NCBI RefSeq assembly: GCF_900105175.1
Contig: NZ_LT629771.1
Span: 5,786,622 to 5,850,621, forward strand
Source of the DNA: Jiangella sp. DSM 45060
Lineage (GTDB): Bacteria; Actinomycetota; Actinomycetes; Jiangellales; Jiangellaceae
Length of the DNA: 64,000 nucleotides
Reading direction: 5' to 3'
The notes beneath the pieces are model-generated. The model was not told the origin of the DNA and searched no databases. It saw only the letters and a list, made by a program, of their open reading frames with translations. The number at the start of each line of letters is the position of its first letter. Positions within the stretch are counted from its first letter, which is position 1. The position numbers were made by a program, and so were the translations under genes. Positions 1 through 64,000 of the stretch are shown piece by piece.

Positions 1-801
1 CTGACGCGGGCGAAGAAGAAGATCCAGGCCGCCGGGATCCCGTACAAGGTGCCGGCGGAGCACGAGCTGCCCGACCGGCTGCCCGCCGCGCTGGCGGTGG
101 TGACGCTGCTGCTCACCGAGGGCCACACGGCGTCGCGAGGTGCCGGGCTGGGCCGGCCCGAACTCGTCCGGACGGCGACCGAGCTGGCTGAGGTCCTCGC
201 CGAGCTGATGCCGGACGAGGCCGAGGTGCTGGGCCTGCTGGCGACCGTGCGGCTGGCCACGGCCCGGCGGCCGGCCCGCCTCGACGACGACGGCGGGCTC
301 GTGCTGCTGTCGTCGCAGGACCGGTCGCGCTGGGACCGTTCGCTGATCGCCGACGGGTGCGCGCTGGCGGCCCGGGCGATGCGGCGGGCGGTGCCGGGGC
401 GGGCCGGGCCGTACGCGCTGCAGGCGGCGATCGCGGCTGTGCACTCGGAGGCGGCGACCTACGAGGCGACCGACTGGCCCCAGATCGTCGCGCTGTACGA
501 CCTGCTGCTGACCGTGGCCCCGTCGCCGGTGACCCGGCTGGCCCGGGTGGCGGCGTGGTCGTATGTGGCCGGGCCGGAGTTGGCGCTCTCCGAGGTGGCC
601 TCGCTGGCCGCCGATGCGCGGCTGAGCGGGTACTACGGCGTGCCGGCCGTCCGCGCCGACCTGCTGCGGCGGCTGGGCCGGACGACGGAAGCGGCGGCCT
701 CCTACGAGGAAGCCGCCGCCTTGACCGCCAACGAGGTGGAACGGTCGTACCTGCTCGCTCAGGCCGCCGCCGTCCGCAGGACGGGACGGCGGCCCGAGTA
801 G
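1..801 (+). CDS. ECF42-type RNA polymerase sigma factor, C-terminal part (5' end outside window)
   Basis: The frame is open from the first base and ends with TAG at 799-801, so this is the 3' part of a longer gene. The first residues (LTRAKKKIQAAGIPYKVP) and the following ELPDRLPAALAVVTLLLTEGH segment are typical of the region after sigma-70 domain 4 in ECF42 sigma factors, which carry a long C-terminal TPR-like extension (DUF6596 type). Here about 230 residues of Ala/Leu-rich helices (for example GPYALQAAIAAVH and TEAAASYEEAAALT) fit that extension. Family members direct RNA polymerase to a small regulon, often with a neighbouring DGPF/YCII protein that would lie upstream of the window. The DNA-binding domains are not visible, so the target cannot be judged. 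Confidence 0.8.
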   Translation: MTRAKKKIQAAGIPYKVPAEHELPDRLPAALAVVTLLLTEGHTASRGAGLGRPELVRTATELAEVLAELMPDEAEVLGLLATVRLATARRPARLDDDGGLVLLSSQDRSRWDRSLIADGCALAARAMRRAVPGRAGPYALQAAIAAVHSEAATYEATDWPQIVALYDLLLTVAPSPVTRLARVAAWSYVAGPELALSEVASLAADARLSGYYGVPAVRADLLRRLGRTTEAAASYEEAAALTANEVERSYLLAQAAAVRRTGRRPE

Positions 802-860
802 GCGCGGGCGTCCGGACACGAGCTCGGCGAACCGCCGATGGGTGCGGCACTCGTCTGCCG

Positions 861-967
861 CGAGTCTGTCGGTGCCCGCGCGTAGGTTGGACCCACCCGG
901 TCCGGGGCGGGGCGTGCCCACCCCGCGCGCGGCGCAAACCCCACTGTGGCCGGCCGCCTCACCGGCG
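861..967 (+). repeat. Dispersed repeat copy 1 with PafBC-like promoter core
   Basis: About 107 bp repeated with roughly 90 percent identity at 1052-1158. Its left part contains CTGTCGGTG (866-874), 8 nt, then TAGGTT (883-888), which fits the RecA-NDp/PafBC promoter consensus tTGTCRgtg-N8-TAnnnT known from mycobacteria. No credible ORF follows. A more diverged copy of the core lies at 19069. The whole stretch 802-1183 contains no gene that I can support. Confidence 0.7.
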
Positions 968-1051
968 TCCATTCACGCGCCCCGAACCGGGTGGCGACGG
1001 CGATCTGCGCCACTGGCGCCGAAGGCACACCCGGCGGCGCTGGTGCGGACG

Positions 1052-1158
1052 CGAGTCTGTCGGTGCCCGCGCGTAGGTTGGACCCACCCGGTCCAGGGCG
1101 GGGCGTGCCCACCCCGCGCACGGCGCAACCACACTGCGGCCGGCCGCCCTCGCCGGCG
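1052..1158 (+). repeat. Dispersed repeat copy 2 with PafBC-like promoter core
   Basis: Second copy of the 861-967 repeat, offset by 191 bp. Its core is CTGTCGGTG (1057-1065), N8, TAGGTT (1074-1079). Transcription from it would run toward the 3' end of rpmE2, antisense to it. The copies differ by scattered substitutions and small indels (for example GGTCCGGGG versus GGTCCAGGG), so this is not a recent assembly duplication. Confidence 0.7.
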
Positions 1159-1183
1159 CCCGCTCAGTCCGATAAGGCGCCGC

Positions 1184-1429
1184 TCAGCGAGCGCTGTAGC
1201 GCCGCCGGAACTTCTCGACCTGGCCCGCGGAGTCCAGGATCCGCGTCCGCCCCGTGTAGAACGGGTGGCTCGCGGCCGAGATCTCGACGTCGACGACGGG
1301 GTAGGTGTTGCCGTCGTCCCACAGGAGGGTCTGGTCGGTGCGGGCGGTCGAGCGAGTGAGGAACGCCAGGCCGGCGTCGGCGTCGCGGTAGACGACCGGA
1401 CGGTAGTCGGGGTGGATGTGCTTCTTCAC
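1184..1429 (-). CDS. rpmE2: 50S ribosomal protein L31 type B (zinc-independent)
   Basis: This 81-residue protein starts [20 protein letters not shown] and contains the SHPFYTGR motif diagnostic of bL31. It has no cysteine, so it is the zinc-independent C-minus paralogue that replaces the zinc-ribbon L31 on the ribosome when zinc is scarce. Length and C-terminus ([11 protein letters not shown]) are normal for type B. The start ATG is preceded by AGGAGG in the coding strand. In actinobacteria these genes are usually repressed by Zur; a partly palindromic TGA-N9-TCA site lies just upstream at 1443-1457. The gene is divergent from fmdB with an 88-bp shared regulatory gap. Confidence 0.95.
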
Positions 1430-1442
1430 GACAGCCTCCTTC

Positions 1443-1457
1443 TGATTGTCGTTCTCA
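1443..1457 (-). promoter_or_regulatory. Candidate Zur box upstream of rpmE2
   Basis: Read on the minus strand this is TGAGAACGACAATCA, matching the actinobacterial Zur consensus TGAAAATGATTTTCA at 10 of 15 positions and keeping both outer TGA/TCA half-sites. It lies 13 nt upstream of the rpmE2 start, overlapping the likely promoter or leader. Zur control of C-minus L31 genes is established in related bacteria; its use here is inferred. Confidence 0.45.
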
Positions 1458-1517
1458 ACAACACGACCCGGCCGCCGGACATTCCCGCGAGCGCCCCGGC
1501 CCGGTATCCTCGACGAC

Positions 1518-1727
1518 GTGCCGACCTACGAGTTCCGCTGCCGCTCCTGCGGCTCGACCTTCGACGTCGTGCGGCCCATGGCCGACGCGAGCGCCGCGGC
1601 CCTCTGCCCGGCCGGCCATGACGACACCGTGAAGCTGCTGACCACCGTGGGCCTGGCCGGGCGAACCGGCGGCGACTCCGCACCTGCGGGCGGCGGCTGC
1701 TGCGGCGGTGCCTGCGGCTGCGGCTGA
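1518..1727 (+). CDS. FmdB-family zinc-ribbon protein
   Basis: This 69-residue protein begins [21 protein letters not shown], the FmdB regulatory/zinc-ribbon signature. CRSC forms the first metal-binding knuckle, CPAGHD is a degenerate second one, and the Gly/Cys-rich tail ends GGCCGGACGCG. FmdB proteins are small putative regulators of uncertain function. The GTG start at 1518 was chosen because the conserved MPTYEF begins there and a TATCCT -10 element (1505-1510) ends 7 nt before it, implying a leaderless mRNA. The second zinc knuckle is atypical because only one cysteine is present (CPAGH). Confidence 0.88.
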
Positions 1728-1777
1728 CCGTACGACAGGTCCAGGCCGGCAACGGAGCCGGCCGAGGGGGGACCGCC

Positions 1778-2653
1778 ATGAACGTCCACCACCACGCCAT
1801 CGTCATCAACTGGGCCGACGAGGCCGAGCGGTTGTGCGCCGCCGTCACCGACGACGCCGACTGGTACACGTCCGTCGCCCGCGAGCTGGCCCGGCCCGGC
1901 GACCGGCTGGCCGTCGACATCGGCTGCGGCGGCGCCGGCATGGCGGTCGCGCTGGGCGCCGCGCTGCCGCCGTCCGCGTTCGTGGTCGGGGTCGACGGCG
2001 ACGGCGACGTGCTCGACGCGGCGCGCCGGCGCATCGTCGAGACCGGGGTCGACGACGGCCACATCCGGCTGCTGCGCGCTGACCTCGACACCGACCTCGC
2101 CGTGCTGCCCCTGGTGGCGCGAGGCGCGGACATCATCTGGGCGTCGTCGTCGATCCACCATCTCGCCGACCAGCAGGCGGCCATCGACGCGCTGGCGGCG
2201 CTGCTCGCGCCCGGCGGCCGGCTCGCGCTGGCCGAGGGCGGGCTGCCCGCGCAGCACCTGCCGTGGGACGTCGGCGTCGGCGAGCCCGGCCTCGAGGTGC
2301 GGCTGGCCGCCGCCGAGGACCGCTGGTTCGCGCGCATGCGGGCCGGCGTCCCGGGCAGCGTCGCGATGCCGTACGGCTGGTGCACCGCGCTGCGCCGGGC
2401 CGGCCTCGTCGACGTCACCACGAAGACGTTCACGTTCGAGCGGCCGGTGCCGCTGTGCGACGAGGACCTGCGCTCGGTGCTGCTGAGCCTGCGGCACCGG
2501 GTCGCCGTCGCGGACGAGGAACTGCGCCCGGACGACGAGGCGGCGTGGGCCCGGCTGCTCGACCCCGAGGACGACGCGTGGCTGGGCCACCGCGACGACG
2601 TGTGCTCGCTCAGCGCGCGCAGTGTCCACGTCGGACACCGCGCCGCCGCCTAG
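1778..2653 (+). CDS. Class I SAM-dependent methyltransferase
   Basis: A 291-residue protein with a Rossmann methyltransferase core. Motif I is VDIGCGGAGMAVALG (about residues 46-60), the acidic residue after strand 2 is in VGVDGDGDVLDAARRR, and the motif post-II/III region reads ADIIWASSSIHHLADQQAAIDALAALLAPGGRLALAE. The substrate-binding part is C-terminal and includes a VALRHRV-like helix (SLRHRVAVADEEL). Such proteins resemble ubiE/trans-aconitate-type small-molecule methyltransferases. A purine-rich SD (GAGGGGGGA) precedes the ATG. A strong hairpin overlapping the stop codon probably ends the transcript. The substrate cannot be told from sequence. Confidence 0.88.
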   Translation: MNVHHHAIVINWADEAERLCAAVTDDADWYTSVARELARPGDRLAVDIGCGGAGMAVALGAALPPSAFVVGVDGDGDVLDAARRRIVETGVDDGHIRLLRADLDTDLAVLPLVARGADIIWASSSIHHLADQQAAIDALAALLAPGGRLALAEGGLPAQHLPWDVGVGEPGLEVRLAAAEDRWFARMRAGVPGSVAMPYGWCTALRRAGLVDVTTKTFTFERPVPLCDEDLRSVLLSLRHRVAVADEELRPDDEAAWARLLDPEDDAWLGHRDDVCSLSARSVHVGHRAAA

Positions 2654-2694
2654 GGTGTGTCCCCCAAGTCCATGGCCTGGGAGACACACCCTAG
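2650..2694. terminator. 12-bp perfect inverted repeat, terminator or REP-like element
   Basis: CTAGGGTGTGTC (2650-2661) pairs exactly with GACACACCCTAG (2683-2694). It starts at the methyltransferase stop codon and could act as an intrinsic terminator, although no T tract follows. A related element sharing GGGAGACACACCCT occurs at 49976-50034, also directly after a short gene. Confidence 0.6.
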
Positions 2695-2726
2695 CTGCGG
2701 CGCATCGCCCACGGCGAACGCCGGGA

Positions 2727-2747
2727 ATTGAGCGTGGTCGACTCAAG
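2727..2747 (+). promoter_or_regulatory. HAIR box (HspR operator) upstream of hsp20
   Basis: ATTGAGC-N7-ACTCAAG matches the HspR-associated inverted repeat CTTGAGT-N7-ACTCAAG: the right half is perfect and the left has 5 of 7. It lies 55 nt upstream of the small heat-shock gene. HspR represses dnaK, clpB and hsp20 genes in Streptomyces and mycobacteria, so heat induction by derepression is likely. Confidence 0.75.
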
Positions 2748-2755
2748 TTATAGCC

Positions 2756-2785
2756 GTCAGACCTGGTGATCCCAGGTACTCTGAC
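2756..2785 (+). promoter_or_regulatory. Hairpin in the hsp20 5' leader
   Basis: GTCAG-A-CCTGG pairs with CCAGG-TACT-CTGAC around a TGATC loop. It sits just downstream of the HAIR box and ends 4 nt before the AAGGAGAG Shine-Dalgarno. It may be a second operator or a folded leader. A thermosensor role is possible but is not shown by the sequence, because the SD itself is not in the stem. Confidence 0.4.
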
Positions 2786-2802
2786 CACGAAGGAGAGTCG
2801 CC

Positions 2803-3228
2803 ATGAGCACCACCCTCGCACCGTTCGCCGACGTCGACCGCCTGTTCCGCACGTTCTGGGACGCGCCCGTCGCCACCGGCTCCACCAAGGGGTTCGCCCC
2901 CGCCGCCGACCTCGCCCGCGAGGGCGACGACCTGGTGGCCCGCTTCGACCTCCCGGGCATCGACCCGGAGAACGACGTCACGGTCGAGGTCGAGGGGCGC
3001 CGGCTGGTCGTCCGCGGCGAGCGCAAGGACGTCCGCGACGAGAACGGCACCGGCCGCCGGGTCCGTGAGGTGCGTTACGGCAGCTTCCGCCGCACCGTCG
3101 CGCTACCTGGAGCGGCCGACCCGAGCGCCGTCAGCGCGAGCTACGACGCCGGCGTCCTCACCGTGACGGTGTCCGGCGTCTACGCGGGCACCTCGCCCAC
3201 CCGCATCGAGGTGCAGCGCGCCGCCTGA
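2803..3228 (+). CDS. Hsp20/alpha-crystallin small heat-shock protein
   Basis: A 141-residue chaperone with a short N-terminal arm (residues 1-35, with RLFRTFW) and an alpha-crystallin domain from about 38 to 130: VARFDLPGIDPENDVTVEVEGRR for the first strands, the GERKD motif, the YGSFRRTVALP motif, and the conserved A-x-Y-D-A-G-V-L-T-V end of the domain. Small heat-shock proteins form oligomers that hold unfolding proteins for DnaK/ClpB. A C-terminal IxI-type anchor is represented only weakly by TRIEV. The AAGGAG SD fixes the ATG at 2803. Expression is probably under HspR through the HAIR box, and a 16-bp stem terminator follows. Confidence 0.95.
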   Translation: MSTTLAPFADVDRLFRTFWDAPVATGSTKGFAPAADLAREGDDLVARFDLPGIDPENDVTVEVEGRRLVVRGERKDVRDENGTGRRVREVRYGSFRRTVALPGAADPSAVSASYDAGVLTVTVSGVYAGTSPTRIEVQRAA

Positions 3229-3245
3229 CGCAAGGCGGAACACCG

Positions 3246-3282
3246 ACGGCCGGGGCGGTCCACAGCGGACCGCCCCGGCCGT
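3246..3282 (+). terminator. Intrinsic terminator of hsp20
   Basis: A perfect 16-bp stem (3246-3261 with 3267-3282, ACGGCCGGGGCGGTCC and its complement) with a 5-nt loop, followed by TTTCG. It lies 18 nt after the hsp20 stop codon and before the convergent lipoprotein gene, so it may work in both directions. Confidence 0.8.
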
Positions 3283-3319
3283 TTCGCGTCCCCCGGGTCC
3301 CGTGGGGGTCGCGGCGGTG

Positions 3320-3847
3320 TCAGGGCTCGATGCCGACCACGGAGTCGACCCGCAGCGGCGTGCCCTGCTGGCAGGTGGTCATGACGTCGGTCTGCACCTC
3401 GCCGGTGATCTGCACCTCGCGGCCGGATGCGATCAGCTCCTGGTCTCCGCCGATCAGCAGGTAGCCGTCGAGCAGCCAGCAGCCGGCCTCGACGCCGGGG
3501 GTCGGGAACCCGGTCAGCTGGACCGGGCCCTCGGGCACGGTGGTGGGCTGCGGGACGGGGGTGTCGGACGGCAGCGGCGTGGTGCCCGGGTCGGTCGGGA
3601 CCGACGTCGGGACGTCGGTGGGAAGGTCCTCGGGCGGCGTCGGCTCATCGGTGGGCACCGACGGCGTGACGCTGGGCTCACCGGACGGCGTGGACGTGGC
3701 CGTCGGGTCGTCGCCGCCCGTGGCGGGCACGTCGTCGCCACACGCCGTCAGCAGCAGGACCGTCGCCGCCACGGCAGCCGTCAGCACCCCGTTCAGCCTC
3801 ACGATGATCAGACGTCCGGCGCCCCGTCGCGGTTCCGGAGACATCAC
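3320..3847 (-). CDS. Secreted lipoprotein, function unknown
   Basis: A 175-residue protein with a signal peptide and the lipobox LLTAC (hydrophobic core LTAAVAATVLLLTAC), so the mature cysteine should be lipidated and anchored outside the membrane. The next ~70 residues are a Pro/Thr/Ser/Asp spacer. The C-terminal ~65 residues form a compact region with two cysteines (EAGCWLL and TTCQQGTP), probably an OB- or beta-type domain of unknown role. A later GTG (3802) would leave a short, normal n-region and could be the true start, with the first 15 residues untranslated. It is divergent from the acetyltransferase, with only 13 bp between. Confidence 0.75.
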   Translation of the reverse strand: MMSPEPRRGAGRLIIVRLNGVLTAAVAATVLLLTACGDDVPATGGDDPTATSTPSGEPSVTPSVPTDEPTPPEDLPTDVPTSVPTDPGTTPLPSDTPVPQPTTVPEGPVQLTGFPTPGVEAGCWLLDGYLLIGGDQELIASGREVQITGEVQTDVMTTCQQGTPLRVDSVVGIEP

Positions 3848-3860
3848 CTAGGGTGAACGC

Positions 3861-4400
3861 GTGATCTGGACCGTCGCCACTTCTACCGGGCCCCTCGTCG
3901 TCCGCGAGCAGCTGGAGCCCGACGACGAGCCCGGGCTGCTGGAGCTCTTCGCCGCCTGCGACGACTGGTTCGAGGCGACCACCGGCGGCCCGTCCGGCCC
4001 CGGCGACGTGCAGAGCCTGTTCTACGCGCTGCCCGAGGGCGCGTCGTTCGAGGACAAGCGGCTGTTCACGATCCGCGACGGCGAGAAGATCGTCGGGCTG
4101 ATCGACGCCGTGCTCGGGCACCCGCACCGCACCGCCGTCGCGGTCGGCCTGTTCCTGGTGGCGCCGTCGCACCGCGGCCGCGGCGTCGGCGCCGCCGTCG
4201 CACGGGTCCTGCTGGCCGAGGCCCGCGAGAGCGGCCTCGACACCGTCACCGCGTCGGCGTACGACGCCTGGCCGCCGGGCCAGGCGTTCCTGCGCACGCT
4301 CGGGTTCACCGTCGGGCCGCCGGCCGAGCCGTCCGGCAATCGCGCCAGCGCCCCCGGCGAGCAGCCGGTGCGGAAGGCGACGCTGACGCTGGGCGGGTGA
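3861..4400 (+). CDS. GNAT-family N-acetyltransferase
   Basis: A 179-residue acetyltransferase. The acetyl-CoA binding motif A is AVGLFLVAPSHRGRGVGAAVARVLLAEA (R/Q-x-x-G-x-G/A pattern as RGRGVG), followed by the motif B region DTVTASAYDAWPPGQAFLRTLGF with the usual late Phe-Leu-x-x-x-GF ending. The N-terminal LRxxxxxDxxxLLELF-like part (VREQLEPDDEPGLLELFAACD) is also typical. The acceptor substrate is unknown. The GTG start lies 6 nt after a TAGGGT -10 box (3849-3854), consistent with a leaderless transcript. Confidence 0.85.
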   Translation: MIWTVATSTGPLVVREQLEPDDEPGLLELFAACDDWFEATTGGPSGPGDVQSLFYALPEGASFEDKRLFTIRDGEKIVGLIDAVLGHPHRTAVAVGLFLVAPSHRGRGVGAAVARVLLAEARESGLDTVTASAYDAWPPGQAFLRTLGFTVGPPAEPSGNRASAPGEQPVRKATLTLGG

Positions 4401-4449
4401 GCCGCCCCGGCCGCCCGGGGCCACACGGGCCTTCGTACCCTGGGCTGGC

Positions 4450-4797
4450 ATGAACTGGTTGGCAGCCCGGCGCAGACGCAGTATGGCCCAGCGTGAGCTC
4501 ACATCGCTCGCCGCACTGATGGGCATGGAGACGGCACCCCGATGGACGCCGGGCCGGCTCGCCGAGATCGACCAGCACGCCGCCGCGGTCCGCGACATCC
4601 TCGTCCTCGACGGCCACGGCCTGGGCTCGATCGCGCTCGCCGATTACGCGCGCGGCGTCGAGGACGTCGCCCGGGAGGGCGGCTGGCACCCCGGCGACGA
4701 CGACTGGGTGTCGCTGCGCTTGGCCGGAGTGTGCCTGCTGGCCATGGCCGGTGGGGCCATGGCCAGCATCGAGGACGGCGACGCCGCGCTCTCCTGA
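4450..4797 (+). CDS. Small conserved actinobacterial protein (DUF6401-like)
   Basis: A 115-residue protein with a basic N-terminus and the patterns IDQHAAAVRDIL, YARGVEDVA and DDWVSLRLAGVCLLAMA. These resemble DUF6401, an actinobacterial family of unknown biochemical role sometimes seen with natural-product genes; the assignment is from memory and tentative. It has no signal peptide, and the last hydrophobic stretch (VCLLAMAGGAMAS) is short. TACCCT at 4436-4441 lies 8 nt before the ATG, suggesting leaderless expression. It stands alone between an acetyltransferase and a convergent membrane protein. Confidence 0.65.
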   Translation: MNWLAARRRRSMAQRELTSLAALMGMETAPRWTPGRLAEIDQHAAAVRDILVLDGHGLGSIALADYARGVEDVAREGGWHPGDDDWVSLRLAGVCLLAMAGGAMASIEDGDAALS

Positions 4798-4815
4798 GCG
4801 GCACCTCCGCCGCTC

Positions 4816-5682
4816 CTACGGGTAGTCGCGCGGCGACGAGCCCGGGTACGGCGCGGAGGTGTCCGGCCCCGTCCCCGTGTGCCGGCCGGTACCGGCCGGC
4901 GGCGCGCTCGTCGTCGACGGCGTCCCGCTCGGCGGCATCTCCGACGGCGGCACGCCGGCCGGCGCCTCCTGCGCCCGCAACGCGTCCTCGCGGCCGCGCT
5001 GGTAGGCCTCACTGCGCGTCCGCGCCTCCGGGATCTCCCGCTCGGCCCGGCTCAGCCAGCGCTCCCAGCGCTGCTCCATCGGCCGCAGCATCCCACCGCC
5101 GACACCGACGATGATCACGCCGGCGACCGTGGCGAGCACCGCGATCAGCACCGGAGTCGTCACGGTCGTGGCGACGCCGATCTGGTTCAGTGCCGCGATC
5201 ACCCCGAGGGCGATGACGAAGACCTGCACGATCCGGGCGACCATGCGGCCATAGCTCAGCGCGCTCAGCGAACTGCCGACGAGGTCGGCGAGCGCGCTGG
5301 CGATCGCCGTCGCCACCACGACGATGACGACCGCGACGATCGCCTGCGGCAGCCAGGCCACGATGTCGGACAGCAGGTCGCTCACCGGATTGGGACCGAA
5401 GACGCCGAACGCCATCTGCAACGCGAGCAGCAGCACCGCGTAGTAGACCAACGTCGCGATCAGGCCGCTGGCATCGTACTTCGACTGCTCCAGCGCCCGC
5501 CGGACCCCGCCCCGCTCGACGGCGCGGTCGAAGCCGACCCGCTCGAGCACGACGTCGACCAGCTTGCGCAGCGCCTTCGCCACGAGCCAGCCGATGAAGA
5601 GGATCACCAGGAACGCGGCGAACTTGGGCAGGAACGTGATCACGGCGTTGAGAGCGTCGTCCCACGATTGCGTGATGTCCAT
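4816..5682 (-). CDS. CmpX/MscS-related small-conductance channel-like membrane protein
   Basis: A 288-residue membrane protein starting MDITQSWDDALNAVITFLPK and containing about five transmembrane helices. The first is AAFLVILFIGWLVAKALRKL, the conserved TM-helix repeat of the CmpX/YnaI-like family, and it recurs as the ALQMAFGVFG...QAIVAVVIVVVATAIASALADL block. The C-terminal ~80 residues are cytoplasmic and Pro/Thr-rich. These proteins are thought to be osmotic or mechanosensitive channel relatives, but this one lacks a clear MscS beta domain. The start was placed at 5682 because GGAAGG lies just upstream; 19 further upstream codons are open but unlike the family. Confidence 0.75.
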   Translation of the reverse strand: MDITQSWDDALNAVITFLPKFAAFLVILFIGWLVAKALRKLVDVVLERVGFDRAVERGGVRRALEQSKYDASGLIATLVYYAVLLLALQMAFGVFGPNPVSDLLSDIVAWLPQAIVAVVIVVVATAIASALADLVGSSLSALSYGRMVARIVQVFVIALGVIAALNQIGVATTVTTPVLIAVLATVAGVIIVGVGGGMLRPMEQRWERWLSRAEREIPEARTRSEAYQRGREDALRAQEAPAGVPPSEMPPSGTPSTTSAPPAGTGRHTGTGPDTSAPYPGSSPRDYP

Positions 5683-5822
5683 CCGGCTCACATCCTTCCG
5701 GGCTGGGTCGGCGAACCGTCCATCGGCCGCCGGTCGCATGCCCTACCGGCACCCGGGACGCGTACCCCACCGGCCCCGATCCCACGCATACCGCTGCGAA
5801 TCGGGCTCGCAAGGGCCAATAT

Positions 5823-5882
5823 GCAACCAAGGGTTGCACAACGAGAGCGGCCGCCCTACAGTCATACGCAACCAATAGTTGC
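5823..5882 (+). promoter_or_regulatory. Twin palindromic operators and promoter of the SRPBCC-arsR operon
   Basis: GCAACCAAGGGTTGC (5823-5837) and GCAACCAATAGTTGC (5868-5882) are two near-identical palindromic sites spaced 45 bp centre to centre. Between them lies TACAGT (5857-5862), a good -10 hexamer that would put the start point inside the second site. The arrangement suits autorepression by the ArsR-type regulator encoded in the operon. Confidence 0.7.
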
Positions 5883-5901
5883 GAGAAGACGGGACAGCGC
5901 G

Positions 5902-6369
5902 ATGGAGTACGGCAGCATCGAGCGGGAGCTCCACATCGAGGCCGCTCCCGAGATCGTCTACGAGGTCCTCAGCACACCCGAGCACCTGCGCGAATGGTGG
6001 CCCGACGACGCCGAGCTGGGCGCCGCGGTCCCCGGCGCCACGGGCTCCATCACCTTCGGCGACCCGGCCGGGCCCGACGCGAAGGTCGAGGCGATCACCG
6101 TCGTCGAGGCCGACCCGCCGCGGCGGTTCGCGTTCCGCTGGGTCTACGACGACGGCGCCGAGGCGACGGCGGGCAACTCGCTGCTGGTGACGTTCGACCT
6201 CGAGCCGTCCGGCACCGGAACGCGAGTGCGGTTCCGCGAGACCGGCTTCCGCGAACGCGGCTGGGAGGCGGCCGTGCTCGAGGAGATGTACCGCGGCAAC
6301 GTCGCCGGCTGGGACCACTTCCTGCCGCGCCTCGTCGCGTACGTCGACCGGCTGGTCTCGGCGCCATGA
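5902..6369 (+). CDS. SRPBCC/AHSA1-domain protein
   Basis: A 155-residue START/Bet v1-like protein. The opening IERELHIEAAPEIVYEVLSTPEHLREWWPDDAEL is the classic N-terminal beta-hairpin and helix of the AHSA1 (Aha1 C-terminal) family, and the C-terminus WDHFLPRLVAYVDRL is the long packing helix. These proteins bind hydrophobic ligands in a cavity, or act as partners of ArsR regulators, and their substrates are usually unknown. It is translationally coupled to the arsR gene (ATGA overlap at 6366), and a second AHSA1 gene follows at 6800. The ATG at 5902 follows a short leader after the twin operators. Confidence 0.85.
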   Translation: MEYGSIERELHIEAAPEIVYEVLSTPEHLREWWPDDAELGAAVPGATGSITFGDPAGPDAKVEAITVVEADPPRRFAFRWVYDDGAEATAGNSLLVTFDLEPSGTGTRVRFRETGFRERGWEAAVLEEMYRGNVAGWDHFLPRLVAYVDRLVSAP

Positions 6370-6704
6370 CCGCCCCGATCGACGACGAGCTCTGGTCGGC
6401 GGTCGGCGATCCGACCCGGCGGCGCATCCTCGACCTCCTGCTCGTCGGCGGCGGAGGCACGGCGACGACGCTGAGCGAACGGCTGCCGGTGTCGCGGCAG
6501 GCGGTCGCCAAGCACCTCGGCGTCCTCGACCGCGTCGGGCTCGTGCACGGCACGCCGTCGGGGCGGGAGCGCCGCTACGACGTCGACGAGGCCCAGCTGG
6601 CCCGCGCGGTCGCCCAACTGACCTCCGTCGGCGCCACATGGGACGCCCGGCTGGGCCGCATCAAGCGCCTTTCCGAGGAGATCCAGCGCCGACGTCAGGG
6701 CTGA
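6366..6704 (+). CDS. ArsR-family winged-helix repressor
   Basis: A 112-residue regulator beginning MTAPIDDELWSAVGDPTRRRILDLL, the hallmark of SmtB/ArsR repressors that sit with SRPBCC genes. The recognition helix lies in LPVSRQAVAKHLGVLDRVGLV and the wing in PSGRERRYDV. The metal-binding cysteines of classical ArsR (CxC in helix 3) are absent, so it is unlikely to sense arsenic. It overlaps the upstream gene by 4 nt. The two palindromes upstream of the operon (5823-5882) are its probable operators. Confidence 0.88.
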   Translation: MTAPIDDELWSAVGDPTRRRILDLLLVGGGGTATTLSERLPVSRQAVAKHLGVLDRVGLVHGTPSGRERRYDVDEAQLARAVAQLTSVGATWDARLGRIKRLSEEIQRRRQG

Positions 6705-6799
6705 CCCCTGCGCTACGGCCCCCATCCGCCGTCACGACCGTGGCGGCGCCACCGAAGCGCGCCCGAAAACCGGGCGCCACCCCAGGAAGAGGACACACC

Positions 6800-7246
6800 A
6801 TGGCCGAGATCCTGCACCGCATCGGGGCGACCGCCTCGCCCGACACCGTCTACGCGGCCCTGACCACGATCGACGGGCTGGCCGGCTGGTGGACCGCCAA
6901 GACCACCGACGCCGGCGACGACGTCATCAGGTTCCGCTTCGACGTGCCGCACGGCGAGGACGGCTTCGACATGAAGGTCCTGGAGACCGTCCCCGCCGAG
7001 CTGGTGCGCTGGGAGGTCGTCGACGGCCCGGCGGAGTGGGTCGGAACCCAGATCCGCTTCGACCTCAAGCAGGAGGACGACTTCACCATCGTGCTGTTCC
7101 GGCACGAGGGCTGGCGGGAGCCGGTCGAGTTCATGTACCACTGCAGCACGAAGTGGGCCACGTTCCTCATGAGCCTCAAGGAGTTCACCGAGACCGGCTC
7201 CGGCCGGCCCGCCCCCGACGACGTCCAGATCAGCAACTGGCACTAG
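6800..7246 (+). CDS. SRPBCC/AHSA1-domain protein (second copy)
   Basis: A 148-residue AHSA1-like protein: EILHRIGATASPDTVYAALTTIDGLAGWW is the N-terminal signature and CSTKWATFLMSLKEF the C-terminal helix. It belongs to the subfamily whose members end with a short polar tail. The ATG follows AGGAAGAGG. It lies 95 bp after arsR and is probably cotranscribed with it. The ligand is unknown. Its stop codon overlaps the stop of the convergent reductase-like gene by 4 nt. Confidence 0.85.
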   Translation: MAEILHRIGATASPDTVYAALTTIDGLAGWWTAKTTDAGDDVIRFRFDVPHGEDGFDMKVLETVPAELVRWEVVDGPAEWVGTQIRFDLKQEDDFTIVLFRHEGWREPVEFMYHCSTKWATFLMSLKEFTETGSGRPAPDDVQISNWH

Positions 7247-7809
7247 GACCGGTTGCGGCGGTAGATCGTGACGAGGACGCCGTCGCCGTAGGTCGTGGCC
7301 TCGGACAGCTTCCACACGAGCTTGTCCGGGGTCGCGGCCCACAGCTTGCGGCCGTGGCCCAGGACGACGGGGAACGTCATGAGGTGGATCTCGTCGACGA
7401 GGTCGTGCGTGAGCAGCCCCTGGGCCAGCCGGATGCTGCCGGCCACCGAGATCTCGCCGTCGACCTCCCGCTTGAGCCGCGTCACCTCCTCGACGAGGTC
7501 ACCGGAGAGCACGGTGGTGTTGGTCCACGTCGGGTCGGTGAGCGTGCTCGAGACGACGTACTTGGGCATGCTGTTGTACTTGTCGGCCAGCTCGCCCTCG
7601 TACTGCGGCCAGGCTGTGGAGAACCCGTCGTAGGTGGCGCGTCCCAGCAGCAGCGCGGTGGCGCCGAGCGCCTCGGTCTCCTTGAACCGCTCGCCGTCGG
7701 CGCCGCGGTCGAACTCGAAGCTCCAGTCCTGGTACTTGAAGTCCTCGCCGCCGGGCGCCTCGACGACACCGTCGAGCGAGATGAACTCGGTGAGCACGAT
7801 CGTTCCCAT
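7243..7809 (-). CDS. Dihydrofolate reductase-fold (RibD C-terminal) protein
   Basis: A 188-residue protein of the YyaP/YwjB group. The signature pieces are TEFISLDGVVEAPG, LLLGRATYDGF, PKYVVSST, and VDEIHLMTFPVVLGHGRKLW. The fold is that of the RibD C-terminal/DHFR reductase domain with an NADPH-binding core; true substrates are unknown for most members. It is the second gene of a leftward unit, one base after the alpha/beta hydrolase. The ATG at 7809 was chosen at MGTIVLTEF, the usual N-terminus. Confidence 0.88.
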   Translation of the reverse strand: MGTIVLTEFISLDGVVEAPGGEDFKYQDWSFEFDRGADGERFKETEALGATALLLGRATYDGFSTAWPQYEGELADKYNSMPKYVVSSTLTDPTWTNTTVLSGDLVEEVTRLKREVDGEISVAGSIRLAQGLLTHDLVDEIHLMTFPVVLGHGRKLWAATPDKLVWKLSEATTYGDGVLVTIYRRNRS

Positions 7810-7810
7810 G

Positions 7811-8629
7811 TCAGGCCTCCTTGACGAACGCGCGGAGCTCGGCGGCGAGCACCTTGGGCGTGGTGCTGTGCTCCGCACCCGGGACGACCCGGTGGGTCGC
7901 GGTGGGCAGGTGCTCGGCGATCGCCTGCGCCGCCGTGGCGAGGAACGGCCAGGTGTCCTTGCCGTTCATGACGAGGACCGGCACGTCGACGCGGTCCCAC
8001 AGGCCGGCCCGCAGCGGCTTGCCGGACATCGCGTCGCCGACGTTGCGGCCGTCGTAGGCGATGGTGGGCGCGACCGCCTCGAGCACGGGCCACTCCGCGG
8101 GGTCCTGACGCAGCTCGGCGACCATCTCGTCCGGCAGGAGGACCGCCGCGGTCAGGAACAGGGCGACGGCGTCGCCGGGCCGGCCCGCGGCGACGGCGGC
8201 CTCGACCTGCTCGACGTAGTCGGCCGGCAGCGGCGGACGGGTGTCGTCGACGACGGCGTTCGGCTCGAACAGCGCGATGCGGGCGATCGGGACGCCGGCC
8301 TGCGCCGCGTTGAGGGCGAGGTTCCCGCCGGAGGACCAGCCGAACACCGTCGCCGGTCCCCCGCCGCCGGCCTGGTCGATGATCGCGGCGAGGTCGTCGA
8401 ACTCGCGCTCGACGGCGTAGGGCAGGGTGTCGCCGCTCTCGCCGCGGCCGCGGCGGTCGTAGTTGATCACGAGGAACTCGTCGGCGAGCAGTTCCGCCGT
8501 CAGCGCGTTCTCGGGTGTGGTGGCGCGATAGGCGGTCACGCCGTCGATGATGACGATCGGGTGGCCGGCGCCCCACGCCGTGTAGGCGATGCGGGTGCCG
8601 TCGGCCGAGGTGATCGTGCCGTGGTGCAT
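7811..8629 (-). CDS. Alpha/beta hydrolase
   Basis: A 272-residue hydrolase. The nucleophile elbow is GWSSGG (Ser at about residue 101), the oxyanion-side region is NYDRRGRGESGD, the likely acid is the Asp in LVMNGKDTWP, and the catalytic His is in GAEHST. This is the haloperoxidase/lipase-like group of small-molecule esterases found often in actinomycetes. It heads a two-gene operon with the RibD-fold protein (1-bp gap) and follows an AraC regulator gene on the same strand. The substrate is unknown. Confidence 0.88.
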   Translation of the reverse strand: MHHGTITSADGTRIAYTAWGAGHPIVIIDGVTAYRATTPENALTAELLADEFLVINYDRRGRGESGDTLPYAVEREFDDLAAIIDQAGGGGPATVFGWSSGGNLALNAAQAGVPIARIALFEPNAVVDDTRPPLPADYVEQVEAAVAAGRPGDAVALFLTAAVLLPDEMVAELRQDPAEWPVLEAVAPTIAYDGRNVGDAMSGKPLRAGLWDRVDVPVLVMNGKDTWPFLATAAQAIAEHLPTATHRVVPGAEHSTTPKVLAAELRAFVKEA

Positions 8630-8683
8630 GGTCGTCGGGCCCTTCGTCCGGTGCTGCGGTGTCCGTCACCGCCACGACCGACG

Positions 8684-9406
8684 CTAGGGACCGTCCGCGT
8701 CGTCGGGCTTGTACAGGAGCGACAGGACGTCGTCGTCGGTGTCGCCCTGCCGCAGCTGGGTCGCGGTGCGGCCGATGAACCGCTGCAGCGAACGCGCCAG
8801 GTGCGGCTGGTCGTAGTAGCCGCACCGGTGCACGACGTCGAGCGGCTCCGCACCCTCGCCGAGCAGCACCGCGGCCTGGCGGGCGCGTTCGATCTGCCGG
8901 ATCGCGCCCTGGGTGAGGCCGGTGGCGGCGGCCACCCGCCGCTGCACCGACCTGACGCCCACCCGGGCGATGCCGCCCCACACGACCTCGTCGACCATCG
9001 GATCGCGGACGATCACGCCGTCGCGCACCAGCCGCTGGACCAGCAGCTCGGCGTCGTCCGCGCCGGGGATCTCCCACTCGTCGCCGCCCAGCGCGAACGT
9101 CCGGGCGGTGACCCGCGACATCTCCAGCTCGCCGTCGACGAGCTCGGCGATCGGCAGCCTCGGCATCGACGTGCCGTGCGCGAACGCGATGCCGAATGCC
9201 TCCGAGTCGCCGGTGAACTCCGCGGTGGACGCGGACGTCTCCGGTCCGCGGACGCCGGCGTGCACGACACCGCCGTCGGTCCAGAACACCAGCTCCCAGG
9301 TCGACGACGCGACCGAGGTCATCCGCCCGGCGCCGGACGTGCGACCCCACCAGACCCGCGCCACGTAGGGCGAGTCCGACGCGCGATGACCGCTCTCGAT
9401 CGGCAT
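8684..9406 (-). CDS. AraC-family transcriptional regulator
   Basis: A 240-residue regulator. The C-terminal two-helix-turn-helix domain covers about residues 140-235, with the second helix-turn-helix in DVVHRCGYYDQPHLARSLQRFIGRTATQL, the standard AraC signature. The N-terminal ~130 residues resemble the cupin-like AraC sensor domain (VWWGRTSGAGRM...FAHGTSMPRLPI). It probably regulates the two genes downstream on the same strand. The ATG start at 9406 gives the usual MPIESGHRASDSPYV-type N-terminus for this subgroup. Confidence 0.88.
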   Translation of the reverse strand: MPIESGHRASDSPYVARVWWGRTSGAGRMTSVASSTWELVFWTDGGVVHAGVRGPETSASTAEFTGDSEAFGIAFAHGTSMPRLPIAELVDGELEMSRVTARTFALGGDEWEIPGADDAELLVQRLVRDGVIVRDPMVDEVVWGGIARVGVRSVQRRVAAATGLTQGAIRQIERARQAAVLLGEGAEPLDVVHRCGYYDQPHLARSLQRFIGRTATQLRQGDTDDDVLSLLYKPDDADGP

Positions 9407-9420
9407 GCCGCGGGCCCCCG

Positions 9421-10716
9421 TCAGAGCCGGTGGGCCGGGGTGACCGTCTGGGTGTGGACGACGACGTCGAACCACTCGTCCAGGGTGCCGCCGTACGCGA
9501 TCGACGCGACGCCGTACTCGGGCCGGCCACGCGTCACGATCGGGGCGTCGAGCCAGTCGCGCACCGCGGGCGGGCCGGCCCGGTCGATCCGCAGCACGAA
9601 CCGCTCCGCGTCGACGTCGCCGAGCGGCTGCTCGAACCAGCCGTCGAGCGCCGGCGGCAGCTCGACGGTGGCGCCGTCGCCGGTCCGGTGGGTGCCGTGG
9701 TCGAAGGTGAACCCGATCGGCACGTAGCCGCGGCCGTACCAGTCCTCGAGGTACGAGCCCGCGCTGGCGAAGACGGTGTCGGGCTCGCCCGGCTCGGTGA
9801 GCGTCAGCCGCGGCGCGTCGGCGACGTGCGCCGAGGCCGCCCAGTAGACCGTGCGGGCGTCGGTGTGCCGCTGCCACCAGCGCACGTTCTCGGCCGCCCG
9901 GGCGTCGCGGTACGTCGGGATGTCACCCCACGGCAGGCTGAACGCCTCGTACCAGAAGCGGATCTGCCGCGCGTGGTGCGCGACGACCTCGTGCCCGGGC
10001 CCGGGGTCGATGGACGCGACGATGCGCTCGACCTCGTACGCGGCCTGGACGTACGGCGCCTTGTCCGGTTCTGCCATGTAGTCGCCCAGGTGCGCGCCGA
10101 TGTCGTCGTTCTCGGGCTCCACCCACTCGTACTGCGACTCCAGGTCGGCCATCCGGTCCGGAGCGTTCGCCGCGACGTAGGCCGCGACGGCGTCGTAGGC
10201 GGCCAGCCCGGTCGCGAAGTACTCCGCCCCGGCGACCTCGACGTCGCCGGCATGCGTGTCGTTGTACCGGCGCAGCCACTGGAACAGGTCGCGGAGCTCG
10301 GTGGTCTGCCAGATGTCCTCGAGCGTGCCCAGCACGGCCTCGAGGTCGTCGCGGCGGCCGAGCACGTAGTCGTTCAGGGGTAGCGCGGCCGTCCAGTCCA
10401 TCTCGAACGCGACCGCACGGACGCCTCCGTACGTGACGAGGTGCCGCAGGTAGCGCGCCTTCAGCTCGGTGACCTCGCCGATCAGGTGTCCAGGCTCGCC
10501 GAGCCCGATCAGCCGCGCGCCGGCGGTGGCCGCGGCGACCGTCAGGAGGTCGCGTCCGGGCCGGGCCGGATCGTCGGGGACGGGGACGGCGTGCCGCTCG
10601 GCCCACCGGGTGACCGGCGCGACGGGCTCCGCCGCCGGTGCGGGCACGGCCGTCCCCACCAGGGCGAGCGCGGCCGCTCCGGCGGCGAGGCCGAGCATGG
10701 TGCTACGGGTTCTCAC
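9421..10716 (-). CDS. Secreted erythromycin esterase-family protein
   Basis: A 431-residue protein with a Sec signal peptide (RTRSTMLGLAAGAAALALVG, cleavage near APA-AEP). The erythromycin-esterase (EreA-like) domain has the early GLGEPGHLIGEVTELK motif, in which the equivalent of the usual GE.THG is GLGEPGH, and the later EYFATG and ARQIRFW segments plus YWAASAHVAD carry the conserved His. Family enzymes hydrolyse macrolide lactones, but many relatives have other substrates, and secretion argues against simple self-resistance. The GTG at 10716 is set by AGGAGG 5 nt upstream. Confidence 0.82.
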   Translation of the reverse strand: MRTRSTMLGLAAGAAALALVGTAVPAPAAEPVAPVTRWAERHAVPVPDDPARPGRDLLTVAAATAGARLIGLGEPGHLIGEVTELKARYLRHLVTYGGVRAVAFEMDWTAALPLNDYVLGRRDDLEAVLGTLEDIWQTTELRDLFQWLRRYNDTHAGDVEVAGAEYFATGLAAYDAVAAYVAANAPDRMADLESQYEWVEPENDDIGAHLGDYMAEPDKAPYVQAAYEVERIVASIDPGPGHEVVAHHARQIRFWYEAFSLPWGDIPTYRDARAAENVRWWQRHTDARTVYWAASAHVADAPRLTLTEPGEPDTVFASAGSYLEDWYGRGYVPIGFTFDHGTHRTGDGATVELPPALDGWFEQPLGDVDAERFVLRIDRAGPPAVRDWLDAPIVTRGRPEYGVASIAYGGTLDEWFDVVVHTQTVTPAHRL

Positions 10717-10803
10717 GGGTACCTCCTGAGCGGGTGTGTGGAACCCCACGCTCGCGTGCGCGATGCTCGCACACATCCGTCAGGATGCGGCACCTCGGCT
10801 ACG

Positions 10804-11184
10804 TCAGATGACGTACGGCGCGATGCCCTCGGGCGTCACGAGGCAGAACGGGTGGCCGACGGGGTCGGCGAACACCCGGTACCCGATCGGCTTGTCCGAC
10901 GTCTCGAGCACCGAGCCACCGAGCTCGAGCACCCGCCGCTCGCCGACGTCGAGATCGGTGACGGTGAGGTCGAGATGCAGCTGCTGAGGCGGATCGCCGC
11001 GGTGCCAGTCGGGCGCGATGAAATGCCGGGTGCGCTGCAGCGACAACGTCAGCGGGCCGGCCTCGAGCTCGACCCAGTCAGGGGCGTCGCGCGTGCGTCG
11101 CGCACCGAGCAGCGCCTCGTAGAACGGCGCCAGCTCCCGCGGGTCGGGGCAATCGACGACGACGCCGATGATGGCTGCGATCAT
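10804..11184 (-). CDS. VOC-family (glyoxalase-like) protein
   Basis: A 126-residue single-subunit VOC protein: AIIGVVVDCPDPRELAPFYEALLG begins the first beta-alpha-beta unit and FADPVGHPFCLVTPEG closes the second. Glyoxalase-like VOC proteins use a metal site or act as binding proteins; the metal ligands are only partly kept here. It lies 24 bp downstream of another VOC gene on the same strand and is probably cotranscribed, under the MarR regulator that reads the other way. Confidence 0.85.
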   Translation of the reverse strand: MIAAIIGVVVDCPDPRELAPFYEALLGARRTRDAPDWVELEAGPLTLSLQRTRHFIAPDWHRGDPPQQLHLDLTVTDLDVGERRVLELGGSVLETSDKPIGYRVFADPVGHPFCLVTPEGIAPYVI

Positions 11185-11208
11185 CCGCCCACCCTAGGCG
11201 CGGACCCG

Positions 11209-11685
11209 TCAGAGCTGGAGCGCGCGCGGCGGCGAGGCCAGCAGCTCCGCGTCCTCCCAGTCCATGCCGGGCACGTCGACGTACAGCTCGATCTCGTTGC
11301 CGTCGGGGTCGGCGATGTAGAGGCTGTGCGTCACCACGTGGTCGGTGGCGCCGAGCACCGTCGCGCCGGCCTCCTGCAGCGTACGCAGCGCCGCCCGCAG
11401 CTCGTCGTCGGACGTGCCGATCTTCAGGCCGAAGTGGTACAGCCCGACGCGGCGCCCGGCCGGCAGCGCCGCCGCGTCGGGGCCGACCTCGATCAGCAGC
11501 AGCTCGTGGTGGGTGCGGCCGGACGGCGCGTTGAACATGGCGAACGGCATCGGCAGCGGGCCGGACCCGTCGCCGTCCGGCTTCGGCAGCACCTGCCGCC
11601 AGCCGAGCACGTCGCGGTAGAACGCCACCGAACGCCGGATGTCGCGCACGTAGAGCACGAGGTGCCCCAGTTCCTTGACCTCCAC
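11209..11685 (-). CDS. VOC-family dioxygenase-like protein
   Basis: A 158-residue protein starting VEVKELGHLVLYVRDIRRSVAFYRDVLGW, with two VOC halves and putative metal ligands His (LGHLV), His (LYHFGLKI) and Glu (NEIELYVD). This 2-His-1-Glu set matches the type I extradiol dioxygenase/glyoxalase I arrangement. The GTG start at 11685 was chosen because GAGGAGG lies 6 nt upstream. It is divergent from a marR gene across a 51-bp gap that holds a perfect palindrome, so it is likely the target of that regulator. Confidence 0.85.
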   Translation of the reverse strand: MEVKELGHLVLYVRDIRRSVAFYRDVLGWRQVLPKPDGDGSGPLPMPFAMFNAPSGRTHHELLLIEVGPDAAALPAGRRVGLYHFGLKIGTSDDELRAALRTLQEAGATVLGATDHVVTHSLYIADPDGNEIELYVDVPGMDWEDAELLASPPRALQL

Positions 11686-11701
11686 AACCCCTCCTCGGAA
11701 A

Positions 11702-11715
11702 GTTGAACCTTCAAC
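11702..11715. promoter_or_regulatory. Palindromic MarR operator
   Basis: GTTGAACCTTCAAC is a perfect 14-bp palindrome between the divergent VOC gene and marR. It is positioned just upstream of the marR TATGCT -10 box and within the VOC leader, so one bound dimer could repress both genes. Confidence 0.65.
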
Positions 11716-11736
11716 CATCATCGTATGCTGTGCGAC

Positions 11737-12207
11737 GTGAGGTCGACGCGGTGGCTGAGTGAGGACGAACAGAAGGTGTGGCGGACCTACCTGCTGGCGA
11801 ACCAGCTGCTGTGGGCGTCCCTGGACCGGCAACTGCAACGCGACGCCGGCATGCCGCACGCCTACTACATGATCCTCGCCATGCTCTCCGAGGCGCCGAA
11901 CCGCGAGCTGACGATGTCGCGGCTGGCCCGCCTCGTCGGCTCGTCACCGAGCCGGCTGTCGCACGCCGTGTCCCGGCTGGAGCAGGCCGGCTGGGTGCGC
12001 CGCCGCAAGCACGAGACCGACGGCCGCACGACGGTCGCCTCGCTCACCGGCGACGGCTTCGCGGTGCTGGCCGAGGCCGCGCCGGGCCACGTCGAGGAGG
12101 TCCGCGGCATTCTCTTCGACCCGCTCACGCCGGAGCAGGTCGACCAGCTCGGCGAGATCGTCGCGGCGATCGTCGCGCCGCATGACGGCCGGGCCCCGCA
12201 CGTGTGA
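11737..12207 (+). CDS. MarR-family transcriptional regulator
   Basis: A regulator of 156 residues from the GTG at 11737 (160 if the ATG at 11725 is used). The winged helix-turn-helix lies in MSRLARLVGSSPSRLSHAVSRLEQAGWVRRRKHETDGRTTVASLT, with the DxR wing motif as TDGR. The early WRTYLLANQLLWASLDRQL helix is typical of the subgroup that controls small catabolic or VOC genes. TATGCT (11724-11729) sits 7 nt before the GTG, favouring a leaderless start there. The adjacent palindrome suggests autoregulation. Confidence 0.87.
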   Translation: MRSTRWLSEDEQKVWRTYLLANQLLWASLDRQLQRDAGMPHAYYMILAMLSEAPNRELTMSRLARLVGSSPSRLSHAVSRLEQAGWVRRRKHETDGRTTVASLTGDGFAVLAEAAPGHVEEVRGILFDPLTPEQVDQLGEIVAAIVAPHDGRAPHV

Positions 12208-12286
12208 GATGCTGCCCGCGGCGGCAGCCGCAGCCGGCCGACGACACCTCGACCACGCCGACTCGACGCGAGAGAGGGCAGCGCCC

Positions 12287-13231
12287 ATGCGAGACATCGC
12301 CGTCTTCAGCGGCAGTGCCCACCCCGAACTGGCCGCCGAGATCTGCGCCCAGCTGGGCGCCGCCCTCAACCCCGTGCGCATCCAGCGCTTCGCCAACGAC
12401 TGCCTCGAGGTGCAGCTGCAGGCGAACTGCCGCGAGCACGACGTGTTCCTGATCCAGCCGATCGTCCCGCCGGTCCAGGAGCACCTGGTCGAGCTGTTCC
12501 TCATGCTCGACGCCGCCCGGGGCGCCTCGGCCGCGCGCACCACCGTCGTCATGCCGCACTACGCCTACGCGCGGTCGGACAAGAAGGACGCCCCGCGCAT
12601 CTCCATCGGCGGCCGGCTGATGGCCGACCTGCTCACCACGGCCGGCGCCAACCGCGTCCTGGCGATGACGCTGCACTCGCCGCAGGTGCACGGCTTCTTC
12701 AGCGTGCCGGTCGACCAGCTGCACGCGCTGCGCGAGCTGGCGGCGCACTTCCAGGGACACGACCTCTCCAACACCGTCGTCGTGTCGCCCGACCTCGGCA
12801 ACGCCAAGCCGGCGTCGGCGTTCGCCCGCATGCTCGGCGTGCCCGTCGCGGCCGGCGCGAAGCAGCGCTTCGCCGACGACAAGGTGACGATCACCGCCAT
12901 CATCGGCGAGGTCGAGGGCCGCGACATCATCGTGCTCGACGACGAGATCGCGAAGGGCAGCACGCTGATCGAGCTGATGGAGCGGCTGCGCGAACGCGAC
13001 GCCCGGTCCATCCGCATCGCCTGCACGCACGGCCTGTTCGCCGACGACGCCCTGCGCCGCCTCGGCGACCAGCCGGACGTCGAGGAGATCGTCTGCACCA
13101 ACACCGTCCCGCTGGCCAACGGCACCATGCACCCGAAGCTGACGGTGCTCTCCGTGGCGCCGCTGCTCGCGGAGGCGATCCGCCGCATCCACAACGGCGA
13201 GTCGGTGAGCGCGCTCTTCCACGACGCGTGA
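12287..13231 (+). CDS. prs: Ribose-phosphate diphosphokinase (PRPP synthetase), divergent
   Basis: A 314-residue enzyme that makes PRPP from ribose 5-phosphate and ATP. Recognisable parts are FSGSAHPELAAEI (N-terminal), the flexible ATP loop YAYARSDKKDAPR, the SPQVHGFFSVPVDQL dimer region, SPDLGNAKPA, and the PRPP-binding loop IIVLDDEIAKGSTLIE, where the class consensus is DDxIDTGGT. The changed ribose-5-phosphate loop marks it as an accessory or divergent copy rather than the housekeeping enzyme. The ATG at 12287 follows AGAGAGG. It stands alone; a short hairpin overlaps the stop codon. Confidence 0.85.
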   Translation: MRDIAVFSGSAHPELAAEICAQLGAALNPVRIQRFANDCLEVQLQANCREHDVFLIQPIVPPVQEHLVELFLMLDAARGASAARTTVVMPHYAYARSDKKDAPRISIGGRLMADLLTTAGANRVLAMTLHSPQVHGFFSVPVDQLHALRELAAHFQGHDLSNTVVVSPDLGNAKPASAFARMLGVPVAAGAKQRFADDKVTITAIIGEVEGRDIIVLDDEIAKGSTLIELMERLRERDARSIRIACTHGLFADDALRRLGDQPDVEEIVCTNTVPLANGTMHPKLTVLSVAPLLAEAIRRIHNGESVSALFHDA

Positions 13232-13312
13232 GAGGCAGCTCACGCGCATCACCGGGACCAATCCGGGCATTTCCCAGACGGCGCCCGAACCCGCCATCCA
13301 TACTCAGTGCTC

Positions 13313-13573
13313 ATGACGAGGAGTCAGTTCGAGACCATGACGGACTTCGCCGACCCGCTCACCGCTGTCACCCGCCGGGGCAGGCTCGTGCTCGCCCAGC
13401 GTGAGGGGTTCCTCGAGCTCGATGCCGCCGGCGAGCGGTTCGAGCTGCTCGGCCCGTTCGACAACGCCGCCGAACTGGGCGACGACGTCGAGATCACCGG
13501 CGTCGTGGCGCCGCAGGGCCGAGGCGCCCGCGACACCCCGGCGATGCTGGTACGGCACGTCCGCCGCGTCTGA
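13313..13573 (+). CDS. Small protein of unknown function
   Basis: An 86-residue protein with no motif I can name. The core LAQREGFLELDAAGERFELLGPFDNAAELGDDVEITGVVAPQGRG has the beta-strand spacing of a small OB-like or SH3-like barrel, and it ends with basic RHVRRV. There is no signal peptide or transmembrane segment. CATACT at 13299-13304 ends 8 nt before the ATG at 13313, favouring that start over the GTG at 13307. It shares a bidirectional terminator with the convergent rhodanese gene. Confidence 0.6.
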   Translation: MTRSQFETMTDFADPLTAVTRRGRLVLAQREGFLELDAAGERFELLGPFDNAAELGDDVEITGVVAPQGRGARDTPAMLVRHVRRV

Positions 13574-13592
13574 TCAGTCCCTGACAACAGCA

Positions 13593-13620
13593 AGCGGGCG
13601 GCCGAACCCGGCCGCCCGCT
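13593..13620. terminator. Bidirectional intrinsic terminator
   Basis: A perfect 12-bp stem AGCGGGCGGCCG / CGGCCGCCCGCT with an AACC loop, midway between the convergent stops at 13573 and 13638. Confidence 0.8.
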
Positions 13621-13637
13621 GCATGATCGTCTCCTGG

Positions 13638-13961
13638 CTACTCCGGCAGGCCGGTCTCGACCGGGTGCCCGGCGCGGACCCACGCCTGCGTGCCGCCTGC
13701 GACGTTGCGGACGTCGTAGCCCTGCGCGTCGAGGTAGTCGGCCACCTGGCCGCTGCGGCCGCCGACCGCGCACACGAGGTAGACGGTGCGGTCGCGCGGG
13801 ATGTCGTCGATCTGCTCGATGACCGACCCCATGGGGATCAGCTGCACGCCGGGGATGTGCGCCTCGACGTACTCGCCCGGCTCGCGGACATCGACGATGG
13901 CCGCGCCGCCGTCCTTCCACACCGCCATCAGCTCGTCGACGGTGACCTCGGCGGCGCTCAC
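13638..13961 (-). CDS. Rhodanese-like domain protein
   Basis: A single-domain rhodanese of 107 residues. The active-site loop is CAVGGRS, matching CxxGxRS with the sulfur-carrying cysteine, preceded by DVREPGEYVEAHIPG and followed by the C-terminal helix ending AWVRAGHPVETG. Single-domain rhodaneses carry persulfide sulfur for transfer or detoxification. The GTG start at 13961 overlaps the ideR stop by 4 nt, so the two are translationally coupled, suggesting co-regulation with iron status. Confidence 0.9.
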   Translation of the reverse strand: MSAAEVTVDELMAVWKDGGAAIVDVREPGEYVEAHIPGVQLIPMGSVIEQIDDIPRDRTVYLVCAVGGRSGQVADYLDAQGYDVRNVAGGTQAWVRAGHPVETGLPE

Positions 13962-14641
13962 GGGACGCTCACGAAGATGTGCGAGGCGTCGGCCGCCGAC
14001 AGCTCGACGGTCTCGGTGCTGCGCACCTGCACGCCGTTGTCGGTGGTGGTGGCGCGCACGGTACGGCCGGGGACGATCTCGGCCTCGCGCAGGCTGGCCA
14101 GCAGCTTCTCGTCGACCTGCAACGGCTCGCCGATGTGCCGCACGACGACCTCGGCGCCGTCGGTGGTGCCGGCCTGGCGCAGCTGCCGGACGCCGGAGCG
14201 GAACTCTTCGACCTCGGTGGAGCTGCCGAGCTCGGCCAGACCCGGGATCGGGTTGCCGTAGGGATCGGCGGCCGGTTCGTGCAGGAGGTCGACGAGGCGG
14301 CGCTCGACCGCCTCGGAGACGACGTGCTCCCAGCGGCAGGCCTCGTTGTGCACCAGCTCCCAGTCGAGCCCGATGACGTCGACCAGCAGCCGCTCGACCA
14401 GGCGGTGCTTGCGCATGACGCGCATGGCCAGCAGCCGGCCCTTCTCGGACAGCTCGAGGTGACGGTCTTCGTCGACGTGCAGCAGGCCGTCGCGCTCCAT
14501 GCGGGCGACGGTCTGGCTGACGGTGGGACCGGACTGGTGCAGCCGCTCGGCGATGCGCGCGCGGAGCGGGACGATGCCTTCCTCTTCGAGCTCGAAGATC
14601 GTCTTGAGGTACATCTCGGTCGTATCGATGAGGTCGCTCAC
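13958..14641 (-). CDS. ideR: Iron-dependent repressor IdeR (DtxR family)
   Basis: A 227-residue repressor very close in sequence to mycobacterial IdeR. The N-terminal domain has DTTEMYLKTIFELEEEG and the HTH RIAERLHQSGPTVSQTVARMERDGLL. The metal-binding/dimer domain has MRKHRLVERLLVDVIGLDWELVHNEACRWEHV, with the Cys and His/Glu of the two metal sites, then NPIPGL. A C-terminal SH3-like domain (about residues 150-225) completes it. With Fe2+ bound it represses siderophore and uptake genes and activates storage. The GTG at 14641 gives the standard MSDLIDTTEMYL start. It is the first gene of the pair with the rhodanese. Confidence 0.95.
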   Translation of the reverse strand: MSDLIDTTEMYLKTIFELEEEGIVPLRARIAERLHQSGPTVSQTVARMERDGLLHVDEDRHLELSEKGRLLAMRVMRKHRLVERLLVDVIGLDWELVHNEACRWEHVVSEAVERRLVDLLHEPAADPYGNPIPGLAELGSSTEVEEFRSGVRQLRQAGTTDGAEVVVRHIGEPLQVDEKLLASLREAEIVPGRTVRATTTDNGVQVRSTETVELSAADASHIFVSVP

Positions 14642-14832
14642 CCGACGGCTCTCCTCGCATCACTCAGATTCCATGGCGCTGCGGCTGGTAGTGCCGTCGT
14701 TCGCCGATCGACCCGCCGGGGTCTCGGGTCGATACGTCGAGCTTATCGCGACCGCGTCTCGTTTCCGGTTTCGTTCGCTCACCGCACCTCCGGACCGAGA
14801 CGCCGGGGCGCACCTCGTGACAGACTCACGGG

Positions 14833-15633
14833 GTGCCGGTGGTGAGCGTCCTGAGCCTCAAGGGCGGCGTCGGGAAGACGTCGGTCACGCTCGGGCTGGC
14901 CGGCGCGGCGGCCGCGCAGAAGCTGCGCTGCGTCGTCGTCGACCTCGACCCGCAGGGCAACGCCACCACGGTGCTGGCGCCCGACGGCGTGCGGTTCACC
15001 GCCAACGACGTCCTCAGCGGCGACCACCCCGTGGCCATCGGCGACGCGCTCACCGTCAGCGGCTGGGGCGAGCCGGTCCGCGTCCTCGCCGGCGAGCCCG
15101 CACTCGAGCGGCGCAACCACCCGCCCGACGGCCCGCCCGGACGCCACCACGTGCGCACCGCGCTGGCCGGCCTGCGCGACGCCGACCTCGTGCTGATCGA
15201 CTGCCCGCCCAGCCTGGCCGAGCTGACCCGCAACGCGCTGGCGGCCAGCGACACCGCGCTCGTCGTCACCGAGCCGACGGCGTTCGCGCTGGCCGGCGCC
15301 CAGCAGGCGCTCGACGCCGTCGACGCCGTCCGCAGCGCCCACAACCTGCGGCTGCGGCCGGCCGGCATCGTCGTCAACCGGTTCCGGGCCGGCTCCGCCG
15401 AGCACCGGTACCGCCTCGACGAGCTGATCGCCGCCTACCGCGACCTCGTCATCGACCCCGTGCTGCCGGAACGCTCGGCCATCTCCCGCGCCCAGGGCGC
15501 CGGGTTGCCGGTGCAGCGCTGGCCGTCGCCGGGCGCGCGCGAGGCCGGCCGCATCTTCGCCGGCTACCTCACACTGCTGCTGAGCACGTCCCGGACCGGC
15601 GCCGGGCCGTTCTCGAAGGGGGTGTCCCGATGA
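14833..15633 (+). CDS. ParA/MinD-type ATPase
   Basis: A 266-residue Walker ATPase. The deviant Walker A is LKGGVGKTSVTLGLAGAAA with both signature lysines, Walker A' is VVVDLDPQGNATTVL, and Walker B is DLVLIDCPPSLAELTRNAL. The C-terminal VNRFRAGSAEHRYRLDELIAAY and PVLPERSAISRAQGAGLPV are standard ParA features. No ParB is adjacent; the coupled downstream gene instead encodes a small Lys-rich protein. The role is therefore likely positioning of a protein complex or cargo rather than chromosome segregation, as inferred from context only. Confidence 0.9.
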   Translation: MPVVSVLSLKGGVGKTSVTLGLAGAAAAQKLRCVVVDLDPQGNATTVLAPDGVRFTANDVLSGDHPVAIGDALTVSGWGEPVRVLAGEPALERRNHPPDGPPGRHHVRTALAGLRDADLVLIDCPPSLAELTRNALAASDTALVVTEPTAFALAGAQQALDAVDAVRSAHNLRLRPAGIVVNRFRAGSAEHRYRLDELIAAYRDLVIDPVLPERSAISRAQGAGLPVQRWPSPGAREAGRIFAGYLTLLLSTSRTGAGPFSKGVSR

Positions 15634-15917
15634 GCTCGTCGCTTCCGCCGCCGCGGCCCGCGCTCGTCCGCCGTCCCGACGGCACCGTCCACTCCGCCGC
15701 GCCGCACCTCTCCTCGCTCTCCGTCGACGACGCCGCCGTCGCGAAGGCGGTCAAGAAGCACAAGAAGAAGAAGGCCCATCCCGGCGACGACGACGCTGAG
15801 GTCGTGGTCACGCTGTCCAAGCGCGACCGCAAGCGGCTGCGGCGCAAGGCCGACGGCTACGGCTGGACGGCGGAGGAAGCAGCCGCGCACGTCCTTCGTG
15901 CGTGGGCCGATGAGTAG
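15630..15917 (+). CDS. Small Lys-rich partner of the ParA-like ATPase
   Basis: A 95-residue protein whose ATG overlaps the ParA stop (ATGA), so translation is coupled. The N-terminal half is Pro/Ser-rich and probably disordered, followed by a strongly basic stretch (KAVKKHKKKKAHPGDDD). The C-terminal ~45 residues (VVVTLSKRDRKRLRRKADGYGWTAEEAAAHVLRAWADE) look like a ribbon-helix-helix-like or short helical domain. By position it may be the DNA- or cargo-binding partner replacing ParB. I do not recognise a named family. Confidence 0.65.
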   Translation: MSSSLPPPRPALVRRPDGTVHSAAPHLSSLSVDDAAVAKAVKKHKKKKAHPGDDDAEVVVTLSKRDRKRLRRKADGYGWTAEEAAAHVLRAWADE

Positions 15918-16434
15918 GCCGGGCTACACGGTCCTGCAGGTTCCGGTGCCGGCTCTGGAGACGTTCGTCCGCGGCCGGTTCGAGCACTACGACCGCGCGT
16001 ACGTCTCCCCCGACCCGGCGTTCACGCACGCGCACATCACGGCGCTGGCGCCGTTCCTGCCGGCGCCCGATCCCGCCGCGCTGGACACCGTGGCGGCCAT
16101 CGCCGCGGCCGCGTCGCCGATCACGTTCACGCTGCGCCGGCTGGAGACGTTCCCGAACGGCATCGTCTACCTCGCGCCCGAGCCGGCCGACCCGTTCCGC
16201 GCGCTCACCGAGGCGCTCGTCGCGGCGTTCCCGCAGTGCCCGCCGTACGGCGGCGAGTTCCCCGACGTCGTGCCGCACCTCACCCTCGACCAGCTCTCGG
16301 CGGACGTGTCGGTGGCGTCGACCCGCGACGCCCTGGGCGGCACCGTCCCCGTCACGTGCGTCGCCGACCGTGTCGACCTCGCGTGGTACCAGCCGGAACG
16401 GTCGCGGCTGCTGGCCAGCTTCGCCCTAGGGTGA
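15910..16434 (+). CDS. 2'-5' RNA ligase-family (2H) phosphoesterase
   Basis: A 174-residue 2H phosphoesterase-like protein with the two required histidine motifs, HAHITALAPF and VPHLTLDQ, separated by about 85 residues. Such enzymes hydrolyse cyclic phosphodiesters in RNA or nucleotides. The ATG at 15910 (MSRPGYTVLQVPVPALE) overlaps the end of the ParA-partner gene by 8 nt, suggesting one three-gene operon. Its end overlaps the convergent nagA gene by 9 nt. Confidence 0.8.
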   Translation: MSRPGYTVLQVPVPALETFVRGRFEHYDRAYVSPDPAFTHAHITALAPFLPAPDPAALDTVAAIAAAASPITFTLRRLETFPNGIVYLAPEPADPFRALTEALVAAFPQCPPYGGEFPDVVPHLTLDQLSADVSVASTRDALGGTVPVTCVADRVDLAWYQPERSRLLASFALG

Positions 16435-17556
16435 CCACTCGCCGCGGGCCATGACGGCGTCGACGGCGAGGTCCGCGTCGAGCACGACGAGGTCGGCGTC
16501 GAGGCCGGGGGCGAGCGCGCCGGTGCGGTCGTCGAGGCCGAGCAGCCGGGCCGGCGTGGCAGACGTCGCTCGCACCGCCTCGGGCACGGTGAACCCGGCC
16601 TGCTGGACGGCGAAGCGGAAGGCGTGGTCCATGGTGAGCGTGCTGCCGGCGATGGAGCCGCCCTCGACCAGCCGGGCCACCCCGTTCTCGACGCGCACCG
16701 ACAGCTCGCCGAGCACGTACTCGCCGTCGCCGATGTCCGTCGCGTCCATGGCGTCGGTGACCAGCGCGATGCGGGCAGGGCCGGCCGCGCTGCGCACCAT
16801 GCGGGCGATCGCGGCATGCAGGTGGACGCCGTCCAGGATCAGCTCGACGGTGACCCGCTCGTCCTCCAGCAGCGCGACGATGGGGCCCGGGTCGCGATGG
16901 TGGACCGGCGCCATCGCGTTGAACAGGTGCGTCGCGACCGTCGCCCCGGCGTCGATCGCCTGCCTCGTCACGTCGTAGGTGGCGTCGGTGTGCCCGACGG
17001 CGGCGACGGCGCCCGCCGCGACGACCGCGCGGACCGCGTCGAGCCCGTGGTCGAGCTCGGGCGCGAGGGTGACCATGCGGACGGTGCCGTGGCCGGCCTT
17101 CAGCAGCCGGTCGACGGCGTCCGGCTCGGGCACGCGGAGGGCGCGCTCGTCGTGGGCGCCCTTGCGGGCCGGCGAGATCCACGGCCCCTCCAGGTGCACG
17201 CCCGCGATGAGGCCCTCGCCGGTCAGCTCGGCCAGCACCCGCACGTCGTGCTCGAGCGCGTCGTACTCGCCGGTGACCAGGCTCGCGACGATGGACGTGG
17301 TGCCGTGGCGGCGGTGCGTGGCGACGAACGTGCGCACGGCCTCGTCGTCGGCGCCCACCACGGTGCCGCCGCCCCCGCCGTGCGTGTGCATGTCGACGAA
17401 CCCGGGCACCAGCCAGCGACCGCCGAGGTCGCGGTCGGGGCTCGCCGGCGGCGGGCCGGACCCGAGCGCGGCGATGCGCCCGCCGTCGGTCTGCAGCCAG
17501 CCGTCCTCCACCACACCGTCGGGCGTGACCATCTGCGCACCGGCGATCACCGTCAT
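16426..17556 (-). CDS. nagA: N-acetylglucosamine-6-phosphate deacetylase
   Basis: A 376-residue amidohydrolase that converts GlcNAc-6-phosphate to glucosamine-6-phosphate and acetate, committing amino sugar to glycolysis or cell-wall recycling. Metal and active-site motifs are visible: VDMHTHGGGGG (HxH), GVHLEGPWISPARKGAHDE, VAAVGHTDATYD, ATHLFNAM, and LVTDAMDATD with the catalytic Asp. ELILDGVHLH is the usual substrate-side His segment. The length is normal. AGGAGG lies just before the ATG. It is monocistronic here, away from a phosphotransferase system, with genes for amino-sugar glycosidases 44 kb away in the window. Confidence 0.93.
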   Translation of the reverse strand: MTVIAGAQMVTPDGVVEDGWLQTDGGRIAALGSGPPPASPDRDLGGRWLVPGFVDMHTHGGGGGTVVGADDEAVRTFVATHRRHGTTSIVASLVTGEYDALEHDVRVLAELTGEGLIAGVHLEGPWISPARKGAHDERALRVPEPDAVDRLLKAGHGTVRMVTLAPELDHGLDAVRAVVAAGAVAAVGHTDATYDVTRQAIDAGATVATHLFNAMAPVHHRDPGPIVALLEDERVTVELILDGVHLHAAIARMVRSAAGPARIALVTDAMDATDIGDGEYVLGELSVRVENGVARLVEGGSIAGSTLTMDHAFRFAVQQAGFTVPEAVRATSATPARLLGLDDRTGALAPGLDADLVVLDADLAVDAVMARGEWSP

Positions 17557-17612
17557 GCGTTCCTCCTGGCTCTTTCGTCTCGATGCGCACCGTATCGCTA
17601 CCCTCGGTGACC

Positions 17613-18290
17613 ATGACGGTGACGGTGCGGTCCCGGTTCCGCGGTCCCACGACGTCGGGCAACGGCGGGTACGTGGCCGGCCTGCTGGCGAGCCGCCTCG
17701 GCGACGGTCCGGCGACCGTCACGCTGCGGACGCCGCCGCCACTGGACACACCGCTGACGGTGCGGTCGTCGGCGCCCGACGCCCTGGAGCTGTTCGACGG
17801 CTCCACCCTGGTCGCCGTCGTCGCCACCGCCCCCGACGACCTCGCCGCCGTCCCGCCCGTCCCCGTCGAGGAGGTCGCGGAGATCTCGGCGCGGTACCCG
17901 GGCTTCACCGCCCACCCGTTCCCCGAGTGCTTCGTCTGCGGCCCGGAGCGCTCCCCCGACGACGGACTCAGACTGTTCCCCGGTCGCGTCGGCGACGGCC
18001 GCACCGCCTGCCTCTGGTCCGTCGCCGCCGACGTCGCCGGCGCCCCCGAGTTCGTCTGGGCCGCTCTCGACTGCCCCGGCGGCTGGTCGGCGCCCATCGA
18101 GGGCCGCCCCATGGTGCTCGGCCGCATCACCGCCGCCGTCTCGGACCTCCCGCTGCCCAGCGAGTCGTGCCTGGTCATGGGCGCGCTCGTCGGCACCGAG
18201 GGCCGCAAGACCTGGACCGACTCCACCCTCTACGGCGCCGACGGCCGGGTGCTCGGCCGGGCCCGATCCACCTGGATCGCGATCGCCTGA
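17613..18290 (+). CDS. Hotdog-fold thioesterase-like protein
   Basis: A 225-residue protein with two hotdog-like halves. The early GNGGYVAGLLASRLG, the cysteine pair in HPFPECFVCGPERSPDDGL, the middle WAALDCPGGW and the later GRITAAV strand recall actinobacterial acyl-CoA thioesterase-like proteins with the PECFVCGP signature. The substrate is unknown. TACCCT (17599-17604) is placed 8 nt before the ATG at 17613, indicating a leaderless mRNA and supporting this start over the ATG at 17583. The gene is divergent from nagA. Confidence 0.78.
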   Translation: MTVTVRSRFRGPTTSGNGGYVAGLLASRLGDGPATVTLRTPPPLDTPLTVRSSAPDALELFDGSTLVAVVATAPDDLAAVPPVPVEEVAEISARYPGFTAHPFPECFVCGPERSPDDGLRLFPGRVGDGRTACLWSVAADVAGAPEFVWAALDCPGGWSAPIEGRPMVLGRITAAVSDLPLPSESCLVMGALVGTEGRKTWTDSTLYGADGRVLGRARSTWIAIA

Positions 18291-18332
18291 CTCACCCTGT
18301 TTTGTTCCCGCGTTCACCCCGCGAAAAAGGCG

Positions 18333-18362
18333 TTGCCGCGGGGTCGGGTGGGCGCATAACGT
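18333..18362 (+). promoter_or_regulatory. Promoter of the structured RNA
   Basis: TTGCCG (18333-18338), an 18-nt spacer, and TAACGT (18357-18362), or CATAAC with a 16-nt spacer. It is a fair sigma-70-type promoter 33 nt upstream of the 12-codon ORF. Confidence 0.5.
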
Positions 18363-18364
18363 GG

Positions 18365-18669
18365 TGGGCACACGGAGAGGAGGTGGTCCAGTAGATGAAT
18401 AGCTATCGGACTCGTGAGGTGGCTGCTCGCTAGCAGCCCTGCTCGTCGCAGGACTTGGGGGTGACCCCAGCGGTTCGCCGGCTTGGTTGCTGGCACTACC
18501 GAGCAGTCACCCGACCCGTGGGCTCCCGGCGCTGGTCCGTCCGGGCCACGACTGACGACCGTGTGTCGCTCAGCGTGGAAGCAGCCCACGGGTCGTCCCA
18601 TTTCTGGGGACGTTCCCGGCGCCCGCCGCTGGGCGCGGCACCGCCGGCCGGCCTTTCGATCGGCCGGCG
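18365..18669 (+). ncRNA. Structured RNA of unknown function containing a 12-codon ORF
   Basis: Several stems can be read directly. GGCTGCT/AGCAGCC (18421-18438) holds the ORF stop codon; TGGGG-GTGA-CCCCA has a GNRA-type loop. A perfect 13-bp stem CGACCCGTGGGCT (18512-18524) / AGCCCACGGGTCG (18583-18595) encloses a CCCGG/CCGGG hairpin and the arm CCACG-a-CTGA-CGAC / GTCG-c-TCAG-CGTGG, forming a three-way junction. CGTCCC/GGGACG (18594-18612) partly competes with the 13-bp stem. A hairpin at 18642-18669 may terminate it. I cannot match it to tmRNA, RNase P, 6S, 6C or a riboswitch I know. With no gene for over 1 kb downstream it may act in trans. Confidence 0.6.
18395..18433 (+). CDS. 12-residue leader-type peptide
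   Basis: ATG to TAG encodes MNSYRTREVAAR. It is preceded by GAGAGGAGGTGG, a very strong Shine-Dalgarno, and its codons (AGC TAT CGG ACT CGT) are far less GC-rich at third positions than genes nearby, which suggests nucleotide-level constraint. The stop codon sits in the loop-side of a 7-bp hairpin. Translation could control folding of the surrounding RNA; the peptide itself may be unimportant. I believe similar peptides are widespread in actinobacteria, but I cannot name them. Confidence 0.5.
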   Translation: MNSYRTREVAAR

Positions 18670-18916
18670 CTGATGTCGATCGCCGGAATCGCGTTCTGCC
18701 CGTCGCCGCACGCCGCCAGCACGCGCTCGCGCGCTCTCGAAGCGGCCGGCGCGCAACGTGAGCGGGCAGCGAACCTCTGCCACAGCCTCGCCGGCCGCCA
18801 CCCCAGCGAACCCGCACCGCAGCCCTGCCGCCACCCAGCGAGCCACGCCGATAGCCGAGCTGGCCGCGACCCAAGCAGGCCAAGCGGCAGCCGGCGGGCA
18901 ACGAGCCGCGCAGAGC

Positions 18917-19034
18917 CGCTCGCCAGCCCGCCAGCCCGCCAGCCCGCCAGCTCGCCCGCTCGCCCGCCAGCCCGCTCGCCCGCTCGCCCGCCAGCCCGCT
19001 CGCCCGCCAGCCCGCTGGCCCGCTGGCCCGCTGC
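18917..19034. repeat. Degenerate 8-bp tandem repeat
   Basis: About fourteen tandem octamers of the form GCCCGCCA, GCCCGCTC or GCCCGCTG. It gives spurious open frames encoding PAS/ARP-type repeats in every direction. It lies in a 1.1-kb stretch without a supportable gene (18670-19719). Confidence 0.8.
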
Positions 19035-19068
19035 GCTACAAGCGCAGCGGCGCGTTCACGGCGCGAGG

Positions 19069-19091
19069 TTGTCGGTGCCCGCCCGTAGGGT
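19069..19091 (+). promoter_or_regulatory. PafBC/RecA-NDp-like promoter motif
   Basis: TTGTCGGTG (19069-19077), N8, TAGGGT (19086-19091): an exact fit to the tTGTCRgtg-N8-TAnnnT consensus of the DNA-damage-inducible, PafBC-dependent promoter in mycobacteria. It shares flanking GGGCCCCACCCGG-type sequence with the repeats at 861 and 1052. No intact gene follows. Confidence 0.6.
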
Positions 19092-19228
19092 GGGCCCCAC
19101 CCGGGCCGGGAGGGGTCGACTTACCACCACGCGACGCGACTCTGGTGCCGTCGTCTGATCCGCGCCGTTTCCGCGCCCCGTCGTTGGTGCTCGGTCAGCC
19201 GCTCAGCGACGTGCCCGGACTCTCACGC

Positions 19229-19279
19229 CAAGATCGTCCAGGTTTTGTGGCGTGATCACCCGAATCCTGGATGATCTCG
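19229..19279. repeat. REP-like imperfect palindrome
   Basis: AGATCGTCCAGG (19231-19242) pairs 11 of 12 with CCTGGATGATCT (19266-19277) around a central GTGATCAC. The sequence type resembles short palindromic elements scattered between genes in many actinomycetes; only one copy lies in this window. Confidence 0.6.
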
Positions 19280-19286
19280 GCGCGGC

Positions 19287-19507
19287 AGCGGCCAGCGGAC
19301 CCGTCACCAAAGCGGAGCCGGTGGCCGGACCCACCCAGCCAGCGTGAGCGGCCAGCGGTCCCGTCTGCGCAATGGAGCCGGTAGCAACGCCGGGCCACCC
19401 GACAGCGGCCAGCGGACCCGTCACCACAGCGGAGCCGGTAGCCGGAACACCATCTGCGACCCGTGAACGGCCAGCGGACCCGAACCCCTGCAGAGCTGGA
19501 AGCCGGG
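19287..19507. repeat. Four diverged ~60-bp tandem repeats
   Basis: Units beginning near 19287, 19347, 19405 and 19467 share CGGCCAGCGGACCCG...AGCGGAGCCGGTAGCCGG. They keep an open frame on the minus strand (TGPLAA...ATGSALVTGPLAA) but without a start context or a protein-like remainder, so I treat them as noncoding repeats. Together with 19510-19719, where I see nothing, they fill the gap up to pdxH. Confidence 0.6.
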
Positions 19508-19719
19508 CCCATCTTCCGGCCGGCCCCCTGATGCTGCTTTCACGGGGGCGCGGGTGGCCGGGTCAAGCGGTCCTCCGTCGCGCGAAGCGCCAAGCAGAAG
19601 GTCCGCTTGAGGCGGCCTCCCGCGCCCTCGACAATGGAGAGCAGCAGGGGGCAGGCCAACGCGGCAAACCCAACGAACGGGCGCCCGGCCAACGCGCCCC
19701 GGTCCACGGCCCACGGAAC

Positions 19720-20379
19720 TCAGGGAGCGAGCCGCTCCACCACCCAGGCGTCATCCGGGCCGCCGGAAGCACGCCGATACCGCAGCCGATCATGCAGCCG
19801 CGCCACCCCGCCCTGCCAGAACTCCACGGTGTCGGGCACCACCCGGTAGCCGCTCCAGAAGTCGGGCAGCGGCACCTCGTCGGGGAACCGCTCGCCCACC
19901 GCCGCGGCCGCCGCCTCGAGGTCGGCGCGGGTGCCGATGACCGCGGACTGGTGGCTGGCCCAGGCACCGATCTGGGACTCCCGCGGCCGGGTCAGCCAGT
20001 ACGCCAGCGTTGCCTCCCGGGACACCGCCGAGGCGGCGCCGCAGACGAGGACCTGGCGTTCCATGGCGATCCACGGGAAGCACAGCGACACCCACGGGTT
20101 GGCCGCGATCTCCGTCGCCTTGCGGGAACCGGTGTTGGTGAAGAAGACGAAAGCGCCGTCGTCGATGCCCTTGAGCAGCACCGTTCGGCTGCTGGGCCGG
20201 CCGTCGGCGCTGGTGGTGCCGAGGACCATGGCGTTGGGCTCGGCCATGCCCATGGTGACGGCGTCGTGCAGCCAGGCGCGGAACTCGTCGAACGGGTCGG
20301 GCGCGAGGTCGCCTTCGAGCAGCCGCCCGGACGTGTACCGGCGGCGCATGCGCGGCAGTCCTTCCTCCACGTCCTCCAC
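19720..20379 (-). CDS. pdxH: Pyridoxamine 5'-phosphate oxidase
   Basis: A 219-residue FMN enzyme that oxidises PNP/PMP to pyridoxal 5'-phosphate. It shows MRRRYTSGRLLEGDLAPDPFDEFRAWL (N-terminal signature RRxYxxxxL), SSRTVLLKGIDDGAFVFFTN (FMN phosphate contact), the RQV-L-CG strand, and the C-terminal signature EFWQGGVARLHDRLRYRR. The GTG at 20379 keeps the family's short N-terminal arm; the ATG at 20349 is the alternative. It is divergent from citrate synthase, a linkage seen often in actinobacteria, and serC, a PLP enzyme, lies just beyond. Confidence 0.95.
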   Translation of the reverse strand: MEDVEEGLPRMRRRYTSGRLLEGDLAPDPFDEFRAWLHDAVTMGMAEPNAMVLGTTSADGRPSSRTVLLKGIDDGAFVFFTNTGSRKATEIAANPWVSLCFPWIAMERQVLVCGAASAVSREATLAYWLTRPRESQIGAWASHQSAVIGTRADLEAAAAAVGERFPDEVPLPDFWSGYRVVPDTVEFWQGGVARLHDRLRYRRASGGPDDAWVVERLAP

Positions 20380-20462
20380 TCTGTCACCCCCGCCAGACAG
20401 AACGCCGCCCACCACAGGGACGTGGCGGAGGCCACTGTGGGAAACCGCACATTCACATTGTC

Positions 20463-20488
20463 GCAACTTGTGGAGAGCCACCAGTTGC
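20463..20488. promoter_or_regulatory. 26-bp inverted repeat in the pdxH-citrate synthase gap
   Basis: GCAACTTGTGG / CCACCAGTTGC (10 of 11 paired) with an AGAG loop, 52 nt upstream of the citrate synthase start. It is a plausible regulator site for the divergent pair; no known consensus was recognised. Confidence 0.4.
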
Positions 20489-20539
20489 GGGGCATGATGG
20501 TCGTGGGGGCCCGCGAGCGCACCACGAATGGAGATGTCA

Positions 20540-21646
20540 ATGACCGAGGTCAAGCATGGCCTTGAGGGTGTCGTAGCGTTCGAGACCCAGATCGCCGAGC
20601 CGGACAAGGAAGGCGGTGCGCTCCGCTACCGCGGGGTCGACATCGACGACCTGGTCGGCCGGGTGCCGTTCGGCAACGTGTGGGGTCTGCTGGTCGACGG
20701 CGCGTTCGATCCCGGCCTGCCGCCGGCCGAGCCGCTGGAGCTGCCGGTCCGCACCGGCGACGTCCGGGTCGACGTGCAGAGCTCGGTCGCCACGCTGGCG
20801 CCGCTCTGGGGCTTCCAGCCGCTGCTCGACACCAGCGACGACGACGCCCGCGACCAGCTGGCGCGCAGCGCGTCCGCCATGCTCTCGTTCGTCGCCCAGT
20901 CGGCGCGCGTCGGCGCCGGTCAGGCGCCTGTTCCCGACGACGTCGTGGCGCGGGCGGGCAGCATCGTCGAGCAGTTCATGGTGCGCTGGCGCGGCGAGCC
21001 CGACCCCCGCCACACCGCTGCCGTCGACGCCTACCTGACGTCCGCCGCCGAGCACGGCATGAACGCGTCGACGTTCACTGGACGAGTGGTCGCGTCCACA
21101 GGCGCCGACGTCGCCGCGTCGCTGTCCGCGGCCGTCGGCGCGATGAGCGGCCCGCTGCACGGCGGCGCCCCGTCGCGGGTGCTGGCCATGATCGAGGAGA
21201 TCGAGCGCACCGGCGACCCCGTCGGATACGTGAAGGGCATCCTCGACCGCGGCGAGCGGCTCATGGGCTTCGGTCACCGCGTCTACCGCGCCGAGGACCC
21301 CCGTGCCCGCACGCTGCGCCGCGTCGCCCGCGAGCTGGGCGCGCCCCGCTACGAGGTCGCCGAGGCGTTCGAGAAGGCCGCGCTGTCGGAGCTGCACGAG
21401 CGCAAGCCCGACCGCGTGCTCGCCACCAACGTGGAGTTCTGGGCCGCCATCGTGCTCGACTTCGCCGAGGTCCCGGCGAACATGTTCACGTCGATGTTCA
21501 CCTCGGCCCGCACGGCCGGCTGGTGCGCGCACATCCTCGAGCAGAAGAAGACCGGCCGGCTGGTCCGCCCGTCCGCCAAGTACACCGGCCCGGGCGCCCG
21601 CACCCCCGACACCGTCCCCGGCTGGAGCCCTGCCTGGGCCGCCTGA
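20540..21646 (+). CDS. Citrate synthase (type II-like, actinobacterial citrate synthase 2)
   Basis: A 368-residue citrate synthase condensing acetyl-CoA with oxaloacetate. The active-site histidines are in SGPLHGGAPSRV and MGFGHRVYRAEDPRA, and the catalytic Asp region is TNVEFWAAIVLDFAEVP. LRYRGVDIDDLVGRVPFGNVWGLL is the standard N-terminal segment. The ATG at 20540 has GGAGA 5 nt upstream and is preferred over the ATG at 20528. It matches the citA/gltA2-type genes adjacent to pdxH in Streptomyces and mycobacteria. A 12-bp stem terminator follows. Confidence 0.93.
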   Translation: MTEVKHGLEGVVAFETQIAEPDKEGGALRYRGVDIDDLVGRVPFGNVWGLLVDGAFDPGLPPAEPLELPVRTGDVRVDVQSSVATLAPLWGFQPLLDTSDDDARDQLARSASAMLSFVAQSARVGAGQAPVPDDVVARAGSIVEQFMVRWRGEPDPRHTAAVDAYLTSAAEHGMNASTFTGRVVASTGADVAASLSAAVGAMSGPLHGGAPSRVLAMIEEIERTGDPVGYVKGILDRGERLMGFGHRVYRAEDPRARTLRRVARELGAPRYEVAEAFEKAALSELHERKPDRVLATNVEFWAAIVLDFAEVPANMFTSMFTSARTAGWCAHILEQKKTGRLVRPSAKYTGPGARTPDTVPGWSPAWAA

Positions 21647-21669
21647 CCACCAGCGACGTACGACGCCAC

Positions 21670-21701
21670 GCGCCGGTCCGTGTCATCTGACGGACCGGCG
21701 C
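21670..21701 (+). terminator. Intrinsic terminator after citrate synthase
   Basis: Perfect 12-bp stem GCGCCGGTCCGT / ACGGACCGGCGC with an 8-nt loop, 24 nt after the stop codon. Confidence 0.75.
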
Positions 21702-21762
21702 TCGCATGCCCGGGAACATGCGGCACAATGGCCTACCTGACAGTGTCGTCACACTTCCGTAA

Positions 21763-22920
<1,158 letters not shown>

Positions 22921-22938
22921 GTCACCGAAACTGTCAAT

Positions 22939-22983
22939 AACAACGCCCGGCCGCGATTCGTGTCAGCGGCCGGGCGCGTTGTT
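22939..22983 (+). terminator. Intrinsic terminator after serC
   Basis: AACAACG-CCCGGCCGC pairs with GCGGCCGGG-(CG)-CGTTGTT, a 16-bp stem with one 2-nt bulge and an 11-nt loop, followed by GGTT. Confidence 0.75.
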
Positions 22984-23249
22984 GGTTCCACTTACTCGCA
23001 GGAACCCATTCCCCCGTCGTGTTCCTGACACAACCATAGAGGTCGGCGACGACTAGGGGGATCATCCGTTCGGTCCCTCTGACGGTCGGCCACGCGGTCA
23101 GCAATCTACGGCAGTAGAACGTCGATTCGTGCTGGCAGGAGGCCCGCACGCAACGTATTTGCAACGCCAGATCACTTAGTCATCGACTTGGTCACTGAAC
23201 GGTGAATTCACCGCGACGACCAGCGGTTCGGCGCGCGGAGACCGACGCG
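22984..23249. other. Intergenic stretch without a recognised gene
   Basis: This stretch is clearly less GC-rich than its surroundings and has no ORF with a start signal. GGTGAATTCACC (23201-23212) is a perfect 12-bp palindrome, perhaps an operator. TAAGCT at 23250-23255 is a likely -10 element for the small membrane-protein gene that follows. Nothing else is supported. Confidence 0.5.
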
Positions 23250-23288
23250 TAAGCTGACCCCGACGACCCTGTGAAGGAGGCGGCCACG

Positions 23289-23372
23289 GTGCGCCCGAAG
23301 ACCACCCGGCAACTGGTGACCGCGGCCTTGGTCCTCATGGTGCTCGTCGTCGCGGTGGCGACCCTGTTCTGA
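23289..23372 (+). CDS. Single-pass membrane microprotein, 27 residues
   Basis: GTG to TGA encodes a protein starting MRPKTTRQLVTAALVLMVLV and ending AVATLF. It has a basic cytoplasmic N-terminus and one transmembrane helix. AAGGAGG lies 7 nt upstream of the GTG and a TAAGCT -10 box another 20 nt upstream, so expression signals are complete. I do not recognise a family; it may be a regulatory membrane peptide. It stops 6 nt before the end of the convergent cyclic phosphodiesterase gene. Confidence 0.6.
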   Translation: MRPKTTRQLVTAALVLMVLVVAVATLF

Positions 23373-23377
23373 CGGTG

Positions 23378-23980
23378 TCAGCGGCGGCCGGTCAGCGCGA
23401 AGCGGGCCAGCGGCTCGTACCGCGGGCTGTGCCCCGGCCCGCCGGGGTGCGACCGGAACAGTGTCACGGCGCCGGCGTCCCACCACGGTCCCGCGTACGA
23501 CGCGAGCCGCGCAACGTACGGCCGCAGGTCGGCGCCGCCGCGGCCGCGAGCATCGCCACGCCCGCGTACATCGCCACGCCCGCGGGCGTCACCGCGGGCG
23601 CGGGCCAGTGTGACGTGCGGCCGGAACCGCTGCCGGTCGTCCGTCCCGACGCCGGTCCGGCGGCCGGCGGCGCCCGCCGACCCCGCCAGCGCGCGCAGAG
23701 CGGCGCCGTCGCCGTCGATGCCGGCCCAGAGCACCGTCCGGCCGAACCGTCCGGCGCCGGCGATGCGCGCCCGTGTCGCCGGGTGCCGGCGGGCCGCCCG
23801 GGCCAGCCGCTCGGTCAGCTCGTCGACCTGGTCCACGCCGACCTCGCCGTAGAACGCGAGCGTCAGGTGCCAGCCGGCCGGGTCGGACCAGCGCAGCACG
23901 TCGTCGCGCACGCCGTCGACGGCGGCGGCCAGCTGCGCCACCGCCTCGGGCGACGGCTCGATCGCGGCGAACAGCCTCAC
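23378..23980 (-). CDS. thpR: RNA 2',3'-cyclic phosphodiesterase (ThpR-like)
   Basis: A 200-residue 2H enzyme: VRLFAAIEPSPEAVAQLAAAV is the canonical start, and the two catalytic motifs are HLTLAFYGEV and RPHVTLARARG. ThpR opens 2',3'-cyclic phosphates on RNA ends. After the second motif there is an unusual GDARGRGDVRGRGDARGRG insert coded by an expanded 18-bp repeat (23533-23604), likely a disordered surface loop. The GTG at 23980 matches the family start; it is divergent from argS (53 bp). Confidence 0.87.
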   Translation of the reverse strand: MRLFAAIEPSPEAVAQLAAAVDGVRDDVLRWSDPAGWHLTLAFYGEVGVDQVDELTERLARAARRHPATRARIAGAGRFGRTVLWAGIDGDGAALRALAGSAGAAGRRTGVGTDDRQRFRPHVTLARARGDARGRGDVRGRGDARGRGGADLRPYVARLASYAGPWWDAGAVTLFRSHPGGPGHSPRYEPLARFALTGRR

Positions 23981-24033
23981 GCGCCAACAATTGCATGGCG
24001 CGGCCGCGGCGGGCGCTGCCACCATGGCTGCGC

Positions 24034-25761
24034 ATGACGAGCTCACTGCTGACGGAGGTCGCCGCGGCGGTGGCCGACGGCATCGCCGTCGCCGATCCCG
24101 CGCTGACCGGCGCCGACCCGCTGGTCCGGCCGAGTGAGCGCGCCGACTTCCAGTCCGGCGCCGCCCTCGCGCTGGCCCGACGGGCCGGCCGGGCGCCGGC
24201 CGAGCTGGCGGATCGCGTGGCCGAGGCGGTGCGCACGGACCTGCTGGCCGGCGTCCGGGTGTCCGGGCCGGGGTTCCTCGAGCTAACGGTGGCGGCGCCG
24301 GCGGTGTGGCGGCGGGTGGCCGCGCGGCTGGCGCGCGACGATCTCGGCGTGCCGCGCGCCGAGGCCGGCCGGCGCGTCGTCATCGACTACTCCGCGCCCA
24401 ACATCGCGAAGGAGCTGCACGTCGGGCACCTGCGCTCGACCATCATCGGCGACTGCCTCGCCCGTGTGCTCGGCCGGCTCGGCGACGACGTCGTCCGGCA
24501 GAACCACCTGGGCGACTGGGGCACGCAGTTCGGCATGCTCATCCAGTACCTCGACGAGCACCCCGAGGCGGCCTGGCGGCACGGCGACCTGGCCGCGCTG
24601 GACCAGCTCTACCGGGAGGCGCGGGCCCGGTTCGACGCCGACGAGGCGTTCGCCGGCCGGTCCCGGTCCCGGGTCGTCGCGCTGCAGTCCGGCGACCCCG
24701 AGACGATCGCCGTCTGGCGGGAGATCGTGGCGGCGTCCGAGGCGGCGTTCCGGCGGCTCTACGACCGCCTCGACGTGCTGCTCACCCCAGCCGACTCCGC
24801 CGGCGAGTCGTTCTACAACGACCGGCTGGCCGGCGTGGTGGACGAGCTGACGCGGGCCGGCGTCGCGGTGGAGAGCGACGGCGCGGTGGTCGTCCTGTCC
24901 GCGACGGAGACCGGGCCCGACGGCGCGCCGGTGCCGCTGATCCTGCGCAAGCGAGACGGCGGCTATGGCTACGACACCACCGACCTCGCGACGCTGCGGT
25001 ACCGGGTCGGCGAGCTGTGCGCCGGCCGCGTCCTCTACGTCGTCGACGCCCGGCAGGCGCTGCACTTCCGGCTGGTGGTCGAGGCCGCGCGGCGGGCCGG
25101 CTGGCTGCCCGGCGACGTCGAGGTCGCGCACGTCTCGTTCGGCACGGTGCTGGGCCCGGACGGACGCCCGTTCCGCACCCGGGCCGGCGACACCGTCACG
25201 CTCGGCAGCCTGCTGGACGCCGCCGTCGAGCGCGCCCGGGCCGTCGTCGCCGCGAAGAACCCGTCGCTCGACCCCGCCGCGGCCGACCGCGTCGCCGAGC
25301 TGACCGGCATCGGCGCGGTCAAGTACGCCGAACTGTCGACGTCACGCACCAAGGACTACACGTTCGACGTCGGCCGCATGGTCTCGTTCACCGGCAACAC
25401 CGGCGGCTACCTGCAGTACGCGCACGCCCGCATCGCCGCGATCCTGCGCCGCGCCGAGGGCGAGGCCGACCCCGTCGTCGACCCGACGACGGATCTGCAC
25501 CCGGCCGAGCGGGCGCTCGGGCTGGCGCTCGACGCGTTCGGCGACACGCTCGCCGACGTCGCCGCGACGCTGGAGCCGCACCGGCTGTGCACGTACCTCT
25601 ACGACACCGCGCGGGCGTTCACCGACTTCTACGAGGCATGCCCGGTGCTGACGGCGCCGGAGCCGTCGCGCGGCAACCGGCTCGCGCTGTGCCGCCTGAC
25701 CAAGGCGACGCTGCGCGAGGGCCTGGCGCTGCTGGGCATCGCGGCGCCCGAGCGGATGTGA
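24034..25761 (+). CDS. argS: Arginyl-tRNA synthetase
   Basis: A 575-residue class I synthetase. The N-terminal additional domain covers about residues 1-85. The ATP-binding HIGH motif is HVGHLRSTIIGD in the ArgS context IDYSAPNIAKELHVGH. WGTQFGML follows, and the anticodon-binding domain contains KDYTFDVGRMVSFTGNTGGYLQYAHARI and ends LLGIAAPERM. As in many ArgS proteins the KMSK loop is replaced (GDTVTLGSLL). No leader T-box is seen. The ATG at 24034 gives the standard N-terminus, although upstream codons are open. Confidence 0.95.
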   Translation: MTSSLLTEVAAAVADGIAVADPALTGADPLVRPSERADFQSGAALALARRAGRAPAELADRVAEAVRTDLLAGVRVSGPGFLELTVAAPAVWRRVAARLARDDLGVPRAEAGRRVVIDYSAPNIAKELHVGHLRSTIIGDCLARVLGRLGDDVVRQNHLGDWGTQFGMLIQYLDEHPEAAWRHGDLAALDQLYREARARFDADEAFAGRSRSRVVALQSGDPETIAVWREIVAASEAAFRRLYDRLDVLLTPADSAGESFYNDRLAGVVDELTRAGVAVESDGAVVVLSATETGPDGAPVPLILRKRDGGYGYDTTDLATLRYRVGELCAGRVLYVVDARQALHFRLVVEAARRAGWLPGDVEVAHVSFGTVLGPDGRPFRTRAGDTVTLGSLLDAAVERARAVVAAKNPSLDPAAADRVAELTGIGAVKYAELSTSRTKDYTFDVGRMVSFTGNTGGYLQYAHARIAAILRRAEGEADPVVDPTTDLHPAERALGLALDAFGDTLADVAATLEPHRLCTYLYDTARAFTDFYEACPVLTAPEPSRGNRLALCRLTKATLREGLALLGIAAPERM

Positions 25762-25764
25762 GCG

Positions 25765-27084
25765 TCAGGCCACCCGCACCGGGGCCGGCTCGTCGGCGGG
25801 CGCCAGCCTGGGCGCCGGCGCCGGCGGGGTGGTGACGACCACCAGCCCGGGCCGCGGCCGCAGCCGCGTCCGCACCACGACACCGCTGCGCGGGGCCAGC
25901 ACGACCAGCGCGGCGATGGCGAACGCCGCCGTCAGGATGCCGCCGCCGAGCAGCGACCAGCGGGCGCCGAACGCGTCGGCGACGAAGCCGATGACCGGGG
26001 CGCCGAACGGCGTGCCGCCCATGAAGATCATCATATAGAGCGACATGACCCGGCCGCGGACGTACTGCGGCACCGTCGTCTGCACGTACGCGTTGGCCGC
26101 CGTCATGACCGTCATCGCGATGATGCCGAGCGGAATCAGCGAGACCGCGAACAGCGCGTAGGTCGGCATCAGCCCGGCCGCCACCTCGAACACACCGAAC
26201 ACCACGGCGCCGCCGACGATCAGCCGCCGTCGCGGCACCTTGCGCCGGGCCGCGACCAGCGCGCCGGACAGCGTGCCGATGGCCATGATCGAGCCGAGCA
26301 GGCCGTACTCGCTGGGGCCCTTGTCGTAGACGTCGGTGGCCATCAGCGCCATGGTCATCTGGAAGTTCATGCCGAAGGTGCCGAGGCCGAACATGATCGC
26401 GACGACCATCAGCAGGTCGGGCCGCGACCCCAGGTACGTCACGCCCTCGCGCAGCTGCGACAGCGTGCCCGCCCGCTCGGGGTCGCGCTTCGGCCGTGCG
26501 ACGGTGCCGCGCAGCAGCGCCAGCGCCAGGATCGGCGAGATGAACGACGCGCCGTTGAGCACGAACACCCAGCCGGTGCCGATGAGCCCGATGAGGATGC
26601 CGGCGATGCCCGGGCCGATCAGCCGCGCCGCGTTGAACGACGCACTGTTCAGCGCCACCGCGTTGGTGAGATCGTCGCGGCCGACCAGCTCGGACACGAA
26701 CGCCTGACGGGACGGGTTGTCCAGCGCCGTGCCGACGCCGAGCAGGAACGCGAGCACGTAGACGTGCCAGATCTGCGCCACCCCGGTGAGCGTCAGTACA
26801 CCGAGCGTCAGCCCGACCACGCCCAGGAAGGAGTTCGTGAGCATGAGCAGGCGGCGCTTGTCGAACCGGTCGGCGAGCAGCCCGCCGAACGGCGCCACCA
26901 GCAGGAACGGCAGGAACTGCAGGCCCGTCGTGATGCCGACCGCCTGCGCGCCGCCACCGAGCACGACCAGCACCAGCCAGTCCTGCGCGATGCGCTGCAT
27001 CCAGGTGCCGACGTTGGACAGGAACATCCCCGACCAGTACAGCCGGTAATTGCGGTGCCGGAGGGAATGGAAGGTAGGACTCAC
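25765..27084 (-). CDS. Major facilitator superfamily exporter (DHA3-like)
   Basis: A 439-residue transporter with about twelve transmembrane helices. The N-terminus SLRHRNYRLYWSGMFLSNVGTWMQRIAQDWLVL is characteristic of the DHA3/EntS-like efflux group. Motif A is represented by GGLLADRFDKRRLLM, and the second half starts at MVVAIMFGLGTFGMN. The C-terminal ~60 residues are a Pro/Arg-rich cytoplasmic tail. It probably exports small toxic compounds. The GTG start overlaps the marR stop by 4 nt, so it is coupled to its likely regulator. Confidence 0.88.
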   Translation of the reverse strand: MSPTFHSLRHRNYRLYWSGMFLSNVGTWMQRIAQDWLVLVVLGGGAQAVGITTGLQFLPFLLVAPFGGLLADRFDKRRLLMLTNSFLGVVGLTLGVLTLTGVAQIWHVYVLAFLLGVGTALDNPSRQAFVSELVGRDDLTNAVALNSASFNAARLIGPGIAGILIGLIGTGWVFVLNGASFISPILALALLRGTVARPKRDPERAGTLSQLREGVTYLGSRPDLLMVVAIMFGLGTFGMNFQMTMALMATDVYDKGPSEYGLLGSIMAIGTLSGALVAARRKVPRRRLIVGGAVVFGVFEVAAGLMPTYALFAVSLIPLGIIAMTVMTAANAYVQTTVPQYVRGRVMSLYMMIFMGGTPFGAPVIGFVADAFGARWSLLGGGILTAAFAIAALVVLAPRSGVVVRTRLRPRPGLVVVTTPPAPAPRLAPADEPAPVRVA

Positions 27085-27572
27085 AGGCCGGCCAGCTTCT
27101 CGAGCACCGGCAGCGCCGCACGCAGCCGCTCGCGCTCGTCCGGCGAGAGGTCGCGCAGCTTGTGCGTCAGCCAGGCGTCGCGGCGCTTGCGGTCGGCGGC
27201 GGTGCGCGCCTTGCCGGCCTCGGTGATGCGGACGTTGATGACGCGGCGGTCGTCGAGGTCGGGCTCGCGGACGGCGAGACCGAGTTCCTCGAGGCCGGAC
27301 ACGATGCGCGTCATGGACGGCGGGCGGATGCGCTCGCACGCGGCCAGCTCGCCCACCGGAAGCGGACCCTTGCGCTCCAGGATGCCCAGCGCGGACAGCT
27401 GGTTCAGCGTCAGGGAATCGTCCTCGCGCTGGTTGCGGATGCGGCGGTTCAGCCGACCGACGGCGATGCGGAGGGAGCTGGCCAGGCCCGCCTGGGTACG
27501 CGGCTGCGCCGGGCCCGAGCGCGCCGGCTGGCTCTGGGGCGCGGTGTTCTGGGAGATCTTCGCGGCTGGCAC
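27081..27572 (-). CDS. MarR-family transcriptional regulator
   Basis: A 163-residue MarR protein with an N-terminal Gln/Pro-rich extension (~25 residues). The core is SLTLNQLSALGILERKGPLPVGELAACERIRPPSMTRIVSGLEELGLAVREPDLDDRRVINVRIT, with the wing DxR motif as DDRR. It forms a two-gene operon with the MFS exporter, the common arrangement for ligand-derepressed efflux. A TTAGTCTAA palindrome immediately upstream of its GTG is the likely operator. Confidence 0.88.
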   Translation of the reverse strand: MPAAKISQNTAPQSQPARSGPAQPRTQAGLASSLRIAVGRLNRRIRNQREDDSLTLNQLSALGILERKGPLPVGELAACERIRPPSMTRIVSGLEELGLAVREPDLDDRRVINVRITEAGKARTAADRKRRDAWLTHKLRDLSPDERERLRAALPVLEKLAGL

Positions 27573-27577
27573 TTTGC

Positions 27578-27586
27578 TTAGTCTAA
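27578..27586 (-). promoter_or_regulatory. Short palindrome at the marR-MFS promoter
   Basis: TTAGTCTAA lies 5 nt upstream of the marR GTG in an A/T-rich patch that also holds the direct repeats CTTTGCTTAG and CTTTGCTAAA (27572-27604). It is a candidate autoregulatory operator. Confidence 0.45.
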
Positions 27587-27714
27587 CTCATTACCTTTGC
27601 TAAAGGCCAGTCGCGTCCTGGTGGTTTGGTGCTGGCGCGGTTGTTCCCGGTTCCGGCCGGTTCGGGGGCGCGGCGGATGGCGGCGCGACGGCGGATGATG
27701 CGGCGGGTGCCGGC

Positions 27715-27852
27715 GCGAGGCGTCGGCAGATGTCGGCGGCGGGTCAAGCGGTGTCGGCGCGGCGGGTGCCAGCGGGTGCCGACGCGAGGCGTCAGCAGAT
27801 GTCGGCGGCGGGTCAAGCGGTGTCGGCGCGGCGGGTGCCCGCAGGTGCCGTC
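27715..27852. repeat. 69-bp tandem repeat, two and a half copies
   Basis: GCGAGGCGTCGGCAGATG... starts at 27715 and again at 27784 with few changes; a shorter third copy begins at 27921. The region 27587-27960 otherwise contains no supportable gene; its long frames encode only Arg/Pro-rich strings created by the repeat. Confidence 0.75.
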
Positions 27853-27960
27853 GGTGGGGTCGGCGGTGGGTACGCGGCGGCGGATGGCGGCTCGACGGCA
27901 GCTGATGCCGGGGTGCCGGCGCGAAGCGTCGGCAGATGTGGGCAGCGGGCCGCCGACAGG

Positions 27961-29403
27961 TCAGGCGGAGTCGGAGCGGCGGGCGCGGCGGCCGCGGTAA
28001 CGGCTGCCGCCCTCGGTGTCGTCGGCCTCGGCGGCCGGCTCGTCGGCGACGGCGCCGCGGCCGCCGAACGTGGTGTCGAGCAGCGGCTCGTCGTCGTCCA
28101 GCGGGGACGGCGCCGGACGCGTCGGCGCGTCGCCGAACAGCTCGGAGGCCGGCGTGCGGCGGGGCGGCGGGGCCGGACGGCGATCGGACGGGCTCTCGGT
28201 GCCGCTCGGCCGCGGCGGCATGGCCGGACGAGTCGGCGGCGGAAGCGGACGGTCGCCGGTCGTGGGCCGGGACGGCGCGGCCGGGCGCTCACCGGTCACC
28301 GGACGCTCACCGGTCACCGGACGCTCACCGGTCACCGGACGCTCACCGGTCACCGGACGCTCACCGGTCACCGGACGCTCACCGGTCACCGGACGCTCAC
28401 CGGTCACCGGACGCTCACCGGTCACTGGGCGCTCACCGGTCGCCGGGCCGGGCGGCGAGGCGGCGGCTGGTCGCTGGGGTGCGGCCGGTCGCTGTGGGGC
28501 CGCGGGGCGCTGCACAGGCGCCGGCCGCTGGCCGGTCGTCGGCGGGAGTGGCTGCTGACCGGTCGCCGGCACCGACCGCTGGCCGGTCGTCGTGACGGGG
28601 TGCTCACCGGTGCCCGGACCGGACCGCTGCCCCGGAGCCGGCCGCTCCCCCGTCGCCGCGAAGGGACGCTCGGCGGCGCCGGAACCCGGACGCTGGCGGG
28701 TCGGCGCGCCCGGGTGCTCGGCGCTCGGCACCGGGCGCTGGCCCGTGGGTGTGACGGGGTGCTCACCGGTGCCCGGACCGGACCGCTGGCCCGCGGCCGG
28801 TCGCTCCCCCGTCGCTGCGAAGGGCGGGCGCTCGCCGGGCCGGGTGGGCGGGAGGTCGACGCGGGTGGCGTCGGCGCGGGTGGTGTCAGGACGGACCAGC
28901 GGGAGGTTGCCGCCGGTGTCGATGGGCCGCGTGACGGAGTCGGGCGCGCTCTGCGGCCGGCCCGCGAACGGCCCACCGGCCGTCGGCAGGTCGGCAGCCC
29001 GTGGGTCAGCAGCCCGGGCGTCGTCACCGTCGCGGGCGATGACCTCGCCGCGCGTCAGCACCTCGCCGCCGGCAGCACCGTCGTCGTCACCGGCAAGACC
29101 CGCGGCCTCGGCGGCCGCCTCCTCGCGCTCGAACTCGAGCGCGTCGCGCCGCTTGCGGGTGTACTCCAGGCCCAGCAGCCCGAGCCCGACACCGGCGAGG
29201 CAGGTCCAGACCCACCAGCCGCGGCCCTCCTCCTGCAGGGTGTCCATGCGCAGCGCGAGCAGGACGAACGCGACCGCCCAGAGGACGGTGACGACCGCGA
29301 CCGTGCGGACACCGTCGAGGTCGAGCGGCTGAACCTCATCGGTCTCGGCCGCCTCGACCTCGACCTCGGGCTCCCCCGGGGACCGCCGCCGACGCTTCGC
29401 CAT
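27961..29403 (-). CDS. DUF2530 membrane protein with a giant repetitive C-terminal tail
   Basis: A 480-residue protein. Residues 1-95 are DUF2530: PLDLDGVRTVAVVTVLWAVAF and WWVWTCLAGVGLGLLGLEYTRKRR, two transmembrane helices with the WxWxxLAG motif. DUF2530 proteins are usually only about 80-100 residues and commonly sit beside a purine permease, as here. The remaining ~385 residues are a Pro/Arg/Thr-rich low-complexity region dominated by GERPVT, GQRPxP and related hexapeptides, probably disordered and cytoplasmic. The ATG at 29403 (MAKRRRRSPGEPE) gives the normal start. Function is unknown. Confidence 0.85.
   Translation of the reverse strand: MAKRRRRSPGEPEVEVEAAETDEVQPLDLDGVRTVAVVTVLWAVAFVLLALRMDTLQEEGRGWWVWTCLAGVGLGLLGLEYTRKRRDALEFEREEAAAEAAGLAGDDDGAAGGEVLTRGEVIARDGDDARAADPRAADLPTAGGPFAGRPQSAPDSVTRPIDTGGNLPLVRPDTTRADATRVDLPPTRPGERPPFAATGERPAAGQRSGPGTGEHPVTPTGQRPVPSAEHPGAPTRQRPGSGAAERPFAATGERPAPGQRSGPGTGEHPVTTTGQRSVPATGQQPLPPTTGQRPAPVQRPAAPQRPAAPQRPAAASPPGPATGERPVTGERPVTGERPVTGERPVTGERPVTGERPVTGERPVTGERPVTGERPAAPSRPTTGDRPLPPPTRPAMPPRPSGTESPSDRRPAPPPRRTPASELFGDAPTRPAPSPLDDDEPLLDTTFGGRGAVADEPAAEADDTEGGSRYRGRRARRSDSA
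28284..28445. repeat. 18-bp tandem repeat inside the DUF2530 tail
   Basis: About nine nearly identical copies of CGCTCACCGGTCACCGGA, encoding eight GERPVT hexapeptides plus GERPAA on the minus strand. The near identity at DNA level points to recent expansion by slippage. Less perfect hexapeptide units continue on both sides. Confidence 0.9.
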
Positions 29404-29497
29404 ATGTCCCAGGCTAGCCCGGCCGCATCCGTCGCGGCGAGCCGATCCACAGCCCGCCGTATTCGTCCCGCGACGATCTTCTGGCATCCTCACGCCC

Positions 29498-30955
29498 GTG
29501 AGCGACACCGAGACGACGAGCGAGCCCACCGCGTTGCACCGCTACTTCAAGATCGCGGAGCGTGGATCGACGATCGGCCGCGAGGTCCGCGGCGGCGTGG
29601 TCACGTTCTTCACGATGGCCTACATCATCGTGCTGAATCCGCTGATCATCGGCACTGTGGCCGACGTCGACGGCACCTTCCTCGGCGGCGGCGACGCGCC
29701 CGACCTCGCGGCCGTCGCGGCGACGACGGCGCTGGTGGCGGGCGTGCTGACGATCACCATGGGCGTGGTCGCGAACTTCCCGCTGGCGCTGGCCGCGGGC
29801 CTCGGCCTGAACGCGTTCGTCGCGTTCGGGCTGGCGTCGCAGATGACGTGGGCCGACGCCATGGGCCTGGTGGTGATGGAGGGCCTGGTGATTCTGGTCC
29901 TCGTGCTGACGGGGTTCCGGCAGGCCGTGTTCAACGCGGTCCCGCGGCAGCTGAAGACCGCGATCAGCGTCGGCATCGGCCTGTTCATCGCGCTGGTCGG
30001 CTTCGTGAACGCCGGGTTCGTGCGGTCGACCGGGAATCCGTCGCCGCCGATCGGGATGGGCGAGGGCGGTTCGCTGACGACCTGGCCGGTGGCGGTGTTC
30101 TGCGCCGGGCTGATCGCGGTGATCGTGCTGTACTCGCTGAAGCTGCGCGGCGCGATCCTGTGGACGATCATCGGCACGACGGTGCTGGCGGTCGTCGTCG
30201 AGAGCATCGCCGACCTCGGCACGTCCGCCGAGAACCCTGGCGGCTGGAACCTCAACGCGCCGCAGTGGCCCGACCAGATCGTCGACCTCCCCGACTTCTC
30301 GCTGCTCGGGAACTTCAGCCTGCTCGGCTCGTGGGAGTCCGTCGGCGTCGTGAGCGTGCTGCTGTTCGTGTTCACGCTGATGCTGGCCGACTTCTTCGAC
30401 ACGATGGGGACGATGGTCGCGGTCGGCGCCGAGGGCAAGCTGCTGGACGAGCACGGCAACCCGCCGAAGACGACGCAGATCCTGCTGGTCGACTCCGTGG
30501 CCGCGGCGGCCGGCGGCGCGGCGTCGGTGTCGAGCAACACGTCCTACATCGAGTCCGCGTCGGGCGTCGGCGAGGGCGCCCGCACCGGCCTGGCCAGCGT
30601 CGTGACGGGCCTCTGCTTCCTGCTCGCGACGTTCCTGGCGCCGGTCGTGGCGATGGTGCCGAACGAGGCCGCCGCGCCCGCGCTGGTGCTCGTCGGGTTC
30701 CTGATGATGGGGCAGGTCCGCGAGATCGCCTGGGACGACCTCGAGATCGCGATCCCGGCGTTCCTGACGCTGGCGCTGATGCCGTTCACGTACTCGATCA
30801 GCACCGGCATCGGCGCCGGTTTCCTGTCGTACGTGATCATCAAGCTGGCCAAGGGCAAGGTGCGCGAGCTGCACCCACTGCTGTGGATCATCGCGGCGCT
30901 GTTCGTGGTCTACTTCGCGATCACGCCGATCGAGGACCTGCTCGGCGTGAGCTGA
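29498..30955 (+). CDS. NCS2-family purine (xanthine/guanine/hypoxanthine) permease
   Basis: A 485-residue AzgA-like transporter with about twelve to fourteen transmembrane helices. It begins RYFKIAERGSTIGREVRGGVVTFFTMAYIIVLNP, a diagnostic AzgA start, followed by MGVVANFPLALAAGLGLNAFVAF and TLMLADFFDTMGTMVAVG, which hold the substrate-contact Asp/Phe residues, and SSNTSYIESASGVGEGARTGLA. It takes up purine bases by H+ symport. The GTG at 29498 is 7 nt after CATCCT, suggesting leaderless expression. It is divergent from the DUF2530 gene, a pairing seen in other actinobacteria. Confidence 0.92.
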   Translation: MSDTETTSEPTALHRYFKIAERGSTIGREVRGGVVTFFTMAYIIVLNPLIIGTVADVDGTFLGGGDAPDLAAVAATTALVAGVLTITMGVVANFPLALAAGLGLNAFVAFGLASQMTWADAMGLVVMEGLVILVLVLTGFRQAVFNAVPRQLKTAISVGIGLFIALVGFVNAGFVRSTGNPSPPIGMGEGGSLTTWPVAVFCAGLIAVIVLYSLKLRGAILWTIIGTTVLAVVVESIADLGTSAENPGGWNLNAPQWPDQIVDLPDFSLLGNFSLLGSWESVGVVSVLLFVFTLMLADFFDTMGTMVAVGAEGKLLDEHGNPPKTTQILLVDSVAAAAGGAASVSSNTSYIESASGVGEGARTGLASVVTGLCFLLATFLAPVVAMVPNEAAAPALVLVGFLMMGQVREIAWDDLEIAIPAFLTLALMPFTYSISTGIGAGFLSYVIIKLAKGKVRELHPLLWIIAALFVVYFAITPIEDLLGVS

Positions 30956-30990
30956 CCGACCCTGTCGGTGCCGGCTGATACAACGCTGAC

Positions 30991-31593
30991 ATGACCGAGA
31001 TCGTGCTGTTCCACTCCGTCCTCGGGCTCCGGCCCGGGGTGCTGCAGACCGCCGAGCAGTGGCGCGCGGCCGGTCATGTCGTCCATGTGCCCGACCTCTA
31101 CGGCGGCGCGGTCTTCGACGACTACGACGAGGCGTTCGAGTTCCTCGAGAAATACGGCGGCCAGGACGAACTGCTGCGACGCACCGACGCGGCGGTCGAC
31201 GGCGTCCGGCCCGACGTCGTCTACGCGGGCTACTCCAACGGCGTCATCTCCGTGGTGCACCTGGTCACGTCGCGGCCGGGGGCGCGGGGTGCGCTGTCGT
31301 TCCACGGCTCGGTGCCGGTGCGGGCGGTCGGCGCCGAACTGTGGCCCTCCGCCGTCCCGGTCCAGGTGCACGAGGCCGAACTCGACCCGTTCCGCGAAGA
31401 CGACGCCAACCGCGAGTTCGCCGAGACCGCCGCCGCGTCCGGCGCCGAGTACCACTACTTCGGCTACCCGGGGGTCGCGGCGCACCTGTTCGCCGATCCG
31501 TCGCTGACCGGCGAGTACGACGCCGACGCGGCCGGTCTCATGCACGGCCGTGCGCTGGAGTTCATCGCGGCATGTGAAGATCGGGGGCGCTGA
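30991..31593 (+). CDS. Dienelactone hydrolase-family protein
   Basis: A 200-residue alpha/beta hydrolase. EIVLFHSVLGLRPGV starts the fold, the nucleophile elbow is GYSNG (Ser, where classical dienelactone hydrolase has Cys), the acid is in VHEAELDPF, and the base His is in GVAAHLFAD. The substrate is unknown. CTGTCGGTG at 30962-30970, N8, TACAAC lies directly upstream: close to, but short of, the PafBC-type promoter (the final T is missing). Confidence 0.85.
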   Translation: MTEIVLFHSVLGLRPGVLQTAEQWRAAGHVVHVPDLYGGAVFDDYDEAFEFLEKYGGQDELLRRTDAAVDGVRPDVVYAGYSNGVISVVHLVTSRPGARGALSFHGSVPVRAVGAELWPSAVPVQVHEAELDPFREDDANREFAETAAASGAEYHYFGYPGVAAHLFADPSLTGEYDADAAGLMHGRALEFIAACEDRGR

Positions 31594-31622
31594 CCCACCC
31601 CCGATCCGGCGAGGAGCAACGC

Positions 31623-32885
31623 ATGCGGCTGACTCTCCCGGCGGCCGCACTGCTGGTGGTCGCCGCGACGGTGCTCGGCCCGGCGGCAGCCGCCGGCGCC
31701 ACGGCCGACACGGCGGAGGCAACGGCGACCCGGGCCGGCGCGGCCGGGACCACGGCGCCCGCCCCGGCGGCGATCGCCGGCGCCGCGGCTAACGCCGCAC
31801 CCGGCGCAGCGACGCTCGTTCTGTCGGCGACCGTGGACGCGGCGAGGACCAGTGGGCTCTCGGTGACGACGCGTGCGGTGGCGCCGCAGGCCGAGGAGCC
31901 GGCGCCCGGCGATGTCCCCGGTGAGGTGGCGCTGGCGTGGGCGTCCGCACCCGTGTACGTCGACGAGACGCAGTCGGGCATCGTGCCGACGGCCGAGGCC
32001 GAGCGGCTGGCCGACCGCGTCGACGGCCGCTCGCCGGCCGTGTACATCGCCGTCCTCCCGGCCACGGCGCTCTCCGACCAACCCGGAGACGACGACGATG
32101 AGCGGGCCGCGGCGTTCATCGACGCCATGGCGGCGGCGGGCGGGCCCGACGGCGTCTACCTCGTGGTGTTCGGCGGGGCGGGCACGTACGGCGCCGCCGT
32201 GTCGGTCGACGCGCCGGTGCGGGAGGCGGTCGAGACCGCGGTCGGGCGGCACACGCGGTCGCAGCAGGTCGCGATCCTCGACGACGCGCTGACGGAGCTG
32301 GGGGTGTCCGGCGCGCCCGAGGAGTCCGGCGGCGCAGGCTGGGTGCTGCCGCTGGTCATCGCGCTGGTCGTGCTGGCCGCGGCGGGCGGCGCGGTGTTCT
32401 GGTGGCACCGCCGCCGCGCCGGCGACGACACCGAGGGCCCGGCGCTCTACCGGCCGTCCTTCGACGTGCTCGACGACGAGGCCGACTCTCTCGACGACCG
32501 GCAGGAGCTGGCCCGCGAGGACGTCACCCGGTTCGGCGAAGAGCTCGACGCCGCCGACACCCACGTCGCCGACCCCGCCGTCGCCGCCGACGTGCAGGCC
32601 GCCATGGACGCCTACGCCGCAGCCGGCGCCGCCGTCGACGGCGCGCCTGACGACCACGTGCTGCGCGCCGTCCGGGCGACGGTCGAGTACGGTCGGTGGC
32701 GCCTGGCGTGCGCGCAGGCGCGGCTGGCCGGCCGTCCGCTGCCCGCGCGACGGGCCGACTGCTTCTTCGACCAGCGCCATGGAGTGTCCGTGACCGACTG
32801 GATGTACGTCCCGCCCGGCGGCCGTTCTCGCGAGGTCCCGGTCTGCGCCGGCTGCCGCGACCGTCTGGCCGGGACCGCCCGGTGA
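31623..32885 (+). CDS. Secreted, membrane-anchored protein with C-terminal Cys domain (paralogue A)
   Basis: A 420-residue protein with a signal peptide (LPAAALLVVAATVLGPAAA), an Ala-rich extracytoplasmic region of about 200 residues containing a TPM-like alpha/beta segment (ERLADRVDGRSPAVYIAVLPA ... GPDGVYLVVFGG), one transmembrane helix (WVLPLVIALVVLAAAGGAVFWW, about residues 240-262) and a cytoplasmic tail. The tail ends with CFFDQRHGVSVTDWMYVPPGGRSREVPVCAGCRDRL, a likely zinc-binding Cys domain. The next gene is a paralogue with the same plan, overlapping by 4 nt. I do not know the function. Confidence 0.75.
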   Translation: MRLTLPAAALLVVAATVLGPAAAAGATADTAEATATRAGAAGTTAPAPAAIAGAAANAAPGAATLVLSATVDAARTSGLSVTTRAVAPQAEEPAPGDVPGEVALAWASAPVYVDETQSGIVPTAEAERLADRVDGRSPAVYIAVLPATALSDQPGDDDDERAAAFIDAMAAAGGPDGVYLVVFGGAGTYGAAVSVDAPVREAVETAVGRHTRSQQVAILDDALTELGVSGAPEESGGAGWVLPLVIALVVLAAAGGAVFWWHRRRAGDDTEGPALYRPSFDVLDDEADSLDDRQELAREDVTRFGEELDAADTHVADPAVAADVQAAMDAYAAAGAAVDGAPDDHVLRAVRATVEYGRWRLACAQARLAGRPLPARRADCFFDQRHGVSVTDWMYVPPGGRSREVPVCAGCRDRLAGTAR

Positions 32886-34291
32886 GGCGCGCGCTGCGTG
32901 GCACGGCCGCGCTCGCGCTGACCGCCGCCGGCCTGTGGGCGGCGACGCTGCCCGCGGCGGCGAGCGAGGACGACGTCGACCGCTACCTCGACGAGGTCGC
33001 CGTCGAGTTGGCCGAGCCGGGCGTGTGGGTCGACCCCGACGCCGCCGGCGCTTTCGGATCGGCCGAGGCGGCGGAGCTGGACGAGGCGGCCGCCGCGGCT
33101 CCGGTCGGCATGCGCATCGCCGTCGTCCCGGCCTGGCGGCTCGACCCCGAGGGCCAGGAGCGCCTCTTCGGCCGGACGCTGCTCTACGAGGGCGAGGAGC
33201 TGGCGTCGCAGCTGTACGACCGCGTCGGCGTCGACGGCGTCTACCTCGTCATGTCGGTGGCCGACAGCTCCTACGACGGCCGCGGCCTCTGGGGCGTGCA
33301 GCACAGCGAGGAGGGCCCCACGTACTACGTCGAGGACGCCATCGACCAGGCGGTCGACTGCTGCGCCCCGGACTACGGGCCGATGATCGACCGCTTCATC
33401 GACCGCGCCTCCGACGTCGACCACCCGCTCTACATCGACCTCGCGCCGTGGGCCGGCGGCGCCGCCGGCATCGCCGGCGTCTGGTGGGGCGGCACGACGC
33501 TCAGCGCGCGGCGCCGCCGCCAGGCCGAGGAGCAGCGCCACCTCGAGGTCGTCCGGCCGCTGCTGACCGAAGAGGTCATCGAGCTGTCCGACCGCGTCTC
33601 CGACCTGCCGACGACGTCCGACATCGAGCAGGCGAAACTGACGAAGGAGATCCTCGACACCGTCGAGAAGGCCCGGCACCGCCTCGACCAGGCCGCCACC
33701 GACGACGACGTCCAGGCGGTGACGTCGCTGCTGGGCAGCGCGCGCTACCGCATCGCCTGCCTCACGGCGCTGCAGCAGGGCCGGCCGGTGCCGGAGCCGA
33801 CGCCGCCGTGCTTCTTCGACCCCCGGCACGGCCCCAGCACGCAGGAGCGGCAGTGGACCCCCGAACACGGCGTCAGCCGCGACGTGCCGCTCTGCGACCA
33901 GTGCGCCGTCCGGCTCGACGCCGGCGAGGCGCCGCAGGCGCGGCAGGCCGGGCGCGGCAGCTACTGGGAGGGCGGCGAGGACCTCGTCGCCTACATCGAG
34001 GGCTACTGGAACGGCACGGCCGGCACCTGGCGCTTCCCGCACAACGACCACTCGGTGGCGCGCGGCCGGCTGCGCAGCCGCTGGGAGTCGCGGCGGCCCC
34101 GCGCCCGCCTGGCGAGCTACGGCCGGTCGCTGAGCAAGGCCGCCAGCAGCGCCATGAGCTCGTCCGGCGACGGCTCCGGCGGCTCGGGCGGCTGGGGTGG
34201 CGGGTCCGGCGGACGCAGCCGGCGGCGCAGCTTCGGCGGCGGCTCCAGCCGGCGCTCGTCCCGCCGTTCCGGCGGCGGCCGCCGCTTCTGA
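32882..34291 (+). CDS. Secreted, membrane-anchored protein with C-terminal Cys domain (paralogue B)
   Basis: A 469-residue paralogue of the preceding protein: signal peptide (RGTAALALTAAGLWAATLPA), an extracytoplasmic TPM-like part (MRIAVVPAWRLDPEGQERLF ... VGVDGVYLVMSVADSSYDG), a transmembrane helix near residue 200 (LAPWAGGAAGIAGVWWGGT), then a cytoplasmic helical domain and the Cys module CFFDPRHGPS...VSRDVPLCDQCAVRL. After this it has an extra ~130 residues ending in a Gly/Ser/Arg-rich tail (SGGWGGGSGGRSRRRSFGGG). The GTG at 32882 overlaps the previous stop, so the two are made in concert and may form a heteromeric membrane complex. Confidence 0.75.
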   Translation: MRRALRGTAALALTAAGLWAATLPAAASEDDVDRYLDEVAVELAEPGVWVDPDAAGAFGSAEAAELDEAAAAAPVGMRIAVVPAWRLDPEGQERLFGRTLLYEGEELASQLYDRVGVDGVYLVMSVADSSYDGRGLWGVQHSEEGPTYYVEDAIDQAVDCCAPDYGPMIDRFIDRASDVDHPLYIDLAPWAGGAAGIAGVWWGGTTLSARRRRQAEEQRHLEVVRPLLTEEVIELSDRVSDLPTTSDIEQAKLTKEILDTVEKARHRLDQAATDDDVQAVTSLLGSARYRIACLTALQQGRPVPEPTPPCFFDPRHGPSTQERQWTPEHGVSRDVPLCDQCAVRLDAGEAPQARQAGRGSYWEGGEDLVAYIEGYWNGTAGTWRFPHNDHSVARGRLRSRWESRRPRARLASYGRSLSKAASSAMSSSGDGSGGSGGWGGGSGGRSRRRSFGGGSSRRSSRRSGGGRRF

Positions 34292-34338
34292 CCCGCGAGC
34301 CGGGACGGGGCACTCAGAGCGAGCCGCGGCACAGCGGA

Positions 34339-34428
34339 GCGGGGTTCGGGGACGCCGTCAGGGGTAGGCTGCGGGCGTCCGAGCGAGGAACGAGCGAGGC
34401 GGGCGGAGACGGCGTCCCCGAACCCCGC
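34339..34428. terminator. Perfect 21-bp inverted repeat between convergent genes
   Basis: 34339-34359 and 34408-34428 are exact reverse complements (GCGGGGTTCGGGGACGCCGTC arm) separated by 48 nt that also contain CGAGCGAGGAACGAGCGAGG. It can serve as a bidirectional terminator; the perfect long arms and sizeable loop also resemble a miniature inverted-repeat element. Confidence 0.65.
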
Positions 34429-34436
34429 GACCCCAG

Positions 34437-37397
34437 CTAGCGGAACGCGTCGTCAGCGAGTAAGGCAGGCAGCGCGCCCGGATCCGCCAACACCTCCGCC
34501 AGCACCCAGCGCCGCCCCCACTGCCCCGTCGTCCAGGCCAGCCCACGGGCGAGGCCGTCGAGCGTCGCGGCGTGGACGTCGGAGCCGAGGGGCCACCAGG
34601 AGACGGACGTCCCGCCGACCCGCAGGTCGTCGTGTTCCACGTAGGTCGACGGCGCGTCGCCCAGGACGGCGAGAGCGACGTCGGGCACCGGCTGACGACG
34701 GCCGCCGCCGCTGACCGGCGTGGGGTGCGCCTCGGAGGCGAGGTCGACGTCGAGGAGGTCGGCGAGGGCGGCCGGTCCGGGCAGCAGGCCCGGCAGCCCG
34801 AGCTGCAGCCAGTGCGGGCCGTCGCCGACGACGACCGACGCGGCGGGGACGACGCGGGTGCCGACGCCGTCCGGGACGCGGACGCGGTCCGGCGGCTCCA
34901 CACCGGCCGGGTCGTGCGTCACCAGCGCCGCGTACACCCGGGCCAGCGTCGCCGCCGGCAGCTCGAGGTCGTCCTCGGCCAGCCGGTCGAGGACGGCGTC
35001 GGGGTCGAGGTCGGCGGGCGAGCGGGCCAGCCCGACGGCGGCCGCGAACACGTCGTCGACCGGCACGTCGGCCACCGGCAGCAGCGCCCGCACCACGGCG
35101 TCGGCGCCGGCCACCGCCAGCCCGCCCAGCGGCCGGCCGCCGATCCGGGCGTGCCGCCGCAACCACCACGCGGTGTACGACGGCGCCTCCCGCTGCGCGC
35201 CGTCGTAGAGCGTCAACCGCACCGGTGACACGACGGCGGCCCGGGCGTCGTCGTCTGCGGCCAGCCACTCCAGCACCCGCGGCCAGGCGTCGTCGCGGAC
35301 GAGGTCGAGGTCGGCGACGGCGGCGAACTCGCCGGTCAGCGGCGGTACCGGCTGGGCCGGAAGGCCGGCGAGGACGTCGTCGACCCAGCCGTCCTCGTCG
35401 TCGAGATCGTGCCAGGTGTCCGGTTCCAGCGTGACGTCGGTGTCGCGGACGACGGCGAACCCGTCGCGCACGCCGGCGGCCCGCAGCACCGCCGGGCCGA
35501 ACCGGCTGACCAGGTCCGGCGCGACGGTGAACTCGGCCGGGTCGGCGTCGAGTACGGCCAGCAGCCGCGACCCGGGCAGCAGCAGGTCCCGCGCCGGCAC
35601 CGCGGCGCCGGTCGCGTCGGCCAGCGGCAGGCCGGCCAGCCACGGCTCGTCGGCGACGTCGAGGCCGGACTCCGCGAGTAGGCCGAGCACCGCCGCGGCG
35701 ACGGGCGCGGGATCGTCGTCGCTCACGGCGAGGTCGGCGACGGCGCCCTGGACCAGCGGGTCGCGCAGCACCGACGCGGCCGTGGCGTCGACGGCGCCGA
35801 GCCGGTAGAGCAGCGGGTGGACGGCGTCGGGCGCGACCACGCGCAGGTCGAACGGCGCCAGCAATTCCGGGCGCACCTCGCCCGGCACCAGCAGCCCACG
35901 CGGCCCGCGGACCAGCCGTCCGTCGGCCAGCGGCACCGGCAGCGCGCCCAGCGACTCGTGGTCCGACCCGTCCAGCGCGTCGTACACCGCCCGCCACGCG
36001 GCCGGCGCCAGCCGCTCACCGGCCAGGTCGTCGACGACGTCGGCCAGCGGCGTCACCGTGGCGCCGAGCCCGGCCAGCGGATCCGGACGCCACCAGTCGC
36101 GCGCGGGCAGCCCGCGGACGACGCCACCCAGCGCCGCCGGGTCGCCGGTGCGGCTCAGCCCGTCGACCAGCGTCACCTCGGCCGGACGCAGCAGCTCGCC
36201 GTCGGCGCCGGGCACGAACGGCGTCGCCGCCAGCGCCGCCCGGATCGCGCGGTGCAGCACGGCGTCGATCGCCTCCAGCCCCAGCGGCCCCGGCACCAGC
36301 GCCAGCACGGCCGCTCCCGGCGCCGCGGGCCCGAACGACGCGACCAGCCGCGCGTACACCTCACCCGTCTGCTCCGCGAGGTGGTCCAGCAGCGGACCCG
36401 GGACCACGCGGCGGCGGGAGGAGTCCAGCGGCAGCCCGGCGATCACCAGCGCCGGCAGGTCGGTGCGGTCGTCGGTCGGCGTCGGCGCGTGCACCACACC
36501 CGGTAGTGACGACGGCAGCGGGGCCGGCGCGCGCACCCCGGCGTCGTCGCGCACCGGCACCGCGACCGTCACCGTCCATCCCGGGCGCGTGCGCTCCTCG
36601 AACGGCCGGTCCGCCACCAGCTCGTCGGGCGCGACGCCGGTGCGCGTGGCCAGCCGCCACGTCCGGTCGCCGATGCGCCGCTCGGCCAGCCCGTCCGCCA
36701 GCGTCGTCGGCTCGCCGGCCGACAGCCCGCGCACGTCGCCGTCGACGTCCACCACCAGCTCACCCAGCCACGGCAGCGCCAGCAGCAGCGCGTCGTCGAT
36801 CTCAGCGAGCTGCCGGCGCACCAGCCGGACCGCGTCGTCGTCGCGCAGCGGCAGCTCGACCGCGGTGTCGTAGCCCTCGGGCACCGCGCCGGACGCCGGG
36901 AACGGCAGCCGCAGCACCGGTACCGCCTCGCCGCGCCGGGCCAGCTCGGCCGCCAGCGCCGGCACCGACCCGGCCGCCTCCAGCGCGGCGGCGCGCGACC
37001 ACCGCACGCCGCCGCCGGACCCCGTCAGCACCCGCGGCTCGTCGGTGACCGCCAGCACGGCGGCGAACCCGACCCCGAACCGCCCGACGGCGCCGCCGTC
37101 GCGCTTGGTGGACGCGCGCAGCGTCGACAGTCCCTCGACACCGGCGGCGTCGAGCGCCGCGCCGGTGTTGGCGGCGACCAGCGTCGGCCCGGTCAGCCGC
37201 AGCAGCAGCCGCACCGGCCGGCCGGCCCGCGCGCCCGCGTCGGCGGCGTTCTGCGCCAGCTCGACGACCACGCGGTCGCCGTAGGCGCCGCGGGCCAGCT
37301 CGTCCTCGGCGTTGGCGTCCTCGCGGAACCGGGCCGGCGACGCGGACCACGCGGAGAGCACCCGCGAGCGCAGCGCCGCGGTGTCGAAGACGTCCAC
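34437..37397 (-). CDS. Sacsin-like HSP90-type ATPase protein
   Basis: A 986-residue protein with an N-terminal GHKL ATPase domain. The N-box is VVVELAQNAADAGARAG, the G1-like box is ANTGAALDAAGVEGLSTL, and the G2 box is GAVGRFGVGFAAVLAVTDEPR, in the arrangement of the sacsin N-terminal repeat rather than histidine kinases. The remaining ~750 residues have no catalytic motif I recognise and are Asp/Val/Leu-rich. It was chosen on the minus strand because of this domain. It is next to DUF3027, an MFS gene and a cold-shock gene, a conserved actinobacterial neighbourhood of unknown purpose. Chaperone-like ATP-driven clamping is inferred. Confidence 0.82.
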   Translation of the reverse strand: MDVFDTAALRSRVLSAWSASPARFREDANAEDELARGAYGDRVVVELAQNAADAGARAGRPVRLLLRLTGPTLVAANTGAALDAAGVEGLSTLRASTKRDGGAVGRFGVGFAAVLAVTDEPRVLTGSGGGVRWSRAAALEAAGSVPALAAELARRGEAVPVLRLPFPASGAVPEGYDTAVELPLRDDDAVRLVRRQLAEIDDALLLALPWLGELVVDVDGDVRGLSAGEPTTLADGLAERRIGDRTWRLATRTGVAPDELVADRPFEERTRPGWTVTVAVPVRDDAGVRAPAPLPSSLPGVVHAPTPTDDRTDLPALVIAGLPLDSSRRRVVPGPLLDHLAEQTGEVYARLVASFGPAAPGAAVLALVPGPLGLEAIDAVLHRAIRAALAATPFVPGADGELLRPAEVTLVDGLSRTGDPAALGGVVRGLPARDWWRPDPLAGLGATVTPLADVVDDLAGERLAPAAWRAVYDALDGSDHESLGALPVPLADGRLVRGPRGLLVPGEVRPELLAPFDLRVVAPDAVHPLLYRLGAVDATAASVLRDPLVQGAVADLAVSDDDPAPVAAAVLGLLAESGLDVADEPWLAGLPLADATGAAVPARDLLLPGSRLLAVLDADPAEFTVAPDLVSRFGPAVLRAAGVRDGFAVVRDTDVTLEPDTWHDLDDEDGWVDDVLAGLPAQPVPPLTGEFAAVADLDLVRDDAWPRVLEWLAADDDARAAVVSPVRLTLYDGAQREAPSYTAWWLRRHARIGGRPLGGLAVAGADAVVRALLPVADVPVDDVFAAAVGLARSPADLDPDAVLDRLAEDDLELPAATLARVYAALVTHDPAGVEPPDRVRVPDGVGTRVVPAASVVVGDGPHWLQLGLPGLLPGPAALADLLDVDLASEAHPTPVSGGGRRQPVPDVALAVLGDAPSTYVEHDDLRVGGTSVSWWPLGSDVHAATLDGLARGLAWTTGQWGRRWVLAEVLADPGALPALLADDAFR

Positions 37398-37406
37398 GCC
37401 CCGACG

Positions 37407-38180
37407 CTACGGGGTGTCGAGCTCCATGGGGACCAGCTCGTAGCTCAGGGTGTCGACGACGGGCTCGGCGGCGTCCTCGGACGGCGCGGGCAGCCGGACG
37501 TCGGAGTGCCCGCCGCAGCCGTGGGCGTGCGAGACGACCTTGCCGTCGAACGGGGTGCGCTCGTTCGTGCACACGCCGTACGCGTGGCCCAGCGTGCCGG
37601 CGAGCAGCACCGAGAAGCCGCAGCTGCCGCAGCGTCCGGGCGCCGCCTTCGCGATGTCGGTGTGCGGGCCGGTGTCGCCCTCGAACCAGCGCTGCGCGGA
37701 GTCGTCGCGGCCCTCCCGCGACAGCACCCACTCGTGGCCGAGGCCCAGCTCCTGCACGACGTCGAGGACGTCCTGCTCCTCGGCGAGCGCGTAGCCGGGC
37801 TCGAGGCGGTAGTCGTCGTCGGCGACCGGCAGGAGGTCGCCGGGGCCGAGGTCCTCGGGCTTGACCCGCTCGTCCCACGGCACCCACGCCGGGGCCAGGA
37901 CGGCGTCGGCGCCGGGCAGCAGCACGCACTCGCTGACCGTGACCAGCTTGGACCGCGACGCCCGGGTGACGGTGACGGCCCACCGCCAGCCGACGTAGCC
38001 GGCCAGCTCGCAGGCGAAGTAGTGGGTGACGACCCGTTCGCCCTCGGCGTCGTGGCCGAGATGGGCGCCGACGGCGTCCTCGCTGCCGACGTCGACGGCG
38101 GCGGCCCGGGCGTCCTCGACGGCCTTGACGAGGACGGAGTCGGCCTTGACGGAGCGGGTTCGCGGCGATGCGGGGGTCAC
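37407..38180 (-). CDS. DUF3027 protein
   Basis: A 257-residue protein of the DUF3027 family, restricted to actinobacteria and of unknown function. It contains AEGERVVTHYFACELAGYVGWRWAVTVTRASRSKLVTVSE and LLPGADAVLAPAWVPWDERVKPEDLGPGDLLP, then a Cys/His module (GRCGSCGFSVLLAGTLGHAYGVCTNE...AHGCGGHSD) that probably binds zinc. The GTG at 38180 (VTPASPRTRS) agrees with the usual start. It lies 9 bp upstream of the sacsin-like gene on the same strand and is divergent from the MFS gene. Confidence 0.85.
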   Translation of the reverse strand: MTPASPRTRSVKADSVLVKAVEDARAAAVDVGSEDAVGAHLGHDAEGERVVTHYFACELAGYVGWRWAVTVTRASRSKLVTVSECVLLPGADAVLAPAWVPWDERVKPEDLGPGDLLPVADDDYRLEPGYALAEEQDVLDVVQELGLGHEWVLSREGRDDSAQRWFEGDTGPHTDIAKAAPGRCGSCGFSVLLAGTLGHAYGVCTNERTPFDGKVVSHAHGCGGHSDVRLPAPSEDAAEPVVDTLSYELVPMELDTP

Positions 38181-38278
38181 AAGGACTGATTGTCGCAAAC
38201 TCGCGCCATGATCGACACATCGCGCCCGATCCGGGGACATCTTCCGGCCTCGCCGCCCCGATGCGGTTGGATGGGTGT

Positions 38279-39916
38279 GTGGCTGAGACCGATCCGCAGG
38301 CCGGCCCGCCGGGTGACGGCGGGGGCCGCGGCGCGCGCGGCGACGACGGCTCGTACGAGTCGCCGTTCGCCCGCGGCGGGCAGCCCGGCTCCGGGCCGCC
38401 CGGCTCCGGCCCGTCCGGCAACGGGGCGGCCGGGTCGCCCGGGCCGTCCGGCGACGACCACGCCGCCGGGAACGGCCGTCCGGGCCCCGGCCACGACGAC
38501 CACACCCGCGCGCTGCCACCGCCTCCGCCGGAACCGCCCAGCGCGAGCGAGCGCATGCGCCGCGCCGCCGGCGCCACCGGCCGGGCGGCGAAGTCCGCCG
38601 CCTCCGGCACCTCCCGCGCGGCCCGGTTCAGCGCCAACCGGCTGCACCGCGCCGCCGAGGCGAAGGGCGCCGGGCAGACCGGCCTGTCCCGGCTGATCGA
38701 GCTCAACGCCGCCAGCGCCTTCGCCGACGCGCTGGTCACGGTCGCGCTGGCCGGCACGCTGTTCTTCTCCGTCTCCACCACCGAGGCGCGCGGCAACGTC
38801 GCGCTGTACCTGCTGCTCACCATGGCCCCGTTCGCGGTCGTCGCGCCGGTGCTCGGCCCGTTCCTCGACCGCTTCAGCCACGGCCGCCGCTGGGCCATCG
38901 GGTTCACCGCCGCCGGCCGCGGGTTCCTCGCCTGGGTGGCGGCCGACGCCGTCATCGACACCGGGGTGTGGCTCTATCCGGCGGCGCTGGGCGTGCTGGT
39001 CGGGCAGAAGGCGTACGCCGTCGCGCGGGCAGCCGCGGTGCCCCGGCTGCTGCCCGAGGGCTGGACGCTGGTGGCGGCGAACTCACGGCTGCAGCTGGCG
39101 GCCACGTTCGGCACGCTGATCGGCGCGCCGGTGGGCATCGGGCTGGCGCAGATCGGCGACGACTGGCCGCTGCGGGCCGCGTTCTTCGCCTACGTCGGCA
39201 CCACGGTGCTGGCGATCCTGCTGCCGAAGAAGGTCGATCTCTCGATCGGCGAGGAGCCGGCCTCGCTCACCGAGGGCGACGGCCACGACGCCACCGCCGC
39301 CGGCAAGCCGCGCAAGTTCCGGGTCGGGCCCGCGGTCGTGCGCGCGCTGCGGGCCAACGCGACGCTGCGCTGGCTGTCCGGCTTCATGACCATGTTCATG
39401 GCGTTCGTGCTGCGCGAGGCGCCGGTCGCAGGGCTCGACGACCTCGTCCTGCTCGGCATCGTCGCGGCCGCCGCCTGGCTGGGCAGCACCCTGGGCTCGT
39501 CCGTCGGCGCGCTCGTCCAGGCCCGAAGTCCCGACCGCACCGTCATGGCGCTGGTCGCGTTCGGCGCGGCCAGCACGCTGGTCACGGCGCTGTTCTGGAA
39601 CCTGCTGACGGTCATCCTGGTCGGGCTCGCGGCCGGGTTCGCCCAGCAGCTGGGCCGGCTGTCGCTGGACGCCATCGTGCAGCGCGACGTGCCGGAGAAG
39701 AACCGGTCCAACGCGTTCGCGCGGTCCGAGACGCTGCTGCAGCTGGGCTGGGTGGTCGGCGGCGGCGTGGGCATCGTGCTGCCGCTGATCCCGTGGCTGG
39801 GCATGACGGTCGCGACCCTCGTGCTGGCCGGCGGGCTGGTGTTCGCGCTGCGGGTCCGCCCGCCCACGCACACACCGTCACCGCCGGCCGCGCCGCCGGC
39901 CTCGCCGTCGGAGTAG
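38279..39916 (+). CDS. MFS transporter with long disordered N-terminus
   Basis: A 545-residue membrane protein. The first ~110 residues are Gly/Pro-rich and disordered (ARGGQPGSGPPGSGPSGNG), then a basic amphipathic stretch (ASERMRRAAGATGRAAKSAA), then about twelve transmembrane helices beginning LIELNAASAFADALVTVALAGTLFF. VVAPVLGPFLDRFSHGRR is the motif A loop. This type sits beside DUF3027 and a cold-shock gene in many actinobacteria; the substrate is unknown. TTGGAT lies upstream of the GTG at 38279 in a leaderless position. Confidence 0.85.
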   Translation: MAETDPQAGPPGDGGGRGARGDDGSYESPFARGGQPGSGPPGSGPSGNGAAGSPGPSGDDHAAGNGRPGPGHDDHTRALPPPPPEPPSASERMRRAAGATGRAAKSAASGTSRAARFSANRLHRAAEAKGAGQTGLSRLIELNAASAFADALVTVALAGTLFFSVSTTEARGNVALYLLLTMAPFAVVAPVLGPFLDRFSHGRRWAIGFTAAGRGFLAWVAADAVIDTGVWLYPAALGVLVGQKAYAVARAAAVPRLLPEGWTLVAANSRLQLAATFGTLIGAPVGIGLAQIGDDWPLRAAFFAYVGTTVLAILLPKKVDLSIGEEPASLTEGDGHDATAAGKPRKFRVGPAVVRALRANATLRWLSGFMTMFMAFVLREAPVAGLDDLVLLGIVAAAAWLGSTLGSSVGALVQARSPDRTVMALVAFGAASTLVTALFWNLLTVILVGLAAGFAQQLGRLSLDAIVQRDVPEKNRSNAFARSETLLQLGWVVGGGVGIVLPLIPWLGMTVATLVLAGGLVFALRVRPPTHTPSPPAAPPASPSE

Positions 39917-40300
39917 CTAGAGCTCGAGGTCGTCGGCCACCGCACGCAGCACGGTCGCGACCTGACGCGCCGTGCGCTGGTCGGGGTGCCGGCCGCGGCG
40001 GTAGGTGTTCGACAGGCCGTCGAGCAGCTTGATGAGGTCTTCGACGATGGTGACCATGTCGTCGGGCTTCTTGCGGGTGGCCGCCGACACCGACGGCAGG
40101 GGGTCGAGGACGCGCACCGACAGCGCCTGCTCGCCCCGGCGGCCCTCGGCCACACCGAACTCCACCCGCTGGCCCGGCTTCAGCGCGGACACGCCCGCGG
40201 GCAGCGCGGACGAGTGCACGAAGACGTCGCCGCCGTCGTCCTTGGAGAGGAAGCCGAAGCCCTTCTCGGTGTCGAAAAACTTGACCTTGCCCGTTGGCAC
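39917..40300 (-). CDS. Cold-shock protein with C-terminal extension
   Basis: A 127-residue protein. Residues 1-66 are a cold-shock domain with RNP1 KGFGFLS and RNP2 VFVHSSAL, binding single-stranded RNA or DNA. The following ~60 residues (VTIVEDLIKLLDGLSNTYRRGRHPDQRTARQVATVLRAVADDLEL) form a conserved helical extension typical of this locus in actinobacteria and absent from ordinary CspA. It ends directly against the MFS stop (39916/39917) and starts from an ATG divergent from the HipA-like gene. Confidence 0.9.
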   Translation of the reverse strand: MPTGKVKFFDTEKGFGFLSKDDGGDVFVHSSALPAGVSALKPGQRVEFGVAEGRRGEQALSVRVLDPLPSVSAATRKKPDDMVTIVEDLIKLLDGLSNTYRRGRHPDQRTARQVATVLRAVADDLEL

Positions 40301-40425
40301 GGCTGACCTCTTCGTGTCGGGGGACCAGACCCCTCAAGCCTAAGGCCGACGGAGCCCCGCGGGCCTCTCCAGGGGGCGATCAAATCCGATCGCGTACCGT
40401 CATCGCCCATGGAGGGTTTCCCGCG

Positions 40426-41205
40426 GTGACGGTGCACACGGGGCTGCCCGTCGTGCGCGCGGTCCGCTACGTCGAACCGCTGCGCGAGGGCGGGTCGCTG
40501 CCCGGCCTGGTCGAGGGCGACGACCTCGGCACCTACGTCGTCAAGTTCCGCGGCGCCGGGCAGGGCCCGAAGACGCTGGTCGCGGAGATCGTCGTGGGCG
40601 AGCTGGCCCGCCGGCTGGGCATCCGGGTGCCCGACCTCGTGCTCGTCGACCTCGACGACGCCATCGCGCGGCGCGAACCCGACCCGGAGATCCAGGAGTT
40701 GCTGCTGGCCAGCGTCGGCGTGAACCTCGGCATGGACTTCCTGCCCCGCTCGCTCGGCTACGACGGGCACGGCAAGCAGGCGGACGCCGACGACGCGGCG
40801 AAGGTGCTGTGGCTCGACGCGCTCACCGTCAACGTCGACCGGAGCTGGCGCAACCCGAACCTGCTGACGTGGCACGGGCAGCTGTGGGCGATCGACCACG
40901 GCGCGGCGCTGCTGTTCCAGCACACCTGGCCCGGGGCGCAGGCGTTCGCCGTCCGTCCCTACCCGATCGACGACCACGTGCTGGCGTTCGCCGCCGACCG
41001 GCTGCCGGCCGTCGACGCCGAGCTGGCGCCGCGGGTGACGCCGTCGCTGCTGGCGGAGATCCTGGCGCTGGTCCCGGACGACTGGCTGCCCGAGGTCCCC
41101 GGGCTGGACGGCGCCGGGCCCGACGCCGTCCGCGCCGTCTACGCCGACCACCTCGCGGCCCGCGCCGCGGCCTCGTCGGACTGGCTGCCGGCGGGTGGCG
41201 CGTGA
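40426..41205 (+). CDS. HipA-like kinase-fold protein
   Basis: A 259-residue protein of the stand-alone HipA-like kinase group. It has the nucleotide-binding strand YVVKFRGAGQGPKTLVAEIVVGELARRLG (Lys), the catalytic loop LDALTVNVDRSWRNPNLL (Asp and Asn of the HxDxxxxN pattern) and the metal-binding AIDHGAAL. Unlike toxin HipA it has no HipB partner; it is paired with DUF3037, overlapping by 4 nt. Phosphorylation of a protein target is likely from the residues kept, but the target is unknown. The GTG start is set by GGAGGG 9 nt upstream. Confidence 0.82.
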   Translation: MTVHTGLPVVRAVRYVEPLREGGSLPGLVEGDDLGTYVVKFRGAGQGPKTLVAEIVVGELARRLGIRVPDLVLVDLDDAIARREPDPEIQELLLASVGVNLGMDFLPRSLGYDGHGKQADADDAAKVLWLDALTVNVDRSWRNPNLLTWHGQLWAIDHGAALLFQHTWPGAQAFAVRPYPIDDHVLAFAADRLPAVDAELAPRVTPSLLAEILALVPDDWLPEVPGLDGAGPDAVRAVYADHLAARAAASSDWLPAGGA

Positions 41206-41576
41206 TCGCGTTCGAGTACGCCGTCGTGCGGGTGGTCCCCCGCGTCGAGCGGGCCGAGTTTGTCAACGCCGGCGTCATCGTCTACAGCCAGAAGGCCGGC
41301 TATCTCGCCGCCGCCACCCACGTCGACGCGGACCGGCTGCGGGCCCTGGACCCCGACGCCGACATCGCGGCCATCACCACTGCGGTCGAGGCGTACGCGG
41401 CCACCTGCACCGATCCGGCGGCCGCGGGCCCGGTCGGCGCCACGGCGATCGGCGAGCGGTTCCGCTGGTTGACGGCGCCGCGCAGCACAATCGTCCAGCC
41501 GGGCCCGGTGCACGCCGGGCTCACCGACGACCCCGCGGCGGAGCTGGACCGCCTGCTGCGTCGCCTGGTGCTCTGA
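41202..41576 (+). CDS. DUF3037 protein, partner of the HipA-like kinase
   Basis: A 124-residue DUF3037 protein: EYAVVRVVPRVERAEFVNAGVIVYSQKAGYLAA is the diagnostic N-terminal half, and FRWLTAPRSTIVQPGPVHAGLTDDPAAELDRLLRRLV the C-terminal half. DUF3037 genes are repeatedly fused or adjacent to HipA-like kinase genes, so a two-component complex is expected, with DUF3037 possibly the substrate or inhibitor. The GTG overlaps the kinase stop codon. Confidence 0.85.
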   Translation: MIAFEYAVVRVVPRVERAEFVNAGVIVYSQKAGYLAAATHVDADRLRALDPDADIAAITTAVEAYAATCTDPAAAGPVGATAIGERFRWLTAPRSTIVQPGPVHAGLTDDPAAELDRLLRRLVL

Positions 41577-41578
41577 GG

Positions 41579-41953
41579 TCAGGCGTTCGGCTGGGGCTGC
41601 AGCTGGGCACGGAGCGCGGCGACGTCCGACTTGTCGGCGGCGAACCCGACGGCCACGACCTTCTTGCCGCTCGGCACGTGCCGCAGCACCTTGCCGTCGA
41701 TCGTCAGATCGGCCGGCGACGACACCGCGAACCGCTTCATCGTCATGCCCAGCGGGTTGCACACCCGCACCTCGCCGGCGTCGATCCTGAGCATCGGATT
41801 GACCAGCTGGAGGATGCCCAGCACGGCCAGGACGGCTCCGGCGAACATGCCGGTCGGCTGCGGGCTGAGGAGTGCGACGGCCAGCAGCAGTGCGCCCACG
41901 ACGAGCGCGGCGACGGCCAACGGCCTGGCGTGACGGACGATCATGGGCCTCAT
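41579..41953 (-). CDS. Small membrane protein of unknown function
   Basis: A 124-residue protein with two adjacent transmembrane helices (PLAVAALVVGALLLAVALL and GMFAGAVLAVLGILQLVNP) followed by a ~65-residue cytoplasmic beta-rich part (IDAGEVRVCNPLGMTMKRFAVSSPADLTIDGKVL) that resembles a small PH-like domain. The ATG at 41953 is 8 nt after TACACT (minus strand), suggesting leaderless translation. It is convergent with DUF3037 (2-bp gap). Confidence 0.7.
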   Translation of the reverse strand: MRPMIVRHARPLAVAALVVGALLLAVALLSPQPTGMFAGAVLAVLGILQLVNPMLRIDAGEVRVCNPLGMTMKRFAVSSPADLTIDGKVLRHVPSGKKVVAVGFAADKSDVAALRAQLQPQPNA

Positions 41954-41991
41954 GCGCCCGCAGTGTACGTGCCGCGCGCGCAGGGCGACCG

Positions 41992-42609
41992 TCACGCCTG
42001 GCCGACGGCGACGTGGTCGTCGAGCCAGTACGGGAAGTCGAGGAGGTCGGCGAAGACGACGTCGGCGCCGGCCTCGCGCAGCGCGAGCGCGTCGTGCCCG
42101 CCGGTCGTCACGCCGATGGCGTAGGCGCCGGCCGTGCGGGCCCCGACCATGTCACCGGGGTGGTCGCCCACGTAGACGTCCGCGCCGCGTTCGCGCAGCG
42201 CGACGCCCTTGGACTCGGCGTACCGCTCGCCGACGACGTCGTCGACCGGCAGGCCGACGTGCGCGAGGACGGCGCGGACCGCGGACTCGATCTTGGCGCT
42301 GACGACCAGCACGGTGCCGTGGTGCGCGTGGATGGCGTCGACGGCCTCGACGGCGCCCGGCAGCGGCTTGGTGCCCGGGATGCCCAGCGTCGGGTAGAGC
42401 TCGCGATAGATGACGCGCGCTTCGTCGACGCGGTCGTCCGGGACGAAAGCGCGCAGCGTGGTGTCGAGCGGCAGGCCGATCATCGGCAGCAACTCGTGCG
42501 GCTCGATGACGACGCCGACGCGGCGGAACGCCTCGGTCATCGAGACGGTGATGCCCTCCGCGGAATCGACGAGGGTGAGATCGAGGTCGAATCCGATGGT
42601 GAGGGGCAT
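41992..42609 (-). CDS. HAD-superfamily phosphatase
   Basis: A 205-residue HAD hydrolase. Motif I is FDLDLTLVDS (nucleophile Asp and acid Asp), motif II is VVSAK, the motif III lysine is in AESKGVALRERG, and motif IV is YVGDHPGDMVGA. The helical cap inserted after motif I is the phosphoglycolate-phosphatase type. The substrate is not predictable. TATGGT on the minus strand lies 7 nt before the ATG at 42609, supporting this start over one 21 nt further upstream. Confidence 0.9.
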   Translation of the reverse strand: MPLTIGFDLDLTLVDSAEGITVSMTEAFRRVGVVIEPHELLPMIGLPLDTTLRAFVPDDRVDEARVIYRELYPTLGIPGTKPLPGAVEAVDAIHAHHGTVLVVSAKIESAVRAVLAHVGLPVDDVVGERYAESKGVALRERGADVYVGDHPGDMVGARTAGAYAIGVTTGGHDALALREAGADVVFADLLDFPYWLDDHVAVGQA

Positions 42610-42665
42610 GGTGATCACCATACGCGGCATTCACCCCGGCCTGTGTGATGCGGCTCACCTCCGGT

Positions 42666-45272
42666 TCAGGCGCCGCCCAGGGCGAGGAACGACCACGCGG
42701 TGGCGCGGTCGCGGGCGCCCGCCGCCGCCCGGCGTGCCGCCAGCAGCGCCGCGCCGAGATCGTCGCCGGTGCGCAGCCGCCCGTGCACGACCAGGCTGAG
42801 GTCGACGCTCGCGGCGTCGCTCACCGGGACGACGGTGGCCAGCAGCCCGGCCGTGCCCAGCGCCGACAGCGACGTCGTCAGCCCCAGCAGCTCGTCGGCG
42901 CCGGTGGGCGAGCCGACGCCGGACTCGCACGCCGTCAGCAGCAGGCGGTACGGCGGCGACTGCAGCCGCTCGATGTCGAACACCGTCAGCGGGCCGTCGG
43001 CCAGTTCCAGCGACGAGAACATCGGGTTGTCGCCGCGGTAGCGGCCGTGCGCGCCGATGTGCGCCAGCCACGACCCGTCCAGCGCGGCCAGTGCGGCGTC
43101 GGCGGTGGCGTCGCCGCCGGTCAGCACGGTCGCGTCGGTGTAGACGCCGGCCAGCACGCCGACCTCCGCACCCGACGACGCGAGGTCCGCGCCGGCGATC
43201 AGCGCGACGCTCCTGTCCTTCGGCGGTGTGCTCGTCCGGGCCCGCAGCCAGGCGGTCGCCGACGGCGCCACCGTCACGTCCCTGTCCCGCAGCGCCGGCA
43301 GCGCGCCCCACGGCACCGACTGCATCGTCGACGGCGGCACCAGCACCACCGGCCCGTCCCCCAGCTCGCGGACCGCCGGGCCGAGCATCGTCTCCTGCAG
43401 CCGGGCCAGGCCGGGCTCGGCGGCGGCCAGCAGCACGCCCGCGACGGCATCGGCGGCCACCGCGGCACCGCGCAGCGCGAACTTGGCGTACTCGACCTCA
43501 TCCAGTGCGGCGCCGGAATCGCCCGCGACCACGTGCTTCAACCGGCCCTCACGTGCGACGACGGCGTGGAACCGGCCGCCGCGCAGCCCGACGATGCTGA
43601 CCAGCGTGCGGTCGCCGAGCGCGTCGAGCAGTTCGCCGACGTCGAGCCGGCGGCGGGTGGTCCGCGGGCCGGCGGTCTCCCGGCCGTGCACGTGGCGGCG
43701 GATGCGTTCCTCGATGCGCCGCCGCTCCGCCTCGTCGGCGTGGCTGCCGATGAGGCTGCCGACGGCGCGCAGCCGGCCCAGCTCGGCGGCCAGCTCGGCG
43801 TCGTGGCGGGCGGCCGGCCAGGGCAGCGAGTGCAGCGTGCCGCGCCAGCGCTCGGTCCACCGCAGCAGCTCCCGCGCCGTGCCGTCGACCGCCACCCGCC
43901 GCGTCGCGAGCGCCGCGAGGTCGCTGCCGTGCACCGTCGCGCGGGCCCGCAGCTCCGTCGCGCCGAGCGACAGCGCGTGCGTGTCGAGGACGTCCAGGCC
44001 GCGGCCGCAGGCACGCAGCATCGCCCGGCGGTCGCCCGCGGACTCGGCCAGCAGCGCCTGCGCGTACCAGCCAGTGGCCCGGCGCAACGCCGACCCGCGC
44101 CCGCGGCGTCCGGCCGCCGCCGTCCGCAGCGCCTCCTCCGCCAGCTCCGGCAGCCCCGTGGCCGACGCCAGCCGGCCCGCCAGCACCAGCGCGTCGAGGC
44201 GTTCGGAGGCGTACCGGTCGGTCAGCTCCGCCGCCAGCGCGGCCGCCGCCCGGGCGTGCCGCTTCGTGACGGCGCCGGCCTCGGCCTGCGCCCGCAACAC
44301 CACCACCCGCGCATGCCGCTCCGCGTCGTCGTGTCCCTGCCGGCGGCTCGACCGGGCTGCTCTTCTGGCCAGGTCGGCGGCGCGGCTCGCGTTGCCCGCC
44401 GCGAGGTGCACGATGGCCGCCGCGATGAACCCGTCGGACCTGCGCAGCGCCGAGTCCCTGGCGCCGTCCAGCACCGCCACCAGCTCGTCCGCCGTCCCGG
44501 CCGCGTCCTCGGTCAGCCCGGCCGCCAACTGCACCACCGCGAGGTCGCGCACCACCTCCGGCGGCACCACGCCCAGCTCCTCATACCTGCGGCGCGCGTC
44601 GTAGAGCAGGCGCAGCGCCCGCGGCAGGTCCCCCATCCGGTGCGCGCAGTCGCCCCGATCGTGGACGACGATGGTGGCCAGATAGTGCTGTCCGTCCTCC
44701 TCGGCAAGCGCCTGCGCGCGGGCCAGCTCGCCGTCGGCATCGGTGAACCGGCCGAGTCCGAGCAACGCGGCGGCGAGGTTGATCCTGGCGCGGGATTCCC
44801 ACGCCGAGTCACCGAGCCGGCGCAGGCTCTCCGCCGCCACCCACCCATCCTGCTGGGCCTGCCCGAGATCCCGGAGGACGTACGAGGCCGCCGCCCGGCG
44901 CACCAGGATCCGCGCGCGTTCCAGCGGGCTAGCGGCCACGAGCGCGCTGTCGAAGGCCGCCGTCGCTTCGCGGGCACGGCCGGTCAGCGCCAGGATCGTG
45001 CCGAGGCTCGCCTCCAGGTCGGAGACTCGATCGACCATCCCGTGCTCCCGGCTGAGCCGGATCCCCCGGCGCGCGGTGCGGATGGCACGCGCGTGCTCAC
45101 CTCGCTCCCGCTGGACGATCGCGAGCGCCTGCAGCGCGTAGGTGCGGTCGAGGGCCGGGGCCCGCCGCTCCACGACGGCCTCGGCCAGCACCCGAGCCTC
45201 TTCGGGGCGCGACATCGCCAGCGCGGGCAATTCTTCCGGAGTCACCGCTGCCGACGTGCTTCCCGAGGTCAC
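42666..45272 (-). CDS. CHAT-domain (caspase-like) protease with TPR repeats
   Basis: An 868-residue cytoplasmic protein. Residues ~20-440 are TPR-like helical repeats (for example DRTYALQALAIVQRERGEHARAIRTARRGI and ATAAFDSALVAASPLERARI). Residues ~570-868 are a CHAT domain: LVSIVGLRGGRFHAVVARE starts it, the catalytic His742 is in WLAHIGAHGRYRGDNPMFSSLEL, and Cys782 is in YRLLLTACESGVG. This caspase-like dyad cleaves proteins after activation through the sensor repeats. It is divergent from a cytoplasmic subtilisin gene with only 53 bp between starts, so the two are probably co-regulated. Comparable CHAT proteins act in bacterial immunity and regulated cell death. Confidence 0.88.
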   Translation of the reverse strand: MTSGSTSAAVTPEELPALAMSRPEEARVLAEAVVERRAPALDRTYALQALAIVQRERGEHARAIRTARRGIRLSREHGMVDRVSDLEASLGTILALTGRAREATAAFDSALVAASPLERARILVRRAAASYVLRDLGQAQQDGWVAAESLRRLGDSAWESRARINLAAALLGLGRFTDADGELARAQALAEEDGQHYLATIVVHDRGDCAHRMGDLPRALRLLYDARRRYEELGVVPPEVVRDLAVVQLAAGLTEDAAGTADELVAVLDGARDSALRRSDGFIAAAIVHLAAGNASRAADLARRAARSSRRQGHDDAERHARVVVLRAQAEAGAVTKRHARAAAALAAELTDRYASERLDALVLAGRLASATGLPELAEEALRTAAAGRRGRGSALRRATGWYAQALLAESAGDRRAMLRACGRGLDVLDTHALSLGATELRARATVHGSDLAALATRRVAVDGTARELLRWTERWRGTLHSLPWPAARHDAELAAELGRLRAVGSLIGSHADEAERRRIEERIRRHVHGRETAGPRTTRRRLDVGELLDALGDRTLVSIVGLRGGRFHAVVAREGRLKHVVAGDSGAALDEVEYAKFALRGAAVAADAVAGVLLAAAEPGLARLQETMLGPAVRELGDGPVVLVPPSTMQSVPWGALPALRDRDVTVAPSATAWLRARTSTPPKDRSVALIAGADLASSGAEVGVLAGVYTDATVLTGGDATADAALAALDGSWLAHIGAHGRYRGDNPMFSSLELADGPLTVFDIERLQSPPYRLLLTACESGVGSPTGADELLGLTTSLSALGTAGLLATVVPVSDAASVDLSLVVHGRLRTGDDLGAALLAARRAAAGARDRATAWSFLALGGA

Positions 45273-45325
45273 GCCCTGATGCTAGACATGTAGTCGTTTG
45301 CCCGAATCATGGCTGGGGGAATCCG

Positions 45326-46549
45326 ATGCAACCAGACCGCGAACGACTTCACCAGGAGTTCGAGAGACTCCGCGACAACAGCGCGCGACGCACGAAGGAC
45401 CGGGGATTCGAGCTCGCCGCACGATGGAACCGGGACGAGACCGCGATCGAATACCTGTACCGACAGGGTCAGCTGATCTGCGACGAGCGCGATCTCGACA
45501 CCGTTCTCGAGGCGTTCGATCAGTTGCGCCTGGACCGTCCCGAGGTGACGGAGGGACCGGTCGGCCTCGCCGTCCTGCACGTCCCGGACACCGACGCTGC
45601 CGAGATCGCCGCCAAGCTCGCTGAGGTGCTGGGCGACGAGCGCCTCGTCGCGCCCAACCACGTCCTCGACGCGCAGGTGCACGTCGCCATGTGCCCGGCC
45701 ACCGAGCCGGTGCCGGCGTATGGCCCGATCCCGGTGCTGGGCGAACCGGTCGGCCCCGGCCGGCCGAGGGTCGCCGTCGTCGATACGGGGTACTTCCCCG
45801 AGGCCGGGATCGACTCCGGTTTCAGCCGGTTCTCGGCGGTGAAGAAGTACGAGATCGACGACGACGTCTATGTGCCGGGTACGGACGAGATCCGGCCGTA
45901 CGGGGGTCACGGCACGGCGACGACGGCCCGGCTGCTGGCGGTGTCCGGCGCCGAGGGTGTCGAGGTCGAGGTCCGCGACTGCCTGCTCGGCGGCGCGGTG
46001 GACGAGCTGGCGATCGTCGAGGACCTGGAGAAGGTCATCAAGGGCGGCGCCAACGTCGTCAGCGTCCAGGCGGGCCTCTATGCCCGGCCGGGCAACACGC
46101 CCAAGTCGTTCGACCTGCTCTACCGACGCGTCGTGAGCAAGCACCCGGACACCGTCATCGTCGCGGCTGCGGGCAACCACGGCACCGACGTCCCGTTCTG
46201 GCCGGCCGCGTACAGCTGGGTGACGGCCATCGGCGCGCTCACGACCGGTGGCGACTACCGGGCGCCGTGGAGCAACTTCGGCTACTGGGTCGACGCCTAC
46301 ACGCCGGGCGAGAGCACCGTCATCCCCTACCCGAACGGCCGGTACGACTACATCGACGAGACCTCGGCGCGGTTCAGCAACGGGCACGCCATCTGGTCCG
46401 GCACGTCGTTCGCGGCGCCGGTCGTGGCGGGGCTGATCGCTCGCCGGATGATCGAGCGCGAGGTGTCCGCCCCGGTCGCGCGGCACCTCGTGCTGCAGGA
46501 GGCGGCCATCGGCGCGCTGCACCACACCGGCCCGAGGCTCATCGTCTGA
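45326..46549 (+). CDS. Cytoplasmic subtilisin-like (S8) serine protease
   Basis: A 407-residue S8 peptidase without a signal peptide. The catalytic triad is intact: Asp153 in VAVVDTGYF, His195 in GGHGTATTA, and Ser361 in SGTSFAAPVVAG, with oxyanion Asn284 in AAAGNHG. Residues 1-140 are a non-catalytic N-terminal part (QEFERLRDNSARRTKDRGFELAARWNRDETAIEYLYR ... LAVLHVPDTDAAEIAAKLAE) that could be an inhibitory prodomain or a sensor, rather than a secretion propeptide. It is paired divergently with the CHAT protease, and a strong terminator follows. Confidence 0.88.
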   Translation: MQPDRERLHQEFERLRDNSARRTKDRGFELAARWNRDETAIEYLYRQGQLICDERDLDTVLEAFDQLRLDRPEVTEGPVGLAVLHVPDTDAAEIAAKLAEVLGDERLVAPNHVLDAQVHVAMCPATEPVPAYGPIPVLGEPVGPGRPRVAVVDTGYFPEAGIDSGFSRFSAVKKYEIDDDVYVPGTDEIRPYGGHGTATTARLLAVSGAEGVEVEVRDCLLGGAVDELAIVEDLEKVIKGGANVVSVQAGLYARPGNTPKSFDLLYRRVVSKHPDTVIVAAAGNHGTDVPFWPAAYSWVTAIGALTTGGDYRAPWSNFGYWVDAYTPGESTVIPYPNGRYDYIDETSARFSNGHAIWSGTSFAAPVVAGLIARRMIEREVSAPVARHLVLQEAAIGALHHTGPRLIV

Positions 46550-46573
46550 GTCGCGCGGGTCGCGAGCGGTCGT

Positions 46574-46608
46574 GGTGGCGGGGCGCCCGGACCCCGTCCC
46601 CCGCCACC
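46574..46608. terminator. Intrinsic terminator between protease and MFS genes
   Basis: GGTGGCGGGG (46574-46583) pairs with CCCCGCCACC (46599-46608) with a GC-rich 15-nt loop, between convergent stops at 46549 and 46619. Confidence 0.7.
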
Positions 46609-46618
46609 TGACCGCAGG

Positions 46619-47869
46619 CTAGGGTGCCTGCCGCCGCTCGGCACGGTACGCCGGAAGGTAGAACGCCGCCGCCGCGGCGAGGATCACGCCGCCCAGGACC
46701 ATGGCCGTCGCCAGCGAGGTGGACTCGCCGACCGCGGTCAGCGCGATCAGGCCGAGCGCGGCCGCGGGCTGGAAGACCATCGAGCTGATCGACACGATCG
46801 TGACCCGGTGCTCCTCGGTGACCTCGCGGTGCACCAGCGTCATGTGCATCGGGCTCGACGCGCCCTGGATGACGTAGCAGGCGATGAACGCCACGACGAT
46901 GCCGGCCGCGCCGAGCGACAGCCCCATCGTGGCGACGAAGACGCCCTGGGCGACCCGCGTGACGGCGGCGGTGGCGGTGATGCCGATGCGCCGCGCCAGG
47001 CGTGGCGCCAGCGCCGCACCGGCGGCCGAGGCGAACCAGGCGGCGGCCGCCGCGGGTCCCATGATGGCGCCGGCCCGTTCGGCGTCGTCGACCACCTCGG
47101 CCAGCCGGACCGGCGTGAGCGACTCGTACGCCGTCGCACCGAATCCCCAGGCCACCTCGATAAGGATCAGCCCCTGCAGGACCACGGAGGCGCGGACCAC
47201 CCGCAGGCTCCCGCCGATGACGCCAGGCGCCTCCCGTACGGCCGCCGTCAGGGCCGGCCAGCCCGACCGCGGCCGCGCCTCGACCAGCAGGCTGATGGTG
47301 GCGGCGACCGCGACGGCCCGCAGCACGGCCGCGACCAGCACCGGCACCGCCAGCGCCTCGACCGACGACAGCGGGTCGAGCGCGACCAGGCCGCCGGCCA
47401 CCAGGGCGCCCACGCCGACGGCGATGCCGGTGACGGTGCCGCCGCGGGACAGGCCGGTCGAGATGTCGGCGTCCGGGTCGCGGGCCTGGACCGTGTCGAC
47501 GTACCAGGACTCCAGCGGGCCGCTGTCCAGCGCCCGGTACAGGCCCTGCACGCCGAACGCCAGCGCGAACACCGCGAACGAGTCGGCGACGAAGATCAAC
47601 CCGCAGCCGGCCAGGCTGACCAGCCCGGAGGCCACCATCACCGGGCGGCGGCCGAGCGCGTCGGAGAACCCGCCGGTCGGCAGCTCGAGCAGGAACACGA
47701 CGAGGCCCTGGGCCGCGGCGGCGAGCCCGAGCTCGGAGAGCGTGAGGCCGCGCTCCAGCGGCAGCAGCGTCAGGACCGGGAGCAGCATGCCGGACGGCAG
47801 CCAGCGCAGGGCCAGCAGGATGAGATACCGCGTCCGGGCCTGCCGGGCGTCGAGCTGCGTCATGGCCAT
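46619..47869 (-). CDS. MFS transporter
   Basis: A 416-residue permease with twelve predicted helices, starting RYLILLALRWLPSGMLLPVLTLLPLERGLTLSELGL. Motif A is ELPTGGFSDALGRRPVMVAS, and the second half begins near LQGLILIEVAWGF. The short C-terminal tail is RAERRQAP. It belongs to the DHA1/DHA3-like drug or metabolite exporters; the substrate is unknown. Two in-frame ATGs (47869, 47863) are possible starts. It lies upstream of the frameshifted FAD oxygenase remnant in map order, on the same strand, and may share its promoter region. Confidence 0.85.
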   Translation of the reverse strand: MAMTQLDARQARTRYLILLALRWLPSGMLLPVLTLLPLERGLTLSELGLAAAAQGLVVFLLELPTGGFSDALGRRPVMVASGLVSLAGCGLIFVADSFAVFALAFGVQGLYRALDSGPLESWYVDTVQARDPDADISTGLSRGGTVTGIAVGVGALVAGGLVALDPLSSVEALAVPVLVAAVLRAVAVAATISLLVEARPRSGWPALTAAVREAPGVIGGSLRVVRASVVLQGLILIEVAWGFGATAYESLTPVRLAEVVDDAERAGAIMGPAAAAAWFASAAGAALAPRLARRIGITATAAVTRVAQGVFVATMGLSLGAAGIVVAFIACYVIQGASSPMHMTLVHREVTEEHRVTIVSISSMVFQPAAALGLIALTAVGESTSLATAMVLGGVILAAAAAFYLPAYRAERRQAP

Positions 47870-47902
47870 GCATCCTGTCCGACCCGAAGTCGGGACACAA
47901 CG

Positions 47903-49124
47903 TCACCCACCGGACATCGCCCGGCGCAGCGCGGCCGCGCCGACGAGGGGCAGCACCACCCGCGGCGTGAAGTAGCGGTCCGCCGGGACGATGCCGGCCA
48001 GGGCGCCGAGGAACCGGCCGATCTCCGCCGGCTGCCGGGCCAGTGCCGCGAAGAGGGCGTGATCGGTGCGACGCGAGCGCAGCGCGGCCGTGCGCAGGGT
48101 GAGGTCGTACATCGGGCGGAGGCGCCGGTAGCGCTGCCGCTCCCACGCGCTCAGCGCCGCGCCCAAGGGCCGCGTGCCCGCGAGCCCGGCCACGACGGCG
48201 GCGGCCAGCGACTCGGCGTCGGCGAGGGCGTGTGAGATCCCCTGGGCGGTCACCGGGTCCATGACGGCGCCGGCGTCACCGGCCAGCCCAGCCGGGGCCG
48301 CACGACGCGCGCACGACGTTCGGCAGGTCGGGCGTGGTGCGCAGCCGTTCGGCCAGGGCGCCCGACCGCACCCGGGCGCCGAGGTCGCCGCAGCGGTCCA
48401 GGACGGCGAGGTAGTGCGCGGTCAGGTCGCGCCGGGCGGCGGCGAACCGCGCCTGCGGCGTGGCCGCGTACACCACGCTCAGCCCGTCGCCCGTGGGGAA
48501 CGCGGCCACCACGTGCCCGTCGCGGTGGTACAGCTCCCCCGACGGCAGCGGCACGCCCGACCAGTAGCCGTAACTGGCGAACGTCCGGACCGGCGCACTC
48601 CACCGCACTCGAGCGCCGGCGGCCGCAGCGACGGCCGAGTGCTTGCCGTCCGCGCCGATCACCAGGCGGGCCGTCTCGGTGACGGCCGGGCCACGCACGC
48701 CCCGGCCACGGATCCCCGTCACCACGCCGTCCCGCCACACCAGCTCCTCCAGCCGGAACCGCTCCCGCACCTCGGCGCCGGCCGTCCGCGCCGCGTCGAC
48801 CAGGACGGCGTCGAGCAGCGTGCGCCGCGGGCTGTAGAGCGCGTCGACGCCGTCGACGGATGGATAGCGGCCGGCCAGCACCACCCGGCCGGAGTCGAAC
48901 CGGACCTCACGGGCGGCCGGCGTGCCCGCGGCGACCAGGCGATCGAGCACGCCCCAACGAGCCAGCCGCGCGGCCGCGGGCACCTGCACCTGATGGGAGG
49001 AGACGGTGTCGGACGGGAACGCCGCGCGGTCGACGGCGAGCACGCGCAGGCCGGCGCGGGCCAGCAGCAGGGCCGTCGCCGCACCGGCCACCCGGGCGCC
49101 GACCACGATCACGTCGTAGCTCAT
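47903..49124 (-). pseudogene. FAD-dependent oxidoreductase/monooxygenase, frameshifted
   Basis: The N-terminal frame (49124 down to 48276) reads SYDVIVVGARVAGAATALLLARAGLRVLAVDR (FAD-binding GxGxxG-type motif), RRTLLDAVLVDAA and VIGADGKHSAV, ending ...CGPGWAGR-stop. The next frame continues LAGDAGAVMDPVTAQGISHALADAESLAAAVV to 47903, the FAD motif 3 (GD...P...G) region and C-terminus. Joining them restores a normal ~407-residue geranylgeranyl-reductase/PHBH-like FAD protein; the expected GWALAGDAG has lost two bases or gained one near 48285. It is either a real pseudogene or a sequencing error. A TetR gene is divergent. Confidence 0.85.
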
Positions 49125-49145
49125 CGCACACCCCCGCAAGACCGG

Positions 49146-49184
49146 ACCATACGCCACCGTATGGTATGTCCGTACGGTACCGTA
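49146..49184. promoter_or_regulatory. Two palindromic TetR operators
   Basis: ACCATACGCCACCGTATGGT (49146-49165), with 8-bp arms, and TACGGTACCGTA (49173-49184), a perfect 12-bp palindrome, share the CCGTA/TACGG half-site. They fill the gap between the divergent FAD oxygenase and tetR genes, so autoregulation and control of the oxygenase are likely. Confidence 0.7.
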
Positions 49185-49768
49185 TGGTTGTGTCCGAGCA
49201 GAAGCCCCGCCGCCGGCTCTCCAAGGACGCCTGGGCCGACGCGGCACTGGCGGCCATCGCCGAGGGCGGGCTGGCAGCCGTCGCGGTCGAGCCGCTCGCG
49301 ACCCGCCTGCACACCACCAAGGGCAGCTTCTACTGGCACTTCCCGACCCGCGACGCGCTGCTCGACGCCGCGCTGGCCCGGTGGGAGGAGCGCACCACCA
49401 CGGACGTCGCCGCCGAGATCGCGGCGCTCCCCGACGACCCCGAGCTGCGCCTGCGCCGGCTCGTCACCCGGGTGGCCGGCATGGCCGAGCGCGACCCCGT
49501 GGGTCCGGCGCTGCTGGCCTCGGCCGGACACCCGCGGGTCGCGGCGGTGCTGGACCGGGTGACGCGGACCCGCATCGACCTGATCGTCTTGATCTTCGAG
49601 GACATGGGCTTCCCGCCCGCCGCGGCCACCCGCCGCGCCCTGCTCGCCTACAGCGCGTACCTCGGCCACGCCGAGCTGACCCACTCGACGCCGGAGGTCC
49701 TGCCGACCGCGCCGGACGAGCGACATGCCTACCTCGACGACGTCCTGCGCGCACTCACCGCGCGCTGA
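49184..49768 (+). CDS. TetR-family transcriptional regulator
   Basis: A 194-residue TetR repressor. The HTH domain is LSKDAWADAALAAIAEGGLAAVAVEPLATRLHTTKGSFYWHFPTRDALLDAAL, with the classic TKGSFYWHF recognition helix. The C-terminal ligand domain is ~140 residues with ERDPVGPALLASAGHPRV. Start codons at 49166, 49184 and 49190 are all possible; the second operator overlaps the first two, so 49190 may be the real one. It probably senses the substrate or product of the adjacent oxygenase, now frameshifted, or of the MFS exporter. Confidence 0.88.
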   Translation: MVVSEQKPRRRLSKDAWADAALAAIAEGGLAAVAVEPLATRLHTTKGSFYWHFPTRDALLDAALARWEERTTTDVAAEIAALPDDPELRLRRLVTRVAGMAERDPVGPALLASAGHPRVAAVLDRVTRTRIDLIVLIFEDMGFPPAAATRRALLAYSAYLGHAELTHSTPEVLPTAPDERHAYLDDVLRALTAR

Positions 49769-49826
49769 CCCGAACGGTGGGACGGGGGGTTGGGCGGCGG
49801 TCGGCAGGGCCGGTAATGTCGCGCAT

Positions 49827-49967
49827 GTGACTGTCGAACGACGCAAGCCCCTCGAGGTTCCCGTAGATCCCGACATCACCGCGGAGCTGAAGGCCGCCGA
49901 CATCGAGGCGCGCGTCGAAGCCGCCGAGAGAAGTGCGGAGCTCCTGGAGCGCCTGCGCAAGCTCTGA
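49827..49967 (+). CDS. 46-residue Glu/Lys/Arg-rich small protein
   Basis: GTG to TGA encodes a highly charged, mostly helical peptide (VTVERRKPLEVPVDPDIT then ELKAADIEARVEAAERSAELLERLRKL), the second half an amphipathic or coiled-coil helix. TAATGT at 49814-49819 ends 7 nt before the GTG, a textbook leaderless promoter, which supports reality despite the small size. The composite hairpin at 49976 follows its stop codon. I do not recognise a family. Confidence 0.6.
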   Translation: MTVERRKPLEVPVDPDITAELKAADIEARVEAAERSAELLERLRKL

Positions 49968-49975
49968 TTCGCAGC

Positions 49976-50034
49976 CCAGGGTGTGCCGCCTGGGCGTCGC
50001 GCAGTAGGCCATGGGCCCGGGAGACACACCCTGG
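49976..50034. repeat. Composite hairpin related to 2650-2694
   Basis: CCAGGGTGTG (49976-49985) pairs with CACACCCTGG (50025-50034). The right half CATGGGCCCGGGAGACACAC matches CATGGCCTGGGAGACACAC at 2671. Both elements follow directly on short genes and could be terminators derived from one mobile REP-type sequence. Confidence 0.6.
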
Positions 50035-50057
50035 ACGCACGCCGTACCGTAGAGCGG

Positions 50058-52439
50058 ATGACCGGGAACGACTCGGCTCCGCGCAGTCTTGCCGACGACC
50101 TGCGCGCTCGCGCCGACGACGAGCTGGCGGCGCTGCTGCGTGCCCGGCCCGACCTGCTGGTGCCGGTTCCCGCCGACGTCTCGCAACTGGCCTCGCGGGC
50201 GACCACCCGGGCGTCGGCCGTGCGGTCGCTGGACCGGCTCGACCGGTTCACCCTCCAGGTCGTCGACGCCCTGATGATCTTACCGGCTCCCGTCAGTGTC
50301 CTCGACCTTCGGGAGGCCCTGGGCGCCGACGTCGACGCGGCGCTGACGACGTTGCGCACGCAGGCGCTGGCGTGGGGCCCCGACGACGACCTGCGGCTGC
50401 CGCGCATCGTGCACGAGATCGTCGGGCCGCATCCGGCCGGGCTCGGGCCGCCCGCCCGCCAGGCGCTGCTCGCGCTGTCGCCATCGCGGCTGGCGGCGAT
50501 CATGGACGGCCTCGGGCTCAGCCCCACCGGCACGCACGCGGCCGACGTCGACGCCGTCGCGGGGGTGCTCACCGATCCAGCCGCGTTGACGGCGTTGCTG
50601 GACGACCTCACCGACGACGCGCGGTCGGCGCTCGCGGCGCTCACCCCGGGACCGCCGACCGGCCGCATCGACGACGCGCTGCGCGAGGTGCACCGGGCGG
50701 CAGCGCGGACGCCGATCGACCTGCTGCTCGCGGTCGGGCTGCTGGTGCCGGTCGACGCTACGACGGTGGTGCTGCCGCGGGAGGTCGCGCTGCACCTGCG
50801 CGGCGGACGCGTCCACACCGACCTCCAGCTCTCTCCGCCGACGCCGGCGGTCACCGAGCGCACCCCTGACATCGTCGACCGCACGGCGGGCGCGGGCGCG
50901 TTCGACCTCACCCGGAAGGTCGAGCTGCTGCTCGACACCTGGGCGGCCGAGCCGCCGCCGGTCCTGCGCACCGGCGGGCTGGGCGTGCGCGATCTGCGCC
51001 GGCTGCCGGAGCTGCTCGACACCGACGAGGCCGGCGCCGCGCTGATCGCGGAGGTCGCGTACGCCGCCGGGCTGCTCGCGGTCGGCGACGACCTCGACGA
51101 GGTGTGGTTGCCGACGCCTGAGTTCGACGCGTGGCGGCGCGACGACCCGTCCCGGCGCTGGGCCGAGCTCGTCCAGGCGTGGCTCACCACCAGCCGGGTC
51201 GCCGGGCTGGCCGGCGGCCGCGACGAGAAGGACCGCCCCATCCCGCCGCTCGGCCGCGACCTCGAACGGCCCGCCGCGCCCGAGGTCCGCCGGCTGACCC
51301 TGGACGAACTGGCCGCGCTCCCGGCCGGCTGGGCGCCCGACCTCGTCGGCGTGCTCGCGGCGCTGCAGTGGCGGCGCCCGCGCCGGGCCGGCCGCTTCCG
51401 CGACGACCTCGTCCGCTGGACGCTGCGCGAGGCCGAGCAGCTCGGGCTCACCGGCATGGGCGCGTTCGCGTCGTTCGCCCGGCCGTTCCTGGAGGGACGC
51501 GGCGCCGAGCGGGTCGTGGCGGCCGCGGCCGACGCGGTGCGGCCGAGCCTGCCGCAGCCGCTCGACCACGTCCTGCTGCAGGCCGACCTGACGGCCATCG
51601 CGCCGGGCCCGCTGCGGGCCGACCTCGAGCGCGAACTGAGCCTGCTCTCCGACGTCGAGAGCCGCGGCGGCGCGTCCGTGCACCGGTTCACGGCCGGCTC
51701 GCTGCGCCGGGCGCTCGACGCCGGCCGCACCGCCGCCGACGTGCACGCGTTCCTGGCGACCATCTCGCGCACCCCGGTGCCACAGCCGCTCACGTACCTC
51801 GTCGACGACGTCGCGCGGACGCACGGGCAGCTGCGGGTCGGCGCGGCGTCGGCGTTCGTGCGCTGCGACGACGAAGCCACGCTGGCCGCCATCGTGGCCG
51901 ACCCGCGCTCGTCCAGCCTGGGGCTGCGCCGGCTCGCGCCGACGGTGCTCGCGTCCTCGATCGCGGCGAACACGCTGGTCGAGCGGTTGCGGCAGCTCGG
52001 GTTCAGTCCGGTACCCGAGGCCGCCGACGGGTCCATCGTCATCGGCCGCTCGGAGCCGCGACGGGCGTCGGCCCGGTTCGCGTCGCGTTCGGCGCCGAGC
52101 GAGATCACCGCGCCCGAAGAGACGTTGCTCGGCGCCGCCGTCCGGGCGCTGCGGGCCGGCGACCGGTCCCGGGCGGAACGTCCGGCCGACGGCGGGCGCG
52201 GGGGGCGGCTCGGCCGCACGACGGCCGCCACCACGCTGGCCGACCTGCGCGAGGCGCTCGAGACCGGCCGAACGGTCTGGATCGGCTACGTCGACCAACA
52301 CGGCGCCACCACCGAGCGCCTGGTCGACCCCGCCCGCATCGACGGCGGCTGGCTGTCGGCGTTCGACCACCGCAGCGGCGAGGTCCGCTCGTTCGCCGTC
52401 CACCGCATCAGCGGCGTCGCGCCCGTCGACGCCGCCTGA
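50058..52439 (+). CDS. Helicase-associated domain protein with C-terminal WYL-like domain
   Basis: A 793-residue protein starting TGNDSAPRSLADDLRARADDELAALLRARPDLLVPVPADVSQLASRATTRASAVRSLDRLDRF, the N-terminal signature of the actinobacterial XPB/Ssl2-helicase-associated family. No Walker motifs are present, so it is not itself a helicase. LLQADLTAIAPGPLRADLERELSLLSDVESRGGASVHRFTAGSLRRALDAG is the Helicase_C_3-type module. The end, VWIGYVDQHGATTERLVDPARIDGGWLSAFDHRSGEVRSFAVHRISG, is a WYL-like ligand domain. A partner XPB helicase is not in the window. TACCGT lies 7 nt before the ATG. Confidence 0.82.
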   Translation: MTGNDSAPRSLADDLRARADDELAALLRARPDLLVPVPADVSQLASRATTRASAVRSLDRLDRFTLQVVDALMILPAPVSVLDLREALGADVDAALTTLRTQALAWGPDDDLRLPRIVHEIVGPHPAGLGPPARQALLALSPSRLAAIMDGLGLSPTGTHAADVDAVAGVLTDPAALTALLDDLTDDARSALAALTPGPPTGRIDDALREVHRAAARTPIDLLLAVGLLVPVDATTVVLPREVALHLRGGRVHTDLQLSPPTPAVTERTPDIVDRTAGAGAFDLTRKVELLLDTWAAEPPPVLRTGGLGVRDLRRLPELLDTDEAGAALIAEVAYAAGLLAVGDDLDEVWLPTPEFDAWRRDDPSRRWAELVQAWLTTSRVAGLAGGRDEKDRPIPPLGRDLERPAAPEVRRLTLDELAALPAGWAPDLVGVLAALQWRRPRRAGRFRDDLVRWTLREAEQLGLTGMGAFASFARPFLEGRGAERVVAAAADAVRPSLPQPLDHVLLQADLTAIAPGPLRADLERELSLLSDVESRGGASVHRFTAGSLRRALDAGRTAADVHAFLATISRTPVPQPLTYLVDDVARTHGQLRVGAASAFVRCDDEATLAAIVADPRSSSLGLRRLAPTVLASSIAANTLVERLRQLGFSPVPEAADGSIVIGRSEPRRASARFASRSAPSEITAPEETLLGAAVRALRAGDRSRAERPADGGRGGRLGRTTAATTLADLREALETGRTVWIGYVDQHGATTERLVDPARIDGGWLSAFDHRSGEVRSFAVHRISGVAPVDAA

Positions 52440-52465
52440 CGCACGTCCTCCGGCACATACCCCTA

Positions 52466-52494
52466 TTGACAGGGCGAATCCGGCGCGCCATTGT
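52466..52494 (+). promoter_or_regulatory. Consensus-type promoter of the GH31 gene
   Basis: TTGACA (52466-52471), a 17-nt spacer, and CATTGT (52489-52494), one of the few canonical -35 boxes in the window. The ~65-nt leader contains GCTTGAACGTGAACGAG with partial symmetry, a possible LacI-type site. Confidence 0.6.
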
Positions 52495-52559
52495 CATGCC
52501 ACGTTGCTTGAACGTGAACGAGTTCCGCTCAATTCGCTCTAGATCGAGCAGGAGTCGCC

Positions 52560-55500
52560 GTGGCTTCCGACACTCGCCGCTCCGCGTCCGCCCTCGCGGC
52601 CGCTGCCCTCGTCCTCACCTTCGCCGGACTCGCGCCCGCGACCGCCGCCGCCCCGGCGGCGTCCCAACAGCTCGGCGCCATCGACGACGTGACCGCCGAC
52701 GGCGCGGCGACCACGTTCGCCTCCGGCGACGCCCGGCTGCGCATCACCTTCCTCGACGACGACGTGTTCCGGGTCGAGTTGGCGCCCGACGGCACGTTCA
52801 CCGATCCCGCGGGCACGCCGCCGTCAGACCCGGAGGCGCCGGACGCGCGCATCGTCATCGGTGACGACGGCGCCGGGCCGGCCCCGGAGCTCGTCGAGAC
52901 CGCCGACGCCTGGGAGCTGCGCACCGACGGCGCCGTCGTCACCGTCGGCAAGGACCCGATCCTGCTCTCCGCCGCCACGCCGGACGGGCGCACCCTGTTC
53001 GCCGAGACCGCGCCGCTGGCGTGGGACGGCGGCGCTACGACGCAGACGCTGGCGCGCGGCGCGACCGAGCAGTTCCTCGGCGGCGGCATGCAGAACGGGC
53101 GGTTCTCGCACCGCGACCAGACGATCCGGATCGAGGGGAACTTCGACTGGGACGACGGCGGCTACCCCAACGCCGTCCCCTGGTACCTCAGCACGGCCGG
53201 GTACGGGGTGCTGCGCAACACCTTCGCGCCGGGCAGCTACGCGTTCGGCGAGCCGGTCCGCTCCACCCACTCCGAGGAGCGCTTCGACGCCTACTACGTG
53301 CTCGGCGACGCGTACCGCGCGCTGGACGGCTACACCGAGCTGACCGGCCGGCCGATGCTGCCGCCGATCTACGGTCTCGAGCTGGGCGACGCCGACTGCT
53401 ACAACACCAGCAGCCCGACGTACTCCGGCGACCCCAAGCCGGGCAAGCTCGTCACGCCGGACGCCGTCCGCGTCGCCGAGGCGTACGACGAACACGACAT
53501 GCCGCGCGGCTGGATGCTGGTCAACGACGGCTACGGCTGCGAGTACGTCGACCTCGAGCAGACCGGCGACGGCCTGCGCGACCACGACATCGAGCTGGGC
53601 CTGTGGACCGAGCGCGGCCTCACCGAGCAGGAGTACGAGGTCGGTGAGGCCGGTGTGCGGGTGCGCAAGCTCGACGTCGCGTGGGTCGGCTCCGGCTACC
53701 GTCATGCCCTCTCCGCCTGCGAGGACGCCTACTCCGGCATCGAGGACAACAGCGACGCCCGCGGGTACGTCTGGATGGTGGAGGGCTGGGCGGGCGCGCA
53801 ACGCTGCGGCGTCCAGTGGACCGGCGACCACTCCGGCTCGCTCGACTCCATCCGCTGGCAGATCCCCGCGATCCACGGCTCCGGCAACTCCGGGCTCGCG
53901 TTCACCGCCGGAGACATCGACGGCATCTTCGGCGGCAGCGCCGAGTCGTACGTCCGTGACCTGCAGTGGAAGGTGTTCACGCCGGTACTCATGACGATGA
54001 GCGGCTGGGCCGGGTTCGACAAGCAGCCGTGGACCCGCGGCGAGCCGTACACGTCGATCAACCGCGACTACCTGAAGCTGCGCGAGCGGCTGCTGCCGTA
54101 CTTCTACAGCTACGCCGCCGAGGCGCACCGCAGCGGCGCCCCGGTGGCGCGGTCCCTCGTCCTCGAGTACCCGGACGACCCGAACACCTGGGACGACACC
54201 ACGGCGCACCAGTTCCACGCCGGCCGCGAGTTCCTGGTGGCGCCGGTGTACGAGGACAGCGAGGTGCGCGACGGCATCTACCTGCCCGAAGGCACCTGGG
54301 TCGACTACTGGACCGGGCGGCTCTACACCGGCCCGGCGACGGTGGACGGGTACGCGGCGCCGCTGGACCGGCTGCCGCTGTTCGTCAAGGCCGGGTCGGT
54401 GGTGCCGATGTGGCCGGCCGGGGTGAACAACCACGCCGACGTCGCGCCCGACTCCCGGCTCACGCTGGACGTGTATCCGTGGGGCGAGGGGTCGTTCTCG
54501 CTGTACGAGGACGACGGGGTGACGCGGGCGTACGCGTCCGGCGAGTCGGCGACGCAGACGTTCACGGTGGACGCGCCGACCGGGACGCGGGGCGACGTGG
54601 TGGTGGAGATCGGCGCGCGGTCCGGGTCGTACGACGAGATGGCGGCGGAGCGGCCGTACGAGATCACGGCGCACACGGGCACCGCCCCGGGTGCCGTGAC
54701 GGCGGGCGGGTCGCGGCTGCCGTCGCTGCCGACGAGGGCGGAGTACGACGCGGCGTCGGCCGGCTGGTTCTTCGACGGGTCCGTGGTGTGGGTGAAGACC
54801 GCGCCGGTCGCGTCGGGTGACGCGCTGACGGTGCGGCTGGCCGGTACGAGTTCCGTCGGCGGGGCGCACCCGTCCGAGGCGGCGGGGACGGTGTCCGTGG
54901 CGGCCGCGCCGGAGCTGCTGCCGGGCGAGCCGTCGGGCGTCGAGGTGTCGTTCACCAACGGCACCGGGCGGGCCATTCCGCGGTCCACGCTGACGGTCGA
55001 GGTCCCGTCCGGGTGGACGGCGGGCGCGGCGCCGCTCGGCCTCGTCCAGCCGGGCGAGACGGTGACCCGCACCGTGCCCGTCACGCCGCCGTCGTCGGGC
55101 GCGGCCGGACGCTCGACGATCACCGCCGTGGCCTCCTGGAACACGGGCCCACGGACGTACGACGCGCGTGCCGGCGCCACCGTCACCGTCCCGTATGGCT
55201 CGCTGGCCGAGGCCTTCAACGTCGTCGCCGTCACGGACGACACCGCCACCACGGCGGGCGACTTCGACCGCGGCGGCAACTCGTACTCCGCGCAGGCGCT
55301 GGCCGCCGCCGGCGTCACCCCCGGATCGACGGTGACCAGCCGCGACGTCGCGTTCACCTGGCCGTCCGCCGCACCGGGCACGCCGAACGGGCTGCGGACC
55401 GCCGGGCAGACCGTCGCGCTGCGCGGGCAGGGGACGCACCTCGCCGTGCTCGGCGCCGAGGCCGGCCAGGTCGACGGCGAGTTCGAGATCCGCTACGCCG

Positions 55501-56204
55501 ACGGCACCGTCGACACGCAGAGCCTGCGGCTGCCGAACTGGTGCTGCCTGCCGACCGACGTCGGCGGGTCGACCATCGCCGTGACCACGAACTACCGGAA
55601 CACGCAGGCCGGGCCGGCGAATCACGGGACGGCGTACCGGGTGTTCCACAACGAGCTGCGGCTGCTGCCCGGCAAGGAGGTCGTGTCGGTGCGGCTGCCG
55701 GACCGGCCGGAGATCACGCTGTTCGCGGCCGCGTTCACGTCGCGTTCACTGCCCGATCCGCCCGCCGGGTCGCCGTGGGTGAGCGACGTCGACTGGCTGT
55801 CGGCGACGAACGGCTGGGGTCCGGTCGAACGCGACACCAGCAACGGCGAGGACGCCCCCGGCGACGGCCGGCCCCTCTCCGTCGGCGGGGTGACGCACGC
55901 CAAGGGCCTCGGCGTCCACGCCGACTCCCGGGTGTCGTACTACCTGGGCGGCGCGTGCACCCGGCTGATCGCCGTCGTGGGGGTGGACGACGAGATCCCC
56001 GACTACGGCTCCGTCCGCTTCTCCGTCGTGGGTGACGGCGAGCTGCTGCACCGGTCGGACGTGCTCACCGGCCTCTCCGACCCCGTTCCCCTCGACGTCG
56101 ACCTCACCGGCATCCACTACCTCGACCTCGTCGTCGACGGCGCCTCCGACGGCGTCGGCGGCGACCACGCCGACTGGGCCAGTGCCCGCCTCACCTGCAC
56201 CTGA
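52560..56204 (+). CDS. Secreted glycoside hydrolase family 31 enzyme with NEW3 and NPCBM domains
   Basis: A 1214-residue secreted enzyme. The Sec signal is ASALAAAALVLTFAGLAPA. After a GH31 N-terminal beta-sandwich (about 40-260) comes the catalytic barrel (about 265-570), with the nucleophile Asp372 in KLDVAWVG and the probable acid/base Asp423 in WTGDHSGSLDSIRW. DUF5110-like sandwiches follow. A NEW3 (NPCBM-associated) domain lies near 780-880 (SGVEVSFTNGTGRAIPRSTLTVEVPSGW). The C-terminal ~150 residues (VSDVDWLSATNGWGPVERD...GLGVHADSRVSYYLGG) are an NPCBM domain that binds galactose-type sugars. An alpha-galactosidase-like activity is plausible; this is inferred. Confidence 0.87.
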   Translation: MASDTRRSASALAAAALVLTFAGLAPATAAAPAASQQLGAIDDVTADGAATTFASGDARLRITFLDDDVFRVELAPDGTFTDPAGTPPSDPEAPDARIVIGDDGAGPAPELVETADAWELRTDGAVVTVGKDPILLSAATPDGRTLFAETAPLAWDGGATTQTLARGATEQFLGGGMQNGRFSHRDQTIRIEGNFDWDDGGYPNAVPWYLSTAGYGVLRNTFAPGSYAFGEPVRSTHSEERFDAYYVLGDAYRALDGYTELTGRPMLPPIYGLELGDADCYNTSSPTYSGDPKPGKLVTPDAVRVAEAYDEHDMPRGWMLVNDGYGCEYVDLEQTGDGLRDHDIELGLWTERGLTEQEYEVGEAGVRVRKLDVAWVGSGYRHALSACEDAYSGIEDNSDARGYVWMVEGWAGAQRCGVQWTGDHSGSLDSIRWQIPAIHGSGNSGLAFTAGDIDGIFGGSAESYVRDLQWKVFTPVLMTMSGWAGFDKQPWTRGEPYTSINRDYLKLRERLLPYFYSYAAEAHRSGAPVARSLVLEYPDDPNTWDDTTAHQFHAGREFLVAPVYEDSEVRDGIYLPEGTWVDYWTGRLYTGPATVDGYAAPLDRLPLFVKAGSVVPMWPAGVNNHADVAPDSRLTLDVYPWGEGSFSLYEDDGVTRAYASGESATQTFTVDAPTGTRGDVVVEIGARSGSYDEMAAERPYEITAHTGTAPGAVTAGGSRLPSLPTRAEYDAASAGWFFDGSVVWVKTAPVASGDALTVRLAGTSSVGGAHPSEAAGTVSVAAAPELLPGEPSGVEVSFTNGTGRAIPRSTLTVEVPSGWTAGAAPLGLVQPGETVTRTVPVTPPSSGAAGRSTITAVASWNTGPRTYDARAGATVTVPYGSLAEAFNVVAVTDDTATTAGDFDRGGNSYSAQALAAAGVTPGSTVTSRDVAFTWPSAAPGTPNGLRTAGQTVALRGQGTHLAVLGAEAGQVDGEFEIRYADGTVDTQSLRLPNWCCLPTDVGGSTIAVTTNYRNTQAGPANHGTAYRVFHNELRLLPGKEVVSVRLPDRPEITLFAAAFTSRSLPDPPAGSPWVSDVDWLSATNGWGPVERDTSNGEDAPGDGRPLSVGGVTHAKGLGVHADSRVSYYLGGACTRLIAVVGVDDEIPDYGSVRFSVVGDGELLHRSDVLTGLSDPVPLDVDLTGIHYLDLVVDGASDGVGGDHADWASARLTCT

Positions 56205-56255
56205 CGGTTCGGCGATTCGCCGGGCCGGTTCAGCCGACGTGGTCCACCTCGAGCG

Positions 56256-56866
56256 TCAGCCGTCGAGATAGAGCAATGCCGTGATCGTCTTGTTGCACAC
56301 ATCGCAGTGCAGCGGCGCCTCGATCGAGACGAGGTCGCACTGGATCGTGGTCAGTTGATCCACGACACCGGTGTCGACCTCACGATCCCATGCCTCCTGC
56401 CATCGCTGCGTGTTCATACGCAGCGCGGCTACGTAGTCGGAGCACATGGTGTAGAAGCCGCGCACACCGTGGTCCTTCATGTACCGCCAGTTGAACTGCA
56501 GAGAGGTGAGGACGAGAGGTAGCGGATGCACGGCCAGGACCTCGGCCCAGGTCTCCGACACGTCGTCGATGTCGAGCCGAGCAGCCAGGGCATCGAGGCG
56601 TTCCCACTCGCCGGAGACGTCGTAGTCGTCGCGAACTTGATCGAGGATGCCGGTGGCGGTGGCGAGATTTGCCTTCTTCGCCGCGAACTCACGGCTCACC
56701 GCCGCGAAGCCCTCGGCATCCTGTTCCTTGCGGGCGATCTCGATGACGTGCTTCAGTTCGGTGGCGTGTGCCGACTCGCGGCACAGGCAGTCGCCGAACG
56801 AGAGCCACGGCTCGGGATGCCGCGTTCGTTGGTGGTGTCGAAGATCGTGCGTCCCTGCTGACCCAT
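56256..56866 (-). pseudogene. CxxC-containing protein, frameshifted, family unknown
   Basis: From an ATG at 56866 the frame reads MGQQGRTIFDTTNERGIP and then runs into a stop, while the -1 frame continues PEPWLSFGDCLCRESAHATELKHVIEIARKEQDAEGFAAVSREFAAKKANLATATGILDQV to the end at 56256, which has CDVCNKTITALLYLDG, a likely zinc knuckle. A one-base loss near 56817 (GGGATGCC where GGGCATGCC would keep frame) explains it. The intact protein would have about 203 residues. I do not know the family. It lies 22 bp downstream of hisS and was probably cotranscribed. Confidence 0.7.
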
Positions 56867-56888
56867 GGTGCGCAACCTCCCTGTGTTG

Positions 56889-58205
56889 CTACCTCCCGCA
56901 CCTCTCCGTGAGGTACGAGACAATCTGCCCGTCGGGCACGCGGACCTGGTCACCCGTGGCCATGTCCCGAACGGTCACCTCACCTGCCGACCTCTCCGCC
57001 TGGCCGTAGATGAGGCAGAACTTGGCGCGCTGATCGTTCGCCCACTTCATCTGCCGGGAGAGCTTCCCGCTGCTCCCGAGATAGAAAGCCACGCGCATGC
57101 GTGCCGCGCGAAGGCCGGAGACCAGGGCGAAAAGGTCTGCCGCCGTCTGATCGTCGATGACGGTCACGGCTACATCCACCCCGGTCGCGTCGGCGTCCTC
57201 GGCTTCGATGAGCGGCAGGATCCGTTCGATGCCGAGCGAGCCACCGCATGCAGGGAGGTCCGGCCCGCCGAGCTTGGCGACCAGTCCGTCGTAGCGACCT
57301 CCGGACGCGATCGAGCCCGGCATGCCCGGCGCCGTGACCTCGTAGATGACGCCCGTGTAGTAATCGAGCCCGCGAACCAACGACGGGGTGAAGGAGATCC
57401 GCGCGATCTGCCCGGACACGAGGTGGAGGAGCTGGTCGATCTCCGCCATACCGGCGCGCCCGACGTCGGTGGCGATGAGCCGGTGGCGGATCCGGTCCTG
57501 AGCATCTTCAGCCGTCAGATCCGCGATGATCGACTTGGCTGTCCCCTCGTCGAGGCCGACCGCGCGCAATTCGGCTGTCACGTCGTCGGGCGTGAGCTTG
57601 TCGAGTTTGTCCAACGCGGTCAGAACCCGGCCGCTGATCGCTGATGGAACCTCGTAGCCCTCCAGCAGTCCATGGAGCGCGTTCCGGGAATTCACGAGGA
57701 ACCGGAAATCAGGCACGCCCAGCGCGGCGAGGGCATCGCTCAGTGCCGATACTGTCTCGGCGTCTGCCAACGGCGAGCCGGAGCCGACGACATCGAGGTC
57801 GCATTGGTAGAACTCGCGAAATCGACCGCGCCCTGGCCGATCCGCCCGCCAGACCGGCGCGATCGCGTAGCGCTTGTACGGGTTCGGAAGCCGACTCCCG
57901 TACGCGCCGACGACGCGGGTCAGCGGAACGGTCAGGTCGTACCTCAGAGCCAGGTCGGCCTCACCGGAGGCCTCGTGCATCCCGCGGCGGAGGATCTTGA
58001 AGATGAGCTTGTCGCCCTCTTCCCCGTACTTGCCCGTCAGCACCTCCAGACGCTCGAAGGCGGGCGTCTCGAGTGGCTCGAAGCCGTACCTGTCGAAGAC
58101 ATCTCGAATCGTGGCGAAAGCCGCATGCCGCTGCCGAACCTCGGCGGCGAGGAAGTCACGTGTTCCGGACGCTGGTGTGAGGTTGTTGGAAGTTGCCACC
58201 GGCAT
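56889..58205 (-). CDS. hisS: Histidyl-tRNA synthetase, accessory-type copy
   Basis: A 438-residue class II synthetase. Motif 1 is near FDRYGFEPLETPAFERLEVLTGKYGEEGDKLIFK, motif 2 is YKRYAIAPVWRADRPGRGRFREFYQCDLDVVG, the histidine-A motif is LVRGLDYYTGVIYEV, and motif 3 is GGSLGIERILPLIE. The C-terminal anticodon-binding domain covers the last ~95 residues. Base composition is less GC-biased than its neighbours, it is in a segment with broken genes, and a REFYQCD-type copy is often a second hisS in actinomycetes; the housekeeping copy is presumably elsewhere. GGGGAGG precedes the ATG closely. Confidence 0.93.
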   Translation of the reverse strand: MPVATSNNLTPASGTRDFLAAEVRQRHAAFATIRDVFDRYGFEPLETPAFERLEVLTGKYGEEGDKLIFKILRRGMHEASGEADLALRYDLTVPLTRVVGAYGSRLPNPYKRYAIAPVWRADRPGRGRFREFYQCDLDVVGSGSPLADAETVSALSDALAALGVPDFRFLVNSRNALHGLLEGYEVPSAISGRVLTALDKLDKLTPDDVTAELRAVGLDEGTAKSIIADLTAEDAQDRIRHRLIATDVGRAGMAEIDQLLHLVSGQIARISFTPSLVRGLDYYTGVIYEVTAPGMPGSIASGGRYDGLVAKLGGPDLPACGGSLGIERILPLIEAEDADATGVDVAVTVIDDQTAADLFALVSGLRAARMRVAFYLGSSGKLSRQMKWANDQRAKFCLIYGQAERSAGEVTVRDMATGDQVRVPDGQIVSYLTERCGR

Positions 58206-58553
58206 AGCCTCCCCGATGAGCTCACCGCGCGACAACGAGATCCCCCCACTGTCAGCTCCATGCGGCGACCGGGCCTGGCGGACCGAGTCCAGGCGGCCGG
58301 ACCAACCGCCACGCAGGGCAACGGCACCCAGCGGACCGGTGACCTCGCCTTGCTGAACATGGCGTACCTCCTCGAGGTCCGGGCCACAGCATCCGCCGGG
58401 AAACGCCTCGACCGGACCCTGCACATCGCCGCCCGGACAGGCTCATGACGCAGGTCCAGACAACCGTGTCGCGGATGGACGTCGTCACCACGAATCCGAG
58501 ACGTGTCGAGACGTCTTGACTACGATGAAACGTCCCGTCAACGGAGGGCCAGG
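58206..58553. other. Divergent regulatory gap between hisS and the XRE gene
   Basis: No gene is supported. On the minus strand a strong SD-ATG (GAGGAGGTACGCC then ATG at 58361) opens a frame of over 100 codons that overlaps hisS in another frame and looks non-coding. On the plus strand, TACGAT (58521-58526) is a plausible -10 for the XRE gene, in a region with repeated ACGT steps (GAGACGTGTCGAGACGTC). No T-box consensus (GGTGGNACCGCG) was found upstream of hisS. Confidence 0.45.
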
Positions 58554-59315
58554 ATGCCCAACGAGCGCTTGCGCAGCCGTATCACCGCAGCTGGTCTGAC
58601 GCTCGACGACATCGCCACGCACGTCGAGGTCGATCCGAAGACCGTGGAACGGTGGATCACGACCGACCGAGTGCCGCATTGACGACGACATCGCCAGGCC
58701 ACCGCAACCGTCCTCGAAACAGATGAGGCCTATCTCTGGCCATCGATCGCCGATGAGACCAAGGCACGATCGGCGGAGGATGCCGAGTTCATCGGATTCT
58801 TTCCGCATCGGGGCGCGGTGCCTCAGTGCCTCTGGACCGCGTTGTTGCGTGATGTACGAGACCGCTTCGACATGCTCGTCTACGCCGGTCTGTTTCTCCT
58901 GGACGCGAATCCGGATCTGCCGCGAGTGATCGCAGAGCGAGCCGGCCACGGAGCCAGGGTTCGGCTGTTGTTCGGCGATCCGTCGTCAGAGGCCGTCAAC
59001 CAACGTGGCTACGAGGAGGGAATCGGTGAAGGTCTGCCCGCAAGGATCCGGATCAGCCTGACCTATCTACGAGAGCTACGTCATGAGTCCGGCGTGGAGA
59101 TCCGTTTCCACCAGACCACCTTGTACAACTCGATCTATCGATTCGACGACGATCTGCTGGCCAACGTTCACACCTACGGGTCGCCCGCACCCCACAGCCC
59201 GGTCCTCCACCTGCGCCGCGCCCCTGGAGGTCGCGTGTTCGATCACTACATGAACAGCTTCGAGCGCGTCTGGGCGAAAGCTGTACCGGCGGCGGAACAG
59301 CAGGCAGGAGCATGA
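58554..59315 (+). pseudogene. XRE-type HTH regulator with PLD-like C-terminal domain, interrupted by in-frame TGA
   Basis: The start MPNERLRSRITAAGLTLDDIATHVEVDPKTVERWITTDRVPH is an XRE-type helix-turn-helix with a GGAGG SD. A TGA at 58680-58682 stops it at codon 43, but the same frame continues without another stop through RRHRQATATVLETDEAYLWP, FFPHRGAVPQCLWTALLRDVRDRFDMLVYAGLFLLDAN and YEEGIGEGLPARIRISLTYLREL to 59315, as in intact relatives that sit before NUDIX genes. The C-terminal part looks like the PLD-like regulatory fold, assigned from memory. It is a nonsense mutation, readthrough, or a sequence error. Confidence 0.8.
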
Positions 59316-59316
59316 A

Positions 59317-59790
59317 GTGAAACGCATCGACTACCTGGACGATCCGGCTGCCCCGCCGGCGAACAGTCTTGTGCCCTCCGCAAATGCCGTCGTGATCAAT
59401 GAACACGGCGAGATCCTGCTGATTCGCCGTACCGACAACGGCAACTGGTCGCTGCCAGGCGGAGCGATGGACATCGGAGAACGAATCGATCAAACCGCCG
59501 TACGTGAGGTCAGGGAAGAGACCGGCATCATCTGCGAGGTCCTGGGACTCGTGGGGATCTACACGAATCCACGCCACGTTCTCGAATACACCAGCAACGG
59601 AGAGGTCCGCCAGGAGTTCTCGATCGTGTTCCGGGCGCTGGCGGTCGAAGGGGAACCGACACCCAGTTCGGAATCATCGGAGGTGCGCTGGGTCGCTGCA
59701 GACGACCTGCACCGCTTCGCCATGCACCCTTCCATGCGCCAGCGAATCGAGCACTATCTCGAAGGGCGGGACCGGCCGTACATCGGTTGA
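59317..59790 (+). CDS. NUDIX hydrolase
   Basis: A 157-residue NUDIX protein. The Nudix box GGAMDIGERIDQTAVREVREETGI is intact (G-x5-E-x7-REUxEExGU), preceded by SANAVVINEHGEILLIRRTDNGNWSLP. The enzyme hydrolyses a nucleoside diphosphate linked to an unknown moiety. The GTG at 59317 is 1 nt after the XRE reading frame ends, so it was an operon with that gene. Its 3' end overlaps the convergent HD-domain gene by 37 nt. Confidence 0.9.
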   Translation: MKRIDYLDDPAAPPANSLVPSANAVVINEHGEILLIRRTDNGNWSLPGGAMDIGERIDQTAVREVREETGIICEVLGLVGIYTNPRHVLEYTSNGEVRQEFSIVFRALAVEGEPTPSSESSEVRWVAADDLHRFAMHPSMRQRIEHYLEGRDRPYIG

Positions 59791-60359
59791 ATGCACGTGG
59801 CCTGCTCCGCGGCAGCCAGCACGGCGCCCAGGTGTGGCGTCGCACGGGCGACGGCCGCACGGATGTCACCTTCGGCGATCTCGCTGAACCGGGTCACCAC
59901 ATGACCAGTGCCATAGCGGGTCCGAATCTCGTCGAGCCGCTCAGCCACCGACAACGGCTCGCCGTCCGGGCCCGTCGTGAAATCGCACGTGCAGAGCGCA
60001 TCGGCGACGATCGTGCGTTCACGAGGGAACTCGTTCCTGAGCTCCGCACCGAGCCCGCGGAGCTCAGCCTCGATCTCAGCACACGAGTGGTGGGCGACGA
60101 GCGCCGTCACACGCGGGTCGAAGCCGATGCGGCGAAGGTGTCGCGCGCCGTCCAATGGGTGGAACCCGGTGTCGGAGACAGCGGTCGCGTACCCGATGTC
60201 ATGCAACCATGCGGCACAGACGAGCGCCTGGCGATCCTCAAGCGACGCCGTGAGTGACTCGGCGCGCTCGGCCACCGCCACCACATGCCGCCAGCGCTTC
60301 GGCCACTCGTCTGCGAGCAGCTGGTGCGCAAGCCAACGCGCGTCGTCGATGATGGGCAC
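59754..60359 (-). CDS. HD-domain phosphohydrolase-like protein
   Basis: A 201-residue HD-superfamily protein. The metal ligands are the His in KRWRHVVAVAERAE, HD in CAAWLHDIGYATAV, and a later Asp in TIVADALCTCDFT, with LVAHHSCAEIEAE between. Such proteins hydrolyse nucleotides or other phosphoesters. It is commonly seen next to the XRE-NUDIX pair. It overlaps the NUDIX gene tail to tail, an unusual arrangement. Confidence 0.85.
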   Translation of the reverse strand: MPIIDDARWLAHQLLADEWPKRWRHVVAVAERAESLTASLEDRQALVCAAWLHDIGYATAVSDTGFHPLDGARHLRRIGFDPRVTALVAHHSCAEIEAELRGLGAELRNEFPRERTIVADALCTCDFTTGPDGEPLSVAERLDEIRTRYGTGHVVTRFSEIAEGDIRAAVARATPHLGAVLAAAEQATCIQPMYGRSRPSR

Positions 60360-60406
60360 GCCGCCAGGCTACGACTCGTCCACGTCGCGTACCCGACCAA
60401 GAACGA

Positions 60407-60452
60407 CGGTGGCGGGGTGGGCGGGACCGGCATCCCGCCCACCCCGCCACCG
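60407..60452 (-). terminator. Strong intrinsic terminator of the glycosidase operon
   Basis: A perfect 20-bp stem (60407-60426 with 60433-60452, GGTGGCGGGGTGGGCGGGA core) and a 6-nt loop, 15 nt after the stop of the GH109-like gene in its direction of transcription. Confidence 0.85.
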
Positions 60453-60466
60453 GTCCGGGGGAACGC

Positions 60467-61927
60467 TCAGCCGTCCAGCCAGGGGTCCTCGGGACGTTCG
60501 CGGTCGAAGGTGGGCCGCGGGTCCTCCCAGTAGCCGCGGGTGAAGTCGGGGACCTTGACGGACTTGATGCGGCCGCCCTTCATCGAGTCGTGGCTGAGGG
60601 GGACGACCGAGCACCAGGCGGCCGAGTCGTAGACGTCGATGTCGGGGGTCATGCCGAGGCGCATGAGCTGCACCAGGCGGAAGATCGCGATGAAGTCGCC
60701 GCCGCCGTGGCCGCCGTACTGGTCGGCGAGGTCCTCGAGGGCCGGCCAGAGCCAGTGGTCGTGCTCGGCCATGATCGCGTTGTACGCGCTGCCGGTGCGC
60801 CAGGTGTGGTTGTCGTGCCCGAGCGACTCCAGGTAGATGCGCGCGTTGTCCAGCTCGACGACGCCGCCGCTGCCGGTGAGAGTGGTCTCGCGGCTGTACG
60901 GGTGCGGCGAGTTGACGTCGTGCTCGACCCGGATCATGCGGCCGTTCACGGTCTTGATCAGCGCGGTGTGGCGGTCGCCGGAGATGTACTCGTCGTCCTG
61001 CCACGAGGAGTGGTCGGGGCCGACCCGCGGGTCGTTCTCGCGGAACAGGGCGAGGTTCATCGGCGGCGACGAGACGGCGACCAGCTCGTCGAAGCGGTCG
61101 CCGCGGTTGATGTCGAGGGCGGCGGAGACCGGGCCGAGGCCGTGCATCGGGTAGTGCAGTGCGTTCATCCGGGTCTGCCAGTGCCGCCGCCAGTACTCCG
61201 GGTAGTACGCGCCGCCGAAGAAGTACGGCCAGCGCAGGTCGTGCACGTACCCGCCGGACGCGTGCTGCAGCTCGCCGAACACGCCGGCCTTGGCCATGTT
61301 GAACATGCGCAGCTCGGGCCGGAAGTAGTTGACGTTCTCGAGCAGCATGCAGTGCTTGCCGGTGCGCTCCGAGGTACGCACGAGGTCCCAGATCTCGTCC
61401 AGGTGCGGCGAGATCGGCAGCTCGACGGCGACGTGCTTGCCGTGTTCCATGGCGGCCTTGGCCTGCGGGTAGTGCCACTCCCAGGGGGTCGCGACGTAGA
61501 TGAGGTCGATGTCGTCGCGCTTGACGAGGTTGAGGAAGTCCTCCTCGCCGTTGGAGTAGCCGACCGGTTCGACGTCCTGGAAGCCCTGGGCCATGATGCG
61601 CCCGATGGTGCGGCTGACCCGGTCCGGCCGGATGTCGCAGACGGCGGTGACGGTCGAGACGGCGCCCCAGCGGACGTCCTGCCCGCCGCCGCGCTGGCCG
61701 ACTCCGATGAGGCCCACGCGGACCTGCTCGAAGCCCTCGAACGGCACCTCGGCCATGGACCGCTCGCGGCCCTTGATGCGCGGTGGCTCGCGGCGGGTGT
61801 CGTCGGCGACGTCCGAGGCGGCGGCCGCGCCGGTGGCGGCCGCACCGAACCCGGCGGCGGCGCCCAGGGCGGCGCCGGTCCTGATGACGTCGCGGCGGGA
61901 GGGTCGATACCTGTGCGGAAGGGCCAC
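60467..61927 (-). CDS. Tat-exported Gfo/Idh/MocA protein, GH109-like
   Basis: A 486-residue NAD-dependent oxidoreductase-fold protein with a Tat signal (PSRRDVIRTGAALGAAAGF). The Rossmann motif is VRVGLIGVGQRGGGQD. Further features are VAVELPISPHLDEIWDLV, CMLLENVNYFRPELRMFNMAK, GELQHASGGYVHDLRW, HYPMHGLGPVSAALDINRGDR. These match family GH109, whose characterised members are alpha-N-acetylgalactosaminidases using an NAD-dependent redox mechanism, and which also carry Tat signals. The GTG at 61927 was chosen. It is 50 bp downstream of the GH89 gene in one operon, so joint action on amino-sugar glycans is likely. Confidence 0.85.
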   Translation of the reverse strand: MALPHRYRPSRRDVIRTGAALGAAAGFGAAATGAAAASDVADDTRREPPRIKGRERSMAEVPFEGFEQVRVGLIGVGQRGGGQDVRWGAVSTVTAVCDIRPDRVSRTIGRIMAQGFQDVEPVGYSNGEEDFLNLVKRDDIDLIYVATPWEWHYPQAKAAMEHGKHVAVELPISPHLDEIWDLVRTSERTGKHCMLLENVNYFRPELRMFNMAKAGVFGELQHASGGYVHDLRWPYFFGGAYYPEYWRRHWQTRMNALHYPMHGLGPVSAALDINRGDRFDELVAVSSPPMNLALFRENDPRVGPDHSSWQDDEYISGDRHTALIKTVNGRMIRVEHDVNSPHPYSRETTLTGSGGVVELDNARIYLESLGHDNHTWRTGSAYNAIMAEHDHWLWPALEDLADQYGGHGGGDFIAIFRLVQLMRLGMTPDIDVYDSAAWCSVVPLSHDSMKGGRIKSVKVPDFTRGYWEDPRPTFDRERPEDPWLDG

Positions 61928-61977
61928 GCGAATCACTCCTCTGATCGAACCTGCACTTTTCAATCGAGTAACGAGCA

Positions 61978-64000
61978 TTATCGAGCACGGCCGGAACCGC
62001 CCGCAAGGGGTGGAACCGACTCATTCCGGAACCCGTCGAACTCGGCGAGCCCGGTGGCGCCGCTGATCACGTTCACGGCGCTCATGAACACCCCGGCGTC
62101 GACGGCGGCAGCGGCGGGCAGCGCCGCGGAGCCGACCTCCGTCCACGTGACGCCGTCGGCGCTGCACTCGCCGGCGAAGGTCGAGCCGCGCCGGGTCAGG
62201 CGCAGGTGCACGGGCACGGTGAACGACGGCGCCTGGCGGGTCGAGTCCAGTTGGCCGTCCCCGTTCGCGTCCCAGGAGAAGACGCAGCCGTTGCCGGGCG
62301 TGACGGCGATGTTGGCGTACCCGGCCGACCCCTGGACGGCGAGGTCGTCGCGGGCGATCAGGCCGGCCCGCGCCCACGGCCAGGTCGGGTCCTGCGCGAC
62401 GACGGTCGTGCCGACGGAGCCGCCGTCGGCCAGCAGGCCGTCCCGGTAGACGGCGCCGAACTCGTTCGTCCCGCCCCACAGGTCACCGCCACCGCCGACG
62501 ATCGCGAACCGGTCGCCCTGCTGCCCGAAGGTCGCGTCGTTGAACGACACCGACGCGTACGGCGCCTCGACGGTGGCGTCCGTCAGCAGCCGCACCGACG
62601 CACCGCCCGCGGGCACGCCGTCCGCCGTCACCCGCACCGGCAACCGCACCACCAGGTCGTCCGGCGGCGCCGTCAGGGCGACCTCCACCTCCAGCGTCGC
62701 CGACCCACCGGGCGGCAGCGCCGGCACGTCGCCCACCGGCGTCGCGGTCAGGCCCGCCGGCGTCACGACCTCGACGGCGACGTCCGTCGCGGCGGCGAAC
62801 TCGTTCGGGTTCGTCACCGTGACGACCACCCGGGCCGGCTCCGACGGCGTCACCACGGGCCGCGACGCCGACGCAGTCGCGGTCAGCGCGAGCGGGTGGT
62901 CCGTCAGGTGCTCCAGCACCCGCCCGGCGACCTCGTGCACGTCCCCCGACGGCGTCACCGGCAGCTGGTCGGTGCGCGCGGCCCACGCGGCGCCGACGGC
63001 GTACCAGTCGATCGGCGCCGGCGCGGTCCCCGAGACCAGCGCCGCCTCCAGCGAGGCGAAGTACGCCCGCCACCGCGGCGCGTAGTAGGTCGACACCAGC
63101 CCGGCCCACTCACGATTGGCGTAGTCCGTCAGCCCCGCCGCAGCGCCGGACCGCGTCCCCCAGACCGACAGCAGCGTCCGTGCGTCGTGCGCCAGCCGGT
63201 CCGCCTCGGCCGCGTCGGCGCCCCACGACCGCGCGTCGGCCAGCCAGCGGCCGAGCAGCCAGTCGGGGTTGGTGGCCGCGACCTCGTCGACCAGCTCGAG
63301 CAGCGTCATCCACTCGTCAGTCAGCGCGCGGAACCCCGCGAGATCACCGGACTCGTACGCGGCCCGCACCGACGGCAGCAGCAGCCGGCTCCGGTTCGCC
63401 AGCGCCTGCCGCGCGACGTCGGCGAGGTCGTACGCGTACGCCGACGACGACCGCAGCGACGGCGGCACGTCCAGCAGCGCCGGCAGCGCGGCCGCGAACG
63501 CCGCCGCGTCGTAGCGCAGCTCGCTCGGCGACCACTCGGCGGCGCGGTCGGCGGTGAGGCTGGGCTCGGCGCCGAACAGCCCGTCCTGCGCCTCCGACCA
63601 GGTGCCCGACGGCATCGCGTACGCCGTGCGGCCGAGCGCCTGCCAGGCGGCGCGCGCCGACGGCGACGGCCCGCCGTAGCGCCGGTCGGCCCAGTCCGCG
63701 AACCACGCGTCGAGGTCGACCGGCCCGTCGCGCCAGGCCAGCGACGTCAGCAGGTCGAGGGCGGCGGGGTTGTTCGCGCCCGCCTCGGGCAGCACGGCGA
63801 TGCCGTCGAGGGCGCTGCCGGGACGGTCGCGCCAGGCGAAGAACCGCTCGTTCCAGACGCCGGCGTTGGCGCCCATCGTGGTGTGCCCGCCGAAGTTCCA
63901 GATCGACCCGAACGCGTACGGCGTGCCCTGCCACGACGCGTCGCGGTCCAGCCCGTCGTAGCGGTCGGACAGCCCGTCGACGATCAGCATCTTCGACCGG
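61978..64000 (-). CDS. GH89 alpha-N-acetylglucosaminidase-like enzyme, C-terminal part (5' end outside window)
   Basis: The frame is open to the window edge; 674 residues are visible. SIWNFGGHTTMGANAGVWNE and AVLPEAGANNPAALDLLTSLAWRDGPVDLDAWFADWADRRYG are typical of the GH89 (NAGLU) barrel, the second holding the downstream catalytic Glu. An alpha-helical domain follows (about 120-360 of the visible part), then a NEW3-type domain (ALTATASASRPVVTPSEPARVVVTVTNPNE) and a ~190-residue beta domain that may bind carbohydrate. GH89 enzymes remove terminal alpha-GlcNAc. A signal peptide should lie outside the window. The first gene of the operon is this or one further upstream. Confidence 0.87.
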   Translation of the reverse strand, partial: RSKMLIVDGLSDRYDGLDRDASWQGTPYAFGSIWNFGGHTTMGANAGVWNERFFAWRDRPGSALDGIAVLPEAGANNPAALDLLTSLAWRDGPVDLDAWFADWADRRYGGPSPSARAAWQALGRTAYAMPSGTWSEAQDGLFGAEPSLTADRAAEWSPSELRYDAAAFAAALPALLDVPPSLRSSSAYAYDLADVARQALANRSRLLLPSVRAAYESGDLAGFRALTDEWMTLLELVDEVAATNPDWLLGRWLADARSWGADAAEADRLAHDARTLLSVWGTRSGAAAGLTDYANREWAGLVSTYYAPRWRAYFASLEAALVSGTAPAPIDWYAVGAAWAARTDQLPVTPSGDVHEVAGRVLEHLTDHPLALTATASASRPVVTPSEPARVVVTVTNPNEFAAATDVAVEVVTPAGLTATPVGDVPALPPGGSATLEVEVALTAPPDDLVVRLPVRVTADGVPAGGASVRLLTDATVEAPYASVSFNDATFGQQGDRFAIVGGGGDLWGGTNEFGAVYRDGLLADGGSVGTTVVAQDPTWPWARAGLIARDDLAVQGSAGYANIAVTPGNGCVFSWDANGDGQLDSTRQAPSFTVPVHLRLTRRGSTFAGECSADGVTWTEVGSAALPAAAAVDAGVFMSAVNVISGATGLAEFDGFRNESVPPLAGGSGRAR

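What the first reader, a model, noticed from the sequence alone, without database searches (positions are those of the whole stretch)
42666..46549. Divergent CHAT-caspase/TPR protein and cytoplasmic subtilisin: candidate two-protease system
Two intracellular proteases with complete catalytic residues (His742/Cys782; Asp153/His195/Ser361) share a 53-bp promoter region. CHAT-TPR proteins are sensors cleaving partner proteins in bacterial immunity; here the partner may be the subtilisin, whose ~140-residue N-terminal part could be a cleavable inhibitor.
Basis: partly seen in the sequence, partly recalled or inferred. Interest (0 to 1): 0.75.

Follow-up and report, generated by a model that had tools for sequence, protein, structure and literature searches.

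The report
Two-protease arm of sigma-factor switch
Two neighbouring intracellular proteases in a soil actinobacterium are a conserved pair that, in the sampled genomes, always keeps company with a transcription sigma factor and a small two-domain protein, so they probably belong to a protease-driven gene switch rather than being a stand-alone pair.

Summary
Confirmed: a CHAT-TPR protease (868 aa, minus strand) and a cytoplasmic subtilase (407 aa, plus strand) lie divergently, 53 bp apart, with complete catalytic residues. The pairing is conserved: 45 of 51 homologous CHAT loci in 47 other Actinomycetota genomes, and all 6 fetched Jiangella loci, have a subtilase near CHAT. Of 21 regions around other CHAT genes only 4 have one, those whose CHAT scores high with this family's profile. 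In 37 both lie within 9 kb; in the window's genome they sit together 3.5 Mb away. A review already names subtilase, CHAT and carboxypeptidase genes around 'ECF54' sigma factors, so the association is in print; mechanism is untested. Best reading: CHAT, on an unknown signal, cuts the small protein and frees sigma, as Csx29/Csx30/CASP-sigma does; the subtilase assists or is output. CHAT activating the subtilase is less likely: its N-terminal part looks like an ordinary subtilisin propeptide, and one family seems to export its subtilase. The few tests run gave no sign of phage defence.

The parts
42666..45272 (-). CHAT-TPR cysteine protease, 868 aa (GTG start)
   Evidence: ORF and translation; Pfam CHAT above cut-off
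42678..43406 (-). CHAT domain, residues 623-865, with His742 (codon 43047-43049) and Cys782 (codon 42927-42929)
   Evidence: Pfam match; His and Cys conserved in 175 and 174 of 177 rows, rest gaps
44577..44792 (-). best TPR stretch, residues 161-232, within the N-terminal part
   Evidence: Pfam TPR_12, 25.1 bits, below its cut-off of 30.1
45273..45325 (.). 53-bp divergent intergenic region
   Evidence: sequence; conserved in 6 other Jiangella; no promoter dyad shared with the sigma gene above chance
45326..46549 (+). cytoplasmic subtilase (S8), 407 aa
   Evidence: ORF; Pfam S8 above cut-off
45446..45667 (+). subtilisin-type propeptide domain, residues 41-114
   Evidence: AlphaFold2 pLDDT 93.6 overall, beta-alpha-beta-beta-alpha-beta order; best structural match is an unprocessed pro-subtilisin, aligned from residue 47
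45692..45709 (+). CPATEP motif, residues 123-128, between propeptide and catalytic domain
   Evidence: C123 and P124 invariant in the 64 sequences of alignment A3; other lineages differ, e.g. CPGDEP in Streptomyces
45767..46450 (+). S8 catalytic domain, residues 148-375; Asp153 (45782-45784), His195 (45908-45910), Ser361 (46406-46408)
   Evidence: Pfam match; triad conservation

Best explanation
The pair is the protease half of a four-component sigma-factor switch spread through Actinomycetota. The other half, an ECF sigma factor (ECF54-like by context) and a small two-domain protein, lies 3.5 Mb away in this genome and beside the proteases in most others. Shown here: the family relations, conserved CHAT-subtilase adjacency, and co-occurrence of the genes in every CHAT genome of the sample. 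Inferred: the small protein holds sigma silent through its N-terminal helices; an unknown signal read by the TPR part activates CHAT; CHAT cuts the small protein, most likely in its disordered linker at the invariant Arg, and sigma is freed to change transcription. The subtilase, made as a self-processing zymogen, either clears the cut inhibitor or is the protease output of the response.
For: 48 of 48 CHAT genomes among 396 have both the small protein (E up to 1e-5) and a sigma match of at least 140 bits; 52 and 53 of the 396 genomes have these at all; at genus level 29 of 29. Sigma lies within 9 kb of CHAT in 37 of 48 genomes and the small gene in the same 37. In the 11 others sigma and small gene are adjacent to each other in 10, the window's genome included. 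All 6 other Jiangella genomes carry the small gene. Of 21 regions around other CHAT genes, S8 is present in the 4 with high-scoring CHAT and in none of 17 others; 3 of those 4 also have sigma and small gene. Small protein: helices 2-49, linker with pLDDT under 50 at 52-60, beta-sandwich from 65; Arg58 in 62 of 62 rows and in 13 of 14 diverse ones. Precedents, read as passages: Csx29 (TPR-CHAT) cuts Csx30, an inhibitor of an ECF sigma (PMC10028731); CalpL cuts anti-sigma CalpT (PMC11417357).
Against: No binding or cleavage was computed or measured. The small protein's N-terminal part was barely tested by fold search, so 'anti-sigma' rests on linkage and precedent. For Csx30 the inter-domain linker was also suspected, but the true site was a loop in the C-terminal domain. 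One of 14 diverse small proteins lacks the Arg. No promoter motif shared by the sigma gene and the CHAT-S8 gap was found in Jiangella. The review that names the ECF54 context proposes the reverse: proteolysis of sigma itself, without an anti-sigma factor (PMC8999054 section 3.3). G381 and G382 have sigma without a small-gene or CHAT match; G269, G318 and G386 have sigma and small gene without a CHAT match. Two CHAT loci, L052 and L056, have no S8 though the contig continues.
Confidence: 0.5

Rival explanations
1. CHAT activates the subtilase by cutting off or cutting within its N-terminal part: a direct CHAT-to-S8 cascade, with the sigma factor downstream of the subtilase or independent.
For: CHAT and S8 stay together in 9 of the 11 genomes where sigma is not near CHAT (the other two are G236, no S8 found, and G308, contig end). 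The CPATEP stretch between propeptide and catalytic domain is conserved in close relatives. SAVED-CHAT works through a cascade of proteolytic activity (one passage of PMC11229360).
Against: The N-terminal part matches propeptides of known pro-subtilisins. CPATEP is not kept across the CHAT-linked S8s. In family f19 all 17 S8 rows have export-type N-termini and group apart in the S8 tree.
Confidence: 0.15
2. The proteases keep the ECF sigma factor low by degrading it, without an anti-sigma factor (the reading in the review for group ECF54); the small protein is an adaptor or sensor.
For: Stated for ECF54 in PMC8999054 section 3.3. The genes co-occur.
Against: It gives no clear role to the small protein, present in all 48 CHAT genomes and carrying an isolated invariant Arg in a disordered linker. 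An exported S8, as in f19, could hardly degrade sigma.
Confidence: 0.2
3. The subtilase is only an output gene of the sigma regulon (intracellular, or secreted in f19), and CHAT plus the small protein are the switch.
For: Two separate S8 groups, one cytosolic and one export-type, sit at the same kind of locus. In L052 no S8 was found and a NAL1-type gene lies in the divergent position.
Against: S8 stays with CHAT in 9 of the 11 genomes where sigma is elsewhere. No shared promoter dyad was found in Jiangella.
Confidence: 0.25

Closest known systems
ECF54 sigma-factor context (PMC8999054, section 3.3 and passages read; primary papers not held, not read)
   Same: ECF sigma factor with subtilase, CHAT and 'carboxypeptidase' genes around it
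   Different: Here the proteases are unlinked from sigma; the third gene is a small protein that only weakly matches a carboxypeptidase-regulatory beta-sandwich (below cut-off) and matched no peptidase family; co-occurrence counts, two S8 groups and a substrate candidate are added
Type III-E Csx29/Csx30/CASP-sigma (PMC10028731, abstract and passages read)
   Same: TPR-CHAT protease, two-domain inhibitor protein, ECF sigma factor
   Different: No CRISPR-like array found by script in 59 sequences; Csx29 model matched at 14.6 bits against a cut-off of 300; a subtilase is added
CalpL/CalpT/CalpS (PMC11417357, passages read)
   Same: protease cuts an anti-sigma factor holding an ECF sigma
   Different: Lon protease with SAVED sensor, not CHAT-TPR; no subtilase mentioned in the passages read
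IetAS defence subtilase (IetS in PADLOC; IteS in NCBIfam)
   Same: S8 protein with a long N-terminal part
   Different: window protein 13.9 bits against cut-off 900; here the neighbour is CHAT (that IetS pairs with an ATPase is recalled)

Membership tests
CHAT proteases (PF12770) | CHAT domain over curated cut-off | tested here: met
   78.1 bits against 24
CHAT proteases (PF12770) | His-Cys dyad | tested here: met
   His742 and Cys782 present; conserved in 175 and 174 of 177 rows, rest gaps
Subtilases (S8) | S8 domain over cut-off and Asp-His-Ser triad | tested here: met
   59 bits against 21.8; triad
Subtilases (S8) | N-terminal propeptide domain | tested here: met
ECF54 sigma system | ECF-type sigma factor | tested here: met
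   sigma in the window's genome: TIGR02937 71.3 bits against 42.9; a Streptomyces one 59.6
ECF54 sigma system | CHAT, subtilase and carboxypeptidase-type genes in the sigma gene's context | tested here: met
   met for the family: sigma and small gene within 9 kb of CHAT in 37 of 48 genomes; not met for the window's own locus, where they are 3.5 Mb apart; small genes match PF13620 only below cut-off
ECF54 sigma system | match to the published ECF54 model | not testable with these tools
   model not at hand and primary paper not held
Type III-E Craspase (Csx29) | Csx29 equivalog score | tested here: not met
   14.6 bits against cut-off 300; PDB 'CHAT domain protein' chains (recalled to be Csx29) match at E about 0.1
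Type III-E Craspase (Csx29) | CRISPR array nearby | tested here: not met
   none in 59 sequences by a script for three exact 20-mers 45-90 bp apart
Type III-E Craspase (Csx29) | Cas7-11 gene nearby | not tested
   no Cas7-11 model was run on the loci
Anti-sigma factor (small protein) | co-encoded with its sigma factor | tested here: met
   both in 48 of 48 CHAT genomes; adjacent in 10 of the 11 genomes where they are not near CHAT
Anti-sigma factor (small protein) | binds sigma | not testable with these tools
   no complex prediction
Anti-sigma factor (small protein) | known anti-sigma fold | tested here: inconclusive
   fold search covered residues 63-151 only
Known anti-phage systems (PADLOC) | model matches | tested here: inconclusive
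   window CHAT none, window subtilase generic 23.2 bits; relatives: generic subtilase, weak IetS and TPR matches
IetAS | IetS equivalog score | tested here: not met
   13.9 bits against 900
Protease-activated gasdermin systems | gasdermin gene beside the protease | not tested
   recurring neighbours were listed but no gasdermin model was run

The most novel reading that the evidence does not exclude
A widespread CRISPR-independent relative, in working principle, of Craspase: a caspase-type CHAT sensor protease, with a dedicated second protease, that releases an ECF sigma factor by cutting a small two-domain inhibitor at an invariant Arg. It would be a bacterial two-protease signalling cascade keyed to an intracellular signal, of which CRISPR systems use a version.
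Probability: 0.35. Interest if true: 0.8.

Novelty: new variant of a known kind. Interest (0 to 1): 0.6.

Why it matters
It turns a two-gene guess into a testable four-component circuit, found with CHAT in 48 of 396 sampled Actinomycetota genomes, names a candidate substrate and residue, and offers a setting without CRISPR in which to ask how CHAT-TPR proteases came to control ECF sigma factors and what they sense.

Tried and rejected
Direct CHAT-to-subtilase activation as the main mechanism: lowered, because the N-terminal part is propeptide-like and one family has export-type S8s. Mobile defence island: plasmid and phage collections gave one partial match each; viral contigs were not scanned. 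CRISPR link: no array by script in 59 sequences.

Shared promoter between the sigma gene and the CHAT-S8 gap: 3 and 1 near matches against 2.2 and 1.6 in column shuffles; dropped. A Streptomyces inverted repeat in the CHAT-S8 gap is not seen in Jiangella; not pursued.

Literature: ten searches listed no experimental paper on this pair that I recognised; of the papers opened, only the review PMC8999054 names the context. Passages only were seen of PMC10952713, PMC12881547, PMC7159879, PMC12891184, PMC10910872, PMC12669027, none of which gave the pair; PMC8195603 was not opened (one search failed). Most subscription papers and preprints are not in that library, and the ECF reclassification paper is not held. 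The SAVED-CHAT cascade paper was not read; it is cited through PMC11229360.

Limits: co-occurrence rests on one evenly drawn sample of 396 genomes of one phylum, and the first look scored only 2 (CHAT), 8 (small protein) and 7 (sigma) candidates per genome. Among the 11 genomes with sigma away from CHAT, G152 and G345 look like contig breaks and G042 and G162 have a second, complete copy with sigma nearby; the clean single-contig cases are G000 and G118. For the CHAT control, 25 of 32 CHAT places outside the first list were covered; 7 were not fetched. The S8 tree used 40 of 317 S8 matches as background, chosen by hand, of which 31 passed the coverage filter; it was midpoint-rooted and printed no support. 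The CHAT structure was not predicted. Distribution outside Actinomycetota was not examined.
Full report
What is there. The window (genome G000, window at C1:5786622-5850621) comes from a Jiangella or a very near relative: the best named matches are Jiangella loci and proteins. The catalytic residues are present and conserved. Neighbours in the window are a HAD hydrolase and an MFS transporter, with no evident link.

Is the pairing real? Six Jiangella loci all have the divergent pair (in L006 CHAT is cut by the contig end). A search of 396 Actinomycetota genomes with the subtilase found 7 with E up to 1e-20 (the window's own included), and in all 7 the CHAT relative is next to it. The same sample searched with CHAT gave 48 genomes. 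I fetched all 51 loci of the 47 other genomes: 45 of 51 have an S8 gene near CHAT, 20 divergent, 13 CHAT then S8, 12 S8 then CHAT, in 25 of 28 genera. The aligned parts lie less than 2 kb apart in 44 of these 45 and 4.1 kb apart in L067; in some, other genes lie between. Among the six misses CHAT runs to, or ends within 160 bp of, a contig end in three (L066, L086, L088); L089 has a fragment that looks by eye like an S8 propeptide; L052 and L056 lack S8, and L052 has a NAL1-type gene in the divergent place. S8 density is 317 matches in 32 genomes, about 165 Mb, so about 0.03 are expected per 15 kb.

Specificity control. In 26 of the genomes I listed the CHAT genes; 32 of the 60 places were outside the first list, and 25 of them are covered by 20 newly fetched regions and the second CHAT region of the window's own genome. 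S8 genes were found in 4 of these 21 regions, exactly the 4 whose CHAT scores high (261 bits or more) with this family's profile; in the other 17 the CHAT scores about 140 bits or less, or not at all, and no S8 was found. The pairing belongs to this CHAT family, not to CHAT genes at large.

The missing partners. Recurring neighbours of the pair were an ECF-type sigma factor gene (33 loci, 20 genera; one similarity cluster, which may hold a few false members) and small genes in two clusters (15 loci each). The sigma genes tested match Sigma70_r2, and two of them TIGR02937 over its cut-off. The small proteins match CarboxypepD_reg only weakly or not at all. In the Jiangella loci neither was found beside the pair, but the window's genome has a sigma gene, 41% identical to the Streptomyces one, at about C1:2293008-2293706 with the small gene directly downstream at C1:2292541-2292993, about 3.5 Mb from the proteases. 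Six of six other Jiangella genomes also have the small gene.

Co-occurrence. All 48 CHAT genomes have both; extra genomes are G007 (marginal), G269, G318 and G386 for the small gene, and G269, G318, G386, G381 and G382 for sigma. At genus level 29 of 29. Fisher tests give p-values below 1e-33, but species are related, so the counts matter more. In 37 genomes sigma and small gene lie within 9 kb of CHAT. Of the 11 others, 2 are single-contig and clean (G000; G118, 1.17 Mb apart), 2 look like contig breaks (G152, G345) and 2 have a second copy with sigma near it (G042, G162). In 10 of these 11 sigma and small gene are adjacent to each other, and in 9 of 11 S8 is still with CHAT. So there seem to be two cassettes, protease pair and sigma-small pair, that can separate physically but were found together in every CHAT genome.

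Two kinds of subtilase. By a simple hydropathy scan all 17 S8 rows of family f19 have an export-type N-terminal stretch (1.91 or more) and none of the 36 other rows does (1.53 or less). In a tree with 31 background S8s the cytosolic CHAT-linked S8s group apart from all background sequences, while the f19 ones form a second group on the background side. A mechanism that needs CHAT to cut S8 in the cytosol is therefore unlikely to be general.

Mechanism. A TPR-CHAT protease that cuts a two-domain inhibitor of an ECF sigma factor is known from type III-E CRISPR (PMC10028731; abstract and passages), and CalpL/T/S does the same with a Lon protease (PMC11417357, passages). The parts here fit that plan without a CRISPR array in sight. 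I therefore propose that CHAT cuts the small protein, perhaps at Arg58, and frees sigma, with the subtilase clearing the cut inhibitor or serving as output. Steps shown: genes, co-occurrence, predicted folds, conserved residues. Steps inferred: binding, cleavage, direction of control, signal. A caution from the same paper: in Csx30 the suspected linker was not the cleavage site.

What is known. PMC8999054 section 3.3 (read) states that group ECF54 has conserved carboxypeptidase, subtilase and CHAT proteins in its genetic context and proposes proteolytic control of sigma without an anti-sigma factor. The association is therefore in print; I could not test the ECF54 model itself. What I did not find in print, in the ten searches listed under Tried and rejected, is the split arrangement, the co-occurrence counts, the small protein as candidate substrate, or an experiment on the pair.

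Noticed in passing
L052:5335-6906 (-): NAL1-type gene (PF25608, 18.7 bits, below cut-off) divergent from CHAT where relatives have S8; possible replacement of the serine protease.
   Followed up: partly
L047, L050, L053 (CHAT-S8 gap): Streptomyces CHAT-S8 gaps hold, by eye, an inverted repeat TCAATC...GATTGA; possible operator or paired promoters, not seen in Jiangella.
   Followed up: no
L081:8964-10787, L087:3621-5621, L091:8764-10656: PAS-GGDEF-EAL gene directly after the export-type S8 in three f19 loci, a possible cyclic-di-GMP link.
   Followed up: no
L004:7319-8596, L005:7306-8600, L007:7225-8964: Second S8 gene in tandem after the first in some Jiangella; the copies in L005 and L007 are split over reading frames.
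   Followed up: no
G097 (contigs C2, C7, C15, C16, C22, C32, C47): Eight CHAT genes in one 4.2-Mb genome, three of them with S8 nearby.
   Followed up: partly
window 40294-41205 (+): HipA-like kinase (PF20613, 44.2 bits against 27) about 1.5 kb from the CHAT gene.
   Followed up: no
window 34437-37397 (-): 986-aa protein with a sacsin-type domain (PF25794, 34.5 bits against 32.8).
   Followed up: no
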